From Pelagovum sp. HNIBRBA483 (GTDB taxonomy: Bacteria > Pseudomonadota > Alphaproteobacteria > Rhodobacterales > Rhodobacteraceae), in contig NZ_CP162412.1 of NCBI RefSeq assembly GCF_040931995.1, forward strand, positions 1,426,001 through 1,490,000: 64,000 nt of DNA, in the 5' to 3' direction. The notes under the pieces were generated by a model. The model ran no database searches, was not told the origin of the DNA, and saw nothing but the letters and a program-made list of their open reading frames with translations. The stretch's first letter is position 1. Each line of letters begins with the position of its first letter. The position numbers were made by a program, and so were the translations under genes. Positions 1 to 64,000 of the stretch are shown here, piece after piece.

Positions 1-1
1 G

Positions 2-754
2 GGGGCGATGCTGGCATGGAAGCGCGGCAATCTGGGCCGCGCGGTGGCGCAGTTGCGCTATGTATTATTGCTGGCGCTGGCGGCTGGTGCGCTGACATGG
101 GCGCTGCAAACCGGCAAAAGCGCGTTGGGGCCGGTTGGCGTGATGCTGGGCGTATGGGTGGTGCTGGGTGCGGCATTCGACCTGTGGAGCCGCAGCGGGC
201 GCGGCGCGGTTGCTGACAGGCTGGGCCGCTTGGTGCGGCTGCCGCGCGCGGATTGGGGCAAGTTCATTGCCCATGCGGGGCTGGGCATTACCATTTTTGG
301 GGTCGCGGCGCTGACCGCTTGGCAGGTGGAGGACATCCGCGTGGCCAAGGAGGGCGAGCGTTTTGACGTGGCCGGTTGGGAGATAGAGCTGCGCGGCGTC
401 GAGCGGGTGCAGGGACCGAATTACGTTTCGACGCAGGCGGTGATGGCTGTTTGGCGTGACGGGCGCGAAGTGACGGTGCTGCGGCCTGAAAAGCGTGTTT
501 ATCCGGTAGCCGGAATGCCCACCACGGAAGCGGCCATTCGCAACGGGATTTTGCGGGACATCTATCTGGTGATCGGTGATCCGCAAACCGGCGGCGGCTG
601 GGCTGTGCGGACCTATATCAAGCCCTTCGCGAACTGGATTTGGGGAGGCGCGATCCTGATGGCGCTTGGTGGATTGGTATCGTTGAGTGACAGGCGTTTG
701 CGGGTGGCGGCAGGCGCGGCGAAGCGGCCACGCAATGCGGTTCCGGCGGAATGA
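2..754 (+). CDS. ccmF: Cytochrome c-type biogenesis protein CcmF, C-terminal part (cut by window edge)
   Basis: Only the last ~250 residues are present; the frame is open to the left edge, so the start lies outside the window. CcmF is the membrane haem lyase subunit that attaches haem to apocytochrome c in the periplasm. Visible are four hydrophobic helices (YVLLLALAAGALTWAL, a second around GPVGVMLGVWVVLGA, FIAHAGLGITIFGVAAL with a conserved-looking His, and a C-terminal WIWGGAILMALGG helix) plus a soluble segment between helices 3 and 4, as in the end of CcmF. The stop overlaps the ccmH start (ATGA), which supports the assignment. High confidence as family, partial gene. Confidence 0.9.
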   Translation, partial: GAMLAWKRGNLGRAVAQLRYVLLLALAAGALTWALQTGKSALGPVGVMLGVWVVLGAAFDLWSRSGRGAVADRLGRLVRLPRADWGKFIAHAGLGITIFGVAALTAWQVEDIRVAKEGERFDVAGWEIELRGVERVQGPNYVSTQAVMAVWRDGREVTVLRPEKRVYPVAGMPTTEAAIRNGILRDIYLVIGDPQTGGGWAVRTYIKPFANWIWGGAILMALGGLVSLSDRRLRVAAGAAKRPRNAVPAE

Positions 755-1203
755 GGGCGCTGCTTCTGATCATCGCGTTGATTGCGACGCCTGTTTTCGC
801 GGTGCAGCCGGACGAGGTGCTGGATGATCCGGCGTTGGAGCTGCGCGCGCGGGAGATTTCCAAGGGGCTGCGCTGCCCTGTGTGCCAGAACGAGAGCATC
901 GACGAATCCAACGCGCCGATCAGCCGTGACCTGCGTATCCTGCTGCGCGAGCGTCTTGTGGAAGGCGACAGCGATCAGGAGGTCGTGGACTTTATCGTTG
1001 CTCGCTACGGCGAATTTGTGCTTCTGAAGCCCGATACGGGCGGTGCAAACCTGATCCTGTGGCTGGCGGCCCCTGCGATGCTGCTGGTGGCTTTGGGTAT
1101 CGGATGGGGCACGATCCGGCGGCGCGGGCAGGCGCGTGGTGCGCAGCCGGACGCCTTGAGCGATGCAGAAAAGAAACGGCTGGAAGAAATTCTCGAGCCG
1201 TAA
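751..1203 (+). CDS. ccmH: Cytochrome c maturation protein CcmH (thiol-disulfide component)
   Basis: 150-residue CcmH/CycL. Residues 1-17 form a signal peptide ending VFA. The family hallmark RCPVCQN follows, with redox cysteines C42 and C45 that keep the apocytochrome CXXCH thiols reduced for haem ligation. A single C-terminal membrane helix (LILWLAAPAMLLVALGIGW, about 101-120) anchors the domain to the periplasmic face. The length matches the short alphaproteobacterial CcmH without the CcmI-like TPR extension. The start overlaps the ccmF stop by 4 bp, so the two are translationally coupled. It looks like the last gene of the ccm operon. Confidence 0.95.
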   Translation: MRALLLIIALIATPVFAVQPDEVLDDPALELRAREISKGLRCPVCQNESIDESNAPISRDLRILLRERLVEGDSDQEVVDFIVARYGEFVLLKPDTGGANLILWLAAPAMLLVALGIGWGTIRRRGQARGAQPDALSDAEKKRLEEILEP

Positions 1204-1282
1204 CGTCACAAGGGCTTTTCTGAACCGTTTGGTTTACTACCTGTCACGCGAGCAAAGCGCATGGCATGGAAGGCGAACCAGT

Positions 1283-2056
1283 ATGTATCAGGCAATCGGT
1301 TATGAAGTGCGGGACGACGTGGCGATCATAACGCTGAACCGTCCCGAAGTGATGAATGCGCTTTCCACGCAGATGCGGGCAGAGATTACCCATGCGGTGC
1401 GCCGTGCCGAGAAAGAGGCGCGGGCGCTGGTGATGACGGGTGCCGGAACGGCGTTTTGCTCGGGGCAGGATCTGGGTGATAGCGGGCGGTTGTCGAGCCT
1501 CGATCTGGAACGGGTTCTGCGTGACGAATATCTGCCGATGGCGCGCGCTTTGCAAAATTGTGAGATCCCCACGATTGCTGCGGTGAATGGCGCTGCGGCG
1601 GGGGCAGGAGCCATTCTGGCGCTGTTGGCCGATGTGGCAATTGCCAGCGAAGAGGCGTTCTTTGTTCAGGCGTTTTCGCGCATCGGGCTGATACCGGATT
1701 CGGCCGGAACGTATCTTTTGCCTCGCCAGATCGGGCATGCGCGGGCAATGGGCGCGATGCTGTTTGCAGACAGGATCACCGCGCGGCAGGCCTGTGATTG
1801 GGGAATGATTTACGAGGTTGTCGAACAAGAGGATTTTGCCGCCCATTGGTGGACCCGTGCGCGGCATTTGGCGGGCGGGCCGAGCGAGACTTACAAGTAC
1901 ATCAAGGAAGCGATGCGCGCGACGTGGAAGAACGATCTTGAGGAGCAGTTCCTGCTTGAAGCACGCTTGCAGGGCAAATGCGCCAAGACGCGCGACTTCA
2001 AGGAAGGTGTGCTGGCGTTTTCGCAGAAGCGGCCTGCCCAGTTCGAGGGGCGCTAG
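1283..2056 (+). CDS. Enoyl-CoA hydratase/isomerase family protein, PaaG-like
   Basis: 257-residue crotonase-fold protein. The frame is open further upstream, but the ATG at 1283 gives the normal family N-terminus (MYQAIGYEV, then ITLNRPEVMNAL). CSGQDLGD (59-66) and NGAAAGAGA (102-110) form the CoA-binding oxyanion-hole loops. RIGLIPDSAGT places Asp139 where hydratases carry Glu; PaaG-type isomerases (2-(1,2-epoxy-1,2-dihydrophenyl)acetyl-CoA isomerase) use an Asp here. No other phenylacetate genes adjoin it, so the substrate is open: a PaaG orphan or another Δ3,Δ2-enoyl-CoA isomerase are both possible. It stands alone between ccmH and a convergent GNAT gene. Confidence 0.8.
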   Translation: MYQAIGYEVRDDVAIITLNRPEVMNALSTQMRAEITHAVRRAEKEARALVMTGAGTAFCSGQDLGDSGRLSSLDLERVLRDEYLPMARALQNCEIPTIAAVNGAAAGAGAILALLADVAIASEEAFFVQAFSRIGLIPDSAGTYLLPRQIGHARAMGAMLFADRITARQACDWGMIYEVVEQEDFAAHWWTRARHLAGGPSETYKYIKEAMRATWKNDLEEQFLLEARLQGKCAKTRDFKEGVLAFSQKRPAQFEGR

Positions 2057-2138
2057 GCGCTCAGTTCATTTTAGGCATGGAATGGAGGCCCGCCGCGGGA
2101 GCGCCTGTCCGTTCTGGCGGGCTGGCGTTCACGCTCCT

Positions 2139-2627
2139 CTAGTCACGGTCCAGACGGTAGTAGACGCTATCACACCATTCGTCTCCCAGCAGGAAGGTAC
2201 GGGAGGCGCGGTGGGTTTCGTGAAAGCCCAGCTTTCCCAGCACGCGGCGGGAGGCGGTGTTGCGGGGATCGACATCGGCTGTGAGGTGGTCCGTATCGGT
2301 GACGGTGAACACATGGGCGATGATGGCGGTCATAGCCTCGGTCGCGATGCCTTGGCCCCACGCAGCGGGGTGGAGGAGAAAACCCACCTCGGGCAAGCCG
2401 TAGGCGCCAGCCTTGCCAATGACCTGACCCCGATGCTCGATCACGAAATCAGGCTGTGTGCCGTGCCGCATACGGGTGAGCCAGTCGCGGCTGATGGCGA
2501 GGCTCTCATGCGGGAGGGTGGACCAGTAGCGCATGGCGCGTGGGTTCGAGAGGATAACGTGGAAGGCCGCGAGATCCGCCATTTCTGCTGGGCGTAAACG
2601 TAGGCGGGGGGTGTGGAGAACCGTCAT
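2139..2627 (-). CDS. GNAT family N-acetyltransferase (RimJ/RimL-like)
   Basis: 162 residues with the layout of an Acetyltransf_3 GNAT: an N-terminal TPRLRLRPAEMADL strand-helix typical of RimJ/RimL proteins, the acetyl-CoA pyrophosphate loop in WGQGIATEAM (Q-x-x-G-x-A type), and a C-terminal VDPRNTASRRVLGKLGF segment common to the subfamily. It should transfer acetyl from acetyl-CoA to an amine; the substrate cannot be told from sequence. It lies downstream of gltA on the same strand, after the gltA terminator hairpin, so it probably has separate expression or receives read-through. Confidence 0.85.
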   Translation of the reverse strand: MTVLHTPRLRLRPAEMADLAAFHVILSNPRAMRYWSTLPHESLAISRDWLTRMRHGTQPDFVIEHRGQVIGKAGAYGLPEVGFLLHPAAWGQGIATEAMTAIIAHVFTVTDTDHLTADVDPRNTASRRVLGKLGFHETHRASRTFLLGDEWCDSVYYRLDRD

Positions 2628-2628
2628 T

Positions 2629-2660
2629 GGAAAAGGAAAGGGCCACCCGAGGGCGGCCCT
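2629..2660 (-). terminator. Rho-independent terminator after gltA
   Basis: On the minus strand a hairpin with arms AGGGCC/GGCCCT and an inner CCC/GGG pair is followed by a T-rich run (TTTCCTTTTCC). It lies 6 bp after the gltA stop, immediately before the GNAT start. Confidence 0.7.
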
Positions 2661-2666
2661 GAAATC

Positions 2667-3962
2667 CTAGCGGTCTTCGATGTTGACGTAATCGCGCGCC
2701 GTGTCGCCCAGATAGAGCTGACGGGGGCGACCGATTTTCAACTGTGGGTCCGCAAGCTGTTCTTTCCACTGGGAGATCCAGCCGACGGTGCGGGCCAGAG
2801 CGAAGATCGGGGTGAACATCGAGGTCGGGAAGCCCATCGCATCGAGGATGATGCCGGAATAGAAATCCACGTTCGGATAGAGCTTCTTTTCAGCGAAGTA
2901 GGGGTCTTCCAGCGCGATGCGCTCCAGTTCCTTGGCGACCTGAAGCGTCGGGTTGTTCTCGATTCCTAAAAGCGCAAGAACTTCGTCGGCGCTCTCTTTC
3001 ATCACCTTCGCGCGGGGGTCGAAGTTCTTGTAGACGCGGTGCCCGAAGCCCATCAGGCGGAACGGGTCGCTCTTGTCCTTGGCGCGGGCGATATATTCGG
3101 GGATGCGGTCCACGGTGCCGATCTCGCGCAGCATTTCGAGGCAGGCCTGATTGGCGCCGCCGTGCGCAGGACCCCAGAGGCAAGCGATGCCCGCCGCGAT
3201 ACAGGCGAACGGGTTTGCGCCCGATGAGGAGGCAAGACGCACGGTCGAGGTCGAGGCGTTTTGCTCGTGATCAGCATGCAGGGTGAAGATGCGGTCCATC
3301 GCGCGGGCGAGGATCGGGTTCACCTGATATTCTTCTGCCGGAACGGCGAAGCACATGTGCAGGAAGTTCGATGCGTAATCGAGATCGTTGCGCGGATAGA
3401 CGAACGGCTGGCCGATGGAATACTTGTAGGCCATCGCGGCGATCGTCGGCATTTTGGCGATCAGGCGGATCGACGCGACTTCGCGCTGGTGCTGATCGTT
3501 GATGTCGGTTGAATCGTGGTAGAAGGCCGACATGGCACCGACGACGCCAACCATGGTTGCCATCGGGTGTGCGTCGCGTCGGAAGCCACGGAAGAAGTAG
3601 TGCATCTGCTCGTGGATCATCGTGTGATTGGTCACGAGGCTTTCGAACTTTTCCAATTCGTCAGCGCTTGGCAGGTAGCCGTAAAGCAGGGTGAACGCGA
3701 CCTCGAGGAAATGCGATTTCGAGGCCAGCTGGTCAATCGGGTAGCCACGGTGCAGCAGCTCGCCCTTGTCACCGTCAATAAACGTTATGGTAGAATCGCA
3801 CGACGCGGTCGAGGTGAAGCCCGGATCATATGTGAACACGCCCGCCTGCGCGTAGAGCTTGCGGATGTCGATGACATCCGGTCCCGCGGAAGGCGAATGG
3901 ATGGGCAATTCGTATTCTTTGCCGTCAATCGTCAGCTTCGCGGTTTTGGTGTTTTCTGCCAT
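2667..3962 (-). CDS. gltA: Citrate synthase (type II, hexameric)
   Basis: 431 residues, the usual length for proteobacterial type II citrate synthase, which condenses oxaloacetate and acetyl-CoA in the first step of the TCA cycle. The catalytic triad is visible: His267 in [11 protein letters not shown], His308 in [16 protein letters not shown], and Asp366 in [10 protein letters not shown]. The N-terminal beta domain ([13 protein letters not shown]) and the signature region are intact. A terminator follows the stop. The gene lies downstream of gltX on the same strand with a gap of about 95 bp, so separate promoters are possible. Confidence 0.97.
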
Positions 3963-4056
3963 CTCTATATCCCCGTCTCGTGCCTGCCCACGGGATGTGG
4001 CGCAGGGTGTTTCTGCATACTGCCTTAGCCCTTAACGTCTGATTAGGACGGTGTTC

Positions 4057-5463
4057 TTAGGCGGTTGCCTCCTCCAGCCGGGCGATTGTCTCCCCCCGCC
4101 CGAGGACTAGCATCATATCGAAAACGCTGGGGGATACTGAGCGCCCGGCCAGCGCGGCCCGTAAGGGACCGGCGAGTTTTCCAAGCTTGGTGTCGTGTTG
4201 CTCTGCAAGGGCGGCAACAAGCGCTTCCAACTCTTCGCGATCCCAGCTAGCACTTTGCAGCTGCGGCGTCAATTCCGACAGTATACCACGGGATACAGAA
4301 TCCAGTTGCGCGGCCGCTTTCTCGTCGATCTCCAATGGCCGAGACGCGAGGATAAAGTGAGCCTTTTCAATGAGTTCAGGAAAGGTCTTGGCGCGGTCTT
4401 TGAGGCAGTACATCGCGCGAGACAACCCGTCGCGTTGGGCGTCGCTGAAGGGCGGGTTGCCGGTGGCGGCGTTAAATCCCTCCAATTCATGCAGCAGTGC
4501 AGCATCGTCTCCGGCGGCGATGTGCTGGCCGCAGATATTCGCGAGTTTCTTGAAGTCGAAACGGGCGGGTGATTTGCCGATGCCCTCAAGCCCGAACCAC
4601 TCCTGCGCCTGCGCATCGGTAAAAAATTCGTCATCGCCGTGGCTCCAGCCGAGGCGGGCGAGGTAATTGCGCATCCCCGCCGCCGGATAGCCCATGTGCT
4701 GATATTCGGCGGCGCCGGTCGCGCCGTGGCGTTTGGAGAGCTTTTTGCCATCCGGCCCAAAGATCAGCGGGATATGGGCGAGCACGGGCTTTGCCCAACC
4801 CATAGCTTCGTAGATCAGGTTTTGGCGGAAGGCATTGGCGAGGTGGTCGTCGCCACGGATGATGTGGGTGACGCCCATGTCGTGATCATCGACCACAACT
4901 GCAAGCATATAGACGGGAGAGCCATCAGAACGCAGGAGAATCATGTCGTCGATCTGGTCGTTGGACCATGTGACATCGCCTTGCACGGCGTCGGACAGGG
5001 TTGTCTTGCCGTCGCGCGGGGCCTTGATCCGCACCGCGTAGGGCGCATCGGGGTGGGTGGATGGATCCGCGTCGCGCCAAGGCGAGCGGAAGAGCGTAGA
5101 ACGGCCCTCGGCGCGCGCGGCTTCGCGGGCGGCGTCGATCTCCTCGGGGGTGGAGAAACATTTATAGGCTTTGCCCTCGGCCAGAAGCTGGTGCGCGACT
5201 TCGGCGTGGCGGTCGGCGCGTTCGGCTTGGCTGATCGGCTCGCCATCCCAATCGAGGCCCAGCCATGTCAGCCCGTCGAGAATCGCCTGACGGTTCTCGG
5301 GGGTGGAGCGGGATTTGTCCGTGTCTTCGATCCGCAACAGGAACTTGCCGCCGCGCCCGCGGGCGAAGAGCCAGTTGAACAGCGCCGTGCGTGCGCCGCC
5401 GATATGCAACGCGCCGGTCGGCGAAGGAGCGAAGCGGGTGACGACGGGAAGATCTGCGGACAT
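4057..5463 (-). CDS. gltX: Glutamyl-tRNA synthetase
   Basis: 468-residue class I aminoacyl-tRNA synthetase charging tRNA-Glu. The frame is open 36 bp further upstream, but the ATG at 5463 is preceded by AAAGGT and gives the canonical start [17 protein letters not shown]. The HIGH signature appears as HIGG (20-23) and the KMSKS signature as KLSKRHG (241-247). Roseobacters often carry two GltX paralogues, and which tRNA specificity this one has cannot be decided here. The start of comEC lies about 85 bp away on the other strand, making a divergent promoter region. Confidence 0.95.
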
Positions 5464-5548
5464 GCGTTTACCTTTCGATAACTCTGCGCCGGATAGCATG
5501 GCGTTGATGCGGGATACTAGGCCGCGCAGGTAAGGACAAGGGCGCGCA

Positions 5549-7621
5549 ATGAGCGGTTTGGCGGGCTGGATGGCGGTGCGTTTGGAAACGCAGCGCGGGC
5601 GGTTGCTGCTCTGGGCGCCGGTGCTGCTGGCCTGTGGGATCGGGGCCTATTTCGGGCTGGCGGAGGAGCCGTGGATTGCCGGTTGGGCTGGGCTGGTTGT
5701 GCTCGGTTTTGCCGTGGATCGGCTATTGCCAAGCCCGTGGTGCCTGTTGCCGCGGGCGGGGGCCGTGGTGGCGCTGGGGCTTGTTATCGCCGCGCTGCGG
5801 GCGCAGGCGGTGGCGGGGCCGGTGCTGGAGTACCGCTTTTACGGGCCGGTAGAGGGGCGGATCGTGGCGATTGACCGCTCCGCTTCAGATGCCGTGCGGT
5901 TGACACTGGATCGCGTGATCTTGGGCGATATGCCATTTGCCGACACGCCGGAACGGGTGCGGCTCTCGCTGCACGGGCAGCAGGGGTTCATCGCGCCAGA
6001 ACCGGGGATGGTGGTGATCACGACTGCGCATCTATCGCCGCCCGCAGGGCCGGTAGAGCCGGGGGGATATGACTTTCGCCGCGCGGCGTGGTTCGACCAG
6101 TTGGGCGCGGTAGGGTATACGCGGGTGCCTGTCTTGATGTTGTGGCCGCCTGAAGGAGGGGCGAAGCTCTGGCTGACGCGGCTGCGCACGCGGTTTGCCG
6201 CCGCGATCATTGCAAACATGCCGGAGAGCGCAGGGGCCTTCGCCGCTGCGATCATCACGGGCGACCGTTCCGCCATCCCCACGGAGGCGACGGAAGCGCT
6301 TAGACGCTCAAATCTGGCGCATCTTTTGGCGATTTCGGGACTGCATATGGGGCTACTGACCGGAGGTGTCTTCGTCATGCTGCGGCGCTTTGTGCTGGCG
6401 GCGGCGCTGATATCTGGCAGGCGGCTTGGTGGGCCAGACCGGCAGCGAAAGGGCGCGGCGCTGGCGGCGGTGTTGGCGGGGGCGGGGTACCTCGTGCTGT
6501 CAGGCGGCAATGTGGCGACGGAGCGGGCCTTCGTGATGGTGGCGATCATGTTTGGCGCGGTGTTCGCGGGGACGCGGGCGATCTCGTTACGGGCGGTGGC
6601 GGTGGCGGCATTGCTGGTGTTGCTGCGGCGGCCAGAGGAGCTGCTGGGGCCGGGGTTCCAGATGTCTTTCGCGGCGACGGTCGCGCTGGTGGCAGGGTTC
6701 GAGCGGGGGCGGGGGGTGATGCAAAGGGCGGCGCGGTGGCCCTGGATCGTGCGATGGGGCGGCGGGGTTGCGGCCTCCTCGCTGATCGCGGGGCTGGCGA
6801 CCGCGCCGGTGGCTTTGGCGCATTTCAATATGAGCGCGCAATATGGCCTGTTGGCGAATGTGCTGGCGGTGCCGGTGATGGGGGCGGTGGTGATGCCCGG
6901 TGCGCTGGTGGCGGGGTTCGGCGCGTTGTTCGGGGCCGAGGCGCTTGGCCTATGGGTCATGGCCATTGGCATTGATTGGATCTTGGCCGTGGCGCGGGTG
7001 TTTGCGGAGCTGCCGGGCGCTGTGCGGTATGTAAAGGCACCTGCGCCGGTTGTCTTGCCTCTGTTTGCCGCGGGTGCGCTCTGGTGGCTGCTGTGGCGCG
7101 GGCGTTTGCGGCATGCAGGGGTGTTGGTGGTGGCGGGAGCCGTGTTGATTTGGGCGCAGACGCCGCGCCCGCTGGTGCTGGTTTCGGATACGGGCGGGTT
7201 GATCGGCTGGCTCGGGCCGGAAGGGCGGGTGCTCTCCAAGCCGCGGGGCGACGGGTTTGCCGCCGATATTTGGTTAGAGAATGACGGCGCGCCGGTGCCG
7301 CAGGAACTGGCTGCGGGCCGTGACGAGCTACGACGGGACGGACGGCGGATCACGCTCGATATGGAGAGCGGACAGCGGATTGTTTTGGTGACGAGGAAGC
7401 AAGCCTTGGCCGCGCTGGACGGGGGGTGCGGCGGCGCGGATGTGCTCATCGCCAATACGGTTGATCCAATCCCAACACGGCCCTGCGACCGCTATGACGC
7501 GGCGCGGTTATGGCAGACTGGCGCACTTGCGCTGTTCCCCGGCGTGGAAGGGGTGCGGGTTATCACCGCCCGCGCGATGGCGGGGCGGCGGCTTTGGCAT
7601 AATGATCAGCGAGATCAGTAG
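5549..7621 (+). CDS. comEC: ComEC/Rec2-family DNA uptake channel protein
   Basis: 690-residue polytopic membrane protein. An N-terminal soluble OB-like region (about 85-200) precedes the competence core, whose signature [12 protein letters not shown] is seen near residue 260, followed by many Ala/Leu/Val-rich helices to about residue 535. ComEC forms the inner-membrane channel for single-stranded DNA. The C-terminal ~140 residues do not contain the HxHxDH metal site of the metallo-beta-lactamase domain in Bacillus ComEC, so the nuclease-like domain is absent or degenerate. The start has AAGGAC-AAGGG upstream. The stop overlaps the convergent lexA stop region by 7 bp. Confidence 0.88.
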
Positions 7622-8310
7622 GTGCGCAATAATCCGACGAGGCGGCCCTGAATCTTCACCTGATCATCGCGCAGGAGGCGGGTCTCATAGGCGGGGTTCG
7701 CGGCCTCGAGCGCGATCATGCCATTGGCGCGGCGCAGGGTTTTCAACGTGGCTTCCTGCCCCTCGACCAAAGCGACGACGATCTGGCCGTCATCGGCTGT
7801 GCTCGTTTCGCGGATGATCACGACATCACCGTTATTGATGCCGGCGTTGATCATCGAGTCGCCCTTAACTTCGAGCGCGTAATGGTGGCCGCGCCCGATC
7901 ATCGACTGGGGAACAGCGACATTGTGGGACACTTCGGAAATCGCCTCGATCGGGACACCAGCGGCGATGCGCCCCATGACGGGCAGCTCCAGCGCGCCGG
8001 CCTGCTCGACCGGCAGGGCGTTGGCGGGGGTTTGATCGGGGCGGTCGCCGTCGATCACGCGGGGGGTGAAGCCGCTGCCGAGACGCTTTTCCAGTGCTTC
8101 GGGCATGCGGATGATCTCAAGCGCGCGGGCGCGATGCGCAAGGCGGCGGATATAGCCACGTTCCTCAAGCGCAGTAATCAGGCGGTGAATGCCGGATTTG
8201 GACCGCAGGTCGAGTGCCTCCTTCATCTCGTCGAACGAGGGCGGCACACCATCGCGCTGGACGCGGCGGTGGATGAATTCGAGAAGGTCCAGTTGCTTCT
8301 TGGTTAGCAT
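7615..8310 (-). CDS. lexA: LexA repressor of the SOS response
   Basis: 231 residues. The N-terminal winged helix-turn-helix (1-60: [13 protein letters not shown] ... SKSGIHRLI) binds SOS boxes. The C-terminal S24-type domain has the self-cleavage bond Ala117-Gly118 (RIAAGVP), nucleophile Ser152 (KGDSMIN) and general-base Lys190 (EATLKTL). RecA-stimulated autocleavage releases DNA-repair genes. It lies downstream of moeA on the same strand but has its own promoter in the 96-bp gap, overlapped by a perfect SOS box, so it is self-regulated. It converges on comEC with a short 3' overlap. Confidence 0.97.
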
Positions 8311-8358
8311 GGGCTGTCTCCGGCTGCTCGGGGCGCTTGGGCCATTGGTTTTGCAATT

Positions 8359-8373
8359 GTTCTACCCATGTTC
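8359..8373 (-). promoter_or_regulatory. SOS box (LexA operator) of lexA
   Basis: GTTC-TACCCAT-GTTC, an exact match to the alphaproteobacterial LexA site GTTC-N7-GTTC (minus strand GAAC-N7-GAAC). It begins about 50 bp upstream of lexA and covers the predicted -10 hexamer, so LexA bound here would block its own transcription. Confidence 0.88.
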
Positions 8374-8387
8374 CCGTTTTGTGTCAA
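8359..8387 (-). promoter_or_regulatory. Predicted lexA promoter
   Basis: On the minus strand TTGACA (8387-8382) and TAGAAC (8364-8359) are separated by 17 bp. The -35 is a perfect consensus hexamer and the -10 is shared with the SOS box. Confidence 0.7.
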
Positions 8388-8406
8388 TCGGGTGGATAAA
8401 ATTGCG

Positions 8407-9579
8407 CTAAAGCCGGATGATTGAAACGGGCGTGCCTGCGGGCTGAGCTGGATCGTGCGGCGGGCGGACAAGGAGGCAATCAGCCGTGGCGAGAACGGTG
8501 AGGAGTGCGCTGTCTTGCCGCTCGAACGGGATGACGCGGCCTTCTTCGAGGCGGGCGCGCATGTAGTGCTCGCGGGGGCCGTTGGCGGCGATGTCGCGGC
8601 CCACAGGAGCGGTTTGGCGCGGCAGCGCGGCGCGCGGCAGGCCCTGCATCGCGCGGATCACGGGGCGCAGGAACACATGGCCGCAGACCAGTGAGGAAAC
8701 GGGATTGCCCGGCAGCCCGACCATCATCGCGCCGGACAGCGTTCCCGCCATCAGCGGTTTGCCGGGACGCATGGCGATTTTGTAAAATGCGCGGCCCATG
8801 CCGAGGTCGGACGCGACCTTGCCCACGAGATCATGATCCCCCACCGATGCGCCGCCGATTGTCACGATGAGATCGGCCCCTTGGGCCATCTCGAAGGTGA
8901 GGCGCAGGGCGCTTTCGGTATCGCGGGCGATCGGCAGGAGGCGGGGACGCGCCCCATGTTCGCGCAGGAGGGCGGCGAGGCCCAATGCGTTGGAGGCGAT
9001 GATTTGGTCGGGGCCGGGGGTTTCGCCCGGTTGGACCAGTTCGTCGCCCGTGGCGATGATGGCGACCTCTGGCTGGCGGTAGACGGGCACGGTGGCGTGG
9101 TTCATCGACGCCAGAAGGGCGATATCGGCGGGGCGGAGGAGGTGCGGCGCGGCGAACGGGGTGCCCTCTGCGAAATCGGCTCCGGCAGGGCGGATGTTGG
9201 CGCCGTCGCCGATATCCGGCCCGAGGGTGATGCTGTCGCCTGTGCGGGTGACGTCCTCTTGCAAAACGACCTTGTCGGCGCCTTCTGGAACCGGCGCGCC
9301 GGTGAAGATGCGGACGGCTTTGCCGACGGTCACGCTGCCTGAAAAGCCATGCCCTGCGGCGCTTTCACCTATGACGGTAAGGGCTGCGCCGGTGGCAACG
9401 TCAGCGGCGCGGACGGCGTAGCCATCCATTGCCGAGGCTGGGAAGGGCGGTTGCGTCAGGCGGGCGGTCAGCGGGCGGGCAAGGACGCGGCCCGAGGCCT
9501 CGGCCAGTGGCACGTCCTCCACGCCCAGCACAGGGGCAAGGGCGAAAAGGTGATCAAGCGCCTGCGCGACGGAGATCAT
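8407..9579 (-). CDS. moeA: Molybdopterin molybdenumtransferase MoeA
   Basis: 390 residues, normal length for MoeA, which inserts molybdate into adenylylated molybdopterin to make Moco. Visible are the N-terminal [14 protein letters not shown] region, the MPT-binding-like core with GGASVGDHD and PGKPLMAG, and [12 protein letters not shown]. The start codon overlaps the moaC stop (ATGA), placing it at the end of a minus-strand trpG-trpD-trpC-moaC-moeA operon. Pairing of moaC/moeA with trpC is a recurring alphaproteobacterial arrangement. Confidence 0.95.
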
Positions 9580-10058
9580 TCTGCTTCGAACCTTCCGGAT
9601 TTGCCGCCTTCTTTCAGGCGGAGGCGGATGTCGCGGATGACCATGTCCTTTTGCACGGCTTTGACCATGTCGTAGACGGTGAGGGCCGCAGTGGAGACGG
9701 CGGTGAGGGCTTCCATTTCGACGCCGGTTTGACCGGAGGTTTTCACTGTCGCCGTGATGCGGATGCCGGGGAGGGCGGCGTCGGGCGTGAGGTCGAGGGC
9801 GACCTTGGTGATCGGTAGCGGATGGCAGAGCGGGATCAGATCGGCGGTTTTCTTGGCGCCCATGATGCCTGCGAGACGGGCGATGCCCAGAACGTCGCCC
9901 TTCTCAGCGCGGCCTTCGGTGACGAGCGCGAGGGTTTCGGCACTCATCTGGATCGCGCCTTCGGCCACGGCGATGCGGTTTGTCACCGGCTTGCCGGAGA
10001 CATCGACCATATGTGCTTTGCCGCCATCGTCGAAATGGGTGAGCTTTCCGTCAGACAT
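9576..10058 (-). CDS. moaC: Cyclic pyranopterin monophosphate synthase MoaC
   Basis: 160 residues. MoaC converts the MoaA product 3',8-cyclo-GTP to cyclic pyranopterin monophosphate in Moco synthesis. Family blocks are intact: [29 protein letters not shown], and [19 protein letters not shown] with its conserved acidic residue. A GTG directly precedes the ATG; I chose the ATG at 10058, which sits in TGATG with the trpC stop. The moaA partner is not in this window. Confidence 0.95.
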
Positions 10059-10870
10059 CACTGCCCCCCTGCGCGGAGTGGATTGGCGAGGAGGGTGCGG
10101 GTCGCCTCGGCCACGTCGTCCTTGCGCATCAGGCTTTCGCCGATGAGGAAGGTGCGCGCGCCGTAGCGGGCCATATCGGCAAGGTCATCGGGGGTGAAAA
10201 GCCCGCTTTCGCAGACGATTAGGCGATCTTCAGGCACGAGGCGCGAGAGGGTGCGCGTGGTGTCGAGCGTGACGTCGAAGGTTTTGAGATTGCGGTTGTT
10301 GATACCCATCAGCGGTGATTTGAGCTTGGCGGCACGTTCTAGCTCTTCGGCGTCGTGGACCTCGAGCAGCACGTCCATGCCCCATTCATAGGCGGCGGCT
10401 TCAAGCTCTGCGGCTTGGGCGTCCGAGACGGAGGCGAGAATGATCAGGATGCAATCGGCGTGCAGCGCACGGGCCTCGGCCACCTGATAGGTGTCATACA
10501 TAAAATCCTTGCGCAGTGCAGGCAGGGAGACGGCGGCGCGGGCGTCTGTCAGGTAGCTGTCAGCGCCTTGAAAGCTGGGCGTATCGGTGAGGATCGACAG
10601 GCAGGTCGCGCCGCCTTCCTCGTAGGCGCGGGCCAATGCGGGCGGATCGAAATCAGGGCGGATCAGCCCTTTGGACGGGCTGGCCTTCTTGATTTCTGCG
10701 ATAAGGCCGTAGCCGGTGCGGGATGCCTCCTGCAATGCATTGGCGAAGCCGCGCGGCGCTGAGGCTTCTTTCGCGCGGGCTTCGACCTCGGCCAAGGGCG
10801 TTTGCGCCTTGCGGGCGGCGACCTCTTCGAGCTTGTATGCTTTGATCTTGTCGAGAATGGTAGCGGTCAT
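10058..10870 (-). CDS. trpC: Indole-3-glycerol phosphate synthase
   Basis: 270-residue TIM-barrel enzyme that closes the ring of CdRP to indole-3-glycerol phosphate in tryptophan synthesis. Signature blocks: [13 protein letters not shown] (catalytic Lys loop), [26 protein letters not shown] and [10 protein letters not shown]. It is monofunctional, not fused to TrpF. The start overlaps the trpD stop by 4 bp, and moaC follows with a coupled start. Confidence 0.97.
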
Positions 10871-11886
10871 GCGGCCTCTTGGGTGATTTTCGCGAGGGTT
10901 TCAACGGCGCGGCGGGCAGCGCCGGAGTCGATGCTTTCGGCGGCGACGGCGACGCCTTCTGCCAGCGATGGCGCACGGTCTGCGACCACGAGCGCGGCGG
11001 CGGCGTTTAGCAAGACAGCGTCGCGATACGCGTTCTTGGCACCGTCGAGGAGGGCGGCGAAGGCTTTGCCGTTCTCCTCGGGGCTGCCGCCCAGAATAGC
11101 AGAAAGCGGGTGGACAGGGAGGCCAGCGTCTTCGGGGTGAAGTTCGCCTTCGGTCACGGTGCCGTTCTCCAGCTTGGCCACGGAGGTGGCGCCGGTGATC
11201 GAGACTTCGTCGGTGCCGTCATGACCGAAAACCAGCCATGCTTTTTCGGAACCAAGCGCCTTCAGGGTTTCGGCCATAGGCACCAGAAGATCGCTGGCGA
11301 AGGCGCCGGTGAGCTGGCGCTTGACGCCAGCGGGGTTGGTGAGCGGCCCGAGGATGTTGAAGATCGTTTTGCAGCCGAGTTCCTGCCGCGCGGGCATGAC
11401 ATGTTTGATCGCGGGGTGGTGCATCGGGGCCATCATGAAGCCGATGCCGGCCTCGCGGATGCCACGCTCGACCACATCAGCGCCGACCATGACGTTAATT
11501 CCCATCTGCCCGAGCGCATCAGCCGCGCCGGATTTGGACGACAGGTTGCGGTTGCCGTGCTTGGCCACCGGCACCCCTGCGCCTGCGACCACGAAGGCGG
11601 TGGCGGTGGAGATGTTAAGCGTACCGATCCCGTCTCCGCCAGTGCCGACAATATCCATCGCGCCAGCGGGTGCGTACACCGGCACGCATTTGGCGCGCAT
11701 CACGGCGGCGGCGGCGGCATATTCAGTCACGCTTTCGCCGCGTGTGCGCAGCGCCATGAGCAAGCCGCCGATTTGGGCGGCGGTGGCGGTTCCTTCGAAG
11801 AGTTCTTCAAAAGCGGCTTCGGCCTGTGCGCGGGTGAGCGGCCCTTCGGAGGCGGCGGAGATCAGGGGTTTCATCGCGTCGCTCAT
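10867..11886 (-). CDS. trpD: Anthranilate phosphoribosyltransferase
   Basis: 339 residues. It transfers phosphoribose from PRPP to anthranilate. The PRPP-binding loop [16 protein letters not shown] and the [15 protein letters not shown] segment are clear. The length is the normal monofunctional size, and the glutamine amidotransferase is a separate upstream gene. ATGA overlap with trpG upstream and trpC downstream. Confidence 0.97.
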
Positions 11887-12464
11887 GCCGGTTCCTTTGC
11901 GAGATCGAGAAAGTTCTGGAGAAGCTGGTGCCCGTGCTGGCTGGCGATGCTTTCGGGGTGGAATTGCACGCCGTGGATTGGCAGCTCTTTATGAGAGAGG
12001 CCCATGATGGTGCCGTCCTCCAGCCACGACGTGACCTCAAGGCAATCGGGCAGGCTGTCACGCTCGACGACGAGACTGTGGTAGCGGGTCGCTTCAAAGG
12101 GGCTGGGCAGGCCTGTGAACACGCTTTTGCCCGCGTGGTGCATCTGGCCCATCTTGCCGTGGACGATTTCGTGGCAGCGCACGACTTTGCCGCCGAATGC
12201 CTCGCCAATTGTCTGGTGGCCGAGGCAGACGCCCATCAGGGGGGTGCGGGTTTCGGCGGCGGCTTGGGTCAGAGCAAGGCAGATGCCCGCTTGCGCCGGA
12301 TCGCAAGGGCCGGGGGAGAGGAGGATCATCTCGGGCTTCAACCCAATCGCATCTTGCACGGTCAGCGCATCGTTGCGGCGGACCACCACATCGGCGCCCA
12401 GCTCGCCCAGATAATGCACGAGATTATAGGTGAAACTGTCGTAGTTATCGATCAAGAGCAGCAT
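11883..12464 (-). CDS. trpG: Anthranilate synthase component II (glutamine amidotransferase)
   Basis: 193-residue class I glutamine amidotransferase that supplies ammonia to TrpE. Nucleophile Cys80 lies in [15 protein letters not shown] and the His-Glu pair in [14 protein letters not shown] lies just before the ATG. It is the first gene of the minus-strand operon as seen here; trpE is not adjacent, because upstream lies a divergent gene. A PabA role (amphibolic subunit) cannot be excluded, but trpD and trpC follow directly. Confidence 0.94.
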
Positions 12465-12614
12465 AAGTGACCCTTCGAGAGAAATTGGGGGCTACCGTCG
12501 GACCGCCGGGCCGGATTATAGTCTGGGCATACATGGGCCGCGACGGGAACAAAGGTCAAGGCCAAGCGGTGAAAACACTGTAAGCAGGCAAGTGCAAGGG
12601 GCGAGGTCCGAAGC

Positions 12615-14348
12615 GTGTTGAGAGGACTGATCAGCGGAGTTTTCTTCGGGGCCGTGGTTGCGGTTCTGGGGGTGGTGGTGCTTTCGGTTGTGGCGCCACA
12701 GCCGCCGGGGCGGGAACCGCCGCAAGCGCCTCAGGTTGATGCGCCCGAGGTCATGGGCGCGCCGACGCCCGAGAGCGCGCCTGTCACGGCGCCTGCGCAA
12801 CCGGACGCTGATCCGGTGCAACCCGCAACGATACCGGATGTTGTTGCGCCGGAGGCCGAAGCGGGTGCTCCGGTTGCGGATCAGGCCCCCGCGCCGGCGC
12901 CTGATCTGTCGCCCGAGCCGGAAAGCGCAAACGAGAATGGCTTAAGTGCCCCTGAAAGCGCTGCCGATGTGGGCGATTTGCCGGAGGCTGCCGCGCCTGT
13001 TGCCATTGCTGCGGGGCAAGCACCCGAAGCGCCCGCAGCCCCGGAAAATGAAGCTCTGCCTGATGCGGCCACCGAACCTGCGGCAGCGGCATCCCCGCCG
13101 CTGGCAGATGCGGCCGAGCCTGCGCAGCCCGCAGCGGAGGCGGTGATGTCCAGCCCATCCTTGGGTGATGCGCCGTCGATGGCGGAGGACAGCGCACCCG
13201 TGCTTGCGCCTGCTGCGACCCCCACCGCACCGACTGCGCCCGATGCGGGTGAGGGTGCCGCGCCGGAGGTGGATGCGACGAGCCGGCCCGTTGCCTTGCC
13301 CGGACTGGGCGGCGCGGATACGGCTGAAGAAATCACCGCGCCGGAACTTCCCGAAATCGCGGAAGAGATGGAAAGCCCGCTTGGGACCACCGCGCCGCAA
13401 GGCGGGACGCTGGCCGTCGTGACGCCGGAGGAGGATTCCCTTCCCGTGGTGCCGGAAGCCAGCGTTGCCGAGCCGGAGGTGGGCGCGGCGGCTCCTGTAG
13501 CGCCGGAAACCCCGCAAGAGCCTACAAATACCACCACCACCGGAGACGCGCCAGAAGTGGGATTGACGGGAACCGCCGCCAGCGTTTTGCCGGAGGGGTC
13601 GGGCGCGGTTGTCGTCAGACGGCCGGAAAGTGATGATGACAGCGCAGCAGCCGACGAAATGGCGGGCGTACCCGCGCCGCTTGAGCGGTACGCGGCCGCG
13701 GTGCCGCGCGATGCGGCGGGATTGCCGCGCATGTCCGTTGTGTTGATGGATGACGGGCGCTTGCCAAGCGCGGCAACTGTTGTTGGAGCGATCCCGTTCC
13801 CGATCTCGGTTGTTCTGAATCCCAGTGCCGCGGACGCCACGCGCCGCGCGCAAGCCTATCGGGAAGCGGGTATCGAAATTCTGGCGCTGGCTGACCTGCC
13901 TGAAGGGGCGGCCGTTTCGGACGGGATGGCGGCTGTCGAAACCGCCGACGCGGTGCTTGGTGAACACATCGGCTTGCTCACCCGTGGCAACGTGATGGGT
14001 GGGACTGTGACCGCTGATGTGAGCCGCTATTTGGCAGACCGGCTGGCCCGCGACGGACGCGGTTTGGTTGCGCTGAGCGAAGGGTTGGCAACGCCGATGC
14101 GCTATGCAGGGGAGGCGGGGCTTCCGGCTGTGGAGGTGTATCGTGATCTGGGAGAGACAACACAAGATGCGCGGGTGATCCGGCGGTTCCTTGATCAAGC
14201 CGCGTTCCGTGCGCGGCAGCAGAGCGGCATTGTTGTGCTTGGGCGGCTGAGAGCCGAAACGATCACGGCGCTGATGCTGTGGAGCGGATCGGACCGCGCC
14301 AACCAGGTTGGTCTGGTGCCGGTTTCGGCGGTGCTAAGGGGCGAGTAG
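12615..14348 (+). CDS. YibQ-like (divergent polysaccharide deacetylase) protein with long Pro/Ala linker; probable pseudoenzyme
   Basis: 577 residues starting at GTG (a TTG follows at once; GAGG lies upstream). Residues about 5-27 form a membrane anchor, about 30-365 are a low-complexity Pro/Ala/Glu linker, and about 370-577 match the divergent polysaccharide deacetylase (DUF610/YibQ) fold: VVLMDDG, then GIEILAL, a GNVMGGT loop, and GIVVLGRLRAETI. The Asp-Asp pair near 378-379 is kept. Where YibQ proteins have His (HLP, NHMG and GHP motifs, recalled from family knowledge), this protein has ADLP, GNVMG and GRLR, so the metal site seems lost. A periplasmic, envelope-spanning binding role is more likely than catalysis. 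Confidence 0.75.
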   Translation: MLRGLISGVFFGAVVAVLGVVVLSVVAPQPPGREPPQAPQVDAPEVMGAPTPESAPVTAPAQPDADPVQPATIPDVVAPEAEAGAPVADQAPAPAPDLSPEPESANENGLSAPESAADVGDLPEAAAPVAIAAGQAPEAPAAPENEALPDAATEPAAAASPPLADAAEPAQPAAEAVMSSPSLGDAPSMAEDSAPVLAPAATPTAPTAPDAGEGAAPEVDATSRPVALPGLGGADTAEEITAPELPEIAEEMESPLGTTAPQGGTLAVVTPEEDSLPVVPEASVAEPEVGAAAPVAPETPQEPTNTTTTGDAPEVGLTGTAASVLPEGSGAVVVRRPESDDDSAAADEMAGVPAPLERYAAAVPRDAAGLPRMSVVLMDDGRLPSAATVVGAIPFPISVVLNPSAADATRRAQAYREAGIEILALADLPEGAAVSDGMAAVETADAVLGEHIGLLTRGNVMGGTVTADVSRYLADRLARDGRGLVALSEGLATPMRYAGEAGLPAVEVYRDLGETTQDARVIRRFLDQAAFRARQQSGIVVLGRLRAETITALMLWSGSDRANQVGLVPVSAVLRGE

Positions 14349-14356
14349 GCGGGCGC

Positions 14357-14596
14357 CTACCAGTTCCCCCTGCGTTCGGCGCGGCGGTTGTGGATATCGC
14401 CAAGCCGTGCATCGGTGTCATCGGGTGTGAGCGCGATATCGCGCAACATCTCTTCTGAGAGGTCGGCCAGTGCTGTGCGGGTTGTGGCCCGTGCGCGGAC
14501 GACGGCCAAAAGTGCCGCGCCGTGCGAGAGAACCATGCGCAGACGTTCCATGTGGAATGTGGGGCGGTTCGTATTCGGGATGCTGTGCTGGGTCAT
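14357..14596 (-). CDS. DUF1127 (YjiS-like) small protein
   Basis: 79 residues from the ATG at 14596, which has AAAGGACAG upstream; the frame is open further upstream but without an equally good start. The C-terminal half has the DUF1127 pattern (RTALADLSEEMLRDIALTPDDTDARL), a short Arg-rich helix found in many small alphaproteobacterial proteins. Some DUF1127 proteins elsewhere bind RNA or affect phosphate and carbon metabolism; nothing here says which. It is convergent with the YibQ-like gene and divergent from the HxlR gene. Confidence 0.8.
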   Translation of the reverse strand: MTQHSIPNTNRPTFHMERLRMVLSHGAALLAVVRARATTRTALADLSEEMLRDIALTPDDTDARLGDIHNRRAERRGNW

Positions 14597-14769
14597 GATC
14601 TGTCCTTTCAACTGGAGTTGGGGGAATAAGGTCATGCGGACAGACTGCCGGATGCGCGATGCAACAGGGCAGTGTAGAAGGTGAACCAAACCTGATACAA
14701 AAGCTGTACTGGCCGCGTTTGCCTTGGGTCGTTAGGGTTGAAGCCCCGATCCGACCGAGGAGGCGTTCG

Positions 14770-15471
14770 ATGAGTGACCGACCGTACGGACTGTTTTGCC
14801 CGACATCCAAGGCGACCGAAGTGCTGAACCCGCGCTGGACGATCCAGATATTGGGCGAGCTTTGGGATGGCTCGACACGGTTCAACGAGATCCGGCGCGG
14901 CCTGCCCGGAATTTCGCCGACGCTGCTGGCAAAACGACTGAAGGAAATGCAGGAGAACGGGTTGGTGGAGCGGGTCGCGGATCCGGCCAGTGGTGCCATT
15001 GACTACATCCGCACCAATAAGGCCGCGGAACTGGACCCGATCCTGCAAGGGCTGGCGCGGTGGGCGCAGCGGCATATTACGGCTGAGATCGCGCTGGAGG
15101 ATCGCGATGCGGATGTGTTGATGTGGACCGTTCACCGGCGGATCAATCAGGCGGCATTGCCGAAACGCCGGATCGTCATGCGATTCAATTTTACCGATGC
15201 CACGTCGCCTGCCAGTACATACTGGCTGATGATCAAGCCCGATGCGCCGGTGGAGCTGTGTGTCTCTGATCCGGGGTTCGAGGTGGATCTGTTCATCGAA
15301 ACATCGGTGCAGGTGCTCACGGGCATTTATCTGGGGCGGCGGTCTGCCGCGCGGGAGATTGCGGAGGACCGGCTATTTATGAGCGGGGAAGCGCGGCTCG
15401 AGCGGACATTCGAGCGGTGGCTACGGATCAGTACCTATGCCGATGTGGAAGGATTGCTGACGGCAGACTGA
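14770..15471 (+). CDS. HxlR-family transcriptional regulator with C-terminal sterol-carrier-like domain
   Basis: 233 residues from the ATG at 14770 (GAGGAGGCG upstream). Residues 1-95 are an HxlR winged helix-turn-helix: a conserved-position Cys (GLFCPTSKA), NPRWTIQILGELWDGSTRFNEI, then ISPTLLAKRLKEMQENGLVER. The remaining ~130 residues resemble the SCP2-like ligand domain found on some alphaproteobacterial HxlR proteins. Ligand and targets are unknown. It lies divergent from the DUF1127 gene and 64 bp before the arsenic operon on the same strand, but nothing links it functionally to arsenic. Confidence 0.85.
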   Translation: MSDRPYGLFCPTSKATEVLNPRWTIQILGELWDGSTRFNEIRRGLPGISPTLLAKRLKEMQENGLVERVADPASGAIDYIRTNKAAELDPILQGLARWAQRHITAEIALEDRDADVLMWTVHRRINQAALPKRRIVMRFNFTDATSPASTYWLMIKPDAPVELCVSDPGFEVDLFIETSVQVLTGIYLGRRSAAREIAEDRLFMSGEARLERTFERWLRISTYADVEGLLTAD

Positions 15472-15514
15472 TTTTTGGGGGCGACTCTTCGAAAGGGGCT
15501 TGTGCTTTCGATAT

Positions 15515-15536
15515 TATTTCGGTAATTCGCGAAATA
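15515..15536 (+). promoter_or_regulatory. Candidate ArsR operator
   Basis: Perfect 7-bp dyad TATTTCG-N8-CGAAATA; its right end is the A of the ArsR-ArsC start codon. Binding by the encoded ArsR domain would be autoregulatory. The assignment rests on position and symmetry only. Confidence 0.55.
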
Positions 15537-16384
15537 TGGAAAATACACTCATCACACAGTTATCGACGTTGGGCCATGAGGGGCGACTCGCGGTCTTTCG
15601 CCTGCTGATGCGGCGCTACCCTGACGCGGTGCCAGCGGGGGAAATCGCGGCAGCGCTCGATCTACGGCCGAGCACTTTGTCTGATTATCTTGCGTCCCTC
15701 AGGGCGGCAGGGCTGATCGGGCAGAGGCGGGAAGCGACATCTCTTTTTTACAAAGTTGATCTAGACGGAGCGGACGGGATGGTTCGCGCGCTCTATCAGG
15801 ATTGCTGCCGTGGCCGCCCGGACCTTTGTGCGACCGGATCTGATAAGACCGGCGCGGGGGCAGATGAGGGCACGGACATGGCTGGCGCGGTGTTTGACGT
15901 TTTGTTTTTGTGTACCGGAAATTCGGCACGGTCGATCATGGCCGAAGTCTTGTTGCGGGATTTGGGCGGTGTGTGGTTCAACGTGCATTCGGCAGGAACC
16001 CAGCCTTATTCAGAATTGAACCCAGATGCGCTGCGGCTGTTGGCCCTCAAGGGGCATGACGTGAGCGGCTTGCGGGCCAAGCATGTGGAGGAATTCCGTC
16101 GCGCGGGCGCGCCGCAGATGGATTTCGTGTTTACCGTTTGTGATCGGGCGGCGAATGAGGATTGCCCGGCATGGCCCGGTCAGCCGATTTCAGCGCATTG
16201 GGGGCAGCCCGATCCGGTGAAGGCGACAGGAACCGAGGCAGAGCGCGCGCTTGCCTTTCAGGAAGTTTATGGCGCGCTTCGCAGCCGGATAGCGGCCTTT
16301 ACCGCGCTGCCGCTGCACCGGCTGGACCGGCGCACAATACAATACGAGCTGGATGCGCTCGCGATGGAAAAGGAAATGACGTGA
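15536..16384 (+). CDS. arsC: ArsR-type repressor fused to thioredoxin-type arsenate reductase (ArsC)
   Basis: 282 residues from the ATG at 15536. Residues 1-88 are an ArsR/SmtB winged helix ([16 protein letters not shown], then [20 protein letters not shown]) followed by a cysteine cluster, C90, C91 and C98, that could bind As(III). Residues about 119-282 are a low-molecular-weight PTP-fold arsenate reductase: P-loop C126TGNSAR132, and C202/C210 in [11 protein letters not shown], matching the three-cysteine relay of Bacillus ArsC (C10, C82, C89). One polypeptide would thus both sense arsenite and reduce arsenate. The next gene starts in its stop (GTGA), so it leads an arsRC-gap-arsJ operon. 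Confidence 0.9.
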
Positions 16385-17379
16385 CCAAAATTGCACTGAA
16401 CGGATTGGGCCGGATTGGAAAACTGGCGCTGAAGCAGCTGTTGGAAACCGGCGCGGAGATCGCGTGGATCAACGATGCGGTGGGTGATCCGGCGATGCAC
16501 GCGCATTTGCTAGAGTTCGACACCGTGCACGGGCGGTGGGATGCCGAATTCGGCGCTGACGAGACGGGTATCACGATCAACGGGCGGCGGTTGCCGGTGC
16601 ATAATGCGCGGCGGATCGAGGATTTGCCACTCGATGGCGTGGATATGGTCATCGACTGCACGGGCGTGTTCAAGACGGAAGCCGCGCTCGCGCCCTATTT
16701 TGCAGCAGGTGTAAAAAAGGTTGTCGTGTCGGCACCGGTCAAAGACGGCCCCACGGCGAATATCGTCTATGGTGTGAACAACGAGGTCTATGACACTGCC
16801 GCGCACCAGATCGTCACGGCGGCGAGTTGTACGACGAATTGCCTCGCGCCGGTGGTGAAGGTGATCCACGAGGGCTTGGGCATCACGCATGGATCAATCA
16901 CCACGATCCATGATCTTACGAACACCCAAACGATTGTGGACCGCCCCGCAAAAGACCTGCGCCGCGCGCGTTCCGGCGTGAATGCGCTGATCCCCACGAC
17001 GACGGGCAGCGCCACGGCGATTACGCTGATCTACCCAGAGCTTAAGGGGCGTTTGAACGGCCATGCGGTGCGGGTGCCGCTATTGAATGCCTCACTCACC
17101 GACTGTGTGTTCGAAGTGGCGCGGGAGACGACCGTTGAGGAAGTGAACGCGCTGTTCGAGGCCGCCGCTGCGGGTGAATTGAAAGGCATTCTGGGCTACG
17201 AGACACGGCCGCTGGTGTCGACCGATTATGTGAACGACGCGCGGTCGTCGATCGTGGATGCGCCCTCGACGATGGTGATCAATGGCACGCAAGTGAAGAT
17301 CTATGCGTGGTATGACAATGAATGGGGTTACGCGCACCGCTTGGTTGATGTGGCGATGCTGGTGAGGGACAGCCTGTGA
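16381..17379 (+). CDS. ArsJ-associated glyceraldehyde-3-phosphate dehydrogenase
   Basis: 332-residue GAPDH starting at GTG 16381, which overlaps the ArsC stop by 4 bp. The NAD-binding start [13 protein letters not shown], the catalytic Cys in [10 protein letters not shown], and the C-terminal [11 protein letters not shown] block are all intact. In arsenic operons this enzyme uses arsenate in place of phosphate to make 1-arseno-3-phosphoglycerate, which ArsJ exports. Lying between an arsenate reductase fusion and arsJ, each with a 4-bp overlap, it is almost certainly this specialised paralogue and not the glycolytic Gap. Confidence 0.93.
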
Positions 17380-18638
17380 CGGCAGCGCCGCCGAGGGCCG
17401 GGCTTGCCGCCTATCTGACGGTGACGGCGGCATACTGGGCGTTCATGCTCAGTGATGGCGCGTTGCGGATGTTGGTGCTGCTGCATTTCCATAAGCTGGG
17501 CTTTTCGCCGGTGCAGTTGGCTTACCTCTTTGTGCTGTATGAGATCGCGGGCATGGTGACAAACCTTGGCGCGGGGTGGCTTGCAGCGCGGTTTGGCATG
17601 GTGCGGACGCTTTACGCAGGATTGGGGCTACAGATCGTGGCGTTGGTGCTGTTGGCGCAGTTGGACGCGGGATGGAGCATCGGGGCATCGGTGATCTATG
17701 TAATGCTGGTGCAGGGGCTTTCGGGTGTAGCGAAAGACCTCTCCAAGACCAGCGCGAAATCGGCGGTGAAACTGCTGGCGCCGACGGGCGAGGGCGGGTT
17801 GTTCCGCTGGGTGGCCGTGCTCACGGGATCGAAGAACGCGGTGAAGGGGGCGGGGTTCCTCTTGGGTGCGGGGCTTTTGGCGCTGGCGGGGTTTGATGCC
17901 GCCGTATGGGGCATGGCGGCAGTGCTGGCGGCGATCTTGCTGGGCGTTGTGTTGTTCATGCCGGCGGGCCTGCCTGCGGGGAAGAAGGGGGTGAAGCTGA
18001 AGGAAGTGATCTCCAAATCCCGCGACATCAATTGGCTGAGCGCGGCGCGGCTGTTTCTGTTCGGCGCGCGGGATGTGTGGTTTGTGGTGGGCATTCCGAT
18101 TTATTTCTATGTAGTGCTGTCGGATGGGACGCCGGAGGGCAACCGCGCGGCGTTTTTCATGATCGGTGGGTTTATGGCGGTGTGGACCGTGCTCTATGGC
18201 GTGGTGCAGGCCAATGCGCCGCGCTTGTTGCGGGCGCGGGAGCTGGGTGCTGATGCGCTGATCGCAACCGCGCAGCGGCTGGTCTTGGGGCTGGCCGTGG
18301 TGCCGATTGTGCTGGCAGTGCTGGTGTGGCTGGTGCCGGGCGCACCGCTGTGGCTGACGATGATACTGGTGCTGGGGCTTTTGGCATTTGGTGCCGCGTT
18401 CGCGCTGAATTCGGCGGTGCATTCCTACCTCATCCTCGCCTTTGCCGAGGCGGAGCGGGTGACGATGGATGTGGGGTTTTACTACATGGCGAATGCAGGC
18501 GGGCGGCTGGCGGGGACGCTGCTGTCGGGCCTGTGCTACCAGTGGGGCGGCGTGGAGGCGTGCCTCGCGGCTGCGGGTATCATGCTGATCCTCAGCCGCG
18601 TGATGGCGGGGCGGCTGGGAGCCGCCGCCGCCGCGTAA
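17376..18638 (+). CDS. arsJ: ArsJ organoarsenical (1-arseno-3-phosphoglycerate) efflux MFS transporter
   Basis: 420 residues, start GTG 17376 overlapping the GAPDH stop (GTGA). It has an MFS-like pattern of about 10-12 hydrophobic helices. Early blocks [21 protein letters not shown] and [15 protein letters not shown], and the middle [14 protein letters not shown] region, are typical of ArsJ. It should export 1-arseno-3-phosphoglycerate, which breaks down to arsenate outside the cell. Last gene of the arsenic operon; it ends 3 bp from the convergent dddP stop, with no terminator visible between them. Confidence 0.9.
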
Positions 18639-18641
18639 CGT

Positions 18642-19985
18642 CTAAGCCTCGCCCATCAATCGCGGATCGAAGGGGTATTTTGTCAGGTTTTCGAAACCGT
18701 CCTCGGTGATCAAGACCTGATCTTCGAGCTTGATGGAGAAATCGCCGCCTTCGGGGCTGGCGAGCACCTCGACGCAGAGGGTCATGCCCGGTTCCAGTTC
18801 GTAGTCAAAGGCGCCTTCGACCATCTGATCGGGGTAGGCGACGAGGGGCCACTCGTCACAAAGGCCCACGCCATGCATAAGGCAGCCGTATTTCTGCTTT
18901 TGAAATTCGGGGCGCAGGCGGTGGCTGTTGCGGGAGAGGTCTTGGATATTCACGCCGGGGCGGAGCATTTGCATGTTGGTCATGATGTGCTCGTGGGCGT
19001 GTTTCATCGTGTCGACCATCGCGGGTGGTGGCGGGCGGTCGCCTATCCACCAGCTGCGGGAAATATCGACGCAGATGCCGTAGGAGCCGACGAGATCAGT
19101 GTCGAAGCTGACGATCTCGTTGTTATTGACGATACGGCCACCGCATTCCTGAAACCACGGGTTGGTGCGAGGGCCGGAGGTCAGGAGACGTGTTTCGATC
19201 CATTCGCCGCCGCGCCGGATGTTTTCGGCGTGCAAGACGGCCCAGATGTCATCTTCGGACACATTGCCGCGCGGCACCTCCTCGCGGGCGGAATGCTCCA
19301 TCGCGGCGACGGCGGTTTCGCAGGCATGGGAGGCGCAGCGCATGGCCTTGATCTCGTCCGGCCCTTTGACGGCGCGGGATTTCTCGGTGACTTCCTCGCC
19401 TTCCATGATGGTGAAGCCTTGTGCCTCAAGCGCGCGCAGGCCGTGCAGCATGATCTTGTCGACGGCGAGGCGCATGTTGCCGCCGCCGTGTTCCTCGATC
19501 AGGAGCCGCACTTCGTTGGAGAAAGTATCGGCAGCCACGTCCACCTTATCGCCCCGATCGAAGTAGAAGAGATCCGCGCCGGAGCGCTGTTCGCGCACGA
19601 GCGGGTTGAAGGTGGAGAGGAAGGGCGAGTTCTTGTAATCCCAGATCACCATGTAGCCGTCAGCGCAGAGGAGCACGGCGCGGAACGGGTTGTGGGTGTT
19701 CCAGAGCTGCATATTGGTGGAATCGGTGGCGTAGCGGATATTCAGCGGGTCGAACATGAGAAGGCCGCCGTAGCCGCGGGCGACCACATGGGCGGTGAGC
19801 CGTTCCCAACGGTACCGGCGCATGGCCTGAAGATCGGGAAGCGCGAGGCCAGCGGCCTCCCATTCGCGGTAGGCAAGCTGGGTCGGGCCGATTTCGATGC
19901 GGTCGGCATCGTTGGGGGTGTTGTCGCCGAGCGTGTCGCCACGGGTCGGGTCGATCTTGCGCCGGTCACGATAGGGGCTGTTCAT
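18642..19985 (-). CDS. dddP: Dimethylsulfoniopropionate (DMSP) lyase DddP
   Basis: 447 residues from the ATG at 19985; the frame runs further upstream, but this start gives the family N-terminus (RKIDPTRGDTLGD). DddP has an M24 (creatinase/aminopeptidase) fold and cleaves DMSP to dimethylsulfide and acrylate. The six metal ligands reported for roseobacter DddP occur at identical numbers: D295 and D297 (FDTDLVG), D307 (CVDIS), H371 (LMHGVGLCDEWP), E406 (CVEV) and E421 (LEDQVL). The near-complete match of motif stretches rules out an ordinary Xaa-Pro peptidase. It is divergent from a DUF3445 gene (112-bp gap) and convergent with arsJ. Confidence 0.96.
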   Translation of the reverse strand: MNSPYRDRRKIDPTRGDTLGDNTPNDADRIEIGPTQLAYREWEAAGLALPDLQAMRRYRWERLTAHVVARGYGGLLMFDPLNIRYATDSTNMQLWNTHNPFRAVLLCADGYMVIWDYKNSPFLSTFNPLVREQRSGADLFYFDRGDKVDVAADTFSNEVRLLIEEHGGGNMRLAVDKIMLHGLRALEAQGFTIMEGEEVTEKSRAVKGPDEIKAMRCASHACETAVAAMEHSAREEVPRGNVSEDDIWAVLHAENIRRGGEWIETRLLTSGPRTNPWFQECGGRIVNNNEIVSFDTDLVGSYGICVDISRSWWIGDRPPPPAMVDTMKHAHEHIMTNMQMLRPGVNIQDLSRNSHRLRPEFQKQKYGCLMHGVGLCDEWPLVAYPDQMVEGAFDYELEPGMTLCVEVLASPEGGDFSIKLEDQVLITEDGFENLTKYPFDPRLMGEA

Positions 19986-20097
19986 GGGAGCATCCGCTGA
20001 TAGGAATATGCGGAAATGATGCGCGCGGATTTTGCGGGCGTCCTGCAAGAAACCGTCATTTCCTGTTCTGATTTGACACCAAAAGAGGAGGCCCGCC

Positions 20098-20844
20098 GTG
20101 ACGCGCCCGCCCGTATTGCAACGAGAAATACCCGCCCAGCAACGCGAGGTCGCGGCGGTGGGCCTGCCGAAGATGCAGCAGGTTGCACCAGGGGAATGGC
20201 TGCGGGTAGACGAGGCGTATGAGGCGCAACTGGCCGAAAAAGCGCGGCTTTTGCGCAAGCGAGAGGCGGATGTTCTGGCGCTGCTGCCCGAGGCGCAGGA
20301 TGCAGCGGCAGAGCTGCTGACGGTGGTGCTGGCCGAAATAGCGATGCGCAATGACTTCAAGCTGGAGGCGGGCGGCATTCGGCGCCCTGACGGGAAGCTT
20401 GTGGACCCTGACCCGCGCCGCCCGTTGCGGACGCTTGCGGCGCTTGTGCAGGAGGATTTCTGCCTCTTGATGAAAGAGGGTGATGAACATGTGCTGAAGG
20501 GGGCGCTGCTGTGCTTTCCGGCGAGCTGGACGCTGGCGGAAAAGATCGGCCGGCCCTTGCTGCGCATCCATGCGCCGGTACCTGACTATGATCCGTCAAT
20601 CGCGGCGCGGGTGCAGAGGCTGTTTGATGGCGTGCAGCCGGGGCGGCCGATCTGGCGGGCAAACTTATTGGAATATCATGATCCGGCGCTGCATCATCCG
20701 CGCCGCGAGGGCGAGGGCGCGCGCGATACAAGCGGTGACCCGCAGTACGAGCGGAGCGAACGGCAGACGGTGCTGAAACTCCCCGGTACAGGAGCGGTGG
20801 TGTTCTCTATCCATACGACAATTGCGCGAAAAAAGGCGGGCTAG
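20098..20844 (+). CDS. DUF3445 protein, haem-dependent oxidative N-demethylase candidate
   Basis: 248 residues, GTG start with a strong AAGAGGAGG eight bases upstream. It matches the DUF3445 family (heme-dependent oxidative N-demethylase, HODM): an N-terminal LGxxP-like segment, FCLLMKEGDEHVLKGALLCF, SWTLAEKIGRPLLRIHAPVPDY, and a C-terminal RSERQTVLKLPGTGAVVFSIHT. Characterised fungal members demethylate dimethylamine; bacterial members are mostly untested. A short gap separates it from divergent dddP, so shared regulation is possible. The C-terminal stop lies inside a terminator hairpin. Confidence 0.75.
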   Translation: MTRPPVLQREIPAQQREVAAVGLPKMQQVAPGEWLRVDEAYEAQLAEKARLLRKREADVLALLPEAQDAAAELLTVVLAEIAMRNDFKLEAGGIRRPDGKLVDPDPRRPLRTLAALVQEDFCLLMKEGDEHVLKGALLCFPASWTLAEKIGRPLLRIHAPVPDYDPSIAARVQRLFDGVQPGRPIWRANLLEYHDPALHHPRREGEGARDTSGDPQYERSERQTVLKLPGTGAVVFSIHTTIARKKAG

Positions 20845-20861
20845 AGCGCCCGCCTTTGGTG
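20832..20861 (+). terminator. Terminator overlapping the end of the DUF3445 gene
   Basis: Perfect 10-bp stem AAAGGCGGGC / GCCCGCCTTT with a 6-nt loop that contains the TAG stop codon. The T-run is short on both sides; the A-run upstream makes it usable from the minus strand as well, where the downstream gene on that strand ends further away. Confidence 0.55.
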
Positions 20862-20882
20862 ACTTGGCGTGTTGAAGCTGGC

Positions 20883-22172
20883 TCAGGTGAGCATACTGAT
20901 TAGTTGCGCGCCGATCTCTGTATTGGTGAAGCCGATCCCTGTGCCGGTCACGGCCATCGCGCGGGCGGCCATGTTGAGGCTTTCGCGGCCGAGCATGAAA
21001 TAGGTCATCATCGCAGCGCCAACTGGCAGCGAGAAAGCCAGCACCGAGGCGCTGATCGAATAGATCGCAAGGCGGTGCGGGATGCTGCGCTCGTTGGCGG
21101 CTTCCGGCGGGGCGTCGTTATAGATTGCCTCGCGGAACATGGAGAGCGACGGATCGCGGCCATGCAGCACCGGACGGGCAACCGTGTTGGGCGAGATCGG
21201 CCCCTGACGGCGGGATTGGGGCATCTGCGGATGCGGGACGCCTTGGACATCGACGCTTGGTTGGGCGCGGTTGTCGAATGTGGGCAGCACGAGGCGGTTC
21301 CGGCGCGGGCGCGGGGTATTGGCCCATTCGGACTTGCGCCGTGGCTTCGGCATTTCGACGATATTTTTCTTGCTCTCTTCCGCGAAGAGATTGTGCATGT
21401 CCTCATCGGTGACAACCGGATGGTCGCCGCGAGCCTCTGCTTCGGCCTCGGCATCGGCAAGGGCAATGGATTCTTCGGTTTGGGCCTCGCGTTGGGCGAT
21501 TTCGGCATCGAAGCGTGCGGCGAGCTCGTTGAGTTGATCATCAGGGCTCATGGCCTCGCGGAGGCGGCGGGTCTTCTCGGTTGCCTCTGAGGGGACGCTG
21601 GGAAGAGGCTGGTCGGGCCACAGATCACCGCAGATATTGCTGATCGCGGAGAGCGTTTCGGCGCGCTCGCCTGTCGGGTCTTGCACCTCCGCTACTTTTC
21701 CGGACAGTTCGTCCATATTGTCGCGTGCCATATCGAACACCTTTTCAAGAACCGTGTCGTAGACGTCTTCGGTGAAGACCTCATCGACATCGAGCCAGAT
21801 CAATTCATCCCCGGGAGCGCGGCTTTCGACGCGGTCAACCAAGCGCTGGCAGAGACGACCGCGCGCCTTGCACAGGATCTCGTCCTTTGCGTAATCGCCG
21901 GTCAGCCCTACCGAGATCACAAGGCTTGCCGCCATCGGGGGGCGGGCCTCGGCATCAGGGAAGTCGGCCTCGACATCGCAATAGGCGAGGCAGATGCGCA
22001 TAGGTGTCAAATCGTACACGGCGAAGTCTTGATAGCTGCTGGAGGCGGTGCAGTTGATGCGCGGGTCACTCTTGAGGGCCTCACCCAAATCGCGGGTGAG
22101 GTCGGGGAACTCGAAATCCGGCTTTTTGACAAAACATAAGGCCGCGATCGTACTGGTTGCGAAACTGCTCAT
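20883..22172 (-). CDS. Uncharacterised protein with C-terminal membrane helices
   Basis: 429 residues, no family recognised. Residues 1-175 form a compact mixed domain (KKPDFEFPDLTRDL; YQDFAVYDLTPMRICLAYCDVE; SLVISVGLTGDY). Residues about 180-345 are acidic to basic and probably disordered, with an Ala/Glu-rich helix (EESIALADAEAEAEARGD) and a basic PRPRRNRL stretch. Two hydrophobic segments close the protein (IYSISASVLAFSLPVGAAMM near 375, and an Ala/Gly-rich one near 405). The layout suggests a cytosolic domain tethered to the membrane. It is a monocistronic minus-strand gene. Likely a lineage-conserved hypothetical. Confidence 0.7.
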   Translation of the reverse strand: MSSFATSTIAALCFVKKPDFEFPDLTRDLGEALKSDPRINCTASSSYQDFAVYDLTPMRICLAYCDVEADFPDAEARPPMAASLVISVGLTGDYAKDEILCKARGRLCQRLVDRVESRAPGDELIWLDVDEVFTEDVYDTVLEKVFDMARDNMDELSGKVAEVQDPTGERAETLSAISNICGDLWPDQPLPSVPSEATEKTRRLREAMSPDDQLNELAARFDAEIAQREAQTEESIALADAEAEAEARGDHPVVTDEDMHNLFAEESKKNIVEMPKPRRKSEWANTPRPRRNRLVLPTFDNRAQPSVDVQGVPHPQMPQSRRQGPISPNTVARPVLHGRDPSLSMFREAIYNDAPPEAANERSIPHRLAIYSISASVLAFSLPVGAAMMTYFMLGRESLNMAARAMAVTGTGIGFTNTEIGAQLISMLT

Positions 22173-22679
22173 CGGACTCCTCCGTGAAACGAGACAACCT
22201 TAGTAAACAATTCAAATTTGATGGGATTAGGCGCGAACTGTGGAAATTTCGAGAACAGTTGACCAAAAGAACAGGTTCAAGTTGGCGACAATCGGTTTGT
22301 CTGGCGCACAGTGTTTCCCGAATGAAATATAAGCATGGGGGCCGAATCCGGTTTTCGCGCGCGGTTTCGGTGCTGCGCAAAGGTGTTCAGAATGTGGCAT
22401 GGGTGAGCGATCGTCGCAAATACACGCAAAACGGGAATACCTGTCGGTTTTTTAATATGATTGTCTGCGGAGGGGCGACAATACGCCGGTGGTGGGCTGT
22501 GAAGGGTGCGCGGCGGAGTGATTCTTTTCAGGTCGCGGTGGGCGCTTGGAGACGCGAATGTGACGACTGCGGGAGGCTAGAAACGACGGGTCCGTGGAGG
22601 GGCGTGATCGGACCGCGTTTGGCTGCTCAAGGCGCAAATTGAGATCTGCGATGGCGCGGGGCAGGGTGCCGTAAATTGA
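22173..22679. other. Long intergenic region without a recognisable gene
   Basis: About 500 bp between the glnA terminator and the unknown membrane protein gene. Frames of up to 161 codons are open on the plus strand, but their Arg/Trp/Cys-rich translations look like non-coding read-through. The half nearest 22172 must hold that gene's promoter. A weak hairpin (ACGGG-AATA-CCTGT) followed by TTTTTT occurs at about 22430-22456, the only hint of a small transcript. Confidence 0.4.
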
Positions 22680-22705
22680 AAAAGGGCGCCCGAAGGCGCC
22701 CTTTT
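22680..22705 (-). terminator. Bidirectional-looking terminator after glnA
   Basis: Perfect 11-bp stem AAAAGGGCGCC / GGCGCCCTTTT with a CGAA tetraloop, 22 bp after the glnA stop. Confidence 0.85.
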
Positions 22706-22726
22706 GTATGCGTATCCGCTGTGGAA

Positions 22727-24133
22727 TTAGCAGCTGTAGTAAAGCTTGAATTCCATCGGGTGCGGAGTGTGCTCGTAGGCGTAGACCTCTTCCCACTTAA
22801 GATCGACATAGCCCTGGATCTGGTCCTTGGTGAACACGTCACCGGCCAGCAGGAACTCGTGATCCTTCTCGAGCTCTTCGAGCGCTTCGCGGAGGCTGGC
22901 GCAGACGGTCGGGATGTCTGCCAGTTCTTCCGGCGGAAGATCGTAGAGGTCCTTGTCGGAAGCCGGGCCCGGATCGATCTTGTTCTTGATGCCGTCAAGG
23001 CCAGCCATCAGGAGTGCCGAGAAAGCAAGATACGGGTTTGCTGCCGGATCGGGGAAGCGGGCCTCGACGCGCTTTGCCTTCGGGCTTTCGGCCCACGGAA
23101 TACGGACGCAGCCGGAACGGTTGCGCGCGGAGTAGGCGCGCAGCACGGGGGCTTCGAAACCGGGGATCAGACGCTTGTAGGAGTTGGTCGCCGGGTTGGT
23201 GAAGGCGTTCAGCGCTTTCGCGTGCTTCAGGATGCCGCCAATGAACCACAGAGCCTCATCGGAGAGATCGGCGTATTTGTCGCCAGCGAAGAGCGGCTTG
23301 CCGTCTTTCCAGATCGACATGTTGACGTGCATGCCGGTGCCGTTGTCACCTGCGATCGGCTTCGGCATGAATGTTGCCGACTTGCCGTAAGCCTGTGCCA
23401 CGTTGTGGATGACGTACTTGTACTTCTGAATCTCGTCTGCCTGCTTGGTGAGCGAGCCGAAGATCAGGCCCAGCTCGTGCTGACAGGAGGCCACCTCGTG
23501 GTGGTGCTTATCGACCTTCATGCCCATCCGCTTCATGGTGGAGAGCATTTCGGAGCGCATGTCTTGTGCATCGTCGATCGGGTTGACGGGGAAGTAGCCG
23601 CCCTTAACGCCCGGACGGTGGCCGGTGTTGCCCATTTCGTACTCGGTGTCGGAGTTCCAGGCGCCGTCGATGGCATCGACCTGGTAGGACACTTTGTTCA
23701 TGGTGACGGAGAAGCGCACATCGTCGAAGACGAAGAATTCAGCTTCGGGGCCGAAGAAGGCTGCATCGCCGATGCCGGAGGACTTCAGGTAGGCCTCGGC
23801 CTTCATTGCGGTGCCGCGCGGGTCACGGTCGTAGGCTTCGCCGGTGTCGGGCTCGACCACGTTGCAGTGCAGACAGATGGTCTTTTCTGCGTAGAAGGGG
23901 TCCACATAGGCGCTTTCGGTGTCGGGCATGAGTTTCATGTCGGACTGATCGATGGACTTCCAGCCAGCGATGGAGGAGCCGTCGAACATGAAGCCTTCCT
24001 CGAGGAAGTCTTCGTCAACAAGATCAGACACGATGGTGACGTGCTGAAGCTTGCCGCGCGGGTCGGTGAAACGGATGTCGACGTATTCGACGTCTTCGTC
24101 CTTGATGAGATTGAGAACGTCAGCTGTGCTCAT
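22727..24133 (-). CDS. glnA: Glutamine synthetase type I
   Basis: 468 residues, the exact usual length of GSI-beta. It makes glutamine from glutamate, ammonia and [13 protein letters not shown], the ATP-site [20 protein letters not shown] and the adenylylation loop [11 protein letters not shown] are present, the latter placing the target at Tyr397, so activity should be controlled by GlnE adenylylation. It follows glnB on the same strand by 41 bp, forming the standard glnB-glnA nitrogen-assimilation operon. A strong terminator follows. Confidence 0.98.
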
Positions 24134-24174
24134 GAGTGTTCCTCTTGGCTGAATATCTGTTGAAGTTGTGCGGA

Positions 24175-24624
<450 letters not shown>

Positions 24625-24684
24625 CTAATTTTTGTGCAAGCTGCACCTTTCGTGCGCGTTTTGAAAACTTTTGGAGCCTAATTC

Positions 24685-26223
24685 ATGATCGAGTCGCTCA
24701 CCGCCGCCCAAATGCGCGCCATTGAGGCGCGTGAAATCGAGTCGGGGCGGGTCACAGGGGCCGGTTTGATGGAGGTGGCCGGCGAAGGCGTGGTCGCGGC
24801 TGTTTTTGCGGCTTGGCCTGATCTTGCGCAAAGCCCGCAGAAGGCGGTGATCCTCTGCGGGCCGGGCAATAACGGCGGTGACGGGTTCGTGGTGGCGCGG
24901 CTGTTGCGGGGCTGGGGCTGGGAGGTCGAGGTCTTTCTCTATGGAGAGCCGGGGCGGCTGCCGCCTGATGCAAAACTGAACCATGATCGGTGGGCGGCCT
25001 TGGGGCCAGTGCGGTTGCTTGGCTTCCCGCAGGTTATTGCGGAGGCGGCGCAGATGGTGCGGGCCGCGGCTGATGGTGCGGCACTGGTGGTTGATGCGTT
25101 GTTTGGAACGGGGTTGACGCGAGCGCTGGACGGGCTTGCGCCGGTGATTGACGCGGTGCAGGACGCGCGGGTTGTGGCCGTTGATATCCCGAGCGGGCTG
25201 TGCGCCGATAGTGGGCGGGTGATCGGTGGGCATGTGGTGCGGGCTGCGCTGACTGTGCCGTTTCATCGAGCGAAGCTTGGGCATTATTTGGCGCAAGGGC
25301 CGGAGATATGCGGTGCGCTTGATGTGCGAGACATCGGGCTGCGGCACACTGAGGACCGCCATGAGGTGCGACTGGCGGTGCCGGATGCAGAGCGTTTGGC
25401 GAAGGAGGCTGGTGCCCATAAATTCGGCCACGGGCATGCGCTGGTGCTGACGGGCGGCGCGGGCCGGACGGGCGCTGCCCGCCTCGCGGCGCGGGCGGCG
25501 TTGCGGGTTGGGGCAGGGTTGGTGACGCTCGGGGTGCCGGGCGCTGCACAAATGGAAGTGGCAAGCCAGATCACCGCACTGATGCTGACGCGGATCGATG
25601 ATGCGGCTGCTATGGCTGAGGTGCTTGAAGATGTGCGGATCGGTGCGCTGTGCCTTGGGCCGGGATTAGGGCTGGAGCGGGCCGAAGCGCTGGTGCCGCA
25701 AGCTTTGGGCGCGGGGCGGAATGTCGTTTTGGATGCGGATGCGCTGACGGTTTTTGCAAGCCAACCGGATGCGCTTTTTGACAGGCTACATGATGGTTGC
25801 GTGCTGACGCCACATATGGGCGAGTTTGCGCGGTTGTTTCCTGACTTGGCGGCGGAGATTTCGGGTGCCGTCACGGTTGGGCCTGCGCCATCCAAGGTCG
25901 AGGCGGTGCGCAAGGCGGCCCATAGGGCGGGGGCGACGGTTCTTTTGAAAGGAGCGGATACGGTGATCGCTGCGCCGGACGGGCGCGCGGTGCTTTCAGC
26001 GGCCTGTTACGATCAGGCCGCGCCGTGGCTCGCGACCGCTGGCTCGGGCGATGTGTTGGCGGGGCTGATCACTGGATTGCTGGCGCGGGGCATGGCGCCG
26101 CTGGAAGCTGCGAAAAACGGCGCATGGTTGCATGCCGAGGCCGGGCGGGTGCTGGGCGCCGGATTGATTGCTGAAGATCTGCCGGAGGCGCTGCCAACGG
26201 TTTTAAAATCCATAGGGATTTAG
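24685..26223 (+). CDS. nnr: Bifunctional NAD(P)HX epimerase / ADP-dependent NAD(P)HX dehydratase
   Basis: 512 residues. The N-terminal YjeF domain (about 1-215: CGPGNNGGDGFVVARLL, VDALFGTGL) epimerises damaged NAD(P)H hydrate, and the C-terminal ribokinase-like domain (about 230-512: LGPGLGLERAE, LDADALTVF, LTPHMGEFARLF, TAGSGDVLAGLITGLLARG) dehydrates the S form back to NAD(P)H using ADP. Both active-site regions are intact. Single gene, divergent from glnB. Its stop overlaps that of the convergent Hint gene by 4 bp. Confidence 0.96.
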   Translation: MIESLTAAQMRAIEAREIESGRVTGAGLMEVAGEGVVAAVFAAWPDLAQSPQKAVILCGPGNNGGDGFVVARLLRGWGWEVEVFLYGEPGRLPPDAKLNHDRWAALGPVRLLGFPQVIAEAAQMVRAAADGAALVVDALFGTGLTRALDGLAPVIDAVQDARVVAVDIPSGLCADSGRVIGGHVVRAALTVPFHRAKLGHYLAQGPEICGALDVRDIGLRHTEDRHEVRLAVPDAERLAKEAGAHKFGHGHALVLTGGAGRTGAARLAARAALRVGAGLVTLGVPGAAQMEVASQITALMLTRIDDAAAMAEVLEDVRIGALCLGPGLGLERAEALVPQALGAGRNVVLDADALTVFASQPDALFDRLHDGCVLTPHMGEFARLFPDLAAEISGAVTVGPAPSKVEAVRKAAHRAGATVLLKGADTVIAAPDGRAVLSAACYDQAAPWLATAGSGDVLAGLITGLLARGMAPLEAAKNGAWLHAEAGRVLGAGLIAEDLPEALPTVLKSIGI

Positions 26224-26690
26224 CCGACAGATGCGCCGATTTCGAGGCCGTCTGCGTAGATGATTTCGGGCTTCTCGAAAACCAGATCATAAAGACGCAT
26301 TGTGACTTCCTCCTCGGCGCGGGTGATGAACTCGCCGTCACAGAGGCGCGACACGGGCACCATTGCGGAGGGTTTGTCATAGAGCGCGCGGGCGCGCCAA
26401 TCGCGAATATGGATGAAGGTATCTGGCCCGAGTGTCAGGGTTTCATCGGGGCGGTCATAGCCAAGAGCGCCGGCGCTGATCTTGACGGGGTGCATCGCCA
26501 CCTCACGGACACGGATGGCGCGCAGCGTGGCGCGGCCACTGCCACGGGTGATGATCCGATCACCGGGTTGTAGATGCTCGACGGGGAGGATGCCTTCCAT
26601 CGTCATGATGTTTGTGCCAGCGGTCAGACCCTTCTGTACAACATGTACAGGGGCCGTGACCGCGAAACGGTCGGTAACTTCAGTGTGCAT
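26220..26690 (-). CDS. Hint (hedgehog/intein)-domain protein with missing catalytic residues
   Basis: 156 residues aligned by eye with the Hint_2 family common in Rhodobacterales: GLTAGTNIMTMEGILPVEHL, then LQPGDRIITRGSGRATLRAI, VKISAGALGY, LGPDTFIHIRDW and YDLVFEKPEIIYADGLE. In active family members the first block starts with the self-splicing Cys (CFxxGT) and the middle block reads SPQHR with a catalytic His; here these are G-L-T-A-G-T and G-P-D-T-F. The fold is recognisable, the autoprocessing chemistry is probably gone. No signal peptide is seen. Function unknown. Confidence 0.75.
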   Translation of the reverse strand: MHTEVTDRFAVTAPVHVVQKGLTAGTNIMTMEGILPVEHLQPGDRIITRGSGRATLRAIRVREVAMHPVKISAGALGYDRPDETLTLGPDTFIHIRDWRARALYDKPSAMVPVSRLCDGEFITRAEEEVTMRLYDLVFEKPEIIYADGLEIGASVG

Positions 26691-26797
26691 GGCGGTTCCC
26701 GCTCTTGCTGTATCTGCCTCAATATTTTCAACCAGAGTATGTCAAAATTAGGTTCATGTCTCGCATTTTATTGGGCGGCTGTGGATAAATCCGTCTC

Positions 26798-26825
26798 TTG
26801 CAGCCGCGAAAGACGGTGCTATAGA
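26798..26825 (+). promoter_or_regulatory. Predicted tRNA-Leu promoter
   Basis: TTGCAG (26798-26803) and TATAGA (26820-26825) with 16-bp spacing, ending 12 bp before the tRNA 5' end. Confidence 0.6.
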
Positions 26826-26837
26826 GGCTCTCGGATC

Positions 26838-26922
26838 GCGGGTGTGGCGAAATTGGTAGACGCACCAGATTTAGGTTCTGGCGCCGCAAGGCGTGGGGGT
26901 TCAAGTCCCTCCACCCGCACCA
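26838..26922 (+). tRNA. tRNA-Leu(UAG)
   Basis: Acceptor arms GCGGGTG and CACCCGC pair perfectly and the 3' ACCA is encoded. The anticodon stem CCAGA/TCTGG closes the loop TTTAGGT, giving anticodon TAG. A variable arm typical of class II tRNA (GCGCCGCAAGGCGT) and the T arm with GGTTCAAGTCC are present. It reads CUA and, by wobble, other CUN codons. The left boundary of the accessory island follows. Confidence 0.96.
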
Positions 26923-27229
26923 CAAAAACTTTCTAAATCTCATAATATCAATTACTTCAGGTATTGGTGGTTGCAGTTATCCACCTTATTATCCACCTTT
27001 GTGCTTTTGCTGCTTGAAGTGTTTCCTGTGCACGTATGCGCGAGCGTCATTAACACTTCGGTAGGTATAACGCCCTCTGCGGTCCAACTCACCCTACCGG
27101 AGATATAACGTGCCCCAAGGCAAAACCGCTGGCTAACGGCTCTTCGCGGTGCGAAACTAACCGCTGTAAAGGTTTCTCCAGAGGGCCTACCTACTCTAAA
27201 ATCACCAAAAAACAATCGATGGGTAACTT
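26923..27229. other. Intergenic region after tRNA-Leu, start of accessory DNA
   Basis: 307 bp, visibly more AT-rich than its neighbours. It holds a short direct repeat (TTATCCACCTT twice around 26976-26999). Minus-strand and plus-strand open frames of 64-90 codons exist, but none resembles a known protein. I see no copy of the tRNA 3' end here or at the right end of the island. Confidence 0.4.
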
Positions 27230-27421
27230 ATGAGAGCTTTTTCCTACGTTTTGATTCTCTTGGGGGCAATGGGGGTTGTGGTCGTCTGGTCCAGCTTGCC
27301 CTATGAATTGAGAAGAGTTGCTCTGGGCGAGGGTATTATAGGTGCAGGTGCTGCCGCTATGGTGCTTGGTCCATTGGCTTTATTGGGTTTGATTTTTAAA
27401 AAACGAAAAATAGGTTTTTGA
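27230..27421 (+). CDS. Small two-helix membrane protein (hypothetical)
   Basis: 63 residues, ATG start with only a weak GATGGG upstream. Two hydrophobic segments (YVLILLGAMGVVVVW and IIGAGAAAMVLGPLALLGLIF) are separated by a short charged loop, and the protein ends with basic FKKRKIGF, consistent with an inner-membrane hairpin. No family recognised. It sits in AT-rich DNA between tRNA-Leu and the IS remnant and may be a genomic-island passenger or not expressed. Confidence 0.45.
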   Translation: MRAFSYVLILLGAMGVVVVWSSLPYELRRVALGEGIIGAGAAAMVLGPLALLGLIFKKRKIGF

Positions 27422-27555
27422 AGTCAACAAATCAAAGCTCGAAATCAGATCAACTATTTGAAGCGCCGCATGAGCGAAAGTTGGAGGCTTGTGCTTCGTC
27501 CAATGGAAACGATTCCAGCATTGTAGAAGGTCAGCCGATTGGGGGGGAGCAGCTC

Positions 27556-27661
27556 AGTGCTTTGGGCTACCGCCCACCGGCACCAGAAACCATCGTTCCG
27601 ATGGAAACCAGGCCGATCATGCACTAACATTCAAACTGGACCACTCTGGTGGGGCTGATCA
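27556..27661 (+). mobile_element. IS3-family remnant: right end only
   Basis: 106 bp that match 36327-36432, the right end of the complete IS, with two mismatches that I can see. It carries the last 23 codons of the transposase (ending ETRPIMH), the stop and the right inverted repeat ending TGATCA. The rest of the element, including the left end, is gone. Same orientation as the complete copy, 7.6 kb away. Confidence 0.9.
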
Positions 27662-27804
27662 GTGATGCAGCGAGTTTCGTCAAACTGGACACCGAGCGAT
27701 ATCTGGAATTCACTGACTGAATGCCAGAACAACAGGCAAGGCGACAGGCCTTTCACAATGATCAAACAGTCAATTTTTTACGGAAATCCTGCGGTAAGCA
27801 ATAG

Positions 27805-28665
27805 TCAAAGGCTATACGCGAGGCGCAAACCAGTGTGGCTGGCGGCGGTGTCCGGGGCGCGGCCTGACCTGGCGGCGATGCGGTAGCGCCAGCAGTAGCT
27901 TGCGTGGCACAGGAATGAGCCACCCTTCAGAACACGTTCGCCATCTCGCTTGGCCTGTGCATTCCGGGCCTTCGCTTTTGCCTTGAGCGATGCAACACGA
28001 TAGCAATCCGCCGTCCATTCCCAGACGTTCCCGGCGGCATTGAACAGGCCGACCGGGTTTGGATCGAATGCATGGACTGGCGCGGTGCCATAGTAGCCGT
28101 CGCGGCAGGTGTTTGTCTCGGGAAACGCGCCTTGCCAGATATTGCAATAGATGTCTTCATCGGCGGGCTCCATATTGCCCCAAGGGTAGCGCCGCTCATC
28201 CAACCCACCCCGCGCCGCGTGCTCCCACTCGACCTCGGTTGGTAATCGTCCACCGGCCCAGGTTGCGAAGGCTTGCGCATCATTCCAGGAAATCTGTGTC
28301 ACCGGATGGTCAGGTTCGGCCGGGGCTTCCCCCTGACCCGTTGGGTGGCGCCAGTTGGCCCCCGTGATCGCCCACCACCAGCCCGCCTTGTCATAGCCGC
28401 CTAGAACATCCGCTGTAGCCGGGTCCGACAGAAGGCCACGAAAGACATAACTCCATCCGATCTGCTCGGCCTCGGTCACATAGGCGGTCTCGGACACGAA
28501 GGTGCCAAAGCGCGCAACGGAAACGCAATGCGCCTCCATACCAAAGGCCCGCAGGGATGCGCGGCGAATGATGCCTTCGCCGTCATCGGGGATCACCGGA
28601 CTTGTCGTGCCGGCCCAGCTCTTGCCAGCGGGAAACCGGATGAGTGCAGGTTTTTCATCAGGCAC
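27805..28665 (-). CDS. Formylglycine-generating enzyme (sulfatase-modifying factor)
   Basis: 286 residues, GTG start with AGGAAGGAAT upstream. FGE-sulfatase (SUMF1) fold: NDAQAFATWAGGRLPTEVEW, AARGGLDERRYPWGN, GLFNAAGNVWEWTADCY and the C-terminal RSGRAPDTAASHTGLR. The two copper-binding/catalytic cysteines are present in KGGSFLCHASYCWRYR (C-x4-C). It oxidises the sulfatase motif Cys to formylglycine. It is encoded 18 bp after the LysR gene on the same strand as the sulfatase, so the sulfatase at 29697-31283 is the obvious client. Confidence 0.93.
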   Translation of the reverse strand: MPDEKPALIRFPAGKSWAGTTSPVIPDDGEGIIRRASLRAFGMEAHCVSVARFGTFVSETAYVTEAEQIGWSYVFRGLLSDPATADVLGGYDKAGWWWAITGANWRHPTGQGEAPAEPDHPVTQISWNDAQAFATWAGGRLPTEVEWEHAARGGLDERRYPWGNMEPADEDIYCNIWQGAFPETNTCRDGYYGTAPVHAFDPNPVGLFNAAGNVWEWTADCYRVASLKAKAKARNAQAKRDGERVLKGGSFLCHASYCWRYRIAARSGRAPDTAASHTGLRLAYSL

Positions 28666-28683
28666 TTAGCCATTCCTTCCTGT

Positions 28684-29607
28684 TCAACGGTCCGGTGCAG
28701 CAAAGGCCGGCAACGTTCGGACCAACTCCTTGGCGTGATTGACCAAAGCCTCGGCCACCGGGTGATCCCGGTTGGTGGTCAGCAACGCAATCCCGGAATC
28801 GAGCTCCCAAATCGGCTCGCTGGTGGCGTGAAGCCTGTAGCCACGCTTTTGTAACCAGTCCCGCAGGGCTGTCGGGACAGACATGACCATGCCTTCGCTC
28901 GACAGCATTTCTAGCCCAAGCTGGAGCGATGACGTGACCAAGCCGATCCGCGGCGGTGCAAGGCCAAGTTGATAGAACCTTTTTTCCATGCTCAATTTCA
29001 GCTGTGGTTCGATCTGGAACAACACCCAGGATTGATCTTCAAGCAGGTCCATTGGCATTTTCTCGTCGCCCGGAATGTCAGGCAACCCACCCGGCCAATG
29101 GGCCACGCCGTGTTCGATCCGGCACAGTTTTGTCACTTCGATCAGCGGGTCTTCGACCTTGTCGATGGCCGCCGTGATGACGAAATCAAGCTCCCCATCG
29201 CGCAGTGCACGGGCATGATCGTCGGCAGAGCCGGTATGAACCTGAAAAGAAGTCTGCGGAAATTCGCGCCAAAGCCTGCGAAGGATTTCGGGCATCAACA
29301 GCAATTGGTAGGTCAGCCCGCATCCGATGCGGACCACATCGTGAAAGCCGCGTTTTACGGTGTCCACGTCCCGCAAAGCGCGGTTATAGACCGCTTCCAT
29401 TTCCTTGACATGTCGATAAAATACGCGCCCGGCCTCTGTCAGGACCATCCCGCGTGGCAGGCGCACGAAAAGTTTGGCCCCGAACATTTGTTCAAGCGAG
29501 GCGATTGTTCTGGTCAGGCTTGGCTGAGCGATGTGCAGCTCATTTGCGGCGGCTGTGACGTTGCCCAACTCGGCGACCTTGAGAAAAACAACGTGTTTAC
29601 GATCCAT
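28684..29607 (-). CDS. LysR-type transcriptional regulator
   Basis: 307 residues. The N-terminal HTH is clear (FLKVAELGNVTAAANELHIAQPSLTRTIASLEQ, residues 8-40, LFVRLPRGMVLTEAG wing) and the rest is a periplasmic-binding-like effector domain (VRIGCGLTYQLLLMPEIL ... ELDFVITAAID). It sits between the sulfatase and FGE genes in one minus-strand unit and probably controls the sulfatase/transporter region through the dyad at 31381-31397. The inducer is likely the sulfated substrate or its product; unknown. Confidence 0.93.
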   Translation of the reverse strand: MDRKHVVFLKVAELGNVTAAANELHIAQPSLTRTIASLEQMFGAKLFVRLPRGMVLTEAGRVFYRHVKEMEAVYNRALRDVDTVKRGFHDVVRIGCGLTYQLLLMPEILRRLWREFPQTSFQVHTGSADDHARALRDGELDFVITAAIDKVEDPLIEVTKLCRIEHGVAHWPGGLPDIPGDEKMPMDLLEDQSWVLFQIEPQLKLSMEKRFYQLGLAPPRIGLVTSSLQLGLEMLSSEGMVMSVPTALRDWLQKRGYRLHATSEPIWELDSGIALLTTNRDHPVAEALVNHAKELVRTLPAFAAPDR

Positions 29608-29696
29608 TCATCTCTCGCGCGCATTCCGTAATTGCCGAAATCATAGCGAAAAGGCATGGAGGCTGCCAGCATTGATGCCTTGCGGCCTTGTTCCTC

Positions 29697-31283
29697 CTAT
29701 CCAGTCGGTTCAACAACTTGTCTCGGGGCAGCCGCCGCACCCGAAAGCAAGGTGGGCCCCGCGTTTCGGGGCATAGGCAATCCAAGCCGGGCATAGAGTT
29801 CCGCGGGCGTATCATGCCGGAGCAGCTGCGTCCGCATCGCAATTGTCAGTTCCAGTTCGACGTCGGTGTTTCGATGCGGGTTTTCTTGCTTCGGATCGTT
29901 CAACAGATCGAAGAGAACCGTCTCGGTATCAAAAAACACCATCGGGCCAAAGAACGGGTTGAACGGCGACTTTTCCAATGCCGGCGTGCGAAGAAGGCGC
30001 GCGCCCTTAGTAAAATTGAACGGCGCAACCAATTCTGCCTGCGCCAGTTCGTCGACGTCGAACAGATCGTTCAGTGTCGTCGGCATGACCGTGTATTGGA
30101 ACAGCCCCTCGGTCGTCACGTGTTCCGGATACAGCATGAAAACATGCCGCCCATCGCAAACATTCACCGCGCTACCGAAGGTGCCGAAGATGACGACATC
30201 ACGCTCTGAAGGATTGCCCGCGAGCACAGGCAACAAGGAATGCCCGGTGACTTCGTCAGGCACATCGCAACCGTGCGTCGCGAGGAATGTCGGCATCAGA
30301 TCGGTCGTCTGCGTCAGCCCGGCACGCCGCGTTCCGGCCTGATCCGCATAGGCAGGGTGGTGCACAAACAGGGGGATATGCGCAATTTCTTCATAGATCG
30401 GCATACGGTTTTTGGCCCACCAGTCATGTTCGCCCAGCAAAAACCCATGATCCGTCGACACGATCAATGTGGTGTCGTCCCACAGACCGTGCGCGTCGAA
30501 ATAGTCGAGCAATTGTCCGAGCTGTTCGTCACAAAACGCGAGGTTCGCGCGGTAATGTGCATCCAGTTCTGCGCATTCCTCTGGGCTTTCCTGCACGCGG
30601 CCATAGGGTGGCCAGTCAAGAACCGGGCCATCATAATCGGTCGGGAAATCCTCTTTGAAACGCTCGGGCGCGTTGAAGGGTTCGTGCGGATCGAAGGTTT
30701 CGATCTGCAGGAACCAATCATCCGCCGCGCGGTTCCTGTCGAGAAATTCCCTGGCAGAGTCGAAGCATTTCGTCAGTGGATAGTCGCACTCTTGCTTCAG
30801 GTGCTGGCGATTGATGATGTGATGGTATTGATCGACGCCGCGGGTCTCGCTGTATTGCAACGGGTGATACTTCTGTTTCAACTTTGGCCAGTCTGGCGCG
30901 ACATCGGCTTTCCACGCATCGCCATGCTGCCCGCGCAGGTATTCGTAAGTTGTATAGCGCGTGTGATATGTAGCCCCGCCATCACGAAAATACTGAAGAT
31001 GGTCTGTGATCAGATGCGAATAGACCCCCGCGTCCTCTAGGATTTCAGGGAAGGAATTGTCGAACGGTTCCATCGGGCCCCAGGAGCGGTGCATGAAGTT
31101 GAGACGTCCGGTCTGCATGTCTCGGCGAGCGGGTATACAGGGCATCGATCCGACGTAGTGATTGTCAAAAGTCACTGAACGCGCCGCTAAACGATCGAAG
31201 TTGGGTGTCTTGATTGTTTTGGCGCCGTAGGGACCAAGCGAAAGGCGATTGAGGGAGTCAAAGAGTAAGAAAACTGTTCGCAT
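29697..31283 (-). CDS. Cys-type sulfatase (arylsulfatase superfamily), no signal peptide
   Basis: 528 residues from the ATG at 31283 (GGAAAGGATCCC upstream); the frame is open beyond, but the metal-site strand MRTVFLLFDSLNR should be N-terminal. The FGE recognition motif C49-I-P-A-R53 lies in GSMPCIPARRDMQTGR. Metal ligands include Asp9 and the STDHGFLLGEHDWW block. No signal peptide is seen, so the enzyme is probably cytoplasmic and acts on an imported sulfate ester. It is not a clear choline sulfatase, and no substrate can be assigned. Divergent from a TTT transporter, followed by its regulator and FGE. Confidence 0.9.
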   Translation of the reverse strand: MRTVFLLFDSLNRLSLGPYGAKTIKTPNFDRLAARSVTFDNHYVGSMPCIPARRDMQTGRLNFMHRSWGPMEPFDNSFPEILEDAGVYSHLITDHLQYFRDGGATYHTRYTTYEYLRGQHGDAWKADVAPDWPKLKQKYHPLQYSETRGVDQYHHIINRQHLKQECDYPLTKCFDSAREFLDRNRAADDWFLQIETFDPHEPFNAPERFKEDFPTDYDGPVLDWPPYGRVQESPEECAELDAHYRANLAFCDEQLGQLLDYFDAHGLWDDTTLIVSTDHGFLLGEHDWWAKNRMPIYEEIAHIPLFVHHPAYADQAGTRRAGLTQTTDLMPTFLATHGCDVPDEVTGHSLLPVLAGNPSERDVVIFGTFGSAVNVCDGRHVFMLYPEHVTTEGLFQYTVMPTTLNDLFDVDELAQAELVAPFNFTKGARLLRTPALEKSPFNPFFGPMVFFDTETVLFDLLNDPKQENPHRNTDVELELTIAMRTQLLRHDTPAELYARLGLPMPRNAGPTLLSGAAAAPRQVVEPTG

Positions 31284-31359
31284 GGGATCCTTTCCAACCA
31301 GTGACAGGTTGCGCCGAGGCATTTGCCCTGCAACGTAGCAATGCTCAAAATGCATGAAT

Positions 31360-31388
31360 AATATCGTTTTTACATTCAGGCATGCCAA
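31360..31388 (-). promoter_or_regulatory. Predicted sulfatase promoter
   Basis: On the minus strand TTGGCA (31388-31383) and GATATT (31365-31360) with a 17-bp spacer, 77 bp before the sulfatase ATG. The -35 lies inside the LysR-type dyad. Confidence 0.5.
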
Positions 31389-31397
31389 ATAGGCATG
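31381..31397. promoter_or_regulatory. Candidate LysR operator
   Basis: Perfect dyad CATGCC-AAATA-GGCATG that also fits the LysR-type T-N11-A rule (T at 31383, A at 31395). It overlaps the -35 hexamer of the predicted sulfatase promoter and lies between the two divergent units. Confidence 0.6.
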
Positions 31398-31602
31398 ATT
31401 TCCTAGCTAGAGCATTTCTTGAAACCAAGGCATGAGCGTCGAAGCGAGGTATGCAAAAAAGGTATGGATGTAGCGCAAACTGATATTTGTTTGACAGCTA
31501 CCACGATGCCTAGTGTTGGCCAGCGGTGAATAGACGACGGATAATTCGTCCCGCCAAAAGTCAACACAAGCCCTACATGGGCATCCTATGGGAGGAAATG
31601 AA

Positions 31603-32601
31603 ATGCCGATCAAGAATCTCAAGACAGCTTTGTCAGGGCTGGCCCTCGCCCTTGCGGCGACGGCAGCTCAGGCCGAATTCCCCGAGCGTGACATCGAAGT
31701 TATTTTTCCCTGGCCTCCGGGCGTGACAATGACATCGAGCCAGGTGATGGCCGAAGCCATGAGCGATGAACTGGGCGTCAATGTGACGGTGATCTCCACC
31801 CCCGGCGCGACCGGCGTCAAGGCAATGGAGACGGCGATGAACCGCCCGGCCGATGGTTATACGATTTTCGACGGCTGGGTGGCACCGATGGTTGTGCAAT
31901 CGCTCCTCGGAAATGTGGACGGCGATCACACTGATTTCACCCCGCTCTACGCTCTTGGTGCGGTTCCGAACTCCGTAATCGTCCGCGCCGACGATGATCG
32001 GTTCCCGGATCTGCAATCGCTGATAGACTACATGACAGAGAACCCGGGTGACCTACGGTATACCTCAGGCGCTTACGGCAACCTGCCGCATGTGGACCTG
32101 GCGAACATGTTCCGTGCAACGGATACAGTCGCACAACACGTTCCCTATGACGGGCTGGAAGAAGCGCTGAAAGACATGCGCGGTGGCATCCTCGACTTCA
32201 TGGCGGGCAACCCGGGCTTCGTGCGGGCCAATAGTGATCATGTGCGGGTTCTCGCGGCCTTCAGTGACCTGCAATCTGTCCAGGATATTTTCGGCGGGGT
32301 GCCGCTGATCTCTGAAATCGAAGGGATCGACTATCCTCTGACTGGCCTCGCCCCGATGGGATGGAGCTGGTACGTGGTACCAAACGGGACACCCGAAGAG
32401 CATGTCGAAGTGCTGCGCACAGCCATGGCAGCCGCGCTGCAAAAGCCAGAAGTTACAGAGTATTTCGAAAGCATCGGCCGTCCGCTTCTGGGCTACCCGC
32501 CAGAAGACTACATGTCGACCGTTGATGCAGTGCGCGAGCAGCTCTCCACAGCGACAGACGCCGTTGACTGGGAAGCCCAAAAGCTTGAAGCCCTGCAATA
32601 A
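31603..32601 (+). CDS. Tripartite tricarboxylate transporter substrate-binding protein (TctC-like)
   Basis: 332 residues, ATG at 31603 with GGAGG 7 bp upstream. Signal peptide about 1-24 (LKTALSGLALALAATAAQA). The mature part follows the TTT binding-protein pattern: ERDIEVIFPWPPGVTMTSS, a conserved VISTPGATGVKAMETAMN segment, DLRYTSGAYGNLPHVDLANMF and a C-terminal WYVVPNGTPEEHVEVL. TTT binding proteins carry carboxylate-type solutes in the periplasm. It is the first gene of tctCBA, divergent from the sulfatase. Confidence 0.92.
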   Translation: MPIKNLKTALSGLALALAATAAQAEFPERDIEVIFPWPPGVTMTSSQVMAEAMSDELGVNVTVISTPGATGVKAMETAMNRPADGYTIFDGWVAPMVVQSLLGNVDGDHTDFTPLYALGAVPNSVIVRADDDRFPDLQSLIDYMTENPGDLRYTSGAYGNLPHVDLANMFRATDTVAQHVPYDGLEEALKDMRGGILDFMAGNPGFVRANSDHVRVLAAFSDLQSVQDIFGGVPLISEIEGIDYPLTGLAPMGWSWYVVPNGTPEEHVEVLRTAMAAALQKPEVTEYFESIGRPLLGYPPEDYMSTVDAVREQLSTATDAVDWEAQKLEALQ

Positions 32602-32787
32602 AAGCGGCGAACTCCTCCGCGCCGTATGAATGTTGGCCCGATCGTTCCTCTTCCGGTCGGGCCAACATCCTGATTTCAGACACCCCGGCAGATGCTATGG
32701 TTTGACAAAGCCAATCCATGGCCACGACCGACACGCCGCCGCAGACCCTGCCCGTTTATTGCGCTTAACATCGAAGGACCTGCCCTG

Positions 32788-33330
32788 ATGCCCCCACAAA
32801 GCGCCAGCTCCAATCCGAATAATACCGCGGTCGATACGCGCTGGCACCTCGTTTCACGGCACTTCCCGGTGATCCTCTTTGCGATATTGTCTGGCGTGGT
32901 GTTGTACGAAGCCGCCACGACGTTGACAGAACAGGGCCATGCCTCCGGCTCTGCAATCAGAAATGCCGCCCTCTATCCCCGGCTACTGGCGGGCTTGCTG
33001 TTGTTTCTCGTGTTCCTTCAGGTCATTTCCGACTTCAGACTGTCGGGACCGGTGCCCGGCGCCGAAGAGCCCGCGGAGCCCGGACAGGATCGACTGACCG
33101 TCTTCGCAGCACTGACGCTGGTGGCCTACATCATTCTATTGCCCATAATGGGCTTTCTCCTGACAACACCGGTTTTTGTACTGGCCTTCCTTTTGCTGCT
33201 TGGGGATCGCAACTGGAGGACACTGTCCTTTGTGCCGATGGCAACCACGGCCGGATGTTTTGTGGTCTTTCAGATGATGTTCAACGTGAACCTCCCGCGC
33301 GGCCTGTTTGGGCTGGCACTCAACTTTTAG
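32788..33330 (+). CDS. Tripartite tricarboxylate transporter small membrane subunit (TctB-like)
   Basis: 180 residues from the ATG at 32788. Four hydrophobic segments (FPVILFAILSGVVLYEA, LLAGLLLFLVFLQVI, ALTLVAYIILLPIMGFLL, VFVLAFLLLLGDRNW plus a short last one) match the DUF1468/TctB subunit; the soluble N-terminus is variable. It comes 186 bp after tctC and 13 bp before the tctA start, consistent with one operon. Confidence 0.88.
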   Translation: MPPQSASSNPNNTAVDTRWHLVSRHFPVILFAILSGVVLYEAATTLTEQGHASGSAIRNAALYPRLLAGLLLFLVFLQVISDFRLSGPVPGAEEPAEPGQDRLTVFAALTLVAYIILLPIMGFLLTTPVFVLAFLLLLGDRNWRTLSFVPMATTAGCFVVFQMMFNVNLPRGLFGLALNF

Positions 33331-33343
33331 CGAGGAGATCGGA

Positions 33344-34852
33344 ATGGGTATCGACGCACTGATTGCCGGCTGGGATCTGTTTGTAACCCCGCTCGCGATC
33401 GCCATGACGGTCTTTGGTTGTTTCCTGGGACTGATCATCGGGGTGATGCCAGGGCTTGGCCCATTGATGGGGATCATCCTGCTCCTGCCGGCAGTGTTTC
33501 ATCTGCCCCCCATCGCGGCCATGGGGGCCCTGATTGCGATCTTTGTGGGGGGATCATGTGGTGGGGCTGTCTCGGCCATCGTTCTGCGGATTCCCGGAAC
33601 ACCGATCGCCGCGGCCACGTTGCTGGATGGCTATCCCATGGCGCAGGCCGGCCGCGCAGGCGAAGCGATCGGGCTGGCGATTTCGGCCTCGGCCATCGGT
33701 GGCATCATTGGCGGGATCATCTTGATCACGATGGCGCCGGTTCTGGCGGACTTCGCGCTGCGCTTCGGGCCCCCGGAATACTTTGCCCTGACCCTGATGG
33801 GCCTGATCGCGATTGCCGTCGTCGGGCGTGAGGCGCCCCTCAAGGGGTTCATGACCGGGGTTCTCGGCCTGTTGATCGCCACAATCGGCACTGATGCCAT
33901 CTCGAACGCGCAGCGCTTTACCTTCGGGCGTTTCGAGCTGTCCAGCGGCTTTCACGTCGTGGCGGTTGTCGTCGGGCTCTTTGCGGTCTCCGAAGTCTTG
34001 CTCCAGATCCGCGCCGGCAAGCTGCTCGATGCGCCGGACGTGCCGAAGGTCAGGATTTCGCTATTTTCGCTGGTTCTGCTGTTCCGTCATCCCGTCAATC
34101 TGCTGAGATCCAGCGCCATCGGCACTTTCTTCGGCTCCCTGCCTGGCGCGGGCGGCGTGATCAGTGCCTTCAGTTCGTACGCCGTCGCAAAGGCACAAGC
34201 ACGGCCTCATGAACGCTATGGTGAAGGCGAAGAAGGCGGCGTGATCGCAACTGAGGCCGCAAACAATGCCTCTGCCGGCGGTACCTTGATCCCGACAATG
34301 GCGCTTGGCGTGCCCGGCGATGCCTCGGCGGCCGTTCTGATGAGTGCCTTGATCCTGTTTGGCTATTTCCCGGGGCCAGAGCTGTTCGAACAGCATCTGG
34401 ACGTCGCGGGCGGTATGTTTCTGGCGTATATATTTGCCAATATCGCATTGGTGTTCCTGGGCTTCCTCATGACACCGGTGTTTCTTTCGGTGTTGCGCCT
34501 GCGTAAAGTCCATCTTCTTCCAATCGTCATGATGCTCAGCGTCATGGGGACGTTTGCCCTTCAATCTTCCATGTTCGATCTGTGGAGTATGCTTGGCTTC
34601 GGCGCACTCGGGTATTTCCTCCGTTTGCACGGTTATCCGCTCGCACCAATCGTGATCGGTGTCGTCCTTGGTCCGATTTGCGAAGCAAACTTTCGTCGCT
34701 CCCTGCTTATCTCGAGGGATGGTCTGTCGATCTTCTGGGAGCGTGAAATAGCGTTCACAATTCTTTCTGTCACCGCAATTCTCGTCATTTGGGGCTTGTT
34801 TGGCAAAGGCTTGTCCAACTGGCTAAAGACGCAGTTCCGGCGAACACGATAG
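33344..34852 (+). CDS. Tripartite tricarboxylate transporter large membrane subunit (TctA-like)
   Basis: 502 residues, ATG at 33344 with GAGGAG upstream. TctA signatures: GVMPGLGPLMGIILLLP, IPGTPIAAATLLDGYPMAQ, GSLPGAGGVISAFSSYAVAK, ATEAANNASAGGTLIPTMAL and a final GVVLGPICEANFRRSL. About 11-12 membrane helices. It forms the translocation pore of a Na+- or H+-driven importer. The C-terminus is complete. Downstream, 363 bp without a recognised gene lead to the IS. Confidence 0.93.
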   Translation: MGIDALIAGWDLFVTPLAIAMTVFGCFLGLIIGVMPGLGPLMGIILLLPAVFHLPPIAAMGALIAIFVGGSCGGAVSAIVLRIPGTPIAAATLLDGYPMAQAGRAGEAIGLAISASAIGGIIGGIILITMAPVLADFALRFGPPEYFALTLMGLIAIAVVGREAPLKGFMTGVLGLLIATIGTDAISNAQRFTFGRFELSSGFHVVAVVVGLFAVSEVLLQIRAGKLLDAPDVPKVRISLFSLVLLFRHPVNLLRSSAIGTFFGSLPGAGGVISAFSSYAVAKAQARPHERYGEGEEGGVIATEAANNASAGGTLIPTMALGVPGDASAAVLMSALILFGYFPGPELFEQHLDVAGGMFLAYIFANIALVFLGFLMTPVFLSVLRLRKVHLLPIVMMLSVMGTFALQSSMFDLWSMLGFGALGYFLRLHGYPLAPIVIGVVLGPICEANFRRSLLISRDGLSIFWEREIAFTILSVTAILVIWGLFGKGLSNWLKTQFRRTR

Positions 34853-35215
34853 ACATCGTTAACGGGACGAGCTTCACGTTCTCTTGGCTCTTCAAATGGC
34901 GGGCTGCCAGCAAGCTGCGCAAACGACGCCGTGTCATCACCGCGAATTGCATGAACGTCTGGTTTTTCTGCCGCGACACAGCACCAATTTTATTGCACCT
35001 ACGGTACTCTCGACTCTGCGAGCGCATGCAGCATGAAAATCGAACTCACAGAGTGGGCTCGTTCCGGCCGTTAGCTGCGTTTTGCGTTAAGGTCCGGTTC
35101 AGTTGAATGATCTGAGCAACGTGGTGGTTCGGTCCGCTCATCTTCATAAAGCGCTGCCTGCGTCTCGCCGTTGTCCCACCGATAATGCGGACCGAACCGG
35201 TCGATCTGGGGGCGA
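34853..35215. other. Intergenic region between tctA-like gene and IS
   Basis: 363 bp without an identifiable gene. Open frames on both strands give Arg-rich or Pro-rich translations without family resemblance. The stretch 35090-35200 has inverted GGTCCG/CGGACC-type words that resemble debris of another mobile element, but I could not name one. Confidence 0.35.
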
Positions 35216-35240
35216 TGATCCTCCCCCCATGAAGTGGTCC
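35216..35240 (+). repeat. Left inverted repeat of the IS
   Basis: Begins TGATCCTCCCCC and ends AGTGGTCC. It aligns to the right repeat with one single-base gap. Confidence 0.8.
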
Positions 35241-35271
35241 GCCCGTATATTTAGGAAACGGAGGATCAGAT

Positions 35272-35550
35272 ATGGGAATCAAACGACATAAGCCTGAAGA
35301 GATTGTCACGAAATTACGGCAGGTTGAGGTGCTTTGCGGCCAAGGGATGCCGCGCTTAGACGCCTTCAGGCAAGTGCAGATAACAGAACAGACCTTTTAC
35401 CGCTGGCGTAAGCAGTATGGCGGAATGGGAACCGACCAACTGAAGGAACTCAAACGGCTTCAGAAGGAGAATGACCGGCTGCGGCGGGCGGTATCGGATC
35501 TGACGCTGGACAAGCTCATCCTATCGGAGGCCGCACGGGGAAACTACTGA
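35272..35550 (+). CDS. IS3-family OrfA (transposase N-terminal, HTH/leucine zipper)
   Basis: 92 residues. The helix-turn-helix (HKPEEIVTKLRQVEVLCGQG ... ITEQTFYRWRKQYGG) is followed by a leucine-zipper helix (LKELKRLQKENDRLRRAVSD). It regulates transposition and provides the DNA-binding half of the OrfAB transposase. The 3' end carries a G_GGA_AAC slippery heptamer at 35538-35544, six bases before the stop, which would shift ribosomes into the orfB frame. Confidence 0.92.
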   Translation: MGIKRHKPEEIVTKLRQVEVLCGQGMPRLDAFRQVQITEQTFYRWRKQYGGMGTDQLKELKRLQKENDRLRRAVSDLTLDKLILSEAARGNY

Positions 35551-36398
35551 GCCCCTCACGCCGTCGTGCCTGCATTGATCATGTGCGCAGCCAGTTCGAC
35601 ATCTCGGAGCGTCGTGCTTGTCGTGTCTTGGGACAGCATCGGTCGACACAAAGGCGGTTACCAGTTGGGTGTGCTGATGAAGACCGCCTGGTTGCCGATA
35701 TGGTCGAGCTGACACGTCAGTATGGACGATATGGTTACCGTCGGGTTGCCGCTCTGCTGAGAGGCGCAGGTTGGCAAGTGAACGACAAACGTGTCGAGCG
35801 TCTATGGCGGCGGGAGGGGTTAAAGGTTCCAATGAAACAACCTAAGAAAGGGCGGCTCTGGATGAACGACGGATCATGTATCCGGCTGCGTCCGGAGTAC
35901 CGCAATCACGTCTGGTCGTATGACTTCGTGCACCATCGAACCGATGACGGGAAAGCGTTCCGAACGCTCAACATCTTGGATGAACACACCCGGGAATGCT
36001 TGGCTATTCGGGTGAAACGGAAGCTGAACTCAACCGAGGTCATCGACGCGCTGACGGACTTGTTTATCTTGCGCGGCGTTCCTGCCTTCATTCGGTCAGA
36101 CAACGGCCCAGAGTTCATTGCTCAGGCCGTCCGCGATTGGATTGCAGCGGTCGGCGCTAAGACCGCCCACATTGAGCCGGGATCGCCTTGGGAGAACGGA
36201 TACTGCGAAAGCTTCAATGCAAGGCTTCGAGATGAACTTCTGAACGGCGAGGTCTTCTACTCGCTGAAAGAGGCACAAATCCTGATCGAAGAATGGAGAA
36301 AACACTACAACACTAAACGACCGCATAGTGCTTTGGGCTACCGCCCACCGGCACCAGAAACCATCGTTCCGATGGAAACCCGGCCGATCATGCACTAA
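35538..36398 (+). CDS. IS3-family OrfB (transposase catalytic domain, made as OrfAB by -1 frameshift)
   Basis: The orfB frame is entered at the slippery heptamer (giving GKLLSPSRRRACIDHV) and runs to the TAA at 36398; an internal GTG at 35583 could give free OrfB of 271 residues. DDE residues are visible: Asp in WSYDFVHHRTDDGK, Asp in FIRSDNGPEFIA, Glu in NGYCESFNARLRDELL. The C-terminus HSALGYRPPAPETIVPMETR is shared with the remnant at 27556. It looks intact, so the element may still move. Confidence 0.92.
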   Translation, partial: GKLLSPSRRRACIDHVRSQFDISERRACRVLGQHRSTQRRLPVGCADEDRLVADMVELTRQYGRYGYRRVAALLRGAGWQVNDKRVERLWRREGLKVPMKQPKKGRLWMNDGSCIRLRPEYRNHVWSYDFVHHRTDDGKAFRTLNILDEHTRECLAIRVKRKLNSTEVIDALTDLFILRGVPAFIRSDNGPEFIAQAVRDWIAAVGAKTAHIEPGSPWENGYCESFNARLRDELLNGEVFYSLKEAQILIEEWRKHYNTKRPHSALGYRPPAPETIVPMETRPIMH

Positions 36399-36408
36399 CA
36401 TTCAAACT

Positions 36409-36432
36409 GGACCACTCTAGTGGGGCTGATCA
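36409..36432 (-). repeat. Right inverted repeat of the IS
   Basis: Read on the minus strand it begins TGATCAGCCCC and ends AGAGTGGTCC. The same end occurs at 27638-27661 in the remnant copy. Confidence 0.85.
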
Positions 36433-37692
36433 ATCTCCTATGGCGTAGGGGGCTGGACCGCCTTTGCCGCGTTGATTGCGGCGGGCCTGTTCGTGATGTG
36501 GATGGTTAACCTCTCCGGCGCAGCAGGGGAGAAATACGGCATTCCTTACCCCGTGTTCGCGCGGGCGAGCCTTGGCACCCAAGGGGCCAAGCTTCCGGCA
36601 ATCTTGCGGGCGACGGTCGCGGTCTTTTGGTATGGCGTTCAGGTTTACTTCGCTTCGACCGCTCTTGCGCTGCTGATCCGCTCGCTCACTGGCATCGAAG
36701 GTGGCAGCGAGATCTTTGGCATGACCGGCATCGACTGGCTGTCATTCGTGATCGTTTGGGCGTTTCATATCATGATTTTCTGGCGCGGCATGAACTGGGT
36801 TGAGAGCTTTCTCAACATCGCAGGGCCGTTCGTTTACTTGGTGATGATCGGTCTTGTGATCGTGTTGTGGCAGCGCTCTGACGGGCAGCTTCTTTCAGCT
36901 ACGGCGACGATCTTTGCCAATCCTGAAGGCACTTTTGCGACCGAATTCAAAGGCTTCATTGCCATTGTTGGCACGATGGTGGCCTATTTTGCGGCGGTGA
37001 TGATCAACTTCAGCGACTTCTCGCGCTATGCGAAGGACGACCGGACCATGCGGTTGGGCAACCTTGCTGGTCTGCCGTTCAACATGATCCTGTTCTCGGC
37101 GCTTGCACTGCTGACCACAGGTGGCGCGGCTGTTGTGTTTGGCGAAGAAATCATCAACCCGACCGAGATCGTCGAACGGACGGACAGTGTGCTCTTGGGT
37201 GTGATTGCGGCTGTGACCTTCTTTGCCGCGACGGTGGGCATCAACCTTGTGGCCAACTTCATCCCTGCGGTGAACGGCATTGCCAACCTCTCGCCGGAGA
37301 AGTTGAGCTTCCGTAAGGCGGGCCTAATCACTTCGGTTTTTGCTCTGGTGATCGGTGGCTTCTGGAACAGCTTCATCAGCCAGTTCGGCATCAGCGGCTT
37401 TGTGAACACGCTCGGCGCAACGCTGGCGCCGATCTTCGGGATCATGATCGTGGATTATTACTGGCAACGTAAGCAGCAGCTGAATGTTGATGACCTCTAC
37501 AACATGGATGGCGGCGCTTACCACTTTGACAATGGTTGGAACAGCGCGGCTGTGAAAGCCTTCGGTCTAGCGGCGATCTTCTCGGTTGCGACCGTGTGGG
37601 TGCCGTGGTTCGCCTTCCTGTCCGGTTACAACTGGGTGATTGGCGCGGTTCTTGGTGGCCTCGTCTATAACGCGATGGCGAAAAACAGCTAA
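36433..37692 (+). pseudogene. NCS1-family nucleobase/allantoin-type permease, N-terminus removed at the IS
   Basis: The permease frame is open right from the IS end (first residues ISYGVGGWTAFAALIAAG) for 419 residues; no ATG fits and the first TM helix and cytosolic N-terminus are missing. The rest is typical of NCS1 (PF02133) carriers: AAGEKYGIPYPVFARASLG, AVFWYGVQVYFAST, SDFSRYA and a C-terminal YNWVIGAVLGGLVYNAMAK. A frame this long with no internal lesion suggests recent truncation. The missing part is not on the other side of the IS nor beside the remnant copy. A TTG at 36472 might allow a shortened product, but loss of function is more likely. Confidence 0.85.
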
Positions 37693-37717
37693 GGCTGGAC
37701 GTCTCTTCCAGCCTCAG

Positions 37718-37754
37718 GGGCCGGTGATGCAGGTAGCGTCATCGGCCCTTTTTT
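37718..37754 (+). terminator. Terminator after the truncated permease
   Basis: GGGCC(G)GTGATG pairs with CATCGGCCC, allowing a small bulge, and is followed by TTTTTT. It starts 26 bp after the permease stop. Confidence 0.75.
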
Positions 37755-37923
37755 ATGCCCGATCCGTGGGTTGTTGGCGGGCAATGGCATATTTGCCCAA
37801 GGAAACCGGGTAGGAACCGTTATATTGGGCATTTCAGGGTTGATCCCGCGTTCCGGCCAAATTAGGAAGACGCAAATTTTCCGGGCCACCAGAGGGTGGC
37901 CTGTCATCTTATGCGAGGACAAA

Positions 37924-39255
37924 ATGGACGTCACCGAAACCCTGAACGAAGGCCTCAAGCGTGGATACAAGATCACCGTTACGGCGGCAGAGCTTGAAGC
38001 CAAGGTGAATGAAAAGCTGCTCGAAGCGCAGCCGGAAATCGAAATGAAAGGTTTCCGTAAGGGTAAGGTGCCAATGGCGCTGTTGAAGAAGCAGTTTGGT
38101 CAGCGCGTTTTGGGCGAAGCCATGCAGGAAGCCATTGATGGCGCGATGAACCAGCATCTGGAAGCATCGGGCGACCGTCCGGCCGCGCAGCCGGAAATGA
38201 AGATGGCTGACGAGAACTGGAAAGAAGGCGACGACGTTGTAGTCGATGTATCCTACGAGCGCCTGCCTGATGTGCCGGAAGCTGACTTCGGCAAAATCAA
38301 GCTGGAGAAGATGGTTGTGAAGGCTGACGATGAATCGGTCAACGAGGCGCTCGAAAACCTCGCCAACTCCGCGCAGAACTTCAAGGATCGCCGCAAGGGT
38401 TCCAAAGCGAAGGATGGTGATCAGGTTGTCATCGACTTCGTTGGTAAGATCGACGGCGAAGCATTTGACGGCGGCACCGCTGAAGACTACCCGCTGGTGC
38501 TGGGTTCCAACTCCTTCATCCCCGGTTTCGAGGATGGCCTCGTTGGTGTGAAAGCTGAAGAGGAGAAGGACGTTGAAGTGACCTTCCCCGAGAACTACGG
38601 CGCAGAAAACCTCGCAGGCAAAGCGGCTGTGTTCTCCGTCACTGTGAAAGCAGTGAAAGAGCCGGTGGCTGCCGAGATCGACGATGAGCTGGCGAAGAAG
38701 TACGGCGCAGAGGATCTCGACGCGCTGAAGGCGCAGATCACCGAGCGTCTGGAAGCAGAGTACAGCCAAGCCTCCCGCGCTGTTACCAAGCGCGCGCTGC
38801 TCGATGCGCTTGATGGCGCTGTAGAGTTCGACCTGCCGCCGAGCATGGTAGAAGCCGAAGCGGGCCAGATCGCGCACCAGCTGTGGCACGAGGAAAACCC
38901 TGAAGTGCAGGGCCATGACCACGGTGAGATCGAAACAACGGAAGAGCACAAGAAGCTTGCTGCGCGTCGCGTGAAGCTGGGCCTGCTGTTGGCTGATGTC
39001 GGCCAGAAGGCGGAAATTCAGGTGACTGACGCAGAACTGACGCAGGCTGTGATGAACCAAGCCCGCCAGTATCCGGGTCAGGAGCAGCAGTTCTTCGAAT
39101 TTGTGCAGCAGAACGCGCAGTTCCGCCAGCAGATCCAGGCGCCGATCTTCGAAGACAAGGTTGTCGATCACATCATCGAGCAGGCAAAAGTCACCGAGAA
39201 AGATGCCAGCAAGGACGACCTCCAGAAGGCTGTCGAGAAGCTCGAAGAAGAATAA
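37924..39255 (+). CDS. tig: Trigger factor (ribosome-bound chaperone, PPIase)
   Basis: 443 residues from the ATG at 37924; the frame is open 150 bp upstream, but [19 protein letters not shown] is the family start. The ribosome-binding domain has the [14 protein letters not shown] loop (about 41-54), the FKBP domain covers about 160-245 ([32 protein letters not shown]), and the long helical C-terminal chaperone domain follows. It binds nascent chains at the exit tunnel. Single gene with its own terminator. Confidence 0.97.
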
Positions 39256-39279
39256 GTCCGGTCACATCACCGGAATGAG

Positions 39280-39307
39280 AAGGGCGCCCGTTGCGGCGCC
39301 CTTTTTT
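39280..39307 (+). terminator. Terminator of tig
   Basis: Stem AAGGGCGCC / GGCGCCCTT with a CGTTGC loop, followed by TTTT; 25 bp after the tig stop. Confidence 0.85.
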
Positions 39308-39352
39308 GCGTTTGCGGGTATGTGCGGGCTGGACGCGGCATGGACCCAATAA

Positions 39353-39380
39353 AAAAGGCCGCTCCGAGGAGCGGCCTTTT
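39353..39380 (-). terminator. Terminator of the rpsF-rpsR-rplI operon
   Basis: Perfect 12-bp stem AAAAGGCCGCTC / GAGCGGCCTTTT with a CGAG loop. On the minus strand it is followed by a T-run (complement of AAAAAA at 39351). It can also work on the plus strand. Confidence 0.85.
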
Positions 39381-39401
39381 GAATGCTGTGAAAGCGGAAG
39401 C

Positions 39402-39983
39402 TTAAGCGTCGTCGTCTTCGTCGGAACCGGCGGCGCCGATGTCGTCGAACAGTTCCTGAATTTCGAATTCAGCGGCGGCTTCTTCCTCGGCGGCGGCGTC
39501 CTGAATGGATTTGCCGGAGGCCTGAAGCTCTGCTTCTTCGACGGTGCGTGCGACGTTGAGGTTAACCTGAACGGTCACTTCGGGGTGCAGCACCACGTCA
39601 ACGGCATGAATGCCGAGTTCTTTGATAGTTGCACCGAGCACGACTTGCTTGCGGTCGACGGTGAAGCCGCCTTCGCTGGCCACGTCAGCGACATCACGCG
39701 GGGTGACGGAGCCGTAGAGCGAGCCGGAGTCGGACGCGGAGCGAATCACAACGAAGGTCTGACCGTCGAGCTTTTCGCCGAGGGATTCGGCTTCTTTGCG
39801 GGTTTCGAGGTTGGTCGCTTCAAGCTGCGCTTTTTGCGCTTCGAAACGGGCAAGGTTAGCGTTGTTGGCGCGCAGCGCTTTTCCCTGCGGGAGCAGGAAG
39901 TTGCGTGCGTAGCCTTCTTTAACGCTCACCACTTCGCCCATTTGGCCGAGCTTGGCGACACGTTCGAGAAGAATAACGTCCAT
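39402..39983 (-). CDS. rplI: Large-subunit ribosomal protein bL9, with acidic C-terminal extension
   Basis: 193 residues. The N-terminal rRNA-binding domain [32 protein letters not shown] is canonical, followed by the long connecting helix and the C-terminal domain to about residue 148. The extra ~45 residues are Ala/Glu/Asp-rich ([17 protein letters not shown] ending DEDDDA), much longer than the ~149-residue E. coli protein. Last gene of rpsF-rpsR-rplI. Confidence 0.97.
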
Positions 39984-39995
39984 CTCTAGGTCTCC

Positions 39996-40223
39996 TTACT
40001 TAACGGCATAGGGCAGAAGGGCCAGGAACCGTGCGCGCTTGATCGCCTGAGCGAGTTTGCGCTGGTTCTTGGCGCCGACCGCGGTGATGCGGGACGGAAC
40101 GATCTTGCCGCGCTCGGAAATGTAGCGCTGCAGAAGCTTGGTGTCTTTGTAATCGATCTTCGGAGCGTTATCGCCCTCGAACGGATCGGACTTACGACGA
40201 CGGAAAAATGGTTTGGCTGCCAT
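39996..40223 (-). CDS. rpsR: Small-subunit ribosomal protein bS18
   Basis: 75 residues, normal length. [35 protein letters not shown] and [22 protein letters not shown] are the bS18 signatures. It binds 16S rRNA together with bS6, which is encoded immediately upstream. Confidence 0.98.
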
Positions 40224-40248
40224 GACTTAGCGTCCTTTCCTGATCAAC

Positions 40249-40605
40249 TTAGGCGCGGCGCTCGCGGCGCTCGCCACGATCGTCACGTTTTTGCATTTGC
40301 ACGGAGGGGCCTTCCTCGTGTGCGTCGACCTTGATGGTCAGAACACGCATGACGTCATCATGCAGACGCATCAGGCGCTCCATTTCCTGAACGGCGGCGG
40401 CAGGTGCGTCGCTGCGCAGGAAGGCATAGTGGCCCTTGCGGTTCTTGTTGATCTTGTAGGCCATCGTCTTGACGCCCCAGTACTCATTTTCAACGACCTT
40501 TCCGCCATTGTCCGACAGGACTGCGGAGAAGTGTTCGATGAGACCTTCAGCTTGCGCGTTGGACAGATCCTGACGCGCAATGAAGACATGCTCGTATAGC
40601 GGCAT
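40249..40605 (-). CDS. rpsF: Small-subunit ribosomal protein bS6
   Basis: 118 residues from the ATG at 40605 (AGGAG eight bases upstream); a longer open frame exists but MPLYEHVFIARQDLSNAQ is the family start. Conserved GGKVVENEYWGVKTMAYKIN and HYAFLRSDAPAAAVQEMERL follow, then a basic tail (RDDRGERRERRA). Partner of bS18 on the 30S platform. First gene of the operon. Confidence 0.97.
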   Translation of the reverse strand: MPLYEHVFIARQDLSNAQAEGLIEHFSAVLSDNGGKVVENEYWGVKTMAYKINKNRKGHYAFLRSDAPAAAVQEMERLMRLHDDVMRVLTIKVDAHEEGPSVQMQKRDDRGERRERRA

Positions 40606-40714
40606 GTGCACTCCTATTTCTTCGCGGCGCATTTCAAAGGACAGGGTCTTGAAGCCTTCCGCACCCCGTCCACGAGAGTCTGCGCGGTTCATAATGTCCA
40701 CGGAAGGATGCGGC

Positions 40715-40742
40715 CTTATACATGGCGTGCCTTTGTTGGCAA
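40715..40742 (-). promoter_or_regulatory. Predicted promoter of rpsF-rpsR-rplI
   Basis: On the minus strand TTGCCA (40742-40737) and TATAAG (40720-40715) with 16-bp spacing, about 110 bp before rpsF. The remaining region to 40894 holds no gene I can support. Confidence 0.6.
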
Positions 40743-40894
40743 GGCGGAACGTGGTTTAGGTGCGGGAATTCAGGCCATCGGGCTGGGATGCACCCATTGG
40801 TTGCACATAATGGCCCTGTCCATGTGCGACGGGCGCCCGAGTTTTGCCATATTACCCAAGTTTACCTTCCGGCATGGGAAGTATGGAGAGCGTC

Positions 40895-41593
40895 ATGACG
40901 ATGCCAATACGCAAAATGACTGCCAACTTGCCGTTTGCAGCAGCGACCGCCAGCCCGCGTATCAGCGAGGTGGTGCCGGAGACTGCGGCGCATGAGTTCG
41001 TTGGAACGGCTGTCATCATCCCGACCTATTGGGGCTATCTGGTGCGGGATACCCGCCCTGAGGAATTGTTGGCGCAACTGGCGCAGGCCTCCGGCTGGGT
41101 GATTGGCATGCTGTTGATGATGTCCGCCTTCGGCGTTTGGTTGTTCCCCTCAGCGATTGCCATGGAGAGCGAGATGTTCGGCTTCCGCATGGCCGTGACG
41201 ACAGCGCTCTTTGGCGGTGGTTTGCTGATGCTCTGGTACGCCAGCCGTGGTCGCCGTGCAGAGGTGCAGGTGGATACGTCCCTCGCGGAAGTGCGGGAAG
41301 TGCTGCGCCATAAAACCAACCGCGCGAACCTTTTGGGGCGGTTTCGATTTGAGGATATCGGTGGTGTTTTCATTGATCGGCGCTCTGCGGGAAAGGGCCA
41401 CACAACGCTTGTCATGCGCGTGGGTAACAGCCATCGGCTGATCTATGTGGCGAAAGGCAGCGAAGCAGACATGATAACGCTGCGCGACAGGATCGGACGC
41501 GACCTAATCTCGGCGCAGATGCAGCGCCAAATGCCGCGCGTCGCGCCGCGCAGGCCGGTTTCAGGGCAAGGGCGGGCCGTCAGAGCCTCCTAA
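40895..41593 (+). CDS. Conserved hypothetical membrane protein
   Basis: 232 residues from the ATG at 40895, chosen because GGAGAG lies six bases before it. Two adjacent helices (SGWVIGMLLMMSAFGVWLF and MAVTTALFGGGLLMLWYAS) follow a ~60-residue N-terminal part, and a basic cytosolic domain follows (RGRRAEVQVDTSLAEVREVL, FRFEDIGGVFIDRRSAGKGH, LRDRIGRDL). The C-terminal half looks like a small beta-rich domain with a Pro/Arg tail. No function recognised. It lies between rpsF (divergent) and fabD. Confidence 0.7.
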   Translation: MTMPIRKMTANLPFAAATASPRISEVVPETAAHEFVGTAVIIPTYWGYLVRDTRPEELLAQLAQASGWVIGMLLMMSAFGVWLFPSAIAMESEMFGFRMAVTTALFGGGLLMLWYASRGRRAEVQVDTSLAEVREVLRHKTNRANLLGRFRFEDIGGVFIDRRSAGKGHTTLVMRVGNSHRLIYVAKGSEADMITLRDRIGRDLISAQMQRQMPRVAPRRPVSGQGRAVRAS

Positions 41594-41619
41594 CTCTTAA
41601 AAAATCTTTGACGGAAATG

Positions 41620-41643
41620 CCCGCTGTTCCAGCGGGTTTTCTT
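41620..41643 (+). terminator. Terminator before fabD
   Basis: Stem CCCGCTG / CAGCGGG with a 3-nt loop and TTTTCTT, 27 bp after the upstream gene's stop. Confidence 0.8.
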
Positions 41644-41699
41644 GTGATGGGCGGCATGACGCGCTAGAGCAAGGAAAACAGATCCGAAAGGGAGGGACT

Positions 41700-42638
41700 A
41701 TGCACGCATTCGTGTTTCCGGGGCAGGGCGCCCAGACGATTGGGATGGGCAAGGCGTTGGCCGATGCATTTCCGGCGGCGCAGGCCGTTTTTGACGAGGT
41801 TGACGAGGCGCTTGGCGAGAAGCTTTCGAGCCTGATCTGGGAAGGCGAGATCGAAGAGCTGACGCTGACGAAGAACGCCCAGCCTGCGCTGATGGCGACC
41901 TCGATCGCGGCGCTGCGGGCGCTGGAATCGGAAGGGCTGAATGTGGCGGATGCCTCTTTTGTGGCGGGCCATTCGCTTGGCGAATACTCGGCCCTTGCTG
42001 CAGCTGGCGCGATCAGCATCGCGGATACGGCGCGCCTGTTGCGGACACGGGGAACGGCGATGCAGGAAGCCGTGCCGGTTGGCGTAGGCGCGATGGCCGC
42101 GCTGTTGGGGCTCGATTTTGAGGCGGCGCGTGCCGTGGCCGAAGAAGCTGCACAGGGCGAAGTCTGCCAAGCCGCGAATGATAATGACCCGAGTCAGGTG
42201 GTTGTATCAGGCCACAAGGGGGCCGTTGAACGTGCCGTCGAGATAGCGAAGGCGAAGGGTGCCAAGAGGGCGCTCTTGTTGCCGGTGAGCGCACCGTTCC
42301 ATTGCGCGTTGATGGAACCTGCCGCGCGGGTGATGGCGGATGCGCTGGATCATGTGGAAATCCGCACGCCATCAGTGCCTTTGGTGGCCAATGTGGTGGC
42401 GCATTCGGTCGAGGAGCCGGCTGAGATTCGCTCCTTGCTCGTTGAGCAAGTGATGGGATCGGTGCGTTGGCGCGAGAGTGTCAGCTGGATTGTAGCGCAG
42501 GGCGTGACCGAGATGTGGGAAATTGGCGCGGGTAAGGCGCTCTCTGGCATGATCAAGCGGATTGATCGCAGCGTTGCGACGCGGGCTGTTGGCACGCCGG
42601 AAGATGTGGCTGCGGCGATTGCCGCGCTGAGCGCATAA
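41700..42638 (+). CDS. fabD: Malonyl-CoA:ACP transacylase
   Basis: 312 residues. The start FVFPGQGAQTIGMGKAL is the family signature, the nucleophile Ser lies in AGHSLGEYSALAA (near residue 92), and His in SAPFHCALMEPAA (near 202). It loads malonyl groups on acyl carrier protein. First gene of fabD-fabG-acpP-fabF-mltG, 23 bp before fabG. Confidence 0.97.
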   Translation: MHAFVFPGQGAQTIGMGKALADAFPAAQAVFDEVDEALGEKLSSLIWEGEIEELTLTKNAQPALMATSIAALRALESEGLNVADASFVAGHSLGEYSALAAAGAISIADTARLLRTRGTAMQEAVPVGVGAMAALLGLDFEAARAVAEEAAQGEVCQAANDNDPSQVVVSGHKGAVERAVEIAKAKGAKRALLLPVSAPFHCALMEPAARVMADALDHVEIRTPSVPLVANVVAHSVEEPAEIRSLLVEQVMGSVRWRESVSWIVAQGVTEMWEIGAGKALSGMIKRIDRSVATRAVGTPEDVAAAIAALSA

Positions 42639-42661
42639 CGCGAAAAGCGAAAGGAAGAGGG

Positions 42662-43399
42662 ATGTTTGATCTTACGGGCAAGAATGCACTGATTACGGGT
42701 GCGTCGGGTGGTATTGGCGGGGCTATTGCCAAGGCACTGCATGGCGCTGGCGCGACTGTGGCGCTGTCTGGCACGCGGGTAGAGCCGTTGGAGGCGCTGG
42801 CGGCGGAACTGGGGGATCGGGCGCATGTGCTGCCGTGTAACCTCAGCGACGCGGATGCAGTGAATGCGCTGCCGAAAGCGGCGGCGGATGCGATGGGATC
42901 GGTTGATATCCTCGTCAACAATGCAGGGATCACACGCGACAACATCTTTATGCGGATGTCGGAGGAGGAATGGTCCAGCGTGCTGGAGGTGAACCTCACA
43001 TCGACGATGCGCCTGTGCAAAGGCGTGATCCGTGGGATGATGAAATCCCGTTGGGGGCGCATTGTGAATATTTCGTCGGTTGTGGGGGCCACTGGCAACC
43101 CCGGTCAGGCGAATTATGCCGCCTCGAAAGCGGGTATGGTCGGGATGTCAAAATCCATCGCCTATGAAGTGGCGAGCCGTGGCATCACGGTGAACTGCGT
43201 GGCGCCGGGATTCATCACCACGGCGATGACCGACAAGCTGAATGACGACCAGAAAGCCGGTATCCTTGGTCAAGTGCCTGCGGGACGGATGGGGGATGCA
43301 GACGAGATCGCGGCGGCGGTTCTCTACCTCTCCAGCCAAGAGGCCGGATATACCACGGGGACAACTTTGCATGTGAATGGCGGAATGGCGATGCTCTGA
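42662..43399 (+). CDS. fabG: 3-oxoacyl-ACP reductase
   Basis: 245-residue short-chain dehydrogenase. NADPH-binding TGASGGIGGAIAKAL (14-28), NNAGITRDN, catalytic Ser in NISSVVGATGNPGQ and Tyr-x3-Lys in YAASKAGMVGM, and a C-terminal GYTTGTTLHVNGGMAM. It reduces 3-oxoacyl-ACP in each elongation cycle. It follows fabD; acpP lies 235 bp downstream with its own promoter. Confidence 0.97.
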   Translation: MFDLTGKNALITGASGGIGGAIAKALHGAGATVALSGTRVEPLEALAAELGDRAHVLPCNLSDADAVNALPKAAADAMGSVDILVNNAGITRDNIFMRMSEEEWSSVLEVNLTSTMRLCKGVIRGMMKSRWGRIVNISSVVGATGNPGQANYAASKAGMVGMSKSIAYEVASRGITVNCVAPGFITTAMTDKLNDDQKAGILGQVPAGRMGDADEIAAAVLYLSSQEAGYTTGTTLHVNGGMAML

Positions 43400-43482
43400 G
43401 GCTTTGCAAGCGCGAAGTTCTGGTGCATGTTAGCGGTACACGGCTGGATTGAACCGGTTTTGCCGTGAGAAATCGAAAGCGT

Positions 43483-43510
43483 TTGCCTAACGGGGAATCT
43501 CTGCTATAGG
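43483..43510 (+). promoter_or_regulatory. Possible acpP promoter
   Basis: TTGCCT (43483-43488) and TATAGG (43505-43510) with 16-bp spacing. The predicted leader of about 115 bases contains a GC-rich dyad (GCCCCGCGGGGC) and a small hairpin (GGGCAAAATGCCC) ahead of the acpP ribosome-binding site. Confidence 0.4.
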
Positions 43511-43634
43511 CGGCGCAGATTTGCCGGAAGGCGCCGTGGCGCTGGTCGGTTTGCCCATCGCGGGCAGTTGAGCCGCCCCGCGGGGCACGCAAAAAGAACG
43601 GGCAAAATGCCCAAAGGATCGTGAGGAATTTAAT

Positions 43635-43868
43635 ATGAGCGACGTTGCAGATCGCGTGCGTAAGATCGTTGTTGAGCATCTGGGTGTAGAAGAGGACAAA
43701 GTCGTCGACGGCGCGTCCTTCATCGACGATCTGGGCGCTGACTCGCTGGACACTGTTGAGCTGGTTATGGCCTTCGAAGAAGAGTTCGGCATTGAAATCC
43801 CCGATGACGCAGCAGAGACGATTCAGTCTTTCGGCGATGCGGTGAAGTTCATCAGCGAAGCTCAGTAA
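43635..43868 (+). CDS. acpP: Acyl carrier protein
   Basis: 77 residues, acidic. The phosphopantetheine attachment Ser37 lies in [19 protein letters not shown]. Carries acyl chains in fatty-acid synthesis and donors for lipid A. GTGAGGA lies upstream. The hairpin after the gene and the gap to fabF suggest separate, high-level expression. Confidence 0.98.
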
Positions 43869-43894
43869 TCTCCTAAGAGATTTTGACAGTTTGG

Positions 43895-43921
43895 CGGCAC
43901 CCTTTTGGGGTGCCGTTCTCG
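43895..43921 (+). terminator. Possible terminator or attenuator after acpP
   Basis: Perfect 8-bp stem CGGCACCC / GGGTGCCG with a loop of five bases; the following T-run is interrupted (TTCTCGTTTCT). Confidence 0.6.
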
Positions 43922-44004
43922 TTTCTAGGGCTGTTCCGGCCTTGCCCCAGACGATTGCGCTGGGGTATCAGTACGGAAAGCAAACCATTAGGTGAGGGCA
44001 GATC

Positions 44005-45264
44005 ATGCGGCGTGTGGTTGTGACAGGGTTGGGTCTTGTGACCCCATTGGCGGACGGCGTCGAAGCCACTTGGGAGCGGCTGTTGGCCGGTCAATCGGGG
44101 GCGGGGCCAATCAGCCTGTTTGATGCCAGCGGTTTGGCGACCACCTATGCTTGCGAAGTTAAGCGCGGCGACGGCAGCGACGGGACATTCAACCCTGACG
44201 CCTATCTCGCGTCGAAAGAGCAGCGCAAGGTGGATGAGTTCATCCTATTTGGAATCGCTGCCGCGCAGCAGGCGATCGAGGATTCCGGCTGGGTGGCTGA
44301 TACGGACGAAAAACAGCACCGCACCGGCGTTATGATCGGCTCGGGCATCGGTGGCTTGCAGACGATTGCGGACACCGCCGTGATGATCAAGGAAAAGGGT
44401 CCGCGCCGTGTGTCGCCTTTCTTTATTCCGGGCGCGCTGATCAACCTGATTTCCGGTCAGGTGAGCATCAAGCACGGGTTCAAGGGGCCGAACCATTCGG
44501 TGGTGACGGCCTGTTCGACGGGTGCGCATGCGATTGGCGACGCGAGCCGCCTGATCAAATACGGCAGCGCGGATGTGATGGTCGCCGGTGGTGCTGAGGC
44601 TGCGATCTGTGAGATTGGCATTGCGGGATTCAATGCGTGTAAAGCGCTTTCGACAAAGCGCGGCGATGATCCGAAAGCGGCGAGCCGCCCCTATGATGCG
44701 GACCGTGACGGCTTTGTCATGGGCGAGGGTGCAGGTATTGTCGTGCTTGAGGAATATGAGCATGCCAAGGCACGCGGCGCGAAGATATATGCCGAGGTGA
44801 TCGGCTATGGCCTGTCGGGTGATGCTTATCACATCACCGCGCCTTCCGAGGATGGCGAAGGCGGCGAGCGCTCCATGCGTGCAGCCCTTTCCGACGCGGG
44901 TATCGAGCCTGCCGATATTGATTACATCAACGCGCATGGCACCTCGACGATGGCGGACACCATCGAGCTGGGCGCTGTCGAGCGGATGATGGGCGATGCG
45001 GCTGCGAAGGTGACGATGTCATCGACCAAATCGATGACGGGCCACCTATTGGGCGCTGCGGGCGCGATCGAGGCAATTTTCTCGATCCTCGCGATCCGTG
45101 ATCAGGTGGCGCCGCCGACGATCAACCTCGACAATCCGGCAGTGGAAACCAAGGTCGATCTGGCGCCGAATGCGAAGCGGGAGCGGGAGATCAACGTCGC
45201 GCTTTCCAATTCATTCGGCTTTGGTGGCACCAATGCGAGCGTGTTGTTCAGGAAAGTGAGCTGA
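44005..45264 (+). CDS. fabF: 3-oxoacyl-ACP synthase II
   Basis: 419 residues. KAS II condensing enzyme with the Cys-His-His triad: VVTACSTGAHAIG, INAHGTSTMADTIE and TGHLLGAAGAIEAI. Start MRRVVVTGLGLVTPL is canonical. It extends acyl-ACP by two carbons. Its stop overlaps the mltG start (TGATG). Confidence 0.97.
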   Translation: MRRVVVTGLGLVTPLADGVEATWERLLAGQSGAGPISLFDASGLATTYACEVKRGDGSDGTFNPDAYLASKEQRKVDEFILFGIAAAQQAIEDSGWVADTDEKQHRTGVMIGSGIGGLQTIADTAVMIKEKGPRRVSPFFIPGALINLISGQVSIKHGFKGPNHSVVTACSTGAHAIGDASRLIKYGSADVMVAGGAEAAICEIGIAGFNACKALSTKRGDDPKAASRPYDADRDGFVMGEGAGIVVLEEYEHAKARGAKIYAEVIGYGLSGDAYHITAPSEDGEGGERSMRAALSDAGIEPADIDYINAHGTSTMADTIELGAVERMMGDAAAKVTMSSTKSMTGHLLGAAGAIEAIFSILAIRDQVAPPTINLDNPAVETKVDLAPNAKREREINVALSNSFGFGGTNASVLFRKVS

Positions 45265-46436
45265 TGTGGCGGCATATCGCCTCTAATGCATTAACATTTT
45301 TCACGGTCGGCCTCTTCCTTTTGGGAGGGGTCGTTCTGTGGGCGGATCGTAGTTTTCGCGCGCAAGGGCCGCTTGAGCAGGCGATTTGCGTACAAGTGCC
45401 GCGCGGGGCGACGATGCGCCGGATGGCGGATGACCTCGTGGAAAAGGGCGCCATCACGTCGGCGGCCGTTTTCAACATTGGGGCGGATTATGCGGGGCTT
45501 TCCGACGATCTGAAGGCGGGGAATTTCCTAGTTTCGGAAGGTGCGTCGATGGAGCAGATCGTCGATGTGCTGACCCGTGGCGGGCAGAGCACCTGCGGCA
45601 CGGAAGTCGTTTACCGTGTGGGCGTGGCGCGCACGGCGGTGCAGGTGCGGGAACTGGACCCAGTTTCGGGGCGTTTCGTTGAGCGGCTTGATTTTGTGCT
45701 CGGTGAGGATGAAGTGCCGGTCGATTACATTGAGGTGCGCGAGGAGCCGGATACGCGCTACCGCGTTGCCTTGGCAGAGGGTGTGACCAGCTGGCAGGTT
45801 GTTTCGGCGCTGAATTCGATTGATGCGCTCACCGAGTATACGGATTTGCGGCCTGACGAGGGCATGCTGGCACCAGATAGCTACGAGTTTGTCCCAGGCG
45901 ATACGGTGACAAGCATCGTGGACGAAATGCAGCGGCGGCAGGCGTTGATCCTTGAGGAAGAGTGGCTCAATCGCGCCGATGATCTGCCAGTGACAACGCC
46001 AGAGGAGGCGTTGATCCTTGCCTCGATTATTGAAAAGGAAACCGCCGTTGCGGATGAACGCGGCTTGGTGTCGAGCGTCTTTGTCAACCGTCTGAGGCGG
46101 GGTATGCGCCTGCAAACAGACCCGACGGTGATTTATGGCGTCACGGGGGGCGAAGGCGTGCTTGGGCGCGGGTTGCGGCAAAGTGAATTGCGCCGCGAGA
46201 CGCCCTACAACACTTATGTGATCGACGGATTGCCGCCAACGCCGATTGCAAACCCGGGGCGGGCGGCGATCCGTGCGGCGCTTAATCCGGATGACTCTGA
46301 TTTCATCTTCTTTGTGGCGGATGGAACCGGCGGGCACGTCTTTGCGGAAACACTAGCCGAGCATAACCGCAACGTGGCGCTCTGGCGGGAAATCGAGGCT
46401 CAACAGCGCCGCGACGCTGCGGATGGTAACGAATAA
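45264..46436 (+). CDS. mltG: Endolytic murein transglycosylase MltG
   Basis: 390 residues. A single N-terminal membrane helix (LTFFTVGLFLLGGVVLW) anchors a periplasmic YceG domain. It contains a LysM-like first part, the catalytic Glu in EALILASIIEKETAVADER, and LQTDPTVIYGV and LPPTPIANPGRAAI blocks. MltG cuts nascent peptidoglycan strands. Translationally coupled to fabF. A weak hairpin (CCGGCTC-TGAAT-GGGCCGG, 46490-46508) lies downstream, before the GTA cluster. Confidence 0.96.
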   Translation: MWRHIASNALTFFTVGLFLLGGVVLWADRSFRAQGPLEQAICVQVPRGATMRRMADDLVEKGAITSAAVFNIGADYAGLSDDLKAGNFLVSEGASMEQIVDVLTRGGQSTCGTEVVYRVGVARTAVQVRELDPVSGRFVERLDFVLGEDEVPVDYIEVREEPDTRYRVALAEGVTSWQVVSALNSIDALTEYTDLRPDEGMLAPDSYEFVPGDTVTSIVDEMQRRQALILEEEWLNRADDLPVTTPEEALILASIIEKETAVADERGLVSSVFVNRLRRGMRLQTDPTVIYGVTGGEGVLGRGLRQSELRRETPYNTYVIDGLPPTPIANPGRAAIRAALNPDDSDFIFFVADGTGGHVFAETLAEHNRNVALWREIEAQQRRDAADGNE

Positions 46437-46601
46437 TTACCAAAATATATCAGTGATTTAATGCACCGGCTCGGTGTCAAATAAATTGACCGGCTCTGAA
46501 TGGGCCGGCAACATCAGTCATTGCTAGACATGACATCCGACGGGCAAAGCCGCATCGGATGGCACGCACCTGCGACGGGTAACACGCAGGAAAGAACAGG
46601 C

Positions 46602-46901
46602 ATGACACACACTCCAGAACCTGAACGGCTCGCGCCGGTGCTGGCGCATTTAAGGCGCTTCGTTGCGGATGAAGGCCAGCTAGAGGACCGCTTGGCGGTG
46701 ATCGAAGCCATGCGCATGGCATATGAAATGGTGATACAGGCACAGGAGACACTGAACAATGAGCAGAACGCCAGATCCGCTGATGACGCCGACACTGGCG
46801 ATGACCTCGACACATTGCGGGCCGATATCGGGCGCAAGCTGGATCGCCTCAGAAGCTGTGGCGGTTCAGGAGGCGTTTCTGGAGGACTTAAGCCCGAGTG
46901 A
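46602..46901 (+). CDS. GTA g1: small terminase-like protein
   Basis: 99 residues from the ATG at 46602 (GGAAAGAACAGG upstream). Position directly before the large terminase and its size fit GTA gene g1, shown in Rhodobacter capsulatus to act as TerS in DNA packaging. The helical middle (LRRFVADEGQLEDRLAVIEAMRMAYEMVIQAQE) is plausible for a small terminase oligomer. Its 3' third overlaps the terL frame by 143 nt if terL begins at 46759. First structural gene of the GTA cluster. Confidence 0.8.
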   Translation: MTHTPEPERLAPVLAHLRRFVADEGQLEDRLAVIEAMRMAYEMVIQAQETLNNEQNARSADDADTGDDLDTLRADIGRKLDRLRSCGGSGGVSGGLKPE

Positions 46902-48165
46902 ACTCCGCGCCTTACCGCATTTGTTCGAGTTCTGGGCGCTGCCGCATCAACTGCCGCCGAGAAATGAATGGCGGACATGGATCATTCTGGGCGGGCGCGG
47001 CGCGGGCAAGACGCGGGCCGGCGCCGAATGGGTGCGCGCAATGGTTGAGGGGGCGACGCCGCGCATGGCGGGGCGGGCGCGGCGGGTCGCCTTGGTGGGG
47101 GAAACCATTGATCAGGCGCGGGAGGTGATGATTTTTGGCGATAGTGGCATCATGGCGCTTGCGCCGCCCGACAGGCGACCGGAGTGGCTACCCGGTCGGC
47201 GGTTGTTGGTGTGGCCCAATGGGGCGACGGCGCAGCTGTTCTCGGCGCATGATCCGGAGTCGCTGCGCGGGCCGCAATTTGACGCGGCGTGGGCAGATGA
47301 GTTGGCCAAATGGAAGAACGGGCAGGAAACATGGGACATGCTGCAATTCTGTCTGCGGCTCGGCGATGATCCTCGCGCGGTCATCACCACGACGCCGCGT
47401 AAATCCCCAGTGCTGCGCGAAATACTGGCGCGACCGAGTACGGTAACGACCCATGCGCCGACCGACGCCAACCGCGCCAACCTTGCTGCCGGTTTTCTGG
47501 AAGAGGTGACACGCCGCTACGGGGGGACGCGGCTTGGGCGGCAGGAGCTGGAGGGCGAACTGCTCGATGATCTGGAAGGGGCGCTGTGGACCGCGCAGAT
47601 GTTGGGGCAGGCGCGCGTTTCGGCGGCACCTCCCCTGTCGCGGATCGTGGTGGCCGTCGATCCGCCGGTCAGCGGGCATCAGGGATCGGATGATTGTGGA
47701 ATCGTCGTCGCCGGGATCGTCTGCGAGGGGCCGCCGCAGAGCTGGTGCAGTTATGTGCTGGAGGATGCAACTGTCTCGGCGGCGACGCCGGAGGTCTGGG
47801 CGCGTGCTGCGCTTGAGGCGGTTGCACGACATGGTGCGGACCGATTGGTCGCGGAGGTTAATCAAGGCGGCGCGCTGGTTGAGACGGTGATCCGGCAGAT
47901 TGATCCTTTGGTGCCGTTTCGCGCGGTGCGCGCAACGCATGGGAAGGCCGCGCGCGCCGAACCAGTTGCGGCGCTTTATGAGCAAGGGCGTGTGCGCCAT
48001 CTGGAAGGGCTGACCGCGTTGGAGGATCAGATGGGCCAGATGTGCCGCACAGGCTTTGCCGGACGGGGTTCGCCGGACAGGGTGGATGCCTTGGTCTGGG
48101 CATTGCAGGAGTTGGTCATCGACCCTGCGCGCCAGTGGCGGCGGCCGCGCATGCGCGTGCTATAG
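46759..48165 (+). CDS. GTA g2: large terminase (TerL)
   Basis: 468 residues as the frame allows. Walker A GGRGAGKT near residue 80, Walker-B/catalytic DE in FDAAWADELAKW, ATPase coupling ITTTPRKSP, and nuclease-domain aspartates in VVAVDPPVSGH and DRVDALVWAL. It packages random host DNA into GTA heads. The ATG at 46759 has AGGAG 10 bases upstream; the conserved domain begins only near residue 38 (VQEAFLEDLSPSELRALPHL), so a later start such as GTG 46856 would cut the overlap with g1 to 46 nt. Confidence 0.93.
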   Translation: MSRTPDPLMTPTLAMTSTHCGPISGASWIASEAVAVQEAFLEDLSPSELRALPHLFEFWALPHQLPPRNEWRTWIILGGRGAGKTRAGAEWVRAMVEGATPRMAGRARRVALVGETIDQAREVMIFGDSGIMALAPPDRRPEWLPGRRLLVWPNGATAQLFSAHDPESLRGPQFDAAWADELAKWKNGQETWDMLQFCLRLGDDPRAVITTTPRKSPVLREILARPSTVTTHAPTDANRANLAAGFLEEVTRRYGGTRLGRQELEGELLDDLEGALWTAQMLGQARVSAAPPLSRIVVAVDPPVSGHQGSDDCGIVVAGIVCEGPPQSWCSYVLEDATVSAATPEVWARAALEAVARHGADRLVAEVNQGGALVETVIRQIDPLVPFRAVRATHGKAARAEPVAALYEQGRVRHLEGLTALEDQMGQMCRTGFAGRGSPDRVDALVWALQELVIDPARQWRRPRMRVL

Positions 48166-48275
48166 AGGTGTTGCCGATCCCACCGCGCGGTGGGGTCGGA
48201 TTATCGCAGGGATTGTCGGGCAATCTTTCCTCATCGACGGGCGCAAAGCGGTGCCTGTGCAGATGGGAGAGATGC

Positions 48276-49484
48276 ATGTTTGACTTTCTGAAGAGGGCCG
48301 ATGCCGAGGGAGATGGCAGGCCAGAAGGCGGTGCCGTGGAGGCGAAGGCCTCTGCCGCGGGGCGGGTGGCTGCTTGGGGCAGCAGCGGCCGTGTGGCATG
48401 GAGCCCGCGCGATGTGGTCACGCTGACACGGATTGGCTTTACCGGAAATCCTGTCGGTTACCGTGCGGTGACACTGATTGCCGAGGCGGCTGCGGCGGTT
48501 CCGCTGGTGCTGCAAACGCCTGAACGCCGCTATGAGACGCATCCTGTGCTGGCCCTGTTGGCCCGCCCGAACGCGGCGCAGGGGCGGGCTGCTTTGCTGG
48601 AAGCGATTTACGGGCATCTGTTGCTGACGGGTAGTGCCTATCTAGAGGCCGTCGGCGGGGACAGTGCTGGCGTGGCGCCCGATGAATTGCATGTACTGCG
48701 CGCAGACCGGATGCATGTGGTGCCCGGCGCAGAGGGATGGCCGGTCGCTTATGACTATGTCGTGAACGGGCGCAAGCACCGCTACGCAGTGCGGGAAAGT
48801 GCCAGCCCGATTTGTCATATTCGTGGCTTTCATCCACAGGATGATCATTACGGGCTATCAGCTTTGCAGGCAGCGGCCACGGCACTGGATGTGCATAACG
48901 CGGCGTCGCGCTGGTCAAAGGCTTTGCTGGACAATGCAGCGCGGCCATCGGGCGCGATTGTGTATCGCGGGGGGGACGGGCAAGCGCCGCTGAGCGCGGA
49001 CCAATACGACCGGCTGCTCTCGGAAATGGAGAGCCAGCACCAAGGCGCACGCAATGCAGGCAGGCCCATGTTGCTGGAAGGCGGTTTGGACTGGAAGCCG
49101 ATGGGTTTTTCACCCTCGGACATGGAATTTCAGAAAACCAAGGAAGCGGCGGCGCGGGAGATTGCCACGGCATTTGGCGTGCCGCCAATGCTCCTTGGCA
49201 TACCGGGTGACGCGACCTACGCGAATTATCAGGAGGCCAATCGTGCCTTCTATCGCCTGACCGTTCTACCGCTGGCGGCGAAGGTATCGGCGGCGATCGG
49301 GACGTGGCTTGCTGGGTTCCTGAACGAAGATTTCGAGCTGCGGCCGGATCTGGATCAGGTGCCTGCCTTGGCGCCCGAACGGGAGGCGCAATGGCGGCGC
49401 GTGGCGGCCGTAGACTTCCTCAGCGAGGCTGAAAAGCGGGTTCTGTTGGGACTTCCTGCGCGGGAGGTTGGTGATGACCGGTGA
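48276..49484 (+). CDS. GTA g3: portal protein (HK97 family)
   Basis: 402 residues from the ATG at 48276 (GGGAGA upstream); the frame is open earlier but MFDFLKR is the family start. HK97-type portal blocks: NPVGYRAVTLIAEAAAAVP, NAASRWSKALLDNAARPSGAI, GVPPMLLGIPGDATYANYQEANRAFYR and a C-terminal LSEAEKRVLLGLPA. It forms the dodecameric DNA entry ring at the head vertex. It ends inside the g3.5 start region. Confidence 0.95.
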   Translation: MFDFLKRADAEGDGRPEGGAVEAKASAAGRVAAWGSSGRVAWSPRDVVTLTRIGFTGNPVGYRAVTLIAEAAAAVPLVLQTPERRYETHPVLALLARPNAAQGRAALLEAIYGHLLLTGSAYLEAVGGDSAGVAPDELHVLRADRMHVVPGAEGWPVAYDYVVNGRKHRYAVRESASPICHIRGFHPQDDHYGLSALQAAATALDVHNAASRWSKALLDNAARPSGAIVYRGGDGQAPLSADQYDRLLSEMESQHQGARNAGRPMLLEGGLDWKPMGFSPSDMEFQKTKEAAAREIATAFGVPPMLLGIPGDATYANYQEANRAFYRLTVLPLAAKVSAAIGTWLAGFLNEDFELRPDLDQVPALAPEREAQWRRVAAVDFLSEAEKRVLLGLPAREVGDDR

Positions 49485-49692
49485 TGTCTTGAGCATGAGC
49501 CGGCAGGCGCGGGGCGGTGGCGATGGGCCAGTGACCGATTTCTGGCTTGCGACGGTGGATGTCCGGTTGAGCCGGATCGAGCGGATGATGGAGCGCATGG
49601 AAAGGCAGGTCTGGGCCTTGGCGGCGGTGGCGGGTGGCCTGCTGTTGGTCGACTTGATGCGGATGATCCTGCAACTGAGAGGGGGATTGTGA
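49474..49692 (+). CDS. GTA g3.5: small head-formation membrane-type protein
   Basis: 72 residues from the ATG at 49474 (GGGAGG six bases before). The first half is polar, then VDVRLSRIERMMERMERQ forms an amphipathic helix followed by a hydrophobic segment (VWALAAVAGGLLLVDLMRMI). It fits the GTA head-formation family (rcc01685-like) found between portal and protease. It overlaps the portal 3' end and its stop shares a base with the next start. Confidence 0.82.
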   Translation: MTGDVLSMSRQARGGGDGPVTDFWLATVDVRLSRIERMMERMERQVWALAAVAGGLLLVDLMRMILQLRGGL

Positions 49693-50270
49693 TGCAGCTT
49701 GAGCGCAAATTTACGCAACTTACCAATGGCTTGGAGGTGAGTTCTGGCCACGAAATATCTGGCTATGCATCACACTTCGAAGCCAAGGATCAGGGGGGTG
49801 ATCGCGTGGCGCGGGGTGCCTATGCGGCATCTCTCGCGCGGCTGGAAACGTCTGGCGGCAGGGTGAAAATGCTCTGGCAGCATGATCCGACGCGGCCCAT
49901 CGGTGTTTGGGATGAAGTGCGCGAGGACGGGCGCGGTCTGTGGGTGAGCGGGCGCATCTTGACCAAGCTGGAACAAGGGCGCGAGGCAGCAGCGTTGATC
50001 GCGGAAGGAGCGATTGACGGTTTGTCGATCGGATACCGCACAGTGCGCGCGGAAAAGGCGCAAGACGGATCACGCCGGTTGCTGGAGGTGGACCTCTGGG
50101 AAGTGTCGCTGGTGACGTTCCCGATGCTGCGGGAGGCGCGGATCGACCGGAAAGAGGCGCCTTATATCAAACCACCGGAAACATGGGCAGAGGGATTGCG
50201 GATCGCGGCGGGGGTGATGGCCGAGACGCGCAGAGAACTTTCTTTTGAGCAAAGGAGCAGGACGAGATGA
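49692..50270 (+). CDS. GTA g4: prohead protease (HK97 U35 family)
   Basis: 192 residues from the ATG at 49692, within TGATG. HK97 prohead protease features: GYASHFEAKDQGGDRVARGAY, catalytic His in MLWQHDPTRPIGVWDEV and Ser in GAIDGLSIGYRT, then a WEVSLVTFPMLREARI block. It removes the scaffold part of the capsid protein. It ends 4 bp inside the capsid gene. Confidence 0.94.
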   Translation: MQLERKFTQLTNGLEVSSGHEISGYASHFEAKDQGGDRVARGAYAASLARLETSGGRVKMLWQHDPTRPIGVWDEVREDGRGLWVSGRILTKLEQGREAAALIAEGAIDGLSIGYRTVRAEKAQDGSRRLLEVDLWEVSLVTFPMLREARIDRKEAPYIKPPETWAEGLRIAAGVMAETRRELSFEQRSRTR

Positions 50271-51439
50271 GCGACACAGAAGCGGCGGTGATTGCGACCG
50301 ATCGAGATGCCGAGATCAAGGGTGCGATAGATGATTTCACACATGAAATCAGAGAGTTCACCAGTTCAGTTAAACAGAAACTTCAACATCAGGAAGAACG
50401 AATGACCCATTTGGACAAGAAGATGATCCGCGCAGCGCGGCCCGCTTTGGCGGTGAATGCGGAACCGGGACAGCCACATCAGAAGGCTTTTGCTGCCTAT
50501 GTGCGAACCGGCGAGGATGATGGCCTGCGCGGGCTTGATCTGGACGCGAAGGCGATGTCCACGGCGGTGGCGGCGGATGGTGGCTATCTTGTTGATCCGC
50601 AGACATCCGAGACGATCCGCTCAACGGTCAGCGCAACCGCCTCGCTGCGGTCAGTGGCGAGCATCGTGTCGGTTGATGCGACCTCTTACGACGTTCTGGT
50701 GGATCATGCGGACATAGGCGCGGGGTGGGCTTCTGAAACAGCGAGCGCGACGGAAACCGCCTCCCCGCAGATTGACCGCATCTCCATCCCGCTGCACGAG
50801 CTTTCGGCGCTGCCGAAGGCATCCCAACGGTTGCTGGACGACAGCGCATTCGACATAGAAGGCTGGTTGGCGCAGCGCATTGCTGACAAGTTCGCCCGTT
50901 CGGAGGCGGCTGCTTTTGTGAACGGCGACGGCATCGATAAGCCGACCGGCTTCCTGAGCTATCCGACGGTGGATAATGATGTCTGGGCATGGGGTAATCT
51001 GGGCTACGTCACCACGGGCAGCCTTGGGGCGATTACCGATGGCGATCCAATCATTGAGTTGGTCTATGCCCTTGGGGCGCAATATCGCGCGGGCGCAAGT
51101 TTTGTGATGAACTCCAAAACCGCAGGCACCGTGCGCAAGCTGAAGGATGCCGATGGCCGCTTCTTGTGGTCTGATGGGCTTGCCGCGGGGGAGCCGGCGC
51201 GGCTGATGGGCTATCCGGTGCTGATCGCCGAGGACATGCCCGATATCGCGAATGACAGCTTCTCGATTGCTTTTGGTGATTTTGGAGCGGGTTACACCGT
51301 GGCCGAGCGGCCTGATCTGCGGGTTCTGCGCGATCCGTTCTCTGCCAAACCGCATGTGTTGTTCTACGCCACCAAGCGCGTGGGCGGGGCGGTAAGCGAT
51401 TTCAGCGCGATCAAGTTGCTGAAGTTCGGCACCGCTTAA
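50267..51439 (+). CDS. GTA g5: major capsid protein (HK97 fold)
   Basis: 390 residues. The first ~100 residues are a charged coiled-coil delta/scaffold domain removed by g4 (IKGAIDDFTHEIREFTSSV). The mature HK97-like part follows: DGGYLVDPQTSETIRSTVSA, WASETASATETASPQIDRIS, LHELSALPKASQRLLDDSA, AAFVNGDGIDKPTGFL and a C-terminal GFG-like block PHVLFYATKRVGGAVSDFSA. ATGA overlap with g4. A 160-bp gap to g6 is the longest inside the cluster. Confidence 0.96.
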   Translation: MSDTEAAVIATDRDAEIKGAIDDFTHEIREFTSSVKQKLQHQEERMTHLDKKMIRAARPALAVNAEPGQPHQKAFAAYVRTGEDDGLRGLDLDAKAMSTAVAADGGYLVDPQTSETIRSTVSATASLRSVASIVSVDATSYDVLVDHADIGAGWASETASATETASPQIDRISIPLHELSALPKASQRLLDDSAFDIEGWLAQRIADKFARSEAAAFVNGDGIDKPTGFLSYPTVDNDVWAWGNLGYVTTGSLGAITDGDPIIELVYALGAQYRAGASFVMNSKTAGTVRKLKDADGRFLWSDGLAAGEPARLMGYPVLIAEDMPDIANDSFSIAFGDFGAGYTVAERPDLRVLRDPFSAKPHVLFYATKRVGGAVSDFSAIKLLKFGTA

Positions 51440-51601
51440 AGCGGACCGGACGGGGCGTCGCGCTGTATGGCCGTCGCTCCCGGGCGCGCACCAATTTGCG
51501 ACCGTGGTGTCTAGCAACTCCTTCCGTCCGTGCGGCACGGCCGGTGCGCGCCCTTCCCAAATGCGGTCCTGACGGAGACCGAGAACCGGAGATGTCTATC
51601 A

Positions 51602-52192
51602 ATGTTAGTTGAAGAAACAGTTGTGACCGATGCAGCCCTGCCGGTGGTCGCGTTCCGCGAGCACCTCAGGCTGGGGTCCGGTTTCGCGGAGGACGCGCTT
51701 CAGGACGGCTTGCTGGCGGGGTGTTTGCGGGCGGCGTTGGCGGCCATCGAGGCCCAGACGAACAAGGTCCTGCTGACGCGCCAGTTCAGCGCCACAGTTC
51801 AGAACCCACCGCGCGGTGCGGAGTACACCTTTGCGGTGGCGCCTGTTGGGCAAGTGTTGGCACTGACACAGTTGGCTGCCGACGGCAGCGAGACGGCGCT
51901 TGAGGTTATCGCCCACAGGCTTCTGCCCGACGCGCATGCGCCACGGTTGGTGCCGCACCCGCCAGTGCCGGTACGCGGGCAACTGAAGATCAGCTTTGAG
52001 GCCGGAATGGGGGCCGCCTGGGCTGATTTGCCTCATGATCTGGCACAGGCAGTGATGATGCTGGCGGCGCATTTTTACGAGACACGCAACGCCAGTGGCG
52101 GGGCGACGGCGGAAGCATTGCCTTATGGTGTGAATGCCTTGATCGCGCGCTACCGCGTGGTGCGCCTTTCGGCTGGCCGGAGATGGTCATGA
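51602..52192 (+). CDS. GTA g6: head-tail connector (adaptor)
   Basis: 196 residues from the ATG at 51602. It is a gp6/gp8-like connector (phiE125 gp8 family): FREHLRLGSGFAEDALQDGLLAGCLRAALAAIE in the helical part, a central beta insert, and a DLPHDLAQAVMMLAAHFYETRN helix. It sits below the portal ring. It ends in an ATGA overlap with g7. Confidence 0.88.
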   Translation: MLVEETVVTDAALPVVAFREHLRLGSGFAEDALQDGLLAGCLRAALAAIEAQTNKVLLTRQFSATVQNPPRGAEYTFAVAPVGQVLALTQLAADGSETALEVIAHRLLPDAHAPRLVPHPPVPVRGQLKISFEAGMGAAWADLPHDLAQAVMMLAAHFYETRNASGGATAEALPYGVNALIARYRVVRLSAGRRWS

Positions 52193-52530
52193 GCAGGGCA
52201 CCTGAGTTGACCAGAAAGCTGGTGCTGGAAGCGCCGCTTGAAACCGAGGACGGCGCGGGCGGGCGGCGGCGCGTTTGGCAGGAACTGGGTGTTCTATGGG
52301 CAGAGGTTGATGGGCGCAGTGGACGCGAGGTGCGGGGCGTCGCGGGGGCGCTAAGCCGCGCGCGCTACAAGATCACCGTGCGGGCGGTACCAGAAGGGCA
52401 TTCAGGGCGACCGGCAGCAGGGCAACGCTTCAGGGAGGGGAGCCGAACTTTTGACATTCTGGCGGTGACGGAGCGGGATGCGGCAGCGCGCTTTCTCATC
52501 TGTCATGCGGAGGAGGAGTTGGCGACATGA
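52189..52530 (+). CDS. GTA g7: head closure / head-tail stopper
   Basis: 113 residues from the ATG at 52189, the second of two close ATGs and the one with GGAG six bases upstream and an ATGA overlap. It fits the SPP1 gp16-like head-tail adaptor family: LTRKLVLEAPLETEDGAGG, VLWAEVDGRSGREVRG, YKITVRAVPEGHSGRP, RFREGSRTFDILAVTERD. Confidence 0.88.
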   Translation: MSRAPELTRKLVLEAPLETEDGAGGRRRVWQELGVLWAEVDGRSGREVRGVAGALSRARYKITVRAVPEGHSGRPAAGQRFREGSRTFDILAVTERDAAARFLICHAEEELAT

Positions 52531-52937
52531 GTTACGGGCAATCAGCAGCGTTGCAGGCGGCGGTCTACGCGCATCTCGCGGGCGACGCGACCCTTGCGGG
52601 GCTTGTGAACGGAGCGATCTATGACGCGCTTCCGAGCGGTACCTTGCCAACGACCTATGTGACGCTCGGACCGGAAGAGGCGCAAGCGCGCGGCGACAAG
52701 ACGGGCAGCGGTGCCTTGCACCGGTTTGGCGTGACCGTGACGACCTCTGACGCGGGGTTTGCCGATGCCAAAACAATCGCTGCGGCAATATCCGACAGGC
52801 TGGATGGAGCGAAGCCTGCTCTGGTGCGTGGGGCCATCAGCTTCATGCGGTTCCGCCGCGCGAAGGCCGCGCGGCTGGGGAGCGGGAACCAGCGGCAGAT
52901 TGAACTGATCTTCGAGGCAAGGCTGGACGACAGCTGA
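52527..52937 (+). CDS. GTA g8: tail terminator (DUF3168)
   Basis: 136 residues. DUF3168 pattern: ALQAAVYAHLAGDATLAGLVNGAIYDALP, TYVTLGPEEAQARGDKTG, HRFGVTVTTSDAGFADAKTIAAAI. It caps the tail tube at the head side. ATGA overlap with g7. Confidence 0.9.
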   Translation: MSYGQSAALQAAVYAHLAGDATLAGLVNGAIYDALPSGTLPTTYVTLGPEEAQARGDKTGSGALHRFGVTVTTSDAGFADAKTIAAAISDRLDGAKPALVRGAISFMRFRRAKAARLGSGNQRQIELIFEARLDDS

Positions 52938-52972
52938 GGCCGGAAATGCAATGCAAATAAAGGACATGAACC

Positions 52973-53389
52973 ATGGTGGCACAGAGCGGGAAGGACCTGT
53001 TGATCAAGGTCGATCTGACGGGTGGCGGGCAATTCGAAACGATGGCGGGCCTCAGGGCGACGCGGATCGCTTTCAACGCGGAGACAGTGGATGTCACCAG
53101 TTTGGAGAGCAGCGGAGGCTGGCGCGAGTTGTTGGCCGGAGCGGGGGTGAAAACGGCGGCAATCTCGGGCTCCGGGGTTTTCAAGGACGGTTCCAGCGAT
53201 GCGCGTGCGCGGCAGGTTTTCTTTGACGGTGAAGCGCCGGCATTCCAGTTGATTATCCCCGATTTTGGCACGGTCGAAGGGCCGTTTGTCATCTCCGGTC
53301 TGGAGTATTCCGGCAACTACGATGGCGAGGCGACATACGAGCTGTCGCTTGCATCGGCTGGCGTGTTGACCTTCACGGCGGCCGTCTGA
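52973..53389 (+). CDS. GTA g9: major tail (tube) protein
   Basis: 138 residues, TP901-1-type tail protein family: GKDLLIKVDLTGGGQFETMAG, the VDVTSLESSGGWRELLAGAG block and ISGSGVFKDGSSDARARQVF, then FVISGLEYSGNYDGEATYEL. It polymerises as the tail tube. TGATG coupling to g10. Confidence 0.92.
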   Translation: MVAQSGKDLLIKVDLTGGGQFETMAGLRATRIAFNAETVDVTSLESSGGWRELLAGAGVKTAAISGSGVFKDGSSDARARQVFFDGEAPAFQLIIPDFGTVEGPFVISGLEYSGNYDGEATYELSLASAGVLTFTAAV

Positions 53390-53709
53390 TGGGGCGGGGC
53401 GGTCCTTTGGGAGGTGATGTCCTCATCGTAATTGACGGAGAGACATTGCCGGCACGGCTGACCCTGGGGGCATTGGCCGAACTGGAGGACCGCCTCGGCG
53501 AGGAAGGACTCGGTCCGCTTCTGGAGCGGTTCGAGGGTGGTGCGGTGCGAAGCAAGGACATTGCCGCGTTGCTGGCAGCAGGGCTGCGTGGGGGCGGCTG
53601 GACCGGCACGGAGGCGGATCTGATGCACGCGCGGCTGGGGGGCGGGGCAACAACGGCGGCGCGCCATGCGGCGGAACTGCTGATCCAGGCCTTTCGGTTG
53701 CCGGAGTGA
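53389..53709 (+). CDS. GTA g10: tail assembly protein
   Basis: 106 residues of the GTA gp10 family. LGALAELEDRLGEEGLGPLLERF and VRSKDIAALLAAGLRGGG are typical. Likely a tail-assembly chaperone component, in the position used by G/GT proteins of siphophages. The next gene starts in its stop (GTGA). Confidence 0.82.
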   Translation: MGRGGPLGGDVLIVIDGETLPARLTLGALAELEDRLGEEGLGPLLERFEGGAVRSKDIAALLAAGLRGGGWTGTEADLMHARLGGGATTAARHAAELLIQAFRLPE

Positions 53710-53924
53710 ACGGCGTGATTCTGGATTGGGAAGGCTTGATGCGGGCGGGCATTGGACAGCTGAAACTGCATCCCAAGGATTTCTGGGCGCTGACGCCGTT
53801 GGAGCTGATGTTGCTGCTGGGGTGGGAACCGCGCGCTGCGGGCGCCGGAGCAACCATGCGGGAACGGTTTGAGGCGCTATGCGCCGCCTATCCCGATGAG
53901 GAGAGACATGATGGAAAAATTTGA
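53706..53924 (+). CDS. GTA g10.1: tail assembly chaperone
   Basis: 72 residues, GTG start in the g10 stop. DWEGLMRAGIGQLKLHPKDFWALTPLELMLLLG matches the small phage tail assembly chaperone (TAC) family. It works with g10 on the tape measure. It overlaps the g11 start by a few codons. Confidence 0.84.
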   Translation: MNGVILDWEGLMRAGIGQLKLHPKDFWALTPLELMLLLGWEPRAAGAGATMRERFEALCAAYPDEERHDGKI

Positions 53925-54579
53925 GGACGAGATGAACGCCTTTGAGGAGAAGCTTGCGCAGCTTGGCGAAAGCATGGCGGAGAGCGGAACGATTGCGCAT
54001 GCTTTCCGCAGCGAGATGGACGGCATGCGCAGGAGTATGGCGCAGACGACCCGCGATCTGGGCAATCTAGAGCGCGGATTTTCCAGCGGGCTGCGCCGCG
54101 CGATTGACGGGCTGGTGATCGACGGGCGCGGCTTGGGCGATGTGCTCAAAGGGCTTGGAAATTCGATCTCGCAAACCGTTTATGCCGCGGCAATGCGGCC
54201 TGTGACCGATCATTTCGGGGGAATGATGGCAGAAGGGCTGAACGGGATCGTTTCATCAGTGATGCCCTTCGCGCGCGGCGGGGTCTTTCAAAGCGGGCGA
54301 CCCTCCAGCGCGGGTGGCGGTGACGTGGTATCCGGCCCGCAGACGTTCGCCATGCGGGGGAGCAGAAGTGGGCTGATGGGGGAAGCAGGGCCAGAGGCGA
54401 TCCTGCCGCTGACGCGCGGTGCGGATGGGCGGCTTGGTGTGCAATCCGCTGGGGGATCGGGCGCGGTTAATGTGACCATGCATATCACTACACCGGATGT
54501 TCAGAGCTTTCAGCGCAGCCAATCGCAGATTGCGGCGCGGCTCGGACGGGTCATCGGCCACGGACAACGGAACCGTTAG
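53911..54579 (+). CDS. GTA g11: short tail tape measure protein
   Basis: 222 residues from the ATG at 53911 (ATG 53908 also possible; GAGGAG upstream suits 53911). Helical N-terminal half (FEDEMNAFEEKLAQLGESM), then a hydrophobic middle and GEAGPEAILPLTRGADGRLGV, the usual end of tape measure proteins. The short length agrees with the short tail of GTA particles. Confidence 0.9.
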   Translation: MEKFEDEMNAFEEKLAQLGESMAESGTIAHAFRSEMDGMRRSMAQTTRDLGNLERGFSSGLRRAIDGLVIDGRGLGDVLKGLGNSISQTVYAAAMRPVTDHFGGMMAEGLNGIVSSVMPFARGGVFQSGRPSSAGGGDVVSGPQTFAMRGSRSGLMGEAGPEAILPLTRGADGRLGVQSAGGSGAVNVTMHITTPDVQSFQRSQSQIAARLGRVIGHGQRNR

Positions 54580-54588
54580 GGGGGTATG

Positions 54589-55221
54589 ATGGGTTTTCAT
54601 GATATTCAATTTCCGCCGTCGATCAGCTTTGGCGCGCTTGGTGGGCCGGAGCGCCGCACAGAGATCGTAGCGCTTGTTTCGGGGCATGAAGAGCGCAACA
54701 CGCCGTGGGCCCATTCGCGCCGGCGTTATGATGCGGGTGTCGGATTGCGGTCGCTTGATGATGTGGCTTTGCTGATCGATTTCTTTGAGGCGCGGCGCGG
54801 TGCGCTGCATGGCTTTCGGTGGAAGGACTGGATAGACCACAAAAGCTGCGCGCCTTCGGCCACGCCAGAACCGCTGGATCAAATCCTCGGGTTTGGTGAT
54901 GAAGTGCGAACTGACTTTCAATTGCAGAAACTTTATCGCTCAGGCGCTGATCACTACCTGAGGCCAATTTCAAAGCCAGTGGCGAGCTCGGTCATGGTGG
55001 CCGTGGGGGGCGTACAGGTTTGGCCAGAGGTTGATTTTACTCTCGATGCGCTCACCGGCATGGTGCATTTTTTCACGCCGCCGGACAACGGAGCAGAAGT
55101 CACGGCGGGATATGAATTTGATGTGCCGGTACGGTTTGACACGGACCGGCTGGAAACCTCGCTCGCGACGTTCGAGGCGAGCGCGGTGCCGGATGTGCCG
55201 GTGGTGGAGCTGCGCCAATGA
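54589..55221 (+). CDS. GTA g12: distal tail protein (DUF2460)
   Basis: 210 residues from the ATG at 54589 (an ATG three bases earlier is too close to the GGGGGG ribosome site). DUF2460: FHDIQFPPSISFGALGGPER, NTPWAHSRRRYDAGVGLRS, FFEARRGALHGFRWKDWIDH and FDVPVRFDTDRLETSL. It forms the ring joining tube and baseplate. ATGA coupling to g13. Confidence 0.92.
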   Translation: MGFHDIQFPPSISFGALGGPERRTEIVALVSGHEERNTPWAHSRRRYDAGVGLRSLDDVALLIDFFEARRGALHGFRWKDWIDHKSCAPSATPEPLDQILGFGDEVRTDFQLQKLYRSGADHYLRPISKPVASSVMVAVGGVQVWPEVDFTLDALTGMVHFFTPPDNGAEVTAGYEFDVPVRFDTDRLETSLATFEASAVPDVPVVELRQ

Positions 55222-56087
55222 CCGGCTTGGTGGCACATCTGGCAGAAGGGGTGACGACTGTTTGTCGTGCGTGGGAACTTGCCCGTGCGGATGGGGTGAG
55301 GCTGGGCTTTACCGATCATGACGAGAGCCTGAATTTTGATGGGCTGACCTATTCGGCGCAGAGCGGGTTTGACGCGCGAGCGCTGGAGTATGGGCTGGGG
55401 CTCGCCGTGGGCAATAGCGAAGTGCTCGGTGCTTTGAGCGATGCCGCGATCCGCGAGGAAGATATCGCGCTTGGGCGCTACGATGGTGCGGAGGTGACCG
55501 AATGGTTGGTCAACTGGAACGACCCGACCATGCGGCGCATCCGGTTTCGTGGCCGTCTTGGTGAAATCCATCGCGAGGATGGACGGTTTCGCGCTGAACT
55601 TCGCAGCTTGAGCGCTGATTTGGGAACGCCCATTGCGAGGACCATTCAGCCCTTGTGCTCAGCACGGTTGGGCGATGCGCGCTGTGGTGTCGATCTCACT
55701 GCGGGGGAGCGGCAGGTTGAGGGCGCGGTTGTATCGGTTTTTGACGATCGCATCGCATTGAACCTTGACGCCGCGCCGGAAGAGGGTTGGTTCGCGCGTG
55801 GGGTGTTGCAGGTACTGAGTGGGGTGGCTGTTGGCATTGAAACAACTGTTCTGAGCGACAAGATTGCCGATGATGGGTTGCGCGAGATCGCGCTCGAGGA
55901 TGCTTTGCCATTGGTGGGTGGAGATCGGCTGCTGCTAACGGCAGGCTGTGATGGTACCCCCGATAATTGCCAAGCCAAATTTGACAATTTCATCAATTTT
56001 CGGGGCTTTCCGTATGTGCCGGGTGAGGATTGGCGCATGCGTGTGCCGCGCGCGAGCGGCGCGAATGATGGCGGTGCCTTGCGATGA
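55218..56087 (+). CDS. GTA g13: baseplate hub protein, Fe-S cluster candidate
   Basis: 289 residues of the phage BR0599/DUF2163 family: LGFTDHDESLNFDGLTYSA, WLVNWNDPTMRRIRFRGRLG and NFINFRGFPYVPGEDWRMRVP. Four cysteines at C147, C156, C244 and C251 (PLCSARLGDARCG and AGCDGTPDNC) are arranged as in the R. capsulatus GTA hub, where an iron-sulfur cluster was reported. Coupled to g14 by ATGA. Confidence 0.92.
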   Translation: MTGLVAHLAEGVTTVCRAWELARADGVRLGFTDHDESLNFDGLTYSAQSGFDARALEYGLGLAVGNSEVLGALSDAAIREEDIALGRYDGAEVTEWLVNWNDPTMRRIRFRGRLGEIHREDGRFRAELRSLSADLGTPIARTIQPLCSARLGDARCGVDLTAGERQVEGAVVSVFDDRIALNLDAAPEEGWFARGVLQVLSGVAVGIETTVLSDKIADDGLREIALEDALPLVGGDRLLLTAGCDGTPDNCQAKFDNFINFRGFPYVPGEDWRMRVPRASGANDGGALR

Positions 56088-56539
56088 CTGGGGCTTCCGA
56101 GCGCGGACATGAGGTTCTGAGTGAAGCACGTTCATGGCTGGGAACGCCGTACCGACATCAAGGGCGGTGCCGTGGTGCAGGCGCGGACTGCCTTGGCCTC
56201 GTGCTGGGGGTTTGGCAGGAGGTCATCGGACCGCTACCGGAAATTCCGCCCAGCTACAGCGCTGATTGGGGCGAGATGGGACGGCAGGAGGATTTGTGGG
56301 ACGCAGCGCTCCGGCATTTGTGCTGTGTCGATCCCGCGGACGTGCAGATCGGGGACGTGCTGTTATTCCGCATGATGCCAAACGCCATTGCTAAGCACTT
56401 GGGCATCCAGAGTGCCGATGGCGCGATGGCGCAGTTCATTCACGCATATTCTGGGAGGGGTGTTGTTGAGTCACGTCTCTCCGGCTTTTGGGAGCGGGCG
56501 CTTTGTGCGCGCTTCCGTTTTCCCAAAGGGACGAAATAA
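56084..56539 (+). CDS. GTA g14: NlpC/P60 cell-wall peptidase
   Basis: 151 residues. Catalytic Cys36 in GADCLGLVLG, His105 in IAKHLGIQ and a third polar position near His120 (FIHAYSGRGVVES). It should cut peptidoglycan peptides so that DNA can enter the recipient periplasm. The next ATG follows its stop directly. Confidence 0.93.
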   Translation: MTGASERGHEVLSEARSWLGTPYRHQGRCRGAGADCLGLVLGVWQEVIGPLPEIPPSYSADWGEMGRQEDLWDAALRHLCCVDPADVQIGDVLLFRMMPNAIAKHLGIQSADGAMAQFIHAYSGRGVVESRLSGFWERALCARFRFPKGTK

Positions 56540-59500
56540 ATGGCGACGATACTTCTTTCTTCCGTTGGAATGGCAGCGGGTGGCGCGATTGGTGGCTCGG
56601 TTCTGGGGCTTGAAACCGCCGTGATAGGCCGGGCTATCGGTGCCGCGATGGGGCGCCGCATTGATCAAGGGATTATGCAAGGAAGAGCAGAGGCGGATGG
56701 CGATGGGCCGGACCGCTTCCGCCTCTCGGGCGCAAGCGAGGGGCAAGTATTGCCGCAGGTGTTCGGCCAAGCGCGGATCGCGGGAACGATTGTTTGGGCG
56801 AGTGATTTCAAACGTGACCTTGACGGCAGCGCAGGCGGTAAAGGGGGCGCATCTGCGGCCAACGACGGGAGCTATTCGGTGAGCCTCGCATTGGCGCTGT
56901 GTGAGGGCGAGATCAGCCGCGTTGGCAGGATCTGGGCCGAAGGGGAGGAAATTGCCCCCTTGAGCCTGAATATGCGGGTTTATACGGGTTCTGAGACGCA
57001 GTTACCCGATCCGTTAATAGAGGCGGTGCAAACAAATGCGCCGGCCTTTCGCGGTACGGCTTATGTAGTGATCGAGGATTTGAACCTTGGCCGGTTTGGT
57101 AACAGGGTGCCTTCGTTCTCGTTCGAAGTGACACGGCCAAGCCCCGCCGCGCTTCCGCTGTCACAATCCGATCCGGCACGCTTTATCGAAGGCGTGGCGC
57201 TGATCCCCGGAAGCGGGGAATACAGCCTTGCATCAACGCCACTCTACGGTGCGGAGGGGTTTGGTGAGACACGTCCGCTGAACGTCAATACGGCCGCTGA
57301 TGAATCCGATTTTTCGACCTCGCTTAGCGCACTTGATTCCGAGTTGCCGCGCTGCAGCTCAGTGTCGTTGGTGGTGTCCTGGTTCGGGACAGATTTGCGC
57401 TGCGCAGACTGCCAAATCGCGCCGCGGGTCGAGCCCGAAGGTATTGACGCTGAGACAATGCCATGGCGCGTTTCGGGTTTGTCGCGGGGAGTGGCGGATG
57501 TTGTGCCGGTGGAAAATGGCGTTGCGCTCTATGGGGGAACGCCAACGGACCAGAGCGTTATTGAAGCGATTGTTGCGCTGAAGGAAAAGGGTAAGGCCGT
57601 TCTTTTCTATCCGTTCATCCTGATGGCGCAAACTGAAGGGAACGGCCTGACCGACCCTTGGACGGGACAGGCCGGGCAGCCGGCTCTGCCGTGGCGCGGG
57701 CGAATTACGACGAGCCGCGCGCCTAATGTGGCAGGCTCACCTGACGGGACTGCGGCGGCGGCGGCCGAAATATCTCAGTTTCTGGGGGCGGCGCAGGCTG
57801 GCGATTTCGTATCAGGTGCTGGTACGGTGGACTATAGCGGCGCGGCGGATTGGGGTTATCGCCGTTTCATTCTGCATTACGCGCATCTTTGCGCGCTGGC
57901 GGGCGGGGTCGATGCGTTTTGCATTGGCTCAGAAATGCGCGCCCTGACCCAAACGCGCGACGACACGGGAAGTTTCCCATTTGTTGAGGGTTTGCGGGCG
58001 TTAGCGGGGGAGGTCAGGTCCATCCTCGGGCCAAATTGCAGGATCAGCTATGCAGCGGATTGGTCGGAGTACCACGGCTATCAACCGGCGGGCACTAGCG
58101 ACAAGCTTTTCCACCTCGACCCGCTCTGGGCGGATGAGAATATCGATTTCATCGGCATCGACAATTATATGCCGCTTGCGGACTGGCGGGCGCAGACTGA
58201 CCATCTGGATGCGGCAGCGGGCGCGATCCACAACTTGGATTATTTGACGGAGAATGTGGCCGGTGGCGAGGGGTATGATTGGTACTACCACTCTCCCGAG
58301 GCGCGCGGCGCGCAGATCCGTTCGCCGATCAGCGATTATTGGGGAGAGGATTGGGTCTGGCGCTATAAGGACCTTAAAGGTTGGTGGCAGGCTCAGCATT
58401 TTGACCGGATCGGCGGCGAAAAAGCGGCGGTTGCGTCTCCTTGGGTGCCGGAGAGTAAACCGATATGGTTCACCGAACTAGGATGCCCTGCGGTGCATCT
58501 GGGAGCCAATCAGCCGAATGTTTTCGTTGATCCGAAATCGTCTGAATCTGCGTTGCCGTACCAGTCGGACGGGACGCCGGACGCCTTCATGCAGGCGCAA
58601 TATCTGCGGGCAGTCATTGGCTATTACGCTCAACCTGAGCACAATCCCATTTCCTCTTTGACCGGCGCGCCGATGCTGGCATTGGATCGGTGCCATGTTT
58701 GGGCGTGGGATGCACGGCCTTATCCGGCTTTTCCGGCGCAGGGGGATGTTTGGTCGGATGCGGCGAATTACCGGCTAGGGCATTGGATCAACGGGCGCAC
58801 CAGTGCGCGAGGGATGGCAGGGATCGTTGCTGAGCTTTGTGACAGGGCAGGGATCACACGGTATGATGTCTTTGGTCTATACGGGCAGGTCATTGGTTTT
58901 GTCGCTGATCGCGGGCAATCGGCGCGGGAGATTTTGGAGACCTTAGCGGTGCTTCAGCCTTTTGACGTGTTGGAGCGTGAAGGGGTGCTCGTCTTTCGCA
59001 GTGCGGCGCATCGGGAACATTATGCCATTGCGCGTGAGGCGGTGGTGGATATGGGCGCTGACGCGCCAGCAATTACCCGTCGGCGCGGCGCACAGGAGGA
59101 GGGGCTTGGTGCTTTTCGGTTGACCCACTGGGAAGGGCAGGCCGAATACGCAACGCGGGCGGTTGACGTGCGCAAATCACGCGGCGGGGGGGCGGCTGGG
59201 CGCGCCGCGCTCACCGCGGTGCTTACGGCGGAGGATGCCTATCGGTGCGCCGAGCGGCTTCTTGCCGAGGCCAGTGCCGGGCGCGAGGCATTGGCGTTGG
59301 CATTGCCGCCCTCTGCCTGCGTGGTGAACACTGGCGATGTTCTAACCCTCGACGGGGATCAGTCGCGAGAATATCAGGTGACTTCGGTTCTGGATGAAGG
59401 GCACCGGACGATTGAGGCGCTGGCGGTCCATACGGCGCAGGCATCTGAAAGAACGCCCGCGATGCCAGCGCCTGTCGTTGCGAAACGGGTGACAGCGCGG

Positions 59501-60427
59501 CCTGTGGACGGGGTTTTCCTTGATTTACCTTTACTGCGGGAGGGAGACAGCGCCCATCAGCCGTGGTTTGGCGCGACGAATGCACCTTGGCCCGGGGGAG
59601 TGGGGCTGTGGGCATCTGATGCAGGGGATCAGGATTATGCCCTTGTGCGCGCGGTGGATCGCCCTGCGATTATCGGCAAGCTGCTCGACCCTTTGCCCCG
59701 TTCCGAGGCGGGACTTTGGGATCGGGGCGCTGCGGTGCGGGTTAAGTTGGTGAGCGGTCATTTGTCTAGTGTTCCGGCGGCGCAGCTTCTGAGCGGGGCG
59801 AATGCGGCGGCGATTGGGGACGGGCAGAACTGGGAGGTGATGCAGTTCGCGCAGGCCGCGTTGGTCGGGGTAAATACCTATGAATTGGCCGAACGGCTGC
59901 GCGGGCAGGCCGGCACTGATGGTGTGCTGCCGGAGGCTTGGCCCGTTGGCAGCTATTTTGTGCGGATCGATGACAGGCTCGCACAGGTGCCTATGGCGCG
60001 GGACTGGATCGGCGTGACACGAAATTACAGATATGGGCCTGAAGCATCAGGGCTTGCCAGCCCTGCGATGCGCCATGAGGTGCGAGCGTTTTCTGGTGTT
60101 GGTTTGCGGCCGTATCGCGTTTGTCATTTGCGCGCCATGCGCGATGGCAGCGGAGACATCCGGTTGAGCTGGATCCGGCGCACGCGTAGCGGCGGTGATC
60201 ACTGGTCCGAGGCCGATGTGCCATTAGGCGAAGAGCGCGAGGAATATATTATCGAGGCGGTCACTGGTTCGACTGTTTGGCGTCGTTGGGTCGTGGGAAC
60301 ATCTCAAACCACTTACAGTGCCGCGCAGATGGCTGAGGACGGTGCGAGCGGCGCAATGCGCTTTCGGGTCGCGCAAATGTCCGCGCTTTTTGGCGCGGGG
60401 CCAATTTCCGAGGTGGCCGCGCCGTGA
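56540..60427 (+). CDS. GTA g15: baseplate megatron / host-recognition protein
   Basis: 1295 residues, the largest GTA gene. A hydrophobic N-terminal segment (SSVGMAAGGAIGGSVLGLE) is followed by tail-tip beta domains, a GTA TIM-barrel-like domain (about 430-760: GYRRFILHYAHLCALAGGVD, FCIGSEMRALTQTRD, YAADWSEYHGY, FIGIDNYMPLADWRAQ, WFTELGCPAVHLGANQPN) and a phage tail protein domain (about 790-1000). The C-terminal 200 residues may bind the recipient. Length and order match the roseobacter family. A small gene follows with a GTGA overlap. Confidence 0.95.
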   Translation: MATILLSSVGMAAGGAIGGSVLGLETAVIGRAIGAAMGRRIDQGIMQGRAEADGDGPDRFRLSGASEGQVLPQVFGQARIAGTIVWASDFKRDLDGSAGGKGGASAANDGSYSVSLALALCEGEISRVGRIWAEGEEIAPLSLNMRVYTGSETQLPDPLIEAVQTNAPAFRGTAYVVIEDLNLGRFGNRVPSFSFEVTRPSPAALPLSQSDPARFIEGVALIPGSGEYSLASTPLYGAEGFGETRPLNVNTAADESDFSTSLSALDSELPRCSSVSLVVSWFGTDLRCADCQIAPRVEPEGIDAETMPWRVSGLSRGVADVVPVENGVALYGGTPTDQSVIEAIVALKEKGKAVLFYPFILMAQTEGNGLTDPWTGQAGQPALPWRGRITTSRAPNVAGSPDGTAAAAAEISQFLGAAQAGDFVSGAGTVDYSGAADWGYRRFILHYAHLCALAGGVDAFCIGSEMRALTQTRDDTGSFPFVEGLRALAGEVRSILGPNCRISYAADWSEYHGYQPAGTSDKLFHLDPLWADENIDFIGIDNYMPLADWRAQTDHLDAAAGAIHNLDYLTENVAGGEGYDWYYHSPEARGAQIRSPISDYWGEDWVWRYKDLKGWWQAQHFDRIGGEKAAVASPWVPESKPIWFTELGCPAVHLGANQPNVFVDPKSSESALPYQSDGTPDAFMQAQYLRAVIGYYAQPEHNPISSLTGAPMLALDRCHVWAWDARPYPAFPAQGDVWSDAANYRLGHWINGRTSARGMAGIVAELCDRAGITRYDVFGLYGQVIGFVADRGQSAREILETLAVLQPFDVLEREGVLVFRSAAHREHYAIAREAVVDMGADAPAITRRRGAQEEGLGAFRLTHWEGQAEYATRAVDVRKSRGGGAAGRAALTAVLTAEDAYRCAERLLAEASAGREALALALPPSACVVNTGDVLTLDGDQSREYQVTSVLDEGHRTIEALAVHTAQASERTPAMPAPVVAKRVTARPVDGVFLDLPLLREGDSAHQPWFGATNAPWPGGVGLWASDAGDQDYALVRAVDRPAIIGKLLDPLPRSEAGLWDRGAAVRVKLVSGHLSSVPAAQLLSGANAAAIGDGQNWEVMQFAQAALVGVNTYELAERLRGQAGTDGVLPEAWPVGSYFVRIDDRLAQVPMARDWIGVTRNYRYGPEASGLASPAMRHEVRAFSGVGLRPYRVCHLRAMRDGSGDIRLSWIRRTRSGGDHWSEADVPLGEEREEYIIEAVTGSTVWRRWVVGTSQTTYSAAQMAEDGASGAMRFRVAQMSALFGAGPISEVAAP

Positions 60428-60792
60428 GGCAGTGGTCGGTTTCGATCTGTGATCTGGATTTCCTAGTGCGGGCTGCGCTCTGCTGGCAGGAACAAGACCG
60501 TGAGGCGAGGATTGAAGAAACAGTCGCATCAGCCGCTGAGGCGCATCTCTATCGTTCGTCGCGGGGCAGGCCGCATCCGGCATTTGGCAGCGGCGCAATT
60601 ATGGATATTCTAGGCGCTTGTCCCCGAAAACCAACGCAGGTTGGGCTTGATTTCGCTTATCTGGAGATAATGCAGCGCGTCATTGGAACGGTATTGGAGC
60701 ACTATCCGCGGGTACAAGACATGCAGCGCGGGATGGTTGGATCAACGGATAGGCGCGCTGGTTCGAGATCCTCGCCACAATCGGAGCAGTAA
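60424..60792 (+). CDS. DUF7742-like small protein following g15
   Basis: 122 residues, GTG start in the g15 stop. VRAALCWQEQDREARIEETVASAAEAHLYR, RGRPHPAFGSGAIM and FAYLEIMQRVIGTVL fit the small helical protein often found after g15 in roseobacter GTA clusters. The last ~30 residues (VQDMQRGMVGSTDRRAGS...) are unlike the family and lie antisense to the zinc-finger gene, so the true coding end may have been extended by loss of an earlier stop. Confidence 0.75.
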   Translation: MRQWSVSICDLDFLVRAALCWQEQDREARIEETVASAAEAHLYRSSRGRPHPAFGSGAIMDILGACPRKPTQVGLDFAYLEIMQRVIGTVLEHYPRVQDMQRGMVGSTDRRAGSRSSPQSEQ

Positions 60793-61040
60793 CCGAATTC
60801 ATCGCTTTCGATCCGTGCAAGGGCGGCCATGAGCCTTTGCCGCTGCGCCGCGCGGCGCGTGGCTTGTGCCTTCGCCATTGCTTGGTTTTGCAGCGCATCC
60901 ATGCGCGATAAGCGCCCGACAGCTTGTTGATCCAGCTCGACGGTTTTTTGTGCATCCTTGCCACGCGCGTCTTCAACCTTCAGTTCCTCAAGGCGTTGGT
61001 GAATTTCGGCGCGGTAGACTTCGAGATCAGGAGCGGGCAT
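60702..61040 (-). CDS. DksA/TraR-type C4 zinc-finger protein
   Basis: 112 residues. An N-terminal helical part (about 5-80, charged coiled coil LEVYRAEIHQRLEELKVEDARGK) is followed by a C4 zinc finger C85-x2-C88 ... C106-x2-C109 in FGYCSDCGEDLEPARLSVD and PRCMSCT. Short DksA-like members may bind the RNA polymerase secondary channel, but the acidic tip (DxxDxA) of DksA is not seen. It faces the GTA cluster end and overlaps the convergent DUF7742-like gene by 91 nt. Confidence 0.85.
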   Translation of the reverse strand: MPAPDLEVYRAEIHQRLEELKVEDARGKDAQKTVELDQQAVGRLSRMDALQNQAMAKAQATRRAAQRQRLMAALARIESDEFGYCSDCGEDLEPARLSVDPTIPRCMSCTRG

Positions 61041-61122
61041 TTGGATTTATCCGCTTTTCGGTTTAAACTTTCATTTCACACCCTATCTGCGATAGACAGC
61101 AGGCGAAAGAGAGGGCCGAACG

Positions 61123-61932
61123 ATGGCAAATCTGCATAGCAAATTGGCAAAAGTGGACCCGGTGTGGGATCGCATCTGCTCTGAGGCAGAAGCTGCCATT
61201 CGTGAGGAGCCGCTCATGGGGAGCCTTCTGCATCAGGGTGTGCTGCATCATGGCAGCTTTGAATGTGCGCTTGCCTATCGGATCGCCATGAAGCTCGCTT
61301 CTGAAGAGATGTCAGGCCAGATTCTGCGCGAAATTGCAGATGAGTTGTTGAAGGATGACCCCTCGATTTCGGCAGCAGCGCGGGCCGATCTGGTCGCGGT
61401 GAATGAGCGCGACCCTGCCTGCCATCGCTTCATGCAGCCGCTGCTCTATTTCAAAGGATATCAGGCTGTGCAGGCCTACCGTCTTGGTCATGCGTTGTGG
61501 AAGCAGGGGCGCAAAGACCTTGCATATTTCATCCAGATGCGGGTGAGCGAAATCTTTGGGATCGACATCCATCCTGCCGCGAAGATCGGCAAGGGGATCA
61601 TGATTGATCACGCACACTCGATCGTCATCGGCGAAACGGCGGTTGTCGGTGATAATGTCTCGCTCCTGCATTCAGTGACGCTTGGCGGAACTGGAAAAGA
61701 GGACGAGGATCGTCACCCCAAGATTGGCGACGGGGTACTTATCGGTGCCGGTGCGAAAGTGTTGGGCAACATCACCATTGGCTGCTGTAGCCGTATCGCG
61801 GCTGGCTCTGTGGTGTTGAAGGATGTCGCGCCGAATACGACCGTCGCGGGGGTTCCTGCGCGGGTTGTTGGTGCGGCAGGTTGCGACCAACCGTCGGTCG
61901 CGATGGATCAGCTTTTCAAAGATCAGACCTAA
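61123..61932 (+). CDS. cysE: Serine O-acetyltransferase
   Basis: 269 residues. An N-terminal helical domain (VWDRICSEAEAAIREEPLMGSLLHQGVLHH) is followed by left-handed beta-helix hexapeptide repeats (FGIDIHPAAKIGKGIMIDHA, VIGETAVVGDNVSLLHSVTLG, HPKIGDGVLIGAGAKVLGNI). It makes O-acetylserine. The C-terminus is MDQLFKDQT, without the terminal Ile that docks into the cysteine synthase active site in E. coli. cysK follows 59 bp downstream on the same strand. Confidence 0.96.
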   Translation: MANLHSKLAKVDPVWDRICSEAEAAIREEPLMGSLLHQGVLHHGSFECALAYRIAMKLASEEMSGQILREIADELLKDDPSISAAARADLVAVNERDPACHRFMQPLLYFKGYQAVQAYRLGHALWKQGRKDLAYFIQMRVSEIFGIDIHPAAKIGKGIMIDHAHSIVIGETAVVGDNVSLLHSVTLGGTGKEDEDRHPKIGDGVLIGAGAKVLGNITIGCCSRIAAGSVVLKDVAPNTTVAGVPARVVGAAGCDQPSVAMDQLFKDQT

Positions 61933-61991
61933 GACAGCTTCGTCATTCTGTGTTATCGTCTCGAAAGTGCAAAAAATTTCGGGAGAGACGA

Positions 61992-63065
<1,074 letters not shown>

Positions 63066-63082
63066 ATATCTGACTCAAAAAG

Positions 63083-63112
63083 AAAAAGGGCGCCAAAAAG
63101 GGCGCCCTTTTT
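63083..63112 (+). terminator. Terminator between cysK and the E2 gene
   Basis: Perfect 12-bp stem AAAAAGGGCGCC / GGCGCCCTTTTT with an AAAAAG loop, then CTTTTT. Flanking A- and T-runs allow use from both strands. Confidence 0.88.
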
Positions 63113-63128
63113 CTTTTTATAACGGTTT

Positions 63129-64000
63129 TTAGGCCAACATGGCCATTGGATTTTCAAGCCCGTCTTTGATCGCTGCCAGAAGCTGTGCGCCTAGTGCACC
63201 ATCGATCACACGGTGATCGACCGAGAGCGTAACCGACATGACCATAGCGACGGTGAGATCACCATCCGGCCCGACAACGGGTTTTTTCACACCTGCGCCG
63301 ACGGCGAGGATCGCGCCATGCGGCGGGTTGATCACCGCGTCGAAATTGTCGACGCCGAACATGCCGAGGTTGGAGATTGCAAAGCTGCCGCCTTGGTATT
63401 CGTGCGGCGCGAGCTTGCGATCGCGTGCGCGGGAGGCGAGGTCTTTCATCTCTGCGGACAAGACGGAAAGTGATTTTTGATCTGCGTCCTTCAGGACCGG
63501 GGTGAAAAGGCCGCCTTCGATCGCGACAGCAACTGCGACGTCGGAGGGCTTGAGTTTCAGCACACGATCACCCGCCCACACGGCGTTCGCTTCGGGCACC
63601 TGTTGCAGAGCCAGCGCACAGGCTTTGATCACAAAGTCGTTGACCGAAAGTTTGACACCGCGCACTTCGAGTTGCTTGTTCAACTGGCCTCTGAAAGCGA
63701 GGAGATTGTCCAGTTGGATGTCGCGCCGTAGGTAGAAATGCGGGATCGTCTGCTTTGCCTCTGTGAGGCGCGCCGCGATTGTCTTGCGCATCCCGTCAAG
63801 CTTGCTTTCCTCGTATTCCCGTCCTTCGTACATCTTGAGGACGGCGTCGGTGGACGGGCCTGCCGGGAGTGCGGCGGGTGCGGTTTGTGCGGCTGGAGCC
63901 TCGCTTGCGGCGGCTTGCGGGGATGCGGTCGCGCCTTCAACGTCCACTTTGATGATCCGGCCGCGCGGGCCAGAGCCTTTCATCGACGCAAGATCAAGGC
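63129..64000 (-). CDS. Dihydrolipoamide acetyltransferase (pyruvate dehydrogenase E2-type), C-terminal part
   Basis: The frame is open to the right edge, so only the last ~290 residues are present. The start of the visible part (LDLASMKGSGPRGRIIKVDV) is the end of the peripheral subunit-binding domain, followed by an Ala/Pro linker and the CAT core (RLTEAKQTIPHFYLRRDIQL, GGSFAISNLGMFGVDNFDAV). The catalytic DHRVIDG lies near the C-terminus (HxxxDG). The short linker and sequence favour PDH E2 over 2-oxoglutarate E2, without certainty. Lipoyl domains lie outside the window. Confidence 0.9.
   Translation of the reverse strand, partial: LDLASMKGSGPRGRIIKVDVEGATASPQAAASEAPAAQTAPAALPAGPSTDAVLKMYEGREYEESKLDGMRKTIAARLTEAKQTIPHFYLRRDIQLDNLLAFRGQLNKQLEVRGVKLSVNDFVIKACALALQQVPEANAVWAGDRVLKLKPSDVAVAVAIEGGLFTPVLKDADQKSLSVLSAEMKDLASRARDRKLAPHEYQGGSFAISNLGMFGVDNFDAVINPPHGAILAVGAGVKKPVVGPDGDLTVAMVMSVTLSVDHRVIDGALGAQLLAAIKDGLENPMAMLA

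Follow-up and report, generated by a model that had tools for sequence, protein, structure and literature searches.

A trp-locus YibQ/SddA orthologue without its zinc site in Rhodobacteraceae: a likely tethered, non-catalytic binder in the periplasm

Results

The window studied here is the whole 64,000-nt stretch of the Pelagovum sp. HNIBRBA483 genome under analysis (contig NZ_CP162412.1, positions 1,426,001 to 1,490,000). Divergently from trpG runs a reading frame, unbroken over 577 residues, that encodes an anchored protein with a PF04748 domain, the domain of YibQ (SddA in E. coli). The features of the locus are as follows, in window coordinates and with SddA numbering for the ligands.

8407-11886, minus strand: trpD, trpC, moaC and moeA, the conserved context of the locus
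11883-12464, minus strand: trpG, the divergent neighbor, which with trpD and trpC identifies this as the trp locus, where the ligand-intact paralogue lies
12615-14348, plus strand: the whole gene (577 aa, GTG start), for an anchored and tethered PF04748 (YibQ/SddA-type) protein without the zinc site
12639-12695, plus strand: residues 9-27, a predicted anchor in the inner membrane (19 residues with a mean hydropathy of 2.88)
12696-13640, plus strand: acidic Pro/Ala/Glu tether of ~315 residues (53% P+A+E)
13740-14333, plus strand: PF04748 domain, residues 376-573, a predicted NodB-like barrel (Pfam profile, AlphaFold2 model)
13746-13754, plus strand: M378-D379-D380, with the D31 equivalent lost, D379 equivalent to D32 and D380 out of register (alignments)
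13887-13889, plus strand: L425 in place of zinc ligand H78 (alignments)
13983-14003, plus strand: RGNVMGG loop (457-463) in place of NNHMGS, with G458 (MAFFT) or R457 (hhalign) at H123
14142-14153, plus strand: R510-D-L-G513, which puts Arg at 176 and Gly at 179 (MAFFT, hhalign with profile A3, HMMER against 2nly)
14244-14246, plus strand: R544 in place of H209 of the GHP motif (alignments)

This is the only PF04748 gene in the genome, which is 99.08% complete. Immediately 3′ of it, and convergent, is a gene for a DUF1127 small protein (14357-14689, minus strand), at a place where many relatives carry trpE. Farther along, on the plus strand (15500-18638), Pfam identifies a low-molecular-weight phosphatase/arsenate-reductase-like domain joined to an ArsR-type HTH in one protein, followed by genes for a GAPDH and an MFS transporter. 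This group resembles a GAPDH/ArsJ-type arsenate cluster.

The initial annotation had described a Pro/Ala/Glu tether of ~330 residues hung from an inner-membrane anchor. Both are present as predicted features, but the tether is nearer ~315 residues; it is net acidic by 52. A comparable N-terminal hydrophobic stretch occurs in 108 of 124 Rhodobacteraceae copies. Anchor and tether are not novel to copies that lack ligands, since 14-15 of the 18 intact reference copies have them too. Among copies with a recognized anchor, the median tether is 274.5 residues in Rhodobacteraceae (106 of 122 copies), 110 residues at intact trp loci (14 of 18) and 138 residues in the envC-type paralogue described below (23 of 23). 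The Rhodobacteraceae tethers are ~2.5 times longer than the intact ones (p 2e-8, kinship uncorrected) and carry more acidic charge per residue.

The PF04748 profile matches the whole protein with E 8e-14 (51.7 bits) and the C-terminal 227 aa alone with E 5.4e-15 (55.5 bits), above the cutoff of 27.5 and well beyond chance. An NCBIfam search with the window protein gave no credible family, and the single window domain reached at best E 0.095 against PDB sequences in phmmer. The solved structures 2nly and 2qv5 were picked up by profile A2, which comprises 59 aligned domains, those of the window and of 58 of the 80 named loci; the 22 others were omitted, L171 for a frame break and the rest by eye for size. 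In L171 (Salipiger bermudensis AmN7-7, 6001-6872) the break lies inside the match, and the gene is apparently either broken or misread in the assembly.

Structure prediction, a check proposed by the initial annotation, was run with AlphaFold2 on the A2 domains, and the domain folds confidently in the model (mean pLDDT 91.0, pTM 0.90). The sole segment with confidence below 50, domain residues 109-113, is the NVMGG loop (protein residues 459-463). The closest solved structure is 2qv5 (Z 24.3, rmsd 2.5, 219 aligned), which is Agrobacterium Atu2773 and lacks the ligands as the window protein does. The second is 2nly (Z 23.1, rmsd 2.3, 203 aligned), and Foldseek also puts these two on top. With a profile match above the curated cutoff and a 2NLY/2QV5 barrel in the predicted model, the protein belongs to PF04748 by homology. 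Two PF01522 proteins are encoded elsewhere in the window's genome, so other deacetylases of the superfamily may be present. BA3943, which we take to be of the PF01522 type, belongs to another family and represents a separate loss. By the title of its PDB entries (6hpa, 7bkf) it is a CE4 pseudoenzyme; it has the wider deacetylase fold and reaches Z ~16 against the window model.

The zinc ligands of E. coli SddA are reported to be D31, D32, H78 and H123, and mutating the Asp pair or either His kills activity (PMC12440217). All four are invariant across profile A4, which holds SddA and 13 intact copies and to which A2 aligns with probability 99.0 and E 2.5e-18 (hhalign). The motifs from which the initial annotation had read a loss of the metal-site histidines (VVLMDDG, ADLP, GNVMG and GRLR) are all present, and the alignments bear that loss out, with L425 at H78 and G458 or R457 at H123. 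Its statement that the Asp-Asp pair is kept has to be corrected. In the ungapped hhalign register, MSVVLMDDG lies over LAIVIDDFG, and the pair is shifted by one: M378 stands at D31, D379 at D32, and D380 opposite the Leu/Phe position of IDD[LF]G, in a column that is mostly Leu/Val/Met in intact copies. The GHP motif is indeed lost, R544 replacing H209, although PMC12440217 does not count H209 as one of its four ligands. In all, one of the four ligand positions, the D32 equivalent, is retained. The domain has no Cys and a single His, off every ligand column, and no alternative ligands were seen in the sequence. With three of four ligands gone, the known zinc-dependent deacetylation of glycan strands would not be expected, and by its ligand residues the window protein would not count as an SddA-type zinc deacetylase.

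We compared the family, called Rhodobacteraceae (class Alphaproteobacteria) from the named loci. PF04748 is found in 124 of 149 genomes, each a different genus. Profile A2 finds a copy in 122 of 149 and a partial match in G187, and 24 of 149 have no copy by either profile. The ligand count (n = 124) takes one trp-locus copy from 123 of the 124 PF04748 genomes and adds the congener G001; G018, with an envC-type copy only, was left out. Both histidines are absent from 121 of these 124 copies. His is present at H78 in two (G009 and G264) and in the H123 column in three (the same two and G257, whose loop is unlike NHMG); Asp is present at D31 in 3 and at D32 in 107, and Cys in one. The initial annotation asked whether all Rhodobacterales orthologues share the histidine loss; nearly the whole Rhodobacteraceae family does, and two early-branching genera retain both residues. 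Orthologues with intact histidines, named by the initial annotation as evidence against its reading, do exist in part, as positional orthologues in other Alphaproteobacteria families and as those 2 of 124 copies; they date the loss without refuting it. Nine of the 41 columns that are near-invariant in 19 intact copies remain in at least 85% of 122 Rhodobacteraceae copies (W221, E74, A198, G72, L191, T214, D179, D32 and L218). Rhodobacteraceae-specific residues are conserved as well, such as the IRRFLDQAAFRA stretch, mostly invariant in A2.

The incomplete genome G264 holds two trp-type copies (L058/L125 and L126), each with both histidines. In the copy whose N-terminal motif can be read, D32 has become Glu and Arg176 is already there; no PF13629 was seen in G264.

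Many Alphaproteobacteria genomes carry two PF04748 genes. The ligand-intact type, whose reference rows were chosen for intact motifs, adjoins trpGDC/trpE in 7 of 9 wide loci, with no trp gene seen at the other two. The second type sits in an envC-ctpA-yibQ-rppH operon in 23 of 23 wide loci, with gpmI in most and trp neighbors in none. Each of the 31 envC-type copies has at most one of the four ligands left (H78 in 0, H123 in 4, D32 in 5, D31 in 0). The Rhodobacteraceae genes have an adjacent trp gene in all 19 wide and all 80 named loci, and at none of these loci do envC, ctpA or rppH stand beside them. The envC operon itself has no yibQ at any of the 11 loci compared, one in the window's genome and the rest in ten others; rppH is recognized beside ctpA in eight and unrecognized in three. 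Thus, the window gene is not an envC-linked pseudo-YibQ of the Atu2773 type: it adjoins trpG, and its genome's own ctpA-rppH carries no copy. By profile, Atu2773 lies nearer the envC-type paralogue than the intact set (243 bits with A3 and 171 bits with A4, respectively), and it is described as lacking ligands, envC-linked and perhaps an inactive regulator (PMC12440217). An envC-type copy is retained in G009, G196 and G018.

The split between the two loci is not absolute. Among 20 single-copy genomes, which are mostly lower-scoring among those found, 17 have a ligand-poor copy only, with rppH nearby, and the remaining three have an intact copy, at the envC locus in two. L358 and L359 (G101, G076) are intact four-ligand YibQ genes at an envC-ctpA-rppH locus, as in Gammaproteobacteria. 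Because Pseudomonas has an envC-ctpA-PA5135 arrangement (reported in PMC12569750), the envC locus is probably the ancestral home of the gene.

A first tree of 82 rows had long branches, and a second kept 55 of the 82 after 27 were removed (10 long or degenerate, 17 thinned). On the second tree the Rhodobacteraceae genes join, with 99/98 support, L006 (G009, all ligands), L058 and L126 (G264, both His), L129 (G196) and L010 (G005). The branch leading to the typical Rhodobacteraceae copies measures 2.28 changes per column. By locus and tree, the window gene and the ligand-intact trp-locus YibQ of other Alphaproteobacteria families are positional orthologues. That YibQ (for example L131-L134) resembles it in locus, anchor and fold but has four intact ligands and a shorter tether. 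Loss of both histidines takes two changes on this tree, and the envC-type paralogue apparently lost its ligands separately from the Rhodobacteraceae copies. Placing both ligand-less groups in a single clade costs 12.9 log units but is not rejected by the AU test (p 0.17); two losses of the zinc site are likely and not proved. Alignments, tree and ligand comparison together support the descent from an enzyme that the initial annotation had proposed.

Residues outside the active site say less about the type. Two columns separating the trp and envC types were found, and they point opposite ways. By profile log-odds, 99 of 119 copies come out on the trp side, a weak lean overall (median 13.6, range -21.5 to 35.3). 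A YAxPF-like motif upstream of the domain (16 of 31 envC-type, 44 of 119 Rhodobacteraceae and 3 of 37 intact copies) was considered as a link to the envC type and set aside, as early relatives are by eye also trp-like there.

The domain is under purifying selection: of 14 close pairs, 13 have a dN/dS of 0.04-0.29 and one is saturated. These ratios are rough, pS being 0.5-0.7 in several pairs. The window and its congener L143 give 0.125 for the domain. The N-terminal part is looser, at 0.20-0.59. The confident fold and this selection point to a pseudoenzyme, not a relic.

The two ligand-less lineages mostly share Arg176, which is found in none of 37 intact copies, and mostly keep Asp179, the window's copy excepted. 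Position 176 is Val/Ile in all 37 intact copies and Arg in 23 of 31 envC-type and 110 of 119 Rhodobacteraceae copies; the three envC-type copies from Rhodobacteraceae have Val, Val and Ala, and Arg176 needs seven changes on the tree. Asp occupies 179 in 37 of 37 intact, 30 of 31 envC-type and 107 of 119 Rhodobacteraceae copies (109 of 124 in the full trp-locus count). The window protein has Gly513 there, except that hhalign with A4 places D511 at 179. Arg176 occurs in 99 of 104 copies with D32 vs. 11 of 15 without (Fisher p 0.015, kinship uncorrected). A D32-Arg176 salt bridge in place of the zinc was considered on this co-occurrence and is not claimed.

A studied relative connects this domain to pili. 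Caulobacter CpaM, of 394 residues, has one N-terminal transmembrane segment and a periplasmic deacetylase-like domain, is recruited to the pole by the periplasmic DUF3426 of ZitP and is required for assembled CpaC secretin and surface pili (PMC5182063). CpaM and S. meliloti SMc03784 are reported to carry a PF04748-type domain, SMc03784 being 59% identical to Atu2773 and 39% to CpaM (PMC10934763). The 39% value is compatible with either type for CpaM, since envC-type copies have a median identity of 44.9% among themselves and of 35.5% to trp-type copies (95th percentile 42.0). The CpaC N-domain (PF13629) occurs in 18 of 19 Rhodobacteraceae genomes of the first set, including the window's. DUF3426 was found in 0 of the same 19 vs. 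8 of 12 others, by a weak profile that scores the Caulobacter control below cutoff. Across the family, 13 of the 19 genomes without PF13629 lack the gene, vs. 12 of the 130 that have PF13629 (Fisher p 5e-8, kinship uncorrected; 5 of the 25 gene-less genomes inferred by elimination). Among 132 near-complete genomes, the gene is missing from 12 of 15 without CpaC vs. 8 of 117 with it (p 1.4e-9, kinship uncorrected). The gene occurs without CpaC in six genomes and CpaC without the gene in 12.

Discussion

Our analysis suggests that a trp-locus YibQ/SddA kept its fold, anchor and tether while its zinc site was lost within Rhodobacteraceae. The barrel would hang from the inner membrane, in the periplasm, on a long acidic chain, and a tethered protein of this kind, no longer catalytic, could hold or place an envelope machine. 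The likeliest machine would be CpaC, the secretin of the Tad/Cpa pilus, as with CpaM in Caulobacter; an SddA-like alternative would be EnvC and an amidase. We hold with moderate confidence that this trp-locus orthologue without a zinc site is a tethered, non-catalytic periplasmic binder acting most likely at CpaC. The envelope-spanning binding role that the initial annotation had suggested is an idea that CpaM fits by analogy.

It is useful to set the window protein beside the closest known systems. E. coli SddA, which deacetylates GlcNAc in denuded strands, is likewise an exported PF04748-domain protein (PMC12440217). It is active with D31, D32, H78 and H123, three of which the window protein lacks, and it is envC-linked with a C-terminal disordered tail, whereas the window protein is trp-linked with an N-terminal tether (PMC12440217). 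CpaM has a PF04748-type periplasmic domain behind one N-terminal anchor, a build predicted for the window protein too, and works through partners at an envelope site (PMC5182063). At 394 aa, CpaM has a much shorter tether, and it is recruited by the DUF3426 of ZitP (PMC5182063), a domain that our weak profile did not find in 19 Rhodobacteraceae genomes. With CpaM as the studied relative and CpaC co-occurring with the gene, a Tad-pilus partner is favored over the septum.

A non-catalytic role at the division septum, with EnvC and an amidase and unrelated to pili, seems rather unlikely to us. E. coli SddA does work at the septum, and Atu2773 has been proposed as an inactive EnvC-linked regulator (PMC12440217). 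The window's genome has one Amidase_3 gene and a ctpA with an adjoining EnvC-like M23 gene. Position 179 bears on this role, because D179A SddA is still active but leaves the septum and does not inhibit NlpD-AmiC (PMC12440217). The conservation of Asp179 across the trp-locus copies favors septal work, and the Gly at 179 that most alignments give the window protein speaks against it. Further, H123A SddA neither inhibits NlpD-AmiC nor causes chaining, and SddA's known effect thus needs catalysis (PMC12440217). The window gene is also not envC-linked, and its co-occurrence with CpaC points away from the septum.

It is improbable, in our view, that the domain is instead a metal-free enzyme whose site was rebuilt for a new reaction on D379, E421 and newly fixed Arg residues. 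D32 (87%), E74 (99%) and Arg176 (92%) are conserved in 122 copies, the domain is under purifying selection, and the metal-independent PuuE allantoinase uses a related NodB fold (PMC10967932). However, most other polar columns of the old site (N121, N122, H123, D151, S152 and H209) are down to 0-10%, the AlphaFold2 model gives no well-defined H123 loop, and E74 is already there in intact copies and is not a published ligand.

More improbable still is that an envC-type pseudoenzyme moved into or overwrote the trp-locus copy, the zinc site having been lost once, not twice. The envC operon without yibQ at all 11 loci, the Arg176 common to most copies of both groups and the failure of the AU test to reject a joint clade would fit such a replacement. 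But the 99/98 tree puts the Rhodobacteraceae genes with the intact trp-locus copy of their own family, residues outside the active site lean, if weakly, to the trp type, in G196 an envC-type copy coexists with a trp copy poor in ligands, and the three Rhodobacteraceae envC-type copies lack Arg176. Finally, a jobless, decaying gene is a very faint prospect, despite the very long branch and the genomes without a copy, given no internal stop among the matches listed, the low dN/dS of the domain, its confident fold and the new residues conserved across the family.

The preferred reading of a tethered binder at the secretin invites a broader, more speculative proposal, which we regard as possible but doubtful. 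Many SddA-type proteins of Alphaproteobacteria may be selected for holding an envelope machine and not for deacetylation. In Rhodobacteraceae, the envC copy would have been dropped, and the trp-locus enzyme, without its zinc site and with a longer tether, would have become a portal factor for the Tad pilus, like CpaM.

Parts of this picture are in print: the ligand loss of Atu2773 is described in PMC12440217 and the function of CpaM in PMC5182063. In the open-access literature searched, we found no published description of the Rhodobacteraceae-wide loss. SddA was reported in 2025 to be the first Gram-negative peptidoglycan deacetylase, and one ligand-less relative was noted. Nearly all Rhodobacteraceae copies lack the zinc site, yet they are under selection, longer-tethered and found together with the Tad-pilus secretin. 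A catalysis-independent job of ligand-less SddA relatives thereby becomes testable, and two separate literatures are joined, on SddA at the septum and on CpaM at the pilus. For the family itself, the "polysaccharide deacetylase" labels on the Rhodobacteraceae copies are probably wrong.
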